20,100 nt of DNA from a virus: positions 1 to 20,100 of the IMG/VR virus record IMGVR_UViG_3300027906_001814; one strand, written 5' to 3'. The notes under the pieces were generated by a model that made no database searches, had not been told where the DNA came from, and saw nothing but the letters and a program-made list of their open reading frames with translations. Below are positions 1-20,100 of this stretch, piece by piece. Numbering within the stretch: the stretch's first letter is position 1; each line of letters starts with the position of its first letter. The position numbers were made by a program, and so were the translations under genes.

Positions 1-1
1 A

Positions 2-133
2 CCTGCTTGGCTGATGAAAGACCATCAGTATAGAGTTGGTAGAGGAGAATATAGACTTCCTACTTTGGAAGAAGTATTTTCTGAGGCTGAAGCTTCAGTC
101 GAATCAGTTGAAAATGTTGAGCAAATTGACTAA
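2..133 (+). CDS. C-terminal end of an unknown protein (5'-truncated)
   Basis: An open frame enters from the left edge and stops at 131-133, leaving 43 residues. The visible part begins PAWLMKDHQYRVGRGEYRLP and ends in an acidic tail rich in Glu, Ser and Val. The first 20 residues closely resemble residues of about 37-56 of the next protein (NQSWLKNDKYKISRGQYQLP), so the two neighbours share a small domain with a W-L-x-x-D...R-G-x-Y-x-L-P signature. I do not recognise the complete protein. It could be a stand-alone copy of the N-terminal domain of the AAA+ ATPase or the end of a different fusion. A perfect hairpin follows the stop codon. Confidence 0.7.
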   Translation, partial: PAWLMKDHQYRVGRGEYRLPTLEEVFSEAEASVESVENVEQID

Positions 134-146
134 AAAACTGAATAAA

Positions 147-172
147 AGAGTGTTGCATTTTTGCAACACTCT
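147..172. other. 11-bp perfect stem-loop after the first gene
   Basis: AGAGTGTTGCA at 147-157 pairs perfectly with 162-172 around a TTTT loop. No T-run follows on the + strand. On the - strand the stem is followed by TTTTATT, so an intrinsic terminator would read better against transcripts from the right. On the + strand it may act as a 3'-end stabiliser or a weak terminator for the upstream gene. Confidence 0.6.
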
Positions 173-224
173 GGGAAAAATGGTAACTTCTTGTAATATA
201 ATGGAGATTCAACCCACTTTTCCC

Positions 225-253
225 TTGATTATTAACACTAAAAATGTTAAAAT
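225..253 (+). promoter_or_regulatory. Sigma-70-like promoter of the AAA+ ATPase gene
   Basis: TTGATT (225-230) and TAAAAT (248-253) are separated by exactly 17 bp. The gene starts at 290 after a good ribosome binding site, AAGAAGGA at 273-280. The 17-bp spacer matches four other promoters in the window. Confidence 0.6.
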
Positions 254-289
254 AATAGTATAACAAAGAAAAAAGAAGGACTTTTTATT

Positions 290-1492
290 ATGAATAACAC
301 ACAAAAACAATTTGTCGAGGATATGTATAAATCTCTCGGCACGGATGTTGTATCTCGAAGCGATATCAATACCTTCCAGAAAGAAAATGGTTATAAGAAC
401 CAATCTTGGCTGAAGAATGATAAGTATAAAATCTCTAGAGGTCAATATCAATTACCAATTAGTGGTTCAGTTCCAGTTAAAACTGTAAAAGTAGAAAAAA
501 CTGAAATAGTCGAACCCCAAAAAATTGATGTCAATGAAAATGTTGAAACGAAAGCTGCTTATATCGTTTCAAGTTTGGAAGGCAAAGTCGTTCCAACTAA
601 GTTTTCTGAATTTGTCCCATGGGGATATTATAAAGATATCAAGTCAATATTAAAATCGAAGCAATTTTATCCTTGTTTCATTACAGGACTTTCTGGAAAC
701 GGGAAGACTTTGAATGTGACCCAAGCGGCTGCTGAGTTAAATAGAGAATTGATCCGTGTCAATGTTACCATTGAGACCGATGAAGATGATTTACTCGGAG
801 GTTATAGATTGCGTGATGGCGATACAGTCTGGCAAAACGGACCAGTTATCGAAGCTATGGAAAGAGGCGCTGTTCTTTTACTAGATGAAATTGACCTTGC
901 TTCAAATAAGATTATGTGTTTACAACCGATCTTAGAAGGAAACGGTATCTATGTTAAAAAGATTAACAAGTTTGTTAAACCGAAAGACGGGTTTACAGTT
1001 GTTGCTACTGCCAATACTAAAGGGCAGGGATCTGATAGTGGAAAGTTTATCGGTACCAATGTACTGAATGAAGCATTCCTTGAGAGATTCCCAATTACAG
1101 TAGAGCAAAGTTATCCTACTCCAAAGATTGAGAATAAAATCTTATCGAATGTTTTACAAACTAGAGATATTGTCAATAAAACAAGTGAAGAATTTGCTCA
1201 AAACCTAGTAACCTGGGGTGATGTAATTAGAAGAACCTTTTATGATGGCGGTATTGATGAAATCATATCTACTAGAAGATTAGTACACATAATCGAAGCT
1301 TATTCAATCTTTAAAGATAAAATGAAAGCGATTGAGTTATGTGTCAATAGATTTGATGATGATACCAAAGCAAGTTTCTTAGACCTCTATACTAAAGTTG
1401 ACGCTGGGGAAGATGTGTCAAATTATGGACAAGAGGAAATAGAACCAGAATCCAACGATAGTGAGGAAGAAGTGGATAATAACCAGTTCTAA
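290..1492 (+). CDS. MoxR/CobS-type AAA+ ATPase
   Basis: This 400-residue protein is an AAA+ ATPase of the MoxR/CobS group. Walker A is GLSGNGKT (residues 133-140), Walker B is LLLDEID with D199 and E200, a sensor-1-like VVATANT follows, and NEAFLERF supplies the likely arginine finger. Cyanophage homologues are usually annotated CobS, but no cobalamin role is shown here. MoxR-type ATPases generally remodel partner proteins or insert metals. The N-terminal ~60 residues carry a W-L-x-N-D...RGxYxLP domain shared with the upstream partial protein. A variable linker follows, then the ATPase at about 100-370 and an acidic tail. Downstream is an HExxH protein that could be its partner (inference). 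The start has an AAGAAGGA Shine-Dalgarno 9 nt upstream. Confidence 0.85.
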   Translation: MNNTQKQFVEDMYKSLGTDVVSRSDINTFQKENGYKNQSWLKNDKYKISRGQYQLPISGSVPVKTVKVEKTEIVEPQKIDVNENVETKAAYIVSSLEGKVVPTKFSEFVPWGYYKDIKSILKSKQFYPCFITGLSGNGKTLNVTQAAAELNRELIRVNVTIETDEDDLLGGYRLRDGDTVWQNGPVIEAMERGAVLLLDEIDLASNKIMCLQPILEGNGIYVKKINKFVKPKDGFTVVATANTKGQGSDSGKFIGTNVLNEAFLERFPITVEQSYPTPKIENKILSNVLQTRDIVNKTSEEFAQNLVTWGDVIRRTFYDGGIDEIISTRRLVHIIEAYSIFKDKMKAIELCVNRFDDDTKASFLDLYTKVDAGEDVSNYGQEEIEPESNDSEEEVDNNQF

Positions 1493-1510
1493 AATCTATC
1501 ATAGTCCTTG

Positions 1511-1543
1511 CCACTCCAAATATTGTAATGGTATTTGGAGTGG
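1511..1543. other. 12-bp perfect stem-loop between ATPase and metallopeptidase genes
   Basis: CCACTCCAAATA (1511-1522) pairs perfectly with 1532-1543 around a 9-nt loop. It sits just after the ATPase stop codon and before the next promoter, the usual place for a terminator or 3'-end structure. There is no long T-run, only AGTTGTATTT, so intrinsic termination is uncertain. Confidence 0.6.
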
Positions 1544-1558
1544 AGTTGTATTTAACGC

Positions 1559-1587
1559 TTGACTATTTTTTCAAATTGATGTATAAT
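1559..1587 (+). promoter_or_regulatory. Strong sigma-70-type promoter abutting an ATG
   Basis: TTGACT (1559-1564), a 17-bp spacer and a perfect TATAAT (1582-1587). The expected transcription start, 6-7 nt after the -10 box, falls on the ATG at 1594, so the transcript should be leaderless. Confidence 0.8.
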
Positions 1588-1593
1588 AGAGAT

Positions 1594-1962
1594 ATGAGTA
1601 AAATTGAGAATCAAATTAAAATCGGTTACCAGAAATATGATATTGATGTGTGGCCAGAGGGATTTGCCACTACTGAAGAAGCAGTAGGTGAGTTCTTTAA
1701 TAATGAACGCAAAATAGGATTAAGAGGGGATTATATTGAGACCTTACACGGTGCCAATACTTTACTCCACGAGATTATGCACGGAGTTGTATATCAATAT
1801 GGTATGGTCCAAACAATGGAGAAGTTTGATAAAGAAGAAAAGATTGTTAATACACTAACTAATGGGTTAATGAATGTCTTTGTTGACAACCCTTGGTTAA
1901 TGGATTATATAAAGGAACAAATAGATAAAGAGTATGGTAAGAGTAGTAGTCAAACAGAATAA
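1594..1962 (+). CDS. Small HExxH metallopeptidase-like protein
   Basis: The 122-residue product contains an HEIMH zinc-binding motif (H59, E60, H63) in a predicted helix. About 20 residues later comes an acidic stretch (KEEKIVNTLTNGL) that could give the third, glutamate ligand. This resembles the small ImmA/IrrE-like or SprT-like metallopeptidases, but I cannot assign a family. I chose ATG 1594 rather than an in-frame ATG at 1528, because 1528 lies inside the hairpin loop and upstream of the promoter. The chosen ATG has no Shine-Dalgarno and sits at the predicted transcription start. The last 29 bases overlap the bS21 gene. The substrate is unknown, and partnership with the upstream MoxR-type ATPase is only suggested by adjacency. 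Confidence 0.65.
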   Translation: MSKIENQIKIGYQKYDIDVWPEGFATTEEAVGEFFNNERKIGLRGDYIETLHGANTLLHEIMHGVVYQYGMVQTMEKFDKEEKIVNTLTNGLMNVFVDNPWLMDYIKEQIDKEYGKSSSQTE

Positions 1963-2143
1963 TGTTGAGAGAGCTCTTCGCCAATTAAAAAAGAAGTTAA
2001 TGAAGGAAGGTGTCCTTCGTGAGTTAAGATTGAGGGAGTATTACGAGAAACCTACATTGAAAAGGCAAAGAAAACATAAAGAGAGTTTAAGAAGGGTTGC
2101 TAAAGAACGCAAAATGAAAAGACGGCGTGAAAGACACTCTTAA
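1934..2143 (+). CDS. rpsU: Phage-encoded ribosomal protein bS21
   Basis: This 69-residue, strongly basic protein has the bS21 pattern. It has a short N-terminal beta segment (MVRVVVKQNNVERALRQLKK), then the G-V-L-x-E-x-R-x-R-E-Y-Y-E-K-P-T core, then an Arg/Lys-rich helical tail. E. coli S21 has 71 residues and the equivalent core GVLAEVRRREFYEKPT. bS21 binds the 30S subunit near the anti-Shine-Dalgarno end of 16S rRNA and assists initiation. Phage-borne bS21 is known from several marine phages. It starts within the end of the metallopeptidase gene (29-nt overlap), so translation is probably coupled. Replacing host S21 to favour phage messages is an attractive but unproved role. Confidence 0.92.
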   Translation: MVRVVVKQNNVERALRQLKKKLMKEGVLRELRLREYYEKPTLKRQRKHKESLRRVAKERKMKRRRERHS

Positions 2144-2146
2144 AAG

Positions 2147-2181
2147 AATTCGGATTCCAGCGCCACTATGGATCCTGAATA
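2147..2181. other. Imperfect stem-loop between bS21 and HTH-like gene
   Basis: ATTC-GGATTC and GATCC-TGAAT around 2147-2181 can fold into a stem of about 10 pairs with one bulge and a G-U pair. There is no T-run, so it may be an mRNA processing or stability element. Confidence 0.35.
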
Positions 2182-2217
2182 TACTATAAGTGAAGTGGCA
2201 AACAGAAGGAGATAAGA

Positions 2218-2493
2218 ATGGCTAGACCAAGACTATCAAAAAAAGAAAAGGTATTAAACCTTTTATCAAAAGGTCAACCAGTATTCTGGAAGACTTTAAG
2301 AAGCAAGTTTGACCTTGTTTCACCTAGAGCTATGATTGACCAATTACGCTCTGAGGGCCATATGGTGTATGTTAATACCAATACTGGTACTAACAGTAAT
2401 AATACATCATATAGAATTGGTACCCCTACAAAAGCTATTGTAGCTGCGGGAATCAAGAAACTTTATGGTACTAAATACGCTTACTCAAACTAA
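2218..2493 (+). CDS. Small winged-helix/HTH-like protein
   Basis: The 91-residue protein opens with the basic segment MARPRLSKKEKVLNLLSKG, followed by WKTLRSKFDLVSPRAMIDQL. That reads as a helix-turn-helix with a likely recognition helix, and then by a beta-wing-like region with Thr/Asn repeats (VYVNTNTGTNSNNTSYRIGTP). Similar small conserved proteins occur in T4-like cyanophages without assigned function. A very strong ribosome binding site, AGAAGGAGA at 2204-2212, fixes the start. A transcriptional or DNA-binding role is inferred from the fold-like pattern only. Confidence 0.7.
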   Translation: MARPRLSKKEKVLNLLSKGQPVFWKTLRSKFDLVSPRAMIDQLRSEGHMVYVNTNTGTNSNNTSYRIGTPTKAIVAAGIKKLYGTKYAYSN

Positions 2494-2496
2494 TCG

Positions 2497-2504
2497 TATA
2501 AATA
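2497..2504 (+). promoter_or_regulatory. T4-late-type promoter box before the clamp operon
   Basis: A perfect TATAAATA lies immediately after the HTH gene, continuing as TATAAATAGT like the boxes at 16215 and 17575. In T4 this octamer is recognised by gp55 with the gp45 clamp as co-activator. Here it would drive DUF3310-gp45-gp44 expression. The octamer also turns up inside genes in this AT-rich DNA, so single hits are weak evidence. Confidence 0.5.
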
Positions 2505-2507
2505 GTA

Positions 2508-2603
2508 CTGCTAGGCAATTCGTAAGCCCTAGTAGAGGTAGAGTGTCTTGCTTATAGAGAAAGACACCAAAGGTTTTTGGGTATTGTACCTTAAACAATA
2601 CCC
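2508..2603 (+). ncRNA. Three-stem structured RNA or 5' leader
   Basis: No gene fits in 2494-2626. The segment contains three consecutive stem-loops. The first is CTGCTAGG (2508-2515) with 2528-2535, including one G-U pair. The second is GTGTCTT (2543-2549) with AAGACAC (2561-2567). The third is GGGTATTGT (2579-2587) with ACAATACCC (2595-2603). A TTTTT run lies before the third stem, not after it. It could be a small RNA or a structured leader of the clamp operon. I could not fit a tRNA cloverleaf. Confidence 0.45.
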
Positions 2604-2626
2604 ACTATATTATAAAGAAGGTGATT

Positions 2627-2917
2627 ATGAAATACGGCGAAGAAAAAATTATAGATGAAATTAAGACTTATTTACAGTCTACCTACCAACAACACTATTC
2701 AACAGTAAATTTAAATGAATCAATATCTGATTCTGGATTCCAAGTACAAGATATTTTAAGACACTTGGATATCAATAAAGATTTCTGCCAGGCAAATGCA
2801 ATAAAGTATCTGTGCCGGTATGGAAAAAAGAACGGGTATAATAGAATGGACTTATTAAAGGCTGTACATTATATCATATTATTAATGAGTGAGGAAACAA
2901 ATTATGAAAGTAAGTGA
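2627..2917 (+). CDS. DUF3310-like small protein
   Basis: The 96-residue protein has a C-terminal half, about residues 50-90, matching the DUF3310 pattern. In it an A-N-A-I-K-Y-L-x-R-Y-G-K-K-N-G segment is followed by a D-L-L-K-A-V-x-Y-I helix. DUF3310 proteins are common in phages and are often labelled nucleotide-kinase-like, but their function is unproved. I chose ATG 2627 over the GTG at 2621 because AGAAGG at 2616-2621 gives a 5-nt spacing. The end overlaps gp45 by 14 nt, so it is the first gene of the clamp operon. Confidence 0.65.
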   Translation: MKYGEEKIIDEIKTYLQSTYQQHYSTVNLNESISDSGFQVQDILRHLDINKDFCQANAIKYLCRYGKKNGYNRMDLLKAVHYIILLMSEETNYESK

Positions 2918-3581
2918 CCAAACATTAGAAGTATTGAAAAACTTTTCGGAGATCAATACAAATATTCTAGTGAAACCAGGTAGTGAATTATCTACTATCT
3001 CAACAATGAAAAATATATTGGCAAAGGCAACGATCTCAGAATCGTTTGATAAGAAATTTGCAATATATGATCTATCAGAATTACTAGGTGTTATATCTAT
3101 TAAAACTGATCCAGAAATAGATTTTAGTAATGAAAAATATATGTCTATCGGAACTAAGGGTTCTAGATCAGAAACTAAATTTTTCTATTCAGATGAAACA
3201 GTTGTAACCACACCTCAAAAAGATGTAGTAATGCCTGAAGCTGATGTTAGTTTTGAATTAAAGGACAGTATGTTAAATGTATTAATGAAACACGCTGCTC
3301 AACTTAAACTTCCTGATTTATCATTGATTGGTAAAAAAGGTTCTGAAGTTTTCCTTAAAGTCCATGATAAGAAGAATACTACTCATAATGAACATTCAGA
3401 ATTCGTTGGTACTGAAGCGTCTGCTGATTTCACATTTAATTTTAAGATTGAGAATTTAAAGATTGTACCTGGTGATTATGATGTTGCTGTTTCAAGTAAA
3501 TCTATATCACACTTTAAAAACAAAGTTAAACCAATTGAATATTGGATTGCATTGGAGCCAGATAGTAAAATCAGTAAATGA
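2904..3581 (+). CDS. 45: DNA polymerase sliding clamp gp45
   Basis: The 225-residue product (T4 gp45 has 228) opens MKVSDQTLEVLKNFSEINTN, close to T4's MKLSKDTTALLKNFATINSG. It keeps the KFAIYDLSELLGVISI segment (T4 DVAIYDLNGFLGILSL) and a C-terminal PGDYDV...YWIALEPDS resembling T4's PGNYKL...YVVALEADS. The protein forms a trimeric ring that tethers gp43 to DNA, and in T4 it also activates late transcription. ATG 2904 is preferred over an upstream GTG at 2889 because GAGGA precedes it with an 8-nt spacing and the N-terminus then aligns with T4. It overlaps gp44 by 4 nt (ATGA), so the two are translationally coupled. Confidence 0.96.
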   Translation: MKVSDQTLEVLKNFSEINTNILVKPGSELSTISTMKNILAKATISESFDKKFAIYDLSELLGVISIKTDPEIDFSNEKYMSIGTKGSRSETKFFYSDETVVTTPQKDVVMPEADVSFELKDSMLNVLMKHAAQLKLPDLSLIGKKGSEVFLKVHDKKNTTHNEHSEFVGTEASADFTFNFKIENLKIVPGDYDVAVSSKSISHFKNKVKPIEYWIALEPDSKISK

Positions 3582-4513
3582 GTGATTTCTTATGGGTCGA
3601 ACAGTATAGACCTCAAACCATAGATGAATGTATTTTACCCTCAGATATAAAGGAGACCTTTCAGTCTTTTGTTGATCGAGGGGAGATAGCAAACCTACTT
3701 CTTGCAGGACCTCCTGGCTGCGGTAAAACCACAGTAGCTAGGGCATTGTGTGAGCAAATGGATGCTGACTATATCTTTATCAATGGTTCTGAAGAATCTG
3801 GTATTGATACACTTAGAACCAAGATTAAAAACTTTGCCTCCACAGTATCATTAACAGGCGGTAAGAAGGTTGTTATAATAGACGAGGCAGATTATTTAAA
3901 CCCCCAATCCACTCAACCTGCTATGCGTGGGTTCATAGAAGAATTCCATAAGAATTGTAGATTTATCCTCACTTGCAATTTTAAGAATAGACTTATTGAA
4001 CCAGTACATAGTAGATTTTCAACAATAGATTTTAAAATAAATAATAAAGATAAACCAGTCCTTGCAAGTAAACTATTTCAAAAGGTTGGTATTATACTTA
4101 AAGAGCAAACTATACCATTTGACGAAGCGGTTGTCGCTGAACTTATAAATAAGCATTTCCCAGATTATAGAAGAATATTAAATGAATTACAAAGATATTC
4201 TGCTAGTGGGAGAATTGATACGGGTATATTAACTAATATTTCAGATGAAAACTTAAACAAATTAATATCATTATTAAAAGAGAAAGACTTTACCAATATG
4301 AGAAAATGGGTAGTCAATAATTTAGATAATGATCCTGTTGTAGTTTTCAGACGAATATATGATACAATGTATGAGAACTTAGAATCAGAAACTATACCTC
4401 ACGCTGTATTATTACTGGCAGACTATTCTTATAAGTCTGCTTTTGTGGCAGATCAAGAAATTAATCTTGTTGCCTGCTTGACTGAAATTATGAGTCAATG
4501 CAAATTTAAATAA
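3578..4513 (+). CDS. 44: Clamp loader large subunit gp44 (AAA+ ATPase)
   Basis: The 311-residue AAA+ protein (T4 gp44 has 319) contains EQYRPQTIDECILPSDIKET near the N-terminus, close to T4's EQKYRPSTIDECILP. Walker A is GPPGCGKT (44-51) and Walker B is VVIIDEAD with D102 and E103. The SRF motif in VHSRF corresponds to the arginine-finger SRC box of clamp loaders. A C-terminal collar domain follows. Four copies with one gp62 load the gp45 ring using ATP. In T4, gene 62 follows directly; here an SCP2-like gene and a peroxiredoxin gene intervene. Confidence 0.96.
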   Translation: MSDFLWVEQYRPQTIDECILPSDIKETFQSFVDRGEIANLLLAGPPGCGKTTVARALCEQMDADYIFINGSEESGIDTLRTKIKNFASTVSLTGGKKVVIIDEADYLNPQSTQPAMRGFIEEFHKNCRFILTCNFKNRLIEPVHSRFSTIDFKINNKDKPVLASKLFQKVGIILKEQTIPFDEAVVAELINKHFPDYRRILNELQRYSASGRIDTGILTNISDENLNKLISLLKEKDFTNMRKWVVNNLDNDPVVVFRRIYDTMYENLESETIPHAVLLLADYSYKSAFVADQEINLVACLTEIMSQCKFK

Positions 4514-4523
4514 GGAGAAAACT

Positions 4524-4844
4524 ATGGCTGACGCTGCTAGTATAAGAGCTGAACTACAAGAAGGACTTAATGGTAAAACAATAGGTCTTAACGCTACTGT
4601 AAAATTTGATTTTGATGGAACAGGAATTGCTTACCTAGACGATAGCGCTGGGGGAGTAGGTGCTGTTGTTTCTGATGAAGATAAGGATGCTAATTGCACC
4701 TTAACTATGTCAGTAGATACTTGGGAAGAAATGAAAGCTGGATCATTAGATGGTACAAGTGCATTTATGCAAGGCAAATTGAAAGTTGATGGAGATATGT
4801 CTGTTGCTATGAAACTTGGACAAGTATTTGAATCAGTAAAATAA
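4524..4844 (+). CDS. SCP2 sterol-carrier-like domain protein
   Basis: The 106-residue stand-alone protein has the order of features of an SCP2 domain. First comes an N-terminal helix (RAELQEGLNG), then strands around VKFDFDGTGIAYLDD and a DANCTLTMSVDTW strand-to-helix segment. The helix WEEMKAGSLDG, GKLKVDGDMSVAMKL and a final hydrophobic helix follow. The D-x-T-x-x-x-S...W/L...L-x-G...A-x-x-x-G-K-L-x-x-x-G-D signature is typical of the family. SCP2 proteins bind lipids or other hydrophobic ligands in a tunnel. The phage role is unknown. A strong AAGGAG Shine-Dalgarno precedes ATG 4524. It lies in the clamp-loader operon between genes 44 and 62, next to the peroxiredoxin. Confidence 0.75.
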   Translation: MADAASIRAELQEGLNGKTIGLNATVKFDFDGTGIAYLDDSAGGVGAVVSDEDKDANCTLTMSVDTWEEMKAGSLDGTSAFMQGKLKVDGDMSVAMKLGQVFESVK

Positions 4845-4862
4845 TAAAAGGAAAACTATATA

Positions 4863-5366
4863 ATGCAAGATGTGAAACTATTTGACAATAGACTGTTATT
4901 TAAAGACGAGTTGGTAAGTGAAACAGATATGCCCACAATGTTTTCAAACAAGAGAATAGTTATGTTTGGATTACCTGGTGCATTTACACCAACCTGCTCG
5001 GGTAAGCAATTACCTGCATATGAAGATATGTACGAACAGTTTATTGCCACAGATAAAGTGGATGCTGTTTATTGTGTATCAGTAAATGACCACTTTGTAA
5101 TGAATGCTTGGGGCAAAGACTTAGGTATTCAAAAAGTAAAACTAATACCTGATGGTAATGGTGCCTTAACTAGACAGTTGGGAATGTTGGTCGATAAGCC
5201 AGTACAACAATTTGGGTTAAGATCATGGAGATATTCTTCATATGTAGTTAATGGTATTGTAAAGAAGATGTTTATAGAACCTGGCATAAATAATATGAGT
5301 GATGACGAAGATCCATACGAAGAGTCAACACCAGAAAAGATATTAGATTATGTCAAATCCTTATGA
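4863..5366 (+). CDS. Peroxiredoxin, Prx5-type
   Basis: The 167-residue protein carries the Prx active-site box PGAFTPTCS, with the peroxidatic cysteine at C45 and T42 in the conserved Thr position. It also has the Prx5-family segment YCVSVNDHFVMNAWGK (C71) and a conserved arginine in FGLRSWRYS. Prx5-type enzymes reduce hydrogen peroxide and organic hydroperoxides using thiol donors. C71 is not at the usual resolving position, so this may act as a 1-Cys enzyme. It sits between the SCP2-like gene and gp62, overlapping gp62 by 17 nt. The two genes form a cassette inside the replication operon, perhaps against oxidative damage to lipids (inference). Confidence 0.93.
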   Translation: MQDVKLFDNRLLFKDELVSETDMPTMFSNKRIVMFGLPGAFTPTCSGKQLPAYEDMYEQFIATDKVDAVYCVSVNDHFVMNAWGKDLGIQKVKLIPDGNGALTRQLGMLVDKPVQQFGLRSWRYSSYVVNGIVKKMFIEPGINNMSDDEDPYEESTPEKILDYVKSL

Positions 5367-5745
5367 ACTAAAACATTACCTTAACGCAATCAACTATACA
5401 AAAGAGGATCTGGTAAGATCAGACGATCAGATGTGGGCTAAAAAGTATCCAGCCTATATCACTAATAAGATTATGTCTGCTTTTCCAGATACTCTTTTCT
5501 TGTCTAATGAAATGAATCGTTATAGCCACCTGGATAACGATATACAGTTCCAATTCTATATAAATAGTGTTAGAAAAAAGAAACGATTTAGTCCGTTTTT
5601 AAAAGCGTCTAAATTGAAAGATATTGATTTGGTAAAAGAGTTTTATGGGTTTAGTAATGATAAGGCAAAAGACGCTCTGAAGATACTCTCAAAAGATCAA
5701 ATAAAAATTATTAAAGAGAAATTATTTAAAGGTGGAACAAAATGA
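5350..5745 (+). CDS. 62: Clamp loader small subunit gp62
   Basis: The 131-residue protein is shorter than T4 gp62 (187) but keeps its central pattern. A Y-P-A-Y-I-T-N-K-I-M-S-A-F-P segment is followed by a Met/Asn-rich helix, then FQFYINSVRKKKRFSPFLKA, comparable to T4's FNYLMAAVPRGKRYGKWAKL. The C-terminal helices are Lys-rich. One gp62 joins four gp44 subunits as the clamp loader. Position supports the call, since regA follows directly with a 4-nt ATGA overlap, as expected for the T4 order 45-44-62-regA-43. It overlaps the peroxiredoxin gene by 17 nt. Confidence 0.85.
   Translation: MSNPYELKHYLNAINYTKEDLVRSDDQMWAKKYPAYITNKIMSAFPDTLFLSNEMNRYSHLDNDIQFQFYINSVRKKKRFSPFLKASKLKDIDLVKEFYGFSNDKAKDALKILSKDQIKIIKEKLFKGGTK
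5559..5566 (+). promoter_or_regulatory. Possible internal late-promoter box in gene 62
   Basis: TATAAATA lies in gene 62 within the 16-nt sequence TATATAAATAGTGTTA (5557-5572). The same 16 nt occur at the intergenic box upstream of the 447-aa gene (16213-16228). It could drive regA and the RimK-like gene late. Because it overlaps coding DNA in an AT-rich genome, chance is a real alternative. Confidence 0.3.
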
Positions 5746-6161
5746 GTGAAGAAACACAATGGAGTCCAGAGAGTATGCTCGAGGTCTCCTTGAAAGAACC
5801 AGATGACTTTCTGAAGGTTCGGGAAACACTAACGAGAATAGGTGTCGCATCCAGAAAAGATAAAAAACTATTTCAATCTTGCCATATATTACATAAGCAA
5901 GGTAGATATTTCATAGTACATTTCAAAGAATTATTTGCCCTAGATGGCAAACATAGTAATCTTTCAGAAAACGATATTGAGAGAAGAAATACTATAACAC
6001 AATTACTAGCTGATTGGGGTTTAATTAGTATTATAAATCCAGATAATGCCACAGCGAAAGCGCCATTATCTCAAATAAAAGTTATTTCATTTAAAGATAA
6101 AAACAATTGGACTTTAGAAACGAAATATAATATAGGTAAAAAGATAGATGAAACCAGTTAA
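5742..6161 (+). CDS. regA: RegA translational repressor
   Basis: The 139-residue protein matches T4 RegA (122 aa) very closely. Its core KEPDDFLKVRETLTRIGVAS parallels T4 KKPEDFLKVKETLTRMGIAN, followed by KKLFQSCHILHKQGRYFIVH and a DWGLI...VISFKDKNNWTL region. RegA binds the initiation regions of early phage mRNAs, in T4 including those for gp44 and RegA itself, and blocks ribosome binding. The first 11 residues have no T4 counterpart, and Met12 (codon at 5775) aligns with T4 Met1. I keep ATG 5742 because it has AGGTGG upstream and overlaps the gp62 stop codon. It overlaps the RimK-like gene by 14 nt. Confidence 0.96.
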   Translation: MSEETQWSPESMLEVSLKEPDDFLKVRETLTRIGVASRKDKKLFQSCHILHKQGRYFIVHFKELFALDGKHSNLSENDIERRNTITQLLADWGLISIINPDNATAKAPLSQIKVISFKDKNNWTLETKYNIGKKIDETS

Positions 6162-7551
6162 GTTTAATGAATTTATAACTGAAGATAAGAATAAAGAAGT
6201 AAAGAAATTTAAATTACTTATTATTACAGATGAACCTGAAGAGGCAAAGACATTTCATACTGCTGATAGATTAAGAGAAGAGGCAGATAAAAAAGGTTAC
6301 AAGAATTATCTGTACAAACTATCTGGTGGATATATGACACTAGATGATGGTGTTCGTAGAATACACAATAAAGATGATGAAAAGGGATTTGAAATATCAT
6401 CTAAAGATACTGTAGCAGTTATTCGAGGGTCTATTACTAGAAAAGATTCCTGGTTAGACTTAGTATCACAATTAGAAAAGGCAGGTATCGTATGTGTCAA
6501 TTCCAGACAAACAATCAACACCTGTGCTGATAAGTATAGAACAGCATTAAGACTTGCAGATGTGGGTCTAAGACAGCCTAAAACCGTATTAATATCTGAT
6601 CCTGATAACATTGAAAAAGATTTTGAACAATTAGATACAGATTTCCCAATCATTTTAAAAACACTTAGAGGTTCAAAAGGTGTTGGTGTATTATTTGTTG
6701 AGTCTGAAAAGTCTTTAACAAGTCTAGTACAAGTTTTATATAAACAAGATGAAGATACAGATTTATTATTACAAGAATATATTAAAACTGATTATGACGC
6801 TAGAGTCCATGTTCTCGGTGGTAAAGTAATTGCAGCTATGAAACGAGAAGTTTTAGAGGGTGATTTTAGAAGTAATATATCTCAAGGAGCGAAGGCGAAA
6901 ACTTTAAACCTTACAGATTTAGAAATAGAAAAATGTTTAGAAGCTGCAAAAGCAGTTGGTGGTGTATGGACTGGAGTTGATTTTATACCTTCTAAGAATA
7001 GAGAAAAGGATGAACCATTTTTTATTGAGGTGAATTCATCTGCTGGTACTGAAGGTGTTGAAGAAGCTACAAACAGAAATATATCAAAAGAGATAATAGA
7101 GTTTTTTGAAGATAGAAAAAATTGGATCCATGTTCCTACAGAATGTGGGTTTAAAGAGATTGTAAAAGTAGGCAATACAGAATTTGTTGCTAAGTTTGAT
7201 ACTGGTAATAGTGGTCAAAATGTTATTCATGGAGAAGATATAAATATTCAAGGAAAAAAAGTTAGTTGGAAATTATTAGGTAAAAAATATACAGCTGATT
7301 TAATTAAAATGGACAATATTAAAGTGGGAGGTCTTAGAGATTATGACGAAGATAGACCACTAGTGAAATTAGATGTTGAGTTTGCAGGCACCATCTATAG
7401 CGATACTCTATTTACAATAGATAATAGAGAAGATCGTACACCTATCTTATTAGATAGGAAATTTATGAAACAACTAAATGTTATGGTTAATCCTGCTAGA
7501 AAATACTTATTGACCACACCATTTGAAGTTGATAATAATAAGGAAAAATAA
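6148..7551 (+). CDS. RimK-like ATP-grasp ligase fused to RimK-associated protease-like domain
   Basis: This 467-residue fusion has three parts. Residues 1-12 (MKPVKFNEFITE) form a leader resembling T4 capsid-targeting sequences. Residues of about 18-320 form a RimK-type ATP-grasp ligase, with ATP-binding K171 in ILKTLRGSKGVGV and metal ligands E294 and N296 in FFIEVNSSAG. From about 335 to 460 there is a domain like the RimK-associated ATP-dependent zinc protease (PF05618 type), with a DTGNS motif at 351-355. RimK adds glutamates to ribosomal protein S6, and relatives make other amide bonds. A combined ligase and trimming activity on a translation or host protein is plausible but unproved. 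It lies between regA and gp43, overlapping both regA (14 nt) and the next gene (1 nt). Confidence 0.82.
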   Translation: MKPVKFNEFITEDKNKEVKKFKLLIITDEPEEAKTFHTADRLREEADKKGYKNYLYKLSGGYMTLDDGVRRIHNKDDEKGFEISSKDTVAVIRGSITRKDSWLDLVSQLEKAGIVCVNSRQTINTCADKYRTALRLADVGLRQPKTVLISDPDNIEKDFEQLDTDFPIILKTLRGSKGVGVLFVESEKSLTSLVQVLYKQDEDTDLLLQEYIKTDYDARVHVLGGKVIAAMKREVLEGDFRSNISQGAKAKTLNLTDLEIEKCLEAAKAVGGVWTGVDFIPSKNREKDEPFFIEVNSSAGTEGVEEATNRNISKEIIEFFEDRKNWIHVPTECGFKEIVKVGNTEFVAKFDTGNSGQNVIHGEDINIQGKKVSWKLLGKKYTADLIKMDNIKVGGLRDYDEDRPLVKLDVEFAGTIYSDTLFTIDNREDRTPILLDRKFMKQLNVMVNPARKYLLTTPFEVDNNKEK

Positions 7552-7862
7552 TGGCTAATACAAGTGAAGTGAAAGTCCTACGATTAAAAGTAGGCGATTT
7601 TATTATTGCTAAAGTAAGTGAACTAAAAGATAAGTACACTATGGAGAAACCTATGGCTTTAGGTTTCGTTGGTTCTGGTGAAACTGGTCAAGGCAATCTA
7701 CAATTTGCCCCCTGGTTCCCATTTACAGATAATAGAGAGATCAATATAAACAAAGAGGATGTTCTTATAGTTGAAGATCCAGGTCTTGATCTATTAAATC
7801 ATTATAATAAAAACTTTGGAAATGGGTTGATACAAACTCCAAAAGGATTAATTACCGAATAG
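7551..7862 (+). CDS. Conserved 103-aa protein of unknown function, possibly beta-barrel
   Basis: The sequence begins [20 protein letters not shown] and alternates polar and hydrophobic residues, suggesting a small Sm-like or SH3-like beta-barrel. It has a well-defined [20 protein letters not shown] segment and ends in an Asp/Asn-rich tail. Proteins of this sort precede gp43 in related marine T4-like phages, but I cannot assign a function. Its start overlaps the stop of the RimK-like gene (TAATG), so translation is probably coupled. It is the last gene before the polymerase promoter. Confidence 0.6.
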
Positions 7863-7865
7863 TCC

Positions 7866-7894
7866 TTGACTTCCAAGTCAAATTTTGTTATAAT
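7866..7894 (+). promoter_or_regulatory. DNA polymerase promoter with palindromic -35 region
   Basis: TTGACT (7866-7871), a 17-bp spacer and TATAAT (7889-7894). The perfect palindrome TTGACTTCCAAGTCAA (7866-7881) covers the -35 box and could be an operator or, as RNA, a small hairpin. The ATG at 7901 follows after only 6 nt, predicting a leaderless gp43 transcript. Confidence 0.8.
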
Positions 7895-7900
7895 AGTCCT

Positions 7901-10405
7901 ATGAAGTTCTACACATCCGTTATACCACACCGTGGGCGACTTTTGGTTCGTGCCATAGTAAACGGTAAAAGAATTCAAAAAAGAATCAATTATAAACCTT
8001 CCCTTTTCGTACCAGTAAAAAAAGAAACAAAGTATAAGACTCTAGATGGAAGACCGTGTGAGAGAATACAGTTTAATAATACTTACGAATTAAGAGAGTG
8101 GTTAAAACAATATGATGGTGTAACCGGGTTTGAATACTTTGGCAACACTAGACATCAACACGCCTTTATATCAGATGAATTCAAAGGTAATATACAATGG
8201 GATTTATCTAAGCTCAATACAATTACTATTGATATAGAAACTGCTTGTGAGAATGGATTCCCTGATCCAAAAACTGCAATAGAACCTTTAATCTGTATTA
8301 CTGTAAAATCTCATTCCACAAAAGACATTATTGTTTTCGGTATCGGTGAATATAAAAACGATAACGATAAGGTCACATATCTAAACTTTACAACCGAACA
8401 AGAATTACTAGAAGCGTTTATTAAATTCTGGCAAGATTATGATCCAGATATAGTAACCGGTTGGAACTGTAAGTTTTTTGATATGACTTACCTTATCAAT
8501 CGTATTAATTACCTAATGGGTGAGGATCATATTAAAAAATTAAGTCCTTGGGGTATCGTTGAAGCGAAAACTCAAGGTTCTGGTTGGGCAGGTCAATTTG
8601 GTAATGATCTTGCCTATTACGATATTCTTGGTGTATCAACTTTAGACTATCTAGATTTGTATAAGAAATATACTTATTCAAAACAAGAAAGCTATCGTCT
8701 TAACTTTATTGCTGGTGTAGAACTCGGTGAGTATAAAGATGATAACCCTTATGATAGTTTCAAAGAATGGTACACCAAGGACTACCAATCATTCGTAGAT
8801 TATAATATTCAAGATGTGGAGCTGGTTGATAGATTAGAGGATAAGATGAAACTTATCGAATTGCATTTGACTATGGCTTATGAGGCAAAGGTAAACTTTC
8901 AAGAAGTATTCCAACAGGTAACAATGTGGGATGCAATCATATTTAATTTCTTAAAAGCTAAAGGCATAGTTGTTCCTCAAAAAGAAGAACACGAAAACGC
9001 TAGAGGGTATGAAGGTGCATATGTTAAAGACCCTATTGTAGGTTTCCATGATTGGATTGTGAGTTATGATTTAAATAGTCTGTACCCACATTTAATTATG
9101 CAATATAATATTTCACCCGAAACAATTATTGGTTTCCAACCAGAACTTGCAAGTGTAGATAAACTATTAGAATGGCAAGTTGACTTTTCTCAGTTTGATA
9201 AAAGAACTATGACACCAAATGGTGCGATATTTAGAACTGACAAACCTGGGTTCTTGGGTGAATTGATGGAGAAATATTATACAGATAGAAGTAAATATAA
9301 AAAGTTGATGATTACCGAACAAAGAAAATTACAAAAAGATAAAAGTAATAAAGAAATTCAAAATAATATTTCAAAATATAACAATATTCAAATGGCAAGA
9401 AAGATTGCATTGAATAGTGCTTACGGCGCTATTGGTAATAAGTATTGTAGATACTATGATGTAAGACAAGCTGAAGGCATTACCTTTGCAGGTCAATATT
9501 CTATTCGTTATATTCAAAGACGGGTGAATGAGTTTTTTAATAAGTTATTGAAAACTGAAAAGGTAGATTATGTTGTTGCCTCAGATACAGATTCAATTTA
9601 TATTCGTATGGGTGATGTTGTTAAGAAAATGGGTTTAGGTGATGATATTAAAAAGACTGTAAGTATATTAGAAAAGTTTTGCGATCAAAAATTAAAACCT
9701 TACATAGATCAAAAGTATCAAGAGTTAGCTGATTATACACACGCTTATAAACAAAAGATGGTAATGGACAAAGAGGTGATTGCTAATAAAGGTATATGGA
9801 CTGCTAAGAAAAGATATATTCTAAATGTTTATAATGCTGAGGGGGTTGATTATGATGAACCTAAATTAAAGATTATGGGTATTGAAGCAGTTAAATCTTC
9901 CACACCTAAAGCTTGTAGAGAAAAGATTAAAGAAGCATTGACTGTTATTATGACTAAAGATGAAAATGCTTTGATAGATTTTATCGAAGAATTTAGAATA
10001 GAGTTTAATAAATTGCCAGTAGCTGAAGTTGCTCATCCTCGTAGTGTTAATGGTCTTTTAAAATATCAAGATAACACCACAATTTATAAAAAGAGTACTC
10101 CTCGCCATGTAAAGGGTGCCTTGATTTATAATTTAAATTTAAGACAAGATAGTAAATTATTAAATAAATACGAAACTATAAAAGAGGGAGATAAGATTAA
10201 ATTTGTATCATTAAAAACCCCTAATCCATTTAAAGATAATGTTATTTCATTCCCTACAAAACTACCTAAAGAATTTGGATTAGGAGAGTATATTGATTAT
10301 GATGAACAATTTGAAAAGTCGTTTTTAGATCCATTACGATTTATAGTAAGTGCTATAGGATGGAACTTTGAAAGAACAGCGAGTTTAGAAAGTTTCTTTG
10401 GATGA
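7901..10405 (+). CDS. 43: Family B DNA polymerase gp43
   Basis: The 834-residue protein (T4 gp43 has 898) is the replicative polymerase with proofreading. Exonuclease motifs are ExoI DIETA (D111, E113; T4 D112, E114), Exo[11 protein letters not shown] (D194) and Exo[12 protein letters not shown] (D305). Polymerase motif A is YDLNSLYPH (D390), motif B is KIALNSAYG (501-509) and motif C is SDTDSIY (D562, D564). All catalytic acids are present. The C-terminus ASLESFFG resembles T4's SLFDMFDF clamp-binding tail. No in-frame start exists upstream of ATG 7901, which has no Shine-Dalgarno and coincides with the predicted transcription start. The end overlaps the zinc-ribbon-like mini-gene by 4 nt. 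Confidence 0.97.
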
Positions 10406-10485
10406 TTATAACTTGTCGTTATTGTGGATTTAAACATATTAGAAACGGATGGTTCTGTATGAACTGTGGATGGTTTTTTAAATGA
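10402..10485 (+). CDS. 27-residue four-cysteine zinc-ribbon-like protein
   Basis: A short frame starts at the ATG inside the gp43 stop (ATGA, 10402-10405) and ends at a TGA inside the next ATG (ATGA, 10482-10485). It encodes 27 residues with C5xxC8 and C19xxC22, in TCRYCG and FCMNCG, separated by 10 residues. That is a minimal zinc-ribbon or zinc-knuckle pattern with flanking aromatic and basic residues. The two 4-nt overlaps indicate coupled translation between polymerase and ThyX. I do not recognise a family. Nucleic-acid or protein binding is likely if it folds around zinc. Confidence 0.6.
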
Positions 10486-11180
10486 TATTAGGAGAACCAC
10501 AAAAAGTAGAAAGAAGTGATGTTATGAAAGTAGTATTAAGTGAAACTATGGGAACAGATTTAACTGTTGTAAATGCAGCTAGAGTATCCTATGATAGAAT
10601 GTCTGAGGAATTTGGAGACAAAGACGAGAAATTAATTAAATATCTCGCCGAACACAATCATTGGTCACCTTTTGCTCACGCTTTTGCACAATTTAAAATA
10701 GAAGCACCTATCTTTGTTGCTAGACAACTAGTAAAACACCAAGTTGGTCTTGCCTGGAATGAAGTGTCTAGGAGATATGTTTCATATGTTCCTAAAATTT
10801 ATAAGATTTCAAATTGGAGAGGCAAACCCCAACACTCAAAACAAGGGTCTGATGGTAAAGTAGAATTGTCTCCTGAAATGAAATACGAATACGATTTATA
10901 TATGGAACAATGTATAGGGTTATATAATAGAATGATTGAAGAAGGTATAGCGCCTGAACAGGCAAGAGCAGTATTACCTCAATCAATGCAGACTGAATGG
11001 ATATGGAGTGGTAGTTTATATGCATTTGCTAGGATATGTAATCTAAGAAACAAACCAGATGTACAAGAAGAAACCAGATTTATAACCGAGGGAATATCAG
11101 GAATGTTAGAAAACAAATTTCCTATATGTTGGAAGTATCTTTGTCCAGCGACAGGAGTGGACTCAGTAAAGGGTGTGTGA
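10482..11180 (+). CDS. thyX: Flavin-dependent thymidylate synthase ThyX
   Basis: The 232-residue protein makes dTMP from dUMP with FAD, NADPH and methylenetetrahydrofolate. The ThyX signature region is RQLVKHQVGLAWNEVSRRY (about 80-99). Here KHQ replaces the canonical RHR, as in several phage ThyX proteins, while N-E-x-S-x-R-Y is intact. LPQSMQTEW and a C-terminal helix complete the fold. I report ATG 10482 because it overlaps the preceding stop (ATGA). ATG 10524, giving MKVVLSETMGTDLTVV, has AGAAAGAAG upstream and also fits the family N-terminus, so the true start could be either. It supplies dTMP for phage replication. Confidence 0.94.
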   Translation: MILGEPQKVERSDVMKVVLSETMGTDLTVVNAARVSYDRMSEEFGDKDEKLIKYLAEHNHWSPFAHAFAQFKIEAPIFVARQLVKHQVGLAWNEVSRRYVSYVPKIYKISNWRGKPQHSKQGSDGKVELSPEMKYEYDLYMEQCIGLYNRMIEEGIAPEQARAVLPQSMQTEWIWSGSLYAFARICNLRNKPDVQEETRFITEGISGMLENKFPICWKYLCPATGVDSVKGV

Positions 11181-11183
11181 TAT

Positions 11184-11351
11184 ATGAAACTAAGGCTATC
11201 AGATAAAGTACTTACACCTGAAGGAAGAGTAGGTATAATCGTAGCAACTAAAGAAGAAACTAACCAATATGGAGTTGCTTATGGAGAATTCCTTATTGGG
11301 TTGGATTGGTTTAATGAAGATGAATTAAAGCTCTCCGGAGTACCAATATGA
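11184..11351 (+). CDS. 55-aa SH3/KOW-like small protein
   Basis: The frame begins 3 nt after the thyX stop and ends overlapping the next ATG (ATGA, 11348-11351). The 55-residue product reads MKLRLSDKVLTPEGRVGIIV and continues with alternating beta-like stretches (YGEFLIGLDWFNEDELKL). That V-x-T-P-E-G-R-V-G-I-I-V turn is typical of KOW/SH3-like small barrels. No family is certain. The tight spacing on both sides supports it as a real coupled gene. Confidence 0.6.
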   Translation: MKLRLSDKVLTPEGRVGIIVATKEETNQYGVAYGEFLIGLDWFNEDELKLSGVPI

Positions 11352-11893
11352 AAATATTATTAGTATCAGCATTACCAGAAGAAGTAGAAGGTATGCCTTA
11401 TGAGGTTACACTAACAGGTGTAGGTAAGATAAACGCTACTAGGGTGTTAACTGAAAAGATTGTAATGTGGGATGCTAGAAAACCAATGATGCCCGATATC
11501 GTAATTAATTATGGTACAGCTGCTAAGTGTTCTAATAAGGTGCAAGTAGGTGAATTATATGAGATTGGTAGTTTTATGCAAAGAGATATGAATGTGACCC
11601 AATTAGGCTTTGATAAGTACCAAACGCCATACGGTAAAGGAAAAATAGATACTGGTAAAGGAGATTTAGTTTGTGGTACTGGTGATAATTTTTGGGAAGG
11701 CGATCATCAATTTACAGTCGAATGTGATGTTGCAGATATGGAAGCATATGCTTTAGCTTCTGTTTGTGAAACTTATCGTATACCTTTTAGATGTTTTAAA
11801 TATATTTCAGATGATGGTAACCCAGAACAATGGAAAGAAAATTGTAGAAAAGGTGTAGAGTTGTTTATAGCAAGGATGCAATTAACCCAATAA
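11348..11893 (+). CDS. MTA/SAH-nucleosidase-like nucleoside phosphorylase family protein
   Basis: The 181-residue protein belongs to the PNP/UDP phosphorylase superfamily and looks closest to methylthioadenosine/S-adenosylhomocysteine nucleosidase. It has the N-terminal SALPEEVEG segment (E11/E12, compare E. coli MtnN E12), LTGVGKINATRV and the VINYGTAAKC strand. VADMEAYA carries the substrate-binding E132, and FKYISDDGN carries the candidate catalytic D155. It is shorter than E. coli MtnN (232), with the middle reduced. Such an enzyme would cleave MTA or SAH to adenine and a ribosyl product, sparing methylation from product inhibition. The exact nucleoside cannot be told from sequence. It overlaps its neighbours by 4 nt and 1 nt. 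Confidence 0.82.
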   Translation: MKILLVSALPEEVEGMPYEVTLTGVGKINATRVLTEKIVMWDARKPMMPDIVINYGTAAKCSNKVQVGELYEIGSFMQRDMNVTQLGFDKYQTPYGKGKIDTGKGDLVCGTGDNFWEGDHQFTVECDVADMEAYALASVCETYRIPFRCFKYISDDGNPEQWKENCRKGVELFIARMQLTQ

Positions 11894-12993
11894 TGAAGAA
11901 AACCTTAACTAAAAACGAAGCATTATATTGTGCTAACTTATTTAATGAGTATTTTGGTCAATTTACTAGAATTGATGAATATATGCGTAATCAAAAGATG
12001 GCTTCTATTGATAGTATACCGCAATCTTTACCAGGTATGGGACTCGAAACAGAAATGTTTGATGACTTTACAATGTCGCCTCAAGTTATGGACTTACAAG
12101 TTGTAGAATTAGATAACCACACTTGGGATACTAGTATTAATATGATTTCAAGTCATACTAATATGGTCAGTATACCCGGCAAGGCATTGAAACTTGCAGT
12201 AAAGGAAATGAACACAGGCAAGTATGTTGGGTTTATGAGATTTGGTTCGCCTGTAATTAATATGAAACCTAGAAATGAATTACTAGGTAATGTACCAGAT
12301 TTACCTACATTTAATAAAACTGCCATAATGGGATTTGTAATTGTGCCAGCTCAACCATTTGGATTTAATTATCTAGGTGGTAAACTTTTAGCTGCTTTAT
12401 GCTGTTCACACGAAGTTAGAGAAATGTTAAACAAGAAATACGATATGAACTTATGTATGTTTGAAACTACTAGTTTATATGGTAATTCAAAGTCAGCTAG
12501 TCAATATGATGGTATGAAACCAATGTTAAGATATAAGGGATTAACTGATAGTGATTTTATTCCAATGATACACGGGAAAGCATACCACGATCTAGTGGAT
12601 TATGTTGAAGATAGAGTTGGTAAAATTCTTAAAGATAAAGTTTCTAGTCGAAAATTAAAAATGACAAATTCTATTATTGGTTTAATTAAAAGATCAATTA
12701 AAGATAAAGATTTAGAAAATTTTAATGCAACTATAAGTAATGCCAAAAACTTAACTGAACAAAAAAGATATTATGTTTCCAATTATGGTATAGAAAATTA
12801 CATAGATATTGTAAATGGCAAAACAGATAAAATTGTAAAAGCGCCGAACTATGAAAGATATTACGATAATGAACTTATAGAATGGTGGCGTAAACTTGCA
12901 ACCAAAAGATATGATAAACTTCATAATGAAGGCAGATTAAGAACTGAGTTAGAAGTTTGGACTAAAGATAGTGATATAGATATAATCAGGTAA
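11893..12993 (+). CDS. DUF4338/DruA-like domain protein
   Basis: The 366-residue protein has a central region (about 100-220) resembling DUF4338, the family of the Druantia protein DruA. GFMRFGSPVINMKPRNELLG is followed by AIMGFVIVPAQPFG, then LGGKLLAALCC, then a C-M-F-E-T-T-S-L-Y-G segment and an R-Y-K-G-L-T motif. This parallels the DUF4338 order of a recognition strand, an LG-x-x-LL helix and an L-x-E-T strand ending in G-x-T. The C-terminal 130 residues are Lys-rich and unknown. The function is unknown, and a defence role is not implied. It sits between the nucleosidase and uvsX in one operon, with the start overlapping the upstream stop (TAATG). Confidence 0.55.
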   Translation: MKKTLTKNEALYCANLFNEYFGQFTRIDEYMRNQKMASIDSIPQSLPGMGLETEMFDDFTMSPQVMDLQVVELDNHTWDTSINMISSHTNMVSIPGKALKLAVKEMNTGKYVGFMRFGSPVINMKPRNELLGNVPDLPTFNKTAIMGFVIVPAQPFGFNYLGGKLLAALCCSHEVREMLNKKYDMNLCMFETTSLYGNSKSASQYDGMKPMLRYKGLTDSDFIPMIHGKAYHDLVDYVEDRVGKILKDKVSSRKLKMTNSIIGLIKRSIKDKDLENFNATISNAKNLTEQKRYYVSNYGIENYIDIVNGKTDKIVKAPNYERYYDNELIEWWRKLATKRYDKLHNEGRLRTELEVWTKDSDIDIIR

Positions 12994-12998
12994 ATAGC

Positions 12999-13027
12999 TT
13001 GCTTGTTTCTTATAAATATGTTATAAT
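12999..13027 (+). promoter_or_regulatory. uvsX promoter region with sigma-70 and late-type boxes
   Basis: TTGCTT (12999-13004), a 17-bp spacer and TATAAT (13022-13027). A TATAAATA octamer (13011-13018) lies within the spacer. The message has a leader of about 20 nt with a GGAG Shine-Dalgarno at 13041-13044 before ATG 13055, unlike the leaderless starts elsewhere. Confidence 0.7.
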
Positions 13028-13054
13028 AGATTATTATTCGGGAGTGATTTAAAT

Positions 13055-14095
13055 ATGTCAGATTTTTTCAAACAAATTATTAAGGAAACTGGTAATGAAT
13101 ATGCCAGTATAGTATCAGATGGAGTTGAGGCTGGTGATGTCTCCACTTTTATTGATACCGGGAGTTATATATTCAACGGGCTGTTATCAGGAACCATTCA
13201 CGGTGGTCTACCTGCAAATAAGATTACAGCTCTTGCTGGTGAAAGTGCAACAGGTAAAACATTTTTCGTATTAGGTGTAGTTGACAACTTCTTAAAACAA
13301 AATCCAGGCGCTGGCGTGATTTATTTTGAGAGTGAATCTGCATTGACAAAAGATATGATTGAAGAAAGAGGTATTGACTCTTCTCGTATGATTATTATGC
13401 CAGTAACCACAGTACAAGAATTCAGACACCAAGCAATTAGAGTGTTAGACAAATATATTGAGCAAGATGTTTCAGATAGAAAACCTATGTTGCTTGTATT
13501 AGATAGTCTTGGTATGTTATCAACCACAAAAGAGATGGAAGATACCGAGGCAGGAAAAGAAACTAGAGATATGACAAGATCACAAATTGTTAAGGCTGCA
13601 TTTAGAGTTTTAACATTGAAACTTGGCAAGGCTCAAGTACCCCTTATTATTACCAATCACACCTACGATGTCATTGGTTCTATGTTCCCGACTAAAGAAA
13701 TGGGCGGCGGATCTGGTCTCAAATATGCGGCTAGTTCCATCGTCTATCTCTCAAAAAGAAAAGAAAAAGACGGGACAGAAATTATAGGTAATATAATTCA
13801 TTGTAAAAACCACAAGTCAAGATTAACTAAAGAAAATAAAATGGTTGATGTTAGACTTACATATGACAAAGGCTTAGATAAGTATTACGGTTTAGTTGAC
13901 CTTGCGTTGAAACACGGTATATTTAAACAAGTATCTACAAGAATAGAATTACCAGATGGTACTAAACAGTATCAAAAAACAATTAACTCTGATCCAGAGA
14001 AATATTTTACTGAAGAAATCTTAGAACAATTAGACACAGCTGCGGCTAAAGAATTTAAATATGGTATCGAAGAGCAAGAAACAGAGTCTACCTAA
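13055..14095 (+). CDS. uvsX: RecA-like recombinase UvsX
   Basis: The 346-residue RecA/RAD51-family strand-exchange ATPase is shorter than T4 UvsX (391). Walker A is GESATGKT (62-69), Walker B is MLLVLDSLG with D150, and [13 protein letters not shown] followed by a Gly-rich [10 protein letters not shown] is the DNA-binding-loop region. An acidic C-terminus is also typical of UvsX. It forms filaments on single-stranded DNA for recombination-dependent replication and repair. It has its own promoter and a GGAG ribosome binding site. The last 35 nt overlap the following gene. Confidence 0.95.
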
Positions 14096-14369
14096 ACACG
14101 AAGTAGATTATGTCTTTGTTGAACGACCTGATAAAGACCACGCTTCAATTAAGTTGATAAGTGGACCATATGCTGATATAATATATCATTATGGTAATGT
14201 TGCATTTGCTAAAGAAGAAAATGCTGATGGACATTTACCAATGAAATTTGATTATTATATTGATAAAAATTTTAAAGAAGCTGATACTGATAGTCAAGAA
14301 TTCATTAATCATATAGGAGATATTTTAGTAGTAGTAATGGAGCAGGAGTTAGATGGAAGAACGGATTGA
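14061..14369 (+). CDS. 102-aa protein of unknown function between uvsX and gene 41
   Basis: The frame starts inside uvsX (35-nt overlap) with no nearby alternative start. It reads [20 protein letters not shown], then [20 protein letters not shown], and closes with a hydrophobic helix, [13 protein letters not shown]. It occupies the position of T4 gene 40, but I see no resemblance to T4 gp40. The product looks compact, alpha/beta and acidic. It overlaps gene 41 by 17 nt, so all three genes are probably coupled. Confidence 0.7.
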
Positions 14370-15750
14370 AAGAACAGCATTAAAACATTTAATACATACC
14401 GAACAGTATGCTAGAAAAGTTTTACCATTCTTAAAAGAAGAATATTTTCCAGATAGACTAGAGAAATTAATCTTTAGAGAGATTTCTAAGTTTTATGAAA
14501 AATATAATGCTCAACCTACCAACGAAACACTTGCAATCGAATTAAATGCAAGAAAAGATATTAACGATACTGAGTTTCAAAATATCACAAGCACAATAGC
14601 TACATTTCAAAAAGAAGATATTAACTTAGATTGGTTAGTACAGACAACCGAAAAGTTTTGTAAAGACCGTGCAATACATAATGCTATCATGGATGGTATT
14701 CATATATTAGACGGCAAAGATAAAACACATACCCCAGAATATTTACCAGAATTGTTATCAAATGCCTTGTCAGTATCTTTTGACGAGAAGATTGGTCACG
14801 ATTATATTCCTGAATCAACTGAACGATATGATTTCTACCATAAGAAGGAAGAACGAGTTGAATTTGATTTAGATTTTATGAATCGTATTACTCGTGGTGG
14901 TGTTCCAACTAAGACATTGAATATTGTCCTTGCAGGTACTGGAGTTGGTAAAACTTTATTTATGTGCCATCTTGCAGCTGCCAATTTATTACAAGGTAAG
15001 AATGTATTGTATATTACTTTAGAAATGGCTGAAGAAAGAATTGCTGAAAGAATAGACTCTAATCTTTTAAATGTTTCTATGAGTGATCTACCTGAACTTC
15101 CTAAAATGATGTATCAAGACAAGATTAAAAGTCTAGAAGAAAAGACCAAAGGTAAACTTATTATTAAAGAATATCCTACTGCGTCTGCTCACGCTGGTCA
15201 TTTTAAAGTATTACTTAATGAACTAGCAATCAAGAAAAGTTTTAAACCAGATGTTATCTATATTGACTATTTAAACCTGTGTGTATCGTCTAGATTGAAG
15301 GCAGGATCATCAGCTAATTCATATACGATAGTCAAGTCTATCGCCGAAGAACTTAGAGGTCTAGCGGTCGAATTTGATCTTCCTATCTTCTCAGCAACAC
15401 AAACTACAAGAACAGGATTTGGTTCTACTGATATTGGTCTTGAAGATACTTCAGAAAGTTTTGGGTTACCTGCAACTGCTGATTTTATGTTTGCCATTAT
15501 ATCTACTGAAGAGCTAGAAAAGAAAGGTCAATTCCTTGTAAAACAATTAAAGAATAGATATAATGACCCTACAATTAATCGTAAGTTTATGTTGGGTGTT
15601 GATAGATCAAAAATGAGAATATATGATGTAGAACAGGCGGCTCAAGATGATATGGTGGACGCTAATCAACAAGAAGAACCTGAAAAGTCTGTATTTGATA
15701 ATACAGAAACAGCAAAGCGATTAAACAAATTTTCTGATTTTAAAATATAA
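14353..15750 (+). CDS. 41: Replicative DNA helicase gp41 (DnaB family)
   Basis: The 465-residue protein (T4 gp41 has 475) is a hexameric 5'-3' helicase. Residues 1-150 form the helical N-terminal domain (LIHTEQYARKVLPFLKEEYF). The RecA-like motor follows, with Walker A AGTGVGKT (194-201), a TLEMAEERIAERID element corresponding to the DnaB H1a region, Walker B VIYIDYLN with D305, and SATQTTRTG as sensor or H3. The C-terminus is acidic. It unwinds the fork ahead of gp43. The gene overlaps its upstream neighbour by 17 nt and the next small gene by 1 nt (TAATG). Confidence 0.95.
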   Translation: MEERIERTALKHLIHTEQYARKVLPFLKEEYFPDRLEKLIFREISKFYEKYNAQPTNETLAIELNARKDINDTEFQNITSTIATFQKEDINLDWLVQTTEKFCKDRAIHNAIMDGIHILDGKDKTHTPEYLPELLSNALSVSFDEKIGHDYIPESTERYDFYHKKEERVEFDLDFMNRITRGGVPTKTLNIVLAGTGVGKTLFMCHLAAANLLQGKNVLYITLEMAEERIAERIDSNLLNVSMSDLPELPKMMYQDKIKSLEEKTKGKLIIKEYPTASAHAGHFKVLLNELAIKKSFKPDVIYIDYLNLCVSSRLKAGSSANSYTIVKSIAEELRGLAVEFDLPIFSATQTTRTGFGSTDIGLEDTSESFGLPATADFMFAIISTEELEKKGQFLVKQLKNRYNDPTINRKFMLGVDRSKMRIYDVEQAAQDDMVDANQQEEPEKSVFDNTETAKRLNKFSDFKI

Positions 15751-15872
15751 TGGCTCAAGACGGCAAACATATACCATCTAAAGAATTTAAAGAAAACTAT
15801 AATTCTATCTTTCGTAAGAAAAGGAAACAAAATGGCAAAAAAGAAGAAAAGAAAAATAGACAAAGAAGCTAA
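15750..15872 (+). CDS. 40-aa basic protein after gene 41
   Basis: ATG 15750 overlaps the gp41 stop (TAATG). The 40 residues read MAQDGKHIPSKEFKENYNSI followed by a Lys/Arg-rich tail. The last 41 nt overlap the next small gene in another frame. The product is probably disordered or helical and nucleic-acid binding. No family is recognised. The overlapping start supports expression, but the basic tail may just reflect the A-rich DNA. Confidence 0.4.
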   Translation: MAQDGKHIPSKEFKENYNSIFRKKRKQNGKKEEKKNRQRS

Positions 15873-15954
15873 AGAGTGGAACGAAAAAGTTAAAGCTCTT
15901 GGTGAAAGTAATAGACAAAAATTAATGAACGCAATAAAGAATAAAAATGCCTAG
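15832..15954 (+). CDS. 40-aa Lys-rich helical protein
   Basis: ATG 15832 has a good AAGGAAAC Shine-Dalgarno. The 40-residue product begins MAKKKKRKIDKEAKEWNEKV and continues as a likely amphipathic helix (KALGESNRQKLMNAIKN). It overlaps the preceding small gene by 41 nt and the next by 8 nt. The function is unknown. The clear ribosome binding site makes it the better supported of the two short genes. Confidence 0.5.
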   Translation: MAKKKKRKIDKEAKEWNEKVKALGESNRQKLMNAIKNKNA

Positions 15955-16195
15955 AAAAAAACGAGAAAAAAGACCACCTAGTAAGAATGTAAAATTATCT
16001 TACGAAACTATTATGGTCAAAAAAGGTAGATCAATAGTATATCAATGTATAGAACGACCTACTGGTTCTATCATATGTGAAAACTTTTTCAAAGAAGATA
16101 CAGACGAAACAACTAAATTTCAAAACAAGCATAAACAATGGGAACCTAATGGTGGCATAGTTGCGTTTCTCACACTAGGCAAAATAGACGCTTGA
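15947..16195 (+). CDS. 82-aa basic protein of unknown function
   Basis: The 82-residue product opens with a Lys/Arg/Pro-rich tail (MPRKKREKRPPSKN). A compact region follows, with KGRSIVYQCIERPTGSIICE and GGIVAFLTLGKIDA. It overlaps the preceding gene by 8 nt and closes the uvsX-41 operon. The basic tail suggests nucleic-acid binding. I do not recognise a family. Confidence 0.6.
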   Translation: MPRKKREKRPPSKNVKLSYETIMVKKGRSIVYQCIERPTGSIICENFFKEDTDETTKFQNKHKQWEPNGGIVAFLTLGKIDA

Positions 16196-16222
16196 CAATT
16201 ACGCCATAATGTTATATAAATA
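16192..16222 (+). promoter_or_regulatory. Overlapping early (TTGACA/TATAAA) and late (TATAAATA) promoter
   Basis: TTGACA (16192-16197), a 17-bp spacer and TATAAA (16215-16220). The -10 box is also the start of a TATAAATA late octamer (16215-16222). The ATG at 16228 is at the expected transcription start for either promoter, so a leaderless message is predicted. Confidence 0.7.
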
Positions 16223-16227
16223 GTGTT

Positions 16228-17571
16228 ATGGTAACAATTAATCCCAACTATCAACAAAAAGGTGTTAGCAACCCTTATTATACTGTATCTACTGATGTAG
16301 CTACTAAGGTAAGACGACTTATATCTGGAGAAGTAATGTATAGAAGCGTTGATAGTGCTAGCGGTAATATAATATTAGATATGGGAGGTAAATTCCCTTT
16401 CTTATTAGAGAGTAAAAAGAAAAGTTTAAACACATATATTCTTTTAAGAAAGAAAGATATTAAAGGACATTTAGGTATGGCAACAAGAAAAGATAGTACC
16501 GCCTCAGCAAATGTTAATGAATTTTTATCTATGTTTTTCTTAGTGAATAAATATGCAGAAAAAAATTTAGTAGAAACACTAGAAAGTGATTGTCATAAAT
16601 TTAAAAATAAACCCACTAAAGTTTTTAATCCGTCTGCAAATGGAGTGTCTATGGTAACTTATTCTGAGTTAGCTGAATTAATAGACAAAGATGAAACAGC
16701 AGAAAGAGATATACTTATAGGGTTTAGAAATGCTGTTGCTGTTAAGAAAGATATTAGAGGAAATATAAAAAAAACTTATTGGTGTCCTAGAGGCAAACCT
16801 CCAGGAGTATCGCCTAAAAATCCATCAGATACAGTCGTTCAATTATCCGATGATAGTTACCAAGGTTATTCTAATAAAATAGCTGCAGGTAAAGATGAAA
16901 CACCTAAGTTTAATACCAACTTGACAGCATTTTTTAGTAAGTTAGAGGATATTAATCAATTAAAAACTGCTCAAAAAATAATAGATGATTCTTGGAATCA
17001 AGCAGTAGGTAAAATACCAAAAAGTCAAAAGTTGTCTATTGGTGCTATGAAAAATTTTGATATACGAAGTGAACCTTATAGTGAAAGTGCTTCTAAAAAC
17101 GAGTTTGCTAAATTATCTAAAGTTTTTTCAGCTGAAGATTCTGATTTTTATGGTTCTGGTTTTTATTATCTATTCAGAAATCAGTTAATCACAAACTTAG
17201 GTAAGTATATAATTAAACCTAAAAATTTGATATATTTTTTAAATACAATATATTTCTACACTTATGATGATCCTAGAGCTAAATTTGTTCCTTGTCCATA
17301 TAAACTTCTTATAGGACAAGAAAGTGGATCAAGTCAAATAAAAGATGTATCTGACAACGCTGAGTTAAAAAATATCTTATTAACAAAAAAGGTATCTGAT
17401 ATATCTAGTTCTAAATTAATTTATGATGGTAAATCCCAAAGAATGTCCATCGTATTTAAGTGGAGAAAAAAGACAACAGTTGATATACCTATAACCGTTA
17501 GAACTAGAGCTGCTGGGGGTTGGTCAGGCAAGTCTTTATTTTTGAACACACCTGGGCTGAAGATATCATAA
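16228..17571 (+). CDS. 447-aa protein of unknown function, possible PD-(D/E)xK-like nuclease fold
   Basis: I do not recognise this family with confidence. The N-terminal half contains the helical segment NVNEFLSMFFLVNKYAEKN. It is followed by PSDTVVQLSDDSYQGYSNKI (D201, K217), then AAGKDETPKFNTNLTAFF. A helix with a conserved Glu, then P-x-D, a strand and S-x-K resembles variant PD-(D/E)xK nucleases in which Ser replaces the acidic residue. The C-terminal half is rich in aromatic residues and strands. No signal peptide or membrane segment is visible. ATG 16228 has no Shine-Dalgarno and abuts a dual early/late promoter. Nuclease activity is a hypothesis only. Confidence 0.6.
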   Translation: MVTINPNYQQKGVSNPYYTVSTDVATKVRRLISGEVMYRSVDSASGNIILDMGGKFPFLLESKKKSLNTYILLRKKDIKGHLGMATRKDSTASANVNEFLSMFFLVNKYAEKNLVETLESDCHKFKNKPTKVFNPSANGVSMVTYSELAELIDKDETAERDILIGFRNAVAVKKDIRGNIKKTYWCPRGKPPGVSPKNPSDTVVQLSDDSYQGYSNKIAAGKDETPKFNTNLTAFFSKLEDINQLKTAQKIIDDSWNQAVGKIPKSQKLSIGAMKNFDIRSEPYSESASKNEFAKLSKVFSAEDSDFYGSGFYYLFRNQLITNLGKYIIKPKNLIYFLNTIYFYTYDDPRAKFVPCPYKLLIGQESGSSQIKDVSDNAELKNILLTKKVSDISSSKLIYDGKSQRMSIVFKWRKKTTVDIPITVRTRAAGGWSGKSLFLNTPGLKIS

Positions 17572-17574
17572 ACT

Positions 17575-17582
17575 TATAAATA
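17575..17582 (+). promoter_or_regulatory. T4-late-type promoter of the terminal operon
   Basis: A perfect TATAAATA, extended to TATAAATAGTATTG, lies 46 nt upstream of ATG 17629. No convincing sigma-70 promoter is present here, so the nucleotidyltransferase-like, adenylate kinase and PAP2 genes look late. The Shine-Dalgarno GGAGAAGG precedes ATG 17629. Confidence 0.6.
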
Positions 17583-17628
17583 GTATTGAAAGTGAATTCT
17601 ATATTATATAAATGGAGAAGGCGAACAA

Positions 17629-18843
17629 ATGCAAGGGTTTTTACAGTACCTCGTAGAGGCAAAGAACACCCACCTAGAACACTTAGAAGATGAAGTAATT
17701 AATAATGGAAGTCGTGGGGCGGTAAACGCTATACAATTTTTGAAGTCTATAAGACAAATGTTTTCTGGTGGTGGAAAGAGAACGAATTTAACGGTTAAAT
17801 GGGACGGAGCACCGGCAATAGTCTGTGGTACCAATCCTGATAACGGCCGTTTCTTTGTTGGTACGAAATCTGTATTTAACAAAACTCCTAAAATTAACTA
17901 CACGGCTGCAGATATCAGAAAGAATCATTCTGGTGCTGTTGCAGATAAATTAGAAATCTGCTTGAGGGAGTTGCGAAAATTAGGTATCAAAAATATCTTA
18001 CAAGGTGATTTATTATTTACAAGAGGTGAATTAAAGACTGCTAAAATTGACGGTGAAAAGAATATAATTTTTACCCCTAATACTATTACATATGCAGTAC
18101 CTATCGGAACTCCCCTTGCAAGTCGAATCGCAAATGCTAATCTAGGCATTATTTTCCATACAACATATAGAGGCAAAACATTCTCAAAACTAAGCGCTAG
18201 TTTTGGCGCTAGTGTTAAATCATTGAGAAAAGTTAGAAGTGTGTTTTTTGATGACGCTACATATAAGGATGCTAGTGGAGCTAAATTTGATTCAGGTGAG
18301 CAATCTAGGTTTGATAATATATTAAAAATGGCTATGGGTTCAGTAGGTAAGGGTGCTGTTTTTATGGATAAATTAAAAAAAGATACAAACATATTGTCTG
18401 TTGGTGTACAACTAAAGGCATATTTTAATTCATACATAAGAACAGGAACAGGACTAGGCAGTACAAAGAAACTTGCCGGTCAATTTGCTCCGTTTTACAA
18501 AGATAGAATACAACAAGAAATAGATAAAGTAAAACAACCTGCCACAAAAAAGAAATATAAAGATATTCAAAGTGCAGGTGTAAGATTTATAAAAGGCAAT
18601 TCGGAAGGATTATATTTTTGTATTGCTACATATTTGTCCTTACAAAACGCTAAATTATTACTACTAAATAAATTAAGAAGCGTACAAAGTATAGGGACAT
18701 TCCTAAAGACATCAAATGGATTTAGAGTAACCAGTCCTGAAGGATATGTTGCGATTAAATCATCTGGTGCAGTAAAACTTGTAGATAGAATGGAATTTAG
18801 TAGAGCGAATTTCAATATTGCAAAAGACTGGGTAAAGGGTTGA
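17629..18843 (+). CDS. KxDG nucleotidyltransferase (ligase-superfamily)-like protein
   Basis: The 404-residue protein carries NLTVKWDGAPAIVCG, where K57-W-D59-G60 matches the KxDG motif I of DNA/RNA ligases and capping enzymes. Plausible further motifs are ILQGDLLF (126-130) for motif III, LGIIFHTTYRG for motif IIIa/IV, and VQLKAYF with K263 for motif V. The spacing is unusual and no classical EGxVxK is clear. Similar cyanophage proteins exist without assigned function. The first ten residues, MQGFLQYLVE followed by A, resemble a capsid-targeting leader cleaved after L-V-E. The gene heads a late-type operon, with GGAGAAGG as ribosome binding site, and overlaps the adenylate kinase start region. 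Confidence 0.65.
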   Translation: MQGFLQYLVEAKNTHLEHLEDEVINNGSRGAVNAIQFLKSIRQMFSGGGKRTNLTVKWDGAPAIVCGTNPDNGRFFVGTKSVFNKTPKINYTAADIRKNHSGAVADKLEICLRELRKLGIKNILQGDLLFTRGELKTAKIDGEKNIIFTPNTITYAVPIGTPLASRIANANLGIIFHTTYRGKTFSKLSASFGASVKSLRKVRSVFFDDATYKDASGAKFDSGEQSRFDNILKMAMGSVGKGAVFMDKLKKDTNILSVGVQLKAYFNSYIRTGTGLGSTKKLAGQFAPFYKDRIQQEIDKVKQPATKKKYKDIQSAGVRFIKGNSEGLYFCIATYLSLQNAKLLLLNKLRSVQSIGTFLKTSNGFRVTSPEGYVAIKSSGAVKLVDRMEFSRANFNIAKDWVKG

Positions 18844-18848
18844 GATTG

Positions 18849-19430
18849 GTGCCAAAAACATTAAAACAATTTTTAGAAGAAATGAGTATGGTAACTATCG
18901 TAATGATAGGTGGACCAGGGTCAGGTAAATCTACATATTCAAGTTATATCTCAGGTCATTTTGATATACCACATATTTACACAGGTGATATGATGAGGGA
19001 TTTACAGAAAAAAGATCCTGAAGTTGCAAAGATTATGGATAGAGGCGATCTAGTTCCTATTGAAAAAGTAATGAAAGCTTTAAAAGACAGATTAAGAAAA
19101 GACGATACAAATAATGGATATATATTAGACGGGTTTCCTAGAAATATGGAACAGTTGGGTAAAATGAGAGAAGAAGATATTAATTATAATTATGTTGTAT
19201 ATCTTAATGTATCTGAAAAAGAAGTTATTAAAAGACTAACTGCTCGTGGTAGAAAAGATGATAAACCAGAGATTATAAAAAACAGACTAAAAGTATATGA
19301 GAAAGAAACAGGACCTGTTTTAGATGAATTTAGAAAGAATAAGAATAGATTTATTGAAGTTAAAGCTGAAGGAAAAGATCCTGAAAGTATTGCGGCTGAT
19401 ATAATAGGGGAGATAGAAAAGCGTGGCTAA
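18849..19430 (+). CDS. adk: Adenylate kinase with N-terminal leader
   Basis: The short-form adenylate kinase (about 180 residues without the leader) has the P-loop GGPGSGKST, the AMP-binding TGDMMRD segment, LDGFPRN and the lid-region RLTARGRKDDKPE followed by R-L-K-V-Y-E. It interconverts AMP, ADP and ATP, and could balance nucleotide pools or recharge energy in the infected cell. I chose GTG 18849, which gives MPKTLKQFLEE followed by MSMVTIV and has AAAGGG 9 nt upstream. TTG 18840 and 18846 are also possible. ATG 18888, with AGAAGA 7 nt upstream, would remove the leader. The leader ends exactly at L-E-E just before the normal adenylate kinase N-terminus. It overlaps the next gene by 8 nt. 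Confidence 0.85.
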   Translation: MPKTLKQFLEEMSMVTIVMIGGPGSGKSTYSSYISGHFDIPHIYTGDMMRDLQKKDPEVAKIMDRGDLVPIEKVMKALKDRLRKDDTNNGYILDGFPRNMEQLGKMREEDINYNYVVYLNVSEKEVIKRLTARGRKDDKPEIIKNRLKVYEKETGPVLDEFRKNKNRFIEVKAEGKDPESIAADIIGEIEKRG

Positions 19431-20100
19431 GAATTTTTTTGATTTCAGGAAGAAATTAAATGAAGGTATAGATTTTGGATTAAGAGACCTTGTTTATTAT
19501 AATGAGGATGCTCTTAGAGAATCTATGGATAAAGTTGAGAGTCGTATTAATCATCATATCATAGATGGTTGGCAAAATATAGACATAACTCCACCAGCTG
19601 AAAATGATAGTGACCAAACTAAAAGTGAATTAGTTGAGATAACAAATATACAAACGACAAGAACTAATGAAGATGAAAACTCAATTAGAGTTTCAGATTT
19701 TATGGAATCATTTCATTTTAGAGAATATCTAAATGAGAATAAATTAGATTATAGGTCCTCAGAAATAACAGCTATAGTTGAAGACGCTTGGAAAATTATA
19801 AGAACATTTAAGAATAAGTTTAATAGACCTAGACCATATCAAATTGCAAGAGCATTGAATATGGACTTTGATTATATGTATAGTGAAACTGCTAGTACAC
19901 CTGCATACCCAAGTGGTCATAGTGCTGGTGCAAGACTAGTTGCTGAATACTTATCACAAAAATTCCCAGAACACAGAAAACAGTTTATACAAATATCTGA
20001 AAGAGTAGGTATGGGAAGAATTCAAGCTGGGTTCCATTATCGTTCAGATCACGAAGCAGGAAATGAACTTGCATTAAAGATATTACCCTTCTTAAAAATA
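19423..20100 (+). CDS. PAP2-superfamily (class A acid phosphatase-like) phosphatase, 3'-truncated
   Basis: The frame starts at GTG 19423, with GGGGAGA 9 nt upstream and an 8-nt overlap with adk, and is open to the window end (226 residues). It contains the three PAP2 motifs: K130-x6-R137-P138 (KNKFNRPRP), P163-S-G-H166 (YPSGHSAG) and R199-x5-H205-x3-D209 (RIQAGFHYRSD). Catalytic H166 and H205 are both present. PAP2 enzymes remove phosphate from lipids, nucleotides or small esters. No signal peptide or membrane helices are visible, so this looks like the soluble class A type. The N-terminus MAKNFFDFRKKLNE followed by G resembles a capsid-targeting leader. The substrate is unknown. Confidence 0.82.
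   Translation, partial: MAKNFFDFRKKLNEGIDFGLRDLVYYNEDALRESMDKVESRINHHIIDGWQNIDITPPAENDSDQTKSELVEITNIQTTRTNEDENSIRVSDFMESFHFREYLNENKLDYRSSEITAIVEDAWKIIRTFKNKFNRPRPYQIARALNMDFDYMYSETASTPAYPSGHSAGARLVAEYLSQKFPEHRKQFIQISERVGMGRIQAGFHYRSDHEAGNELALKILPFLKI

Follow-up and report, generated by a model that had tools for sequence, protein, structure and literature searches.

A phage branch of the DruA family with a predicted GNAT fold, placed among the replication genes of marine T4-like phages

We describe a member of the DruA family (PF14236/DUF4338) that is encoded in a T4-like phage replication block, belongs to a deep phage branch of its family and has a core with a predicted GNAT fold. Its gene lies in a 20.1 kb virus record that covers part of a phage genome; the whole record is referred to below as the window. 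The reading that we favour, and to which we would give somewhat less than an even chance, is that the protein is an enzyme acting on phage DNA during replication and that it likely protects this DNA from host nucleases. Two parts of the picture are already published: DruA-like proteins were detected by structure (Phold) in six Synechococcus phages, with S-PRM1 named (PMC12774648), and DUF4338 has been called a GNAT domain and found fused to DndF of a phosphorothioate restriction system (PMC10853773). In the literature that we searched, mostly that outside subscription journals, no paper joins DruA with Mom, the enzyme by which phage Mu modifies and thereby disguises its DNA, or describes fixed positions in replication modules, and none assigns an activity or a biochemical role to any DruA/DUF4338 protein.

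The window holds the genes of a T4-like replication block: the gp45 sliding clamp, the gp44 and gp62 clamp loaders, RegA, gp43, ThyX, UvsX and a DnaB-type helicase. The part around the DruA-family gene reads as follows.

7901..10405, plus strand: gp43-type DNA polymerase of family B (Pfam DNA_pol_B), upstream of the DruA ORF.
10482..11180, plus strand: ThyX flavin-dependent thymidylate synthase (Pfam Thy1).
11348..11893, plus strand: short protein of the phosphorylase superfamily, 181 aa, with a partial match to Pfam PNP_UDP_1; it overlaps the start of the DruA ORF by 1 base.
11893..12993, plus strand: DruA-family (PF14236/DUF4338) ORF of the window-type phage clade, 366 aa, ATG start.
13055..14095, plus strand: UvsX recombinase (PHROG 97, E 3.8e-92; Pfam RecA).

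The earlier note on this DNA had placed the gene next to uvsX in a core replication region, and the identity of the ORF that follows it agrees with this. The UvsX of the window is closest to that of pelagiphage HTVC008M. None of DruB, DruC, DruD and DruE is present among the scanned genes of the window, which are replication and metabolic genes. We considered the nucleoside-phosphorylase-like gene as a partner of DruA and rejected it; it is a neighbour in none of the 80 closest loci. Unusual company for a replication block is the gene for an SCP2 sterol-carrier domain protein (4524-4844, Pfam E 7e-19), which lies between gp44 and a peroxiredoxin-like gene (4863-5366). The window also encodes a RimK-like ATP-grasp ligase at 6148-7551, with a weak match to Zn_protease PF05618, below the cut-off, further along the same protein, and an adenylate-kinase-like protein (Pfam ADK) at 18840-19430, for which the ORF listing gives a TTG start.

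That the protein is a true relative of DruA is confirmed at the level of sequence. The ORF scores 34.5 bits (E 1.6e-8) with the Pfam model PF14236, whose curated gathering cut-off is 27, and it matches the PADLOC DruA1 model with E 1.4e-8. The Pfam match is limited to residues 92-194, and the whole protein is spanned by PHROG 19197, a family of unknown function (E 1.8e-146). For a longer comparison, made between sequence profiles, a profile of 53 phage relatives was aligned with DruA from plasmids. The reference was DruA (WP_096427128.1) of the Pseudomonas putida plasmid pKF715A, where PADLOC confirms every gene of the Druantia I operon from DruA to DruE. With this DruA, hhalign aligns residues 56-339 of the window protein (99.7%, E 1.8e-25), and with a larger DruA set it aligns 281 columns (99.9%, E 1.1e-32). 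Because these alignments extend well past the Pfam core, the family call is more than a local match and holds over nearly the full length. The earlier note had made its DruA/DUF4338 call by eye and had proposed a profile search against DUF4338; both that search and the comparison with Druantia I DruA bear the call out. The two proteins share the motifs LGGKL, TTS and S.Y. They differ in their surroundings and history, since the window protein has no DruB-DruE in the window, belongs to a separate phage clade and is part of a phage replication module.

The gene is under purifying selection. Compared with its nearest homologue it has dN 0.11 and dS 1.2, the latter near saturation, and pairs of close homologues give dN/dS of about 0.05-0.11.

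Among annotated phages, homologues with 34-52% identity occur in 31 records, nearly all of them Synechococcus phages, with pelagiphages HTVC008M and Mosig in addition. Since 474 records have a UvsX of this kind, the DruA gene is accessory and is carried by, very roughly, one in fifteen of these phages. At that frequency its absence from Prochlorococcus phages (0 of 24) is unsurprising, and we do not claim that they avoid it.

Where the gene does occur, it keeps to one of two positions among replication genes. In the 80 environmental contigs closest to the window, gp43/thyX lies upstream in all 59 readable flanks and uvsX downstream in all 67. In 80 contigs of the Synechococcus-phage type, the upstream neighbour is gp44 (62 of 62 readable flanks) and the downstream neighbour gp62 (76 of 76). 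These figures come from a look-up against a defined reference gene set and leave small intervening genes uncounted. HTVC008M has the arrangement of the window, and S-PRM1, S-SM2, S-T4 and S-SCSM2R have that with gp44 and gp62. The Synechococcus phage proteins reported from Phold are of the same family, and the S-PRM1 homologue is 48% identical to the window protein; that report gives a structural match only (PMC12774648). The window gene lies upstream of uvsX and not between gp44 and gp62. The neighbours of the Mosig-type copies are more varied. HTVC008M has a second, distant copy that is 56% identical to that of Mosig.

In a tree made by a quick method, in which long branches were flagged, all phage sequences form one group (support 97) that divides into a window type (100) and a Mosig type (86). 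Cellular DruA, the long DruA proteins discussed below and transposon-type DUF4338 proteins all fall outside it. Within the phage groups there are also a few contigs classed as bacterial or archaeal MAGs.

An AlphaFold2 model of the window protein (from a 53-sequence alignment; m35bcc223e7b2) has a mean pLDDT of 87 and a pTM of 0.84. It suggests three parts.

11893..12078, plus strand: N-terminal helices, residues 1-62, seen in the secondary structure of the model and outside the GNAT matches, which begin near residue 63.
12079..12558, plus strand: core with a predicted GNAT fold, about residues 63-222 (model pLDDT 87; PDB matches nearly all GNAT).
12559..12990, plus strand: basic, mostly helical C-terminal region of the model, residues 223-366, pI 9.2, part of which also aligns with cellular DruA.

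Foldseek matches this model almost only to GNAT acetyltransferases, with weak E-values (best 1.2e-3). In VIA-align the first rank is taken by Mom of phage Mu (8bv8; Z 10.1, 185 of 222 residues, rmsd 4.2), and the next GNATs follow at Z 9.0-9.5, mostly over 140-170 residues. By the VIA-align rule a gap in Z of less than 1 is a tie, so in fold similarity to the model Mom is level with other GNATs, though aligned over more residues than most of them. A second, independent model, that of a Mosig-type protein in locus L134 (pLDDT 89), again matches nearly only GNAT proteins and has Mom 8bv8 first (Z 10.5, 169 of 202). Taken together, the models indicate that the core of the protein has a GNAT fold. 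A search of the sequences of solved structures returned no match with the phage profile and a single unrelated weak one with DruA. In a library of viral structure models (BFVD), proteins of giant viruses match best, that of Faunusvirus with E 1.8e-17, and Mom of a Salmonella phage comes ninth. The giant-virus proteins among the best matches, from Faunusvirus, Yasminevirus and Dasosvirus (BFVD A0A3G4ZXG3, A0A5K0UAJ3, A0A3G4ZRA1), are uncharacterised.

Within the predicted core two motifs stand out in an alignment of 200 window-type relatives.

12352..12390, plus strand: motif QPFGFNYLGGKLL, residues 154-166, at the position of the GNAT cofactor loop.
12466..12513, plus strand: motif TTSLYG...SQYDG, residues 192-207, on the strand and loop that follow the cofactor loop.

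Of the sixty positions of the protein that are at least 99% conserved in these relatives, many lie close together in the two motifs. They include Q154, P155, F156, G157, N159, G162, G163, K164, L165 and L166 in the first motif, and T192, T193, S194, L195, G197, S203, Y205, D206 and G207 in the second. The LGGKL of the first motif is the part common to cellular DruA. Compared with the canonical acyl-CoA loop (Q/R-x-x-G-x-G/A), the first motif is in the right place and nearly invariant, but its spacing is not a clean fit. Judged by this conservation, the region of the two motifs looks like an active site.

How might the protein be related to Mom? Direct membership of the Mom family is unsupported. 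The Pfam Mom model (PF25680) does not match the window protein, for which DruA is the one family listed at E up to 10, and profile comparison of the phage proteins with Mom directly gives a weak 3-6%. A bridge is provided by transposon-type DUF4338 proteins, which are members of PF14236, some of them annotated as ISAs1 transposases and one of them fused to DDE transposase domains. In profile-profile comparisons they align with the core of the phage clade (97%, E 5e-10) and with Mom (94%, E 8.7e-8, 167 columns). An earlier version of the Mom alignment, with two sequences only, scored 39.1; among 60 column shuffles the highest score was 20.5. One transposon-type protein has a weak Pfam Mom match of its own (E 0.0078), and a Mom profile recovers three more of them (E 5e-5). 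The transposon-type proteins were first located with a DUF4338 fragment as query; the sequences compared are those in the databases. Taken as a whole, the sequence comparisons make a fair case for common ancestry of Mom and the phage DruA proteins.

The transposon-type proteins have counterparts of Mom H58-Y59, N121, S124, F147-x-D149, Y159, A161, N163 and G168, and so retain the Mom-like HY, N..S, FVD/E and YRAANW that the phage branch lacks. Of these residues we take H58, Y59, D149 and Y159 to be important for Mom activity. When the phage proteins are aligned with Mom through the transposon-type ones, HY58-59, S124 and D149 are seen to be replaced in the phage/DruA branch, the alignment near S124 being uncertain by a few residues. 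The Mom in 8bv8 is itself an S124A mutant, which the title of the structure calls inactive. Y159 corresponds to Y205 of the window protein, which pairs with the Y of YRAANW. Because several residues invariant in Mom are lost in the phage/DruA branch, the chemistry of the phage protein may well differ from that of Mom. The window protein further differs from Mom in its extra N- and C-terminal helical parts. In the public record of S-SCSM2R the homologue is named 'methylcarbamoylase mom', the evidence being unstated. Several loci (L309, L310, L326-L330, L335, L340, L343 and L344) encode transposon-type DUF4338 proteins that keep most of the residues conserved in Mom and that Pfam files under DruA.

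What could such a protein do in a replication block? We suggest an enzyme that acts on DNA during replication because active-site-like conservation, a basic C-terminus and a place in the replication block, at either of two sites (gp43/thyX-DruA-uvsX and gp44-DruA-gp62), come together with the other settings of the family. Members of the family are found in DNA conflicts, in the bacterial anti-phage system Druantia, in transposons and in the fusion with DndF (PMC10853773). From family, predicted fold, conservation and location we infer catalysis with a cofactor, DNA as the substrate and protection as the purpose, and the steps might be these. The enzyme would be made together with the replisome and would act during phage replication. 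Residues 154-166 would form the loop that binds a cofactor, probably acyl-CoA or something similar, catalysis would take place at the conserved TTSLYG/SQY region, and nucleic acid would be held by the basic C-terminal part. The mark or alteration placed on the phage's own DNA would shield it from host nucleases in a Mom-like way, though not necessarily by the chemistry of Mom. The earlier note had proposed, as one option, a DNA-binding or processing protein of a kind that the defence system shares, and the near-full-length family match, the predicted GNAT fold and the location fit that idea.

A more far-reaching version, which we regard as speculative and rather unlikely to hold in full, is that a single superfamily of GNATs that act on DNA includes both DruA and Mom as branches. 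The branch in the replisome block of marine T4-like phages would then put an undescribed modification on phage DNA and, by extension, the DruA of Druantia would place or recognise chemical marks on DNA. If correct, this would mean an undescribed DNA modification in ocean viruses. The link with Mom also offers a concrete hypothesis on Druantia type I that can be tested. Cultured cyanophages and a pelagiphage carry the gene, and their DNA can be analysed directly.

Several other explanations can be offered. The protein might have lost GNAT chemistry and assist the replisome or the recombination machinery as a DNA-binding accessory that only holds DNA or a partner. Its fixed place between replisome genes, its basic C-terminal part and the changes at several Mom active-site positions would all suit such a role. 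We nevertheless consider it unlikely, because conservation is concentrated at the GNAT positions for cofactor and substrate; a core part of the replication machinery is argued against by the low share of related phages that have the gene. Alternatively, it might acetylate a protein or a small molecule in the course of host takeover, for instance a host polymerase or nuclease. Its predicted fold would allow this, and a phage GNAT that acetylates host RNA polymerase is known (Rac, PMC7824862). The other settings of the family, with their DNA conflicts, and the sequence bridge to Mom make this suggestion more doubtful than the previous one.

Another proposal is counter-defence, of which the decoy in the earlier note is one form: as a mimic of DruA, the phage protein would poison a DruA-containing host system or act as a decoy for it. 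Full-length similarity to Druantia DruA is what one would expect of a mimic. For the host side we surveyed 297 genomes from the order to which the genome of a phage-like locus, L299 (titled Pelagibacteraceae), belongs. DruE was dropped as a marker of host Druantia after matching 12 of 14 control genomes, and DruB1 was used instead. None of the 297 genomes has DruB1, which the same search detects in the Druantia plasmid. A DruA-family match is present in six: one is the genome of L299, and the other five have a long DruA of about 660-700 residues. The three long-DruA loci that we read have an ORF of 601-633 aa just upstream, which in the one scanned (L356) encodes a GHKL-type ATPase. In small marine genomes this pair looks like a two-gene defence unit.

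The loci lie at 4300-8111 of L356 (plus strand), 6688-10578 of L357 (minus strand) and 6864-10691 of L355 (minus strand), and their DruA proteins have 657-658 aa. That of L356 matches PADLOC DruA1 with E 2e-118, and the ATPase upstream of it has a weak match to MzaB. In L356 and L357 the locus adjoins hisG.

Because a few genomes of the order carry a long DruA beside a GHKL-type ATPase, counter-defence keeps some probability, but we hold it to be small. A host system with DruA is present in few genomes of the one group tested, and nothing here favours counter-defence. The phage branch is deep and stands apart from cellular DruA, which is also why a decoy or a recent capture from a Druantia operon is not our first choice, and strict conservation of what looks like an active site is unexpected of a decoy. 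An enzyme acting on DNA is the more likely of the two. Finally, a defence against competing phages (superinfection exclusion by DruA without DruB-E) would agree with the accessory distribution and with a family known from defence, but is very improbable, given that the conserved neighbours are replication genes only and that the gene appears to sit in a replication block and not at a cargo site.

The phage-type genes also recur as pairs of paralogues that are either directly adjacent or separated by about 1.5 kb. Such pairs are seen in L120 (1454-3994), L137 (5971-8227), L139, L141, L142, L144, L307 (2280-4705) and L308 (927-3475). In L139 the gap between the paralogues is occupied by a gp62-type gene and a kinase-like gene, and two contigs of a Thermoplasmata MAG have tandem DruA pairs too.
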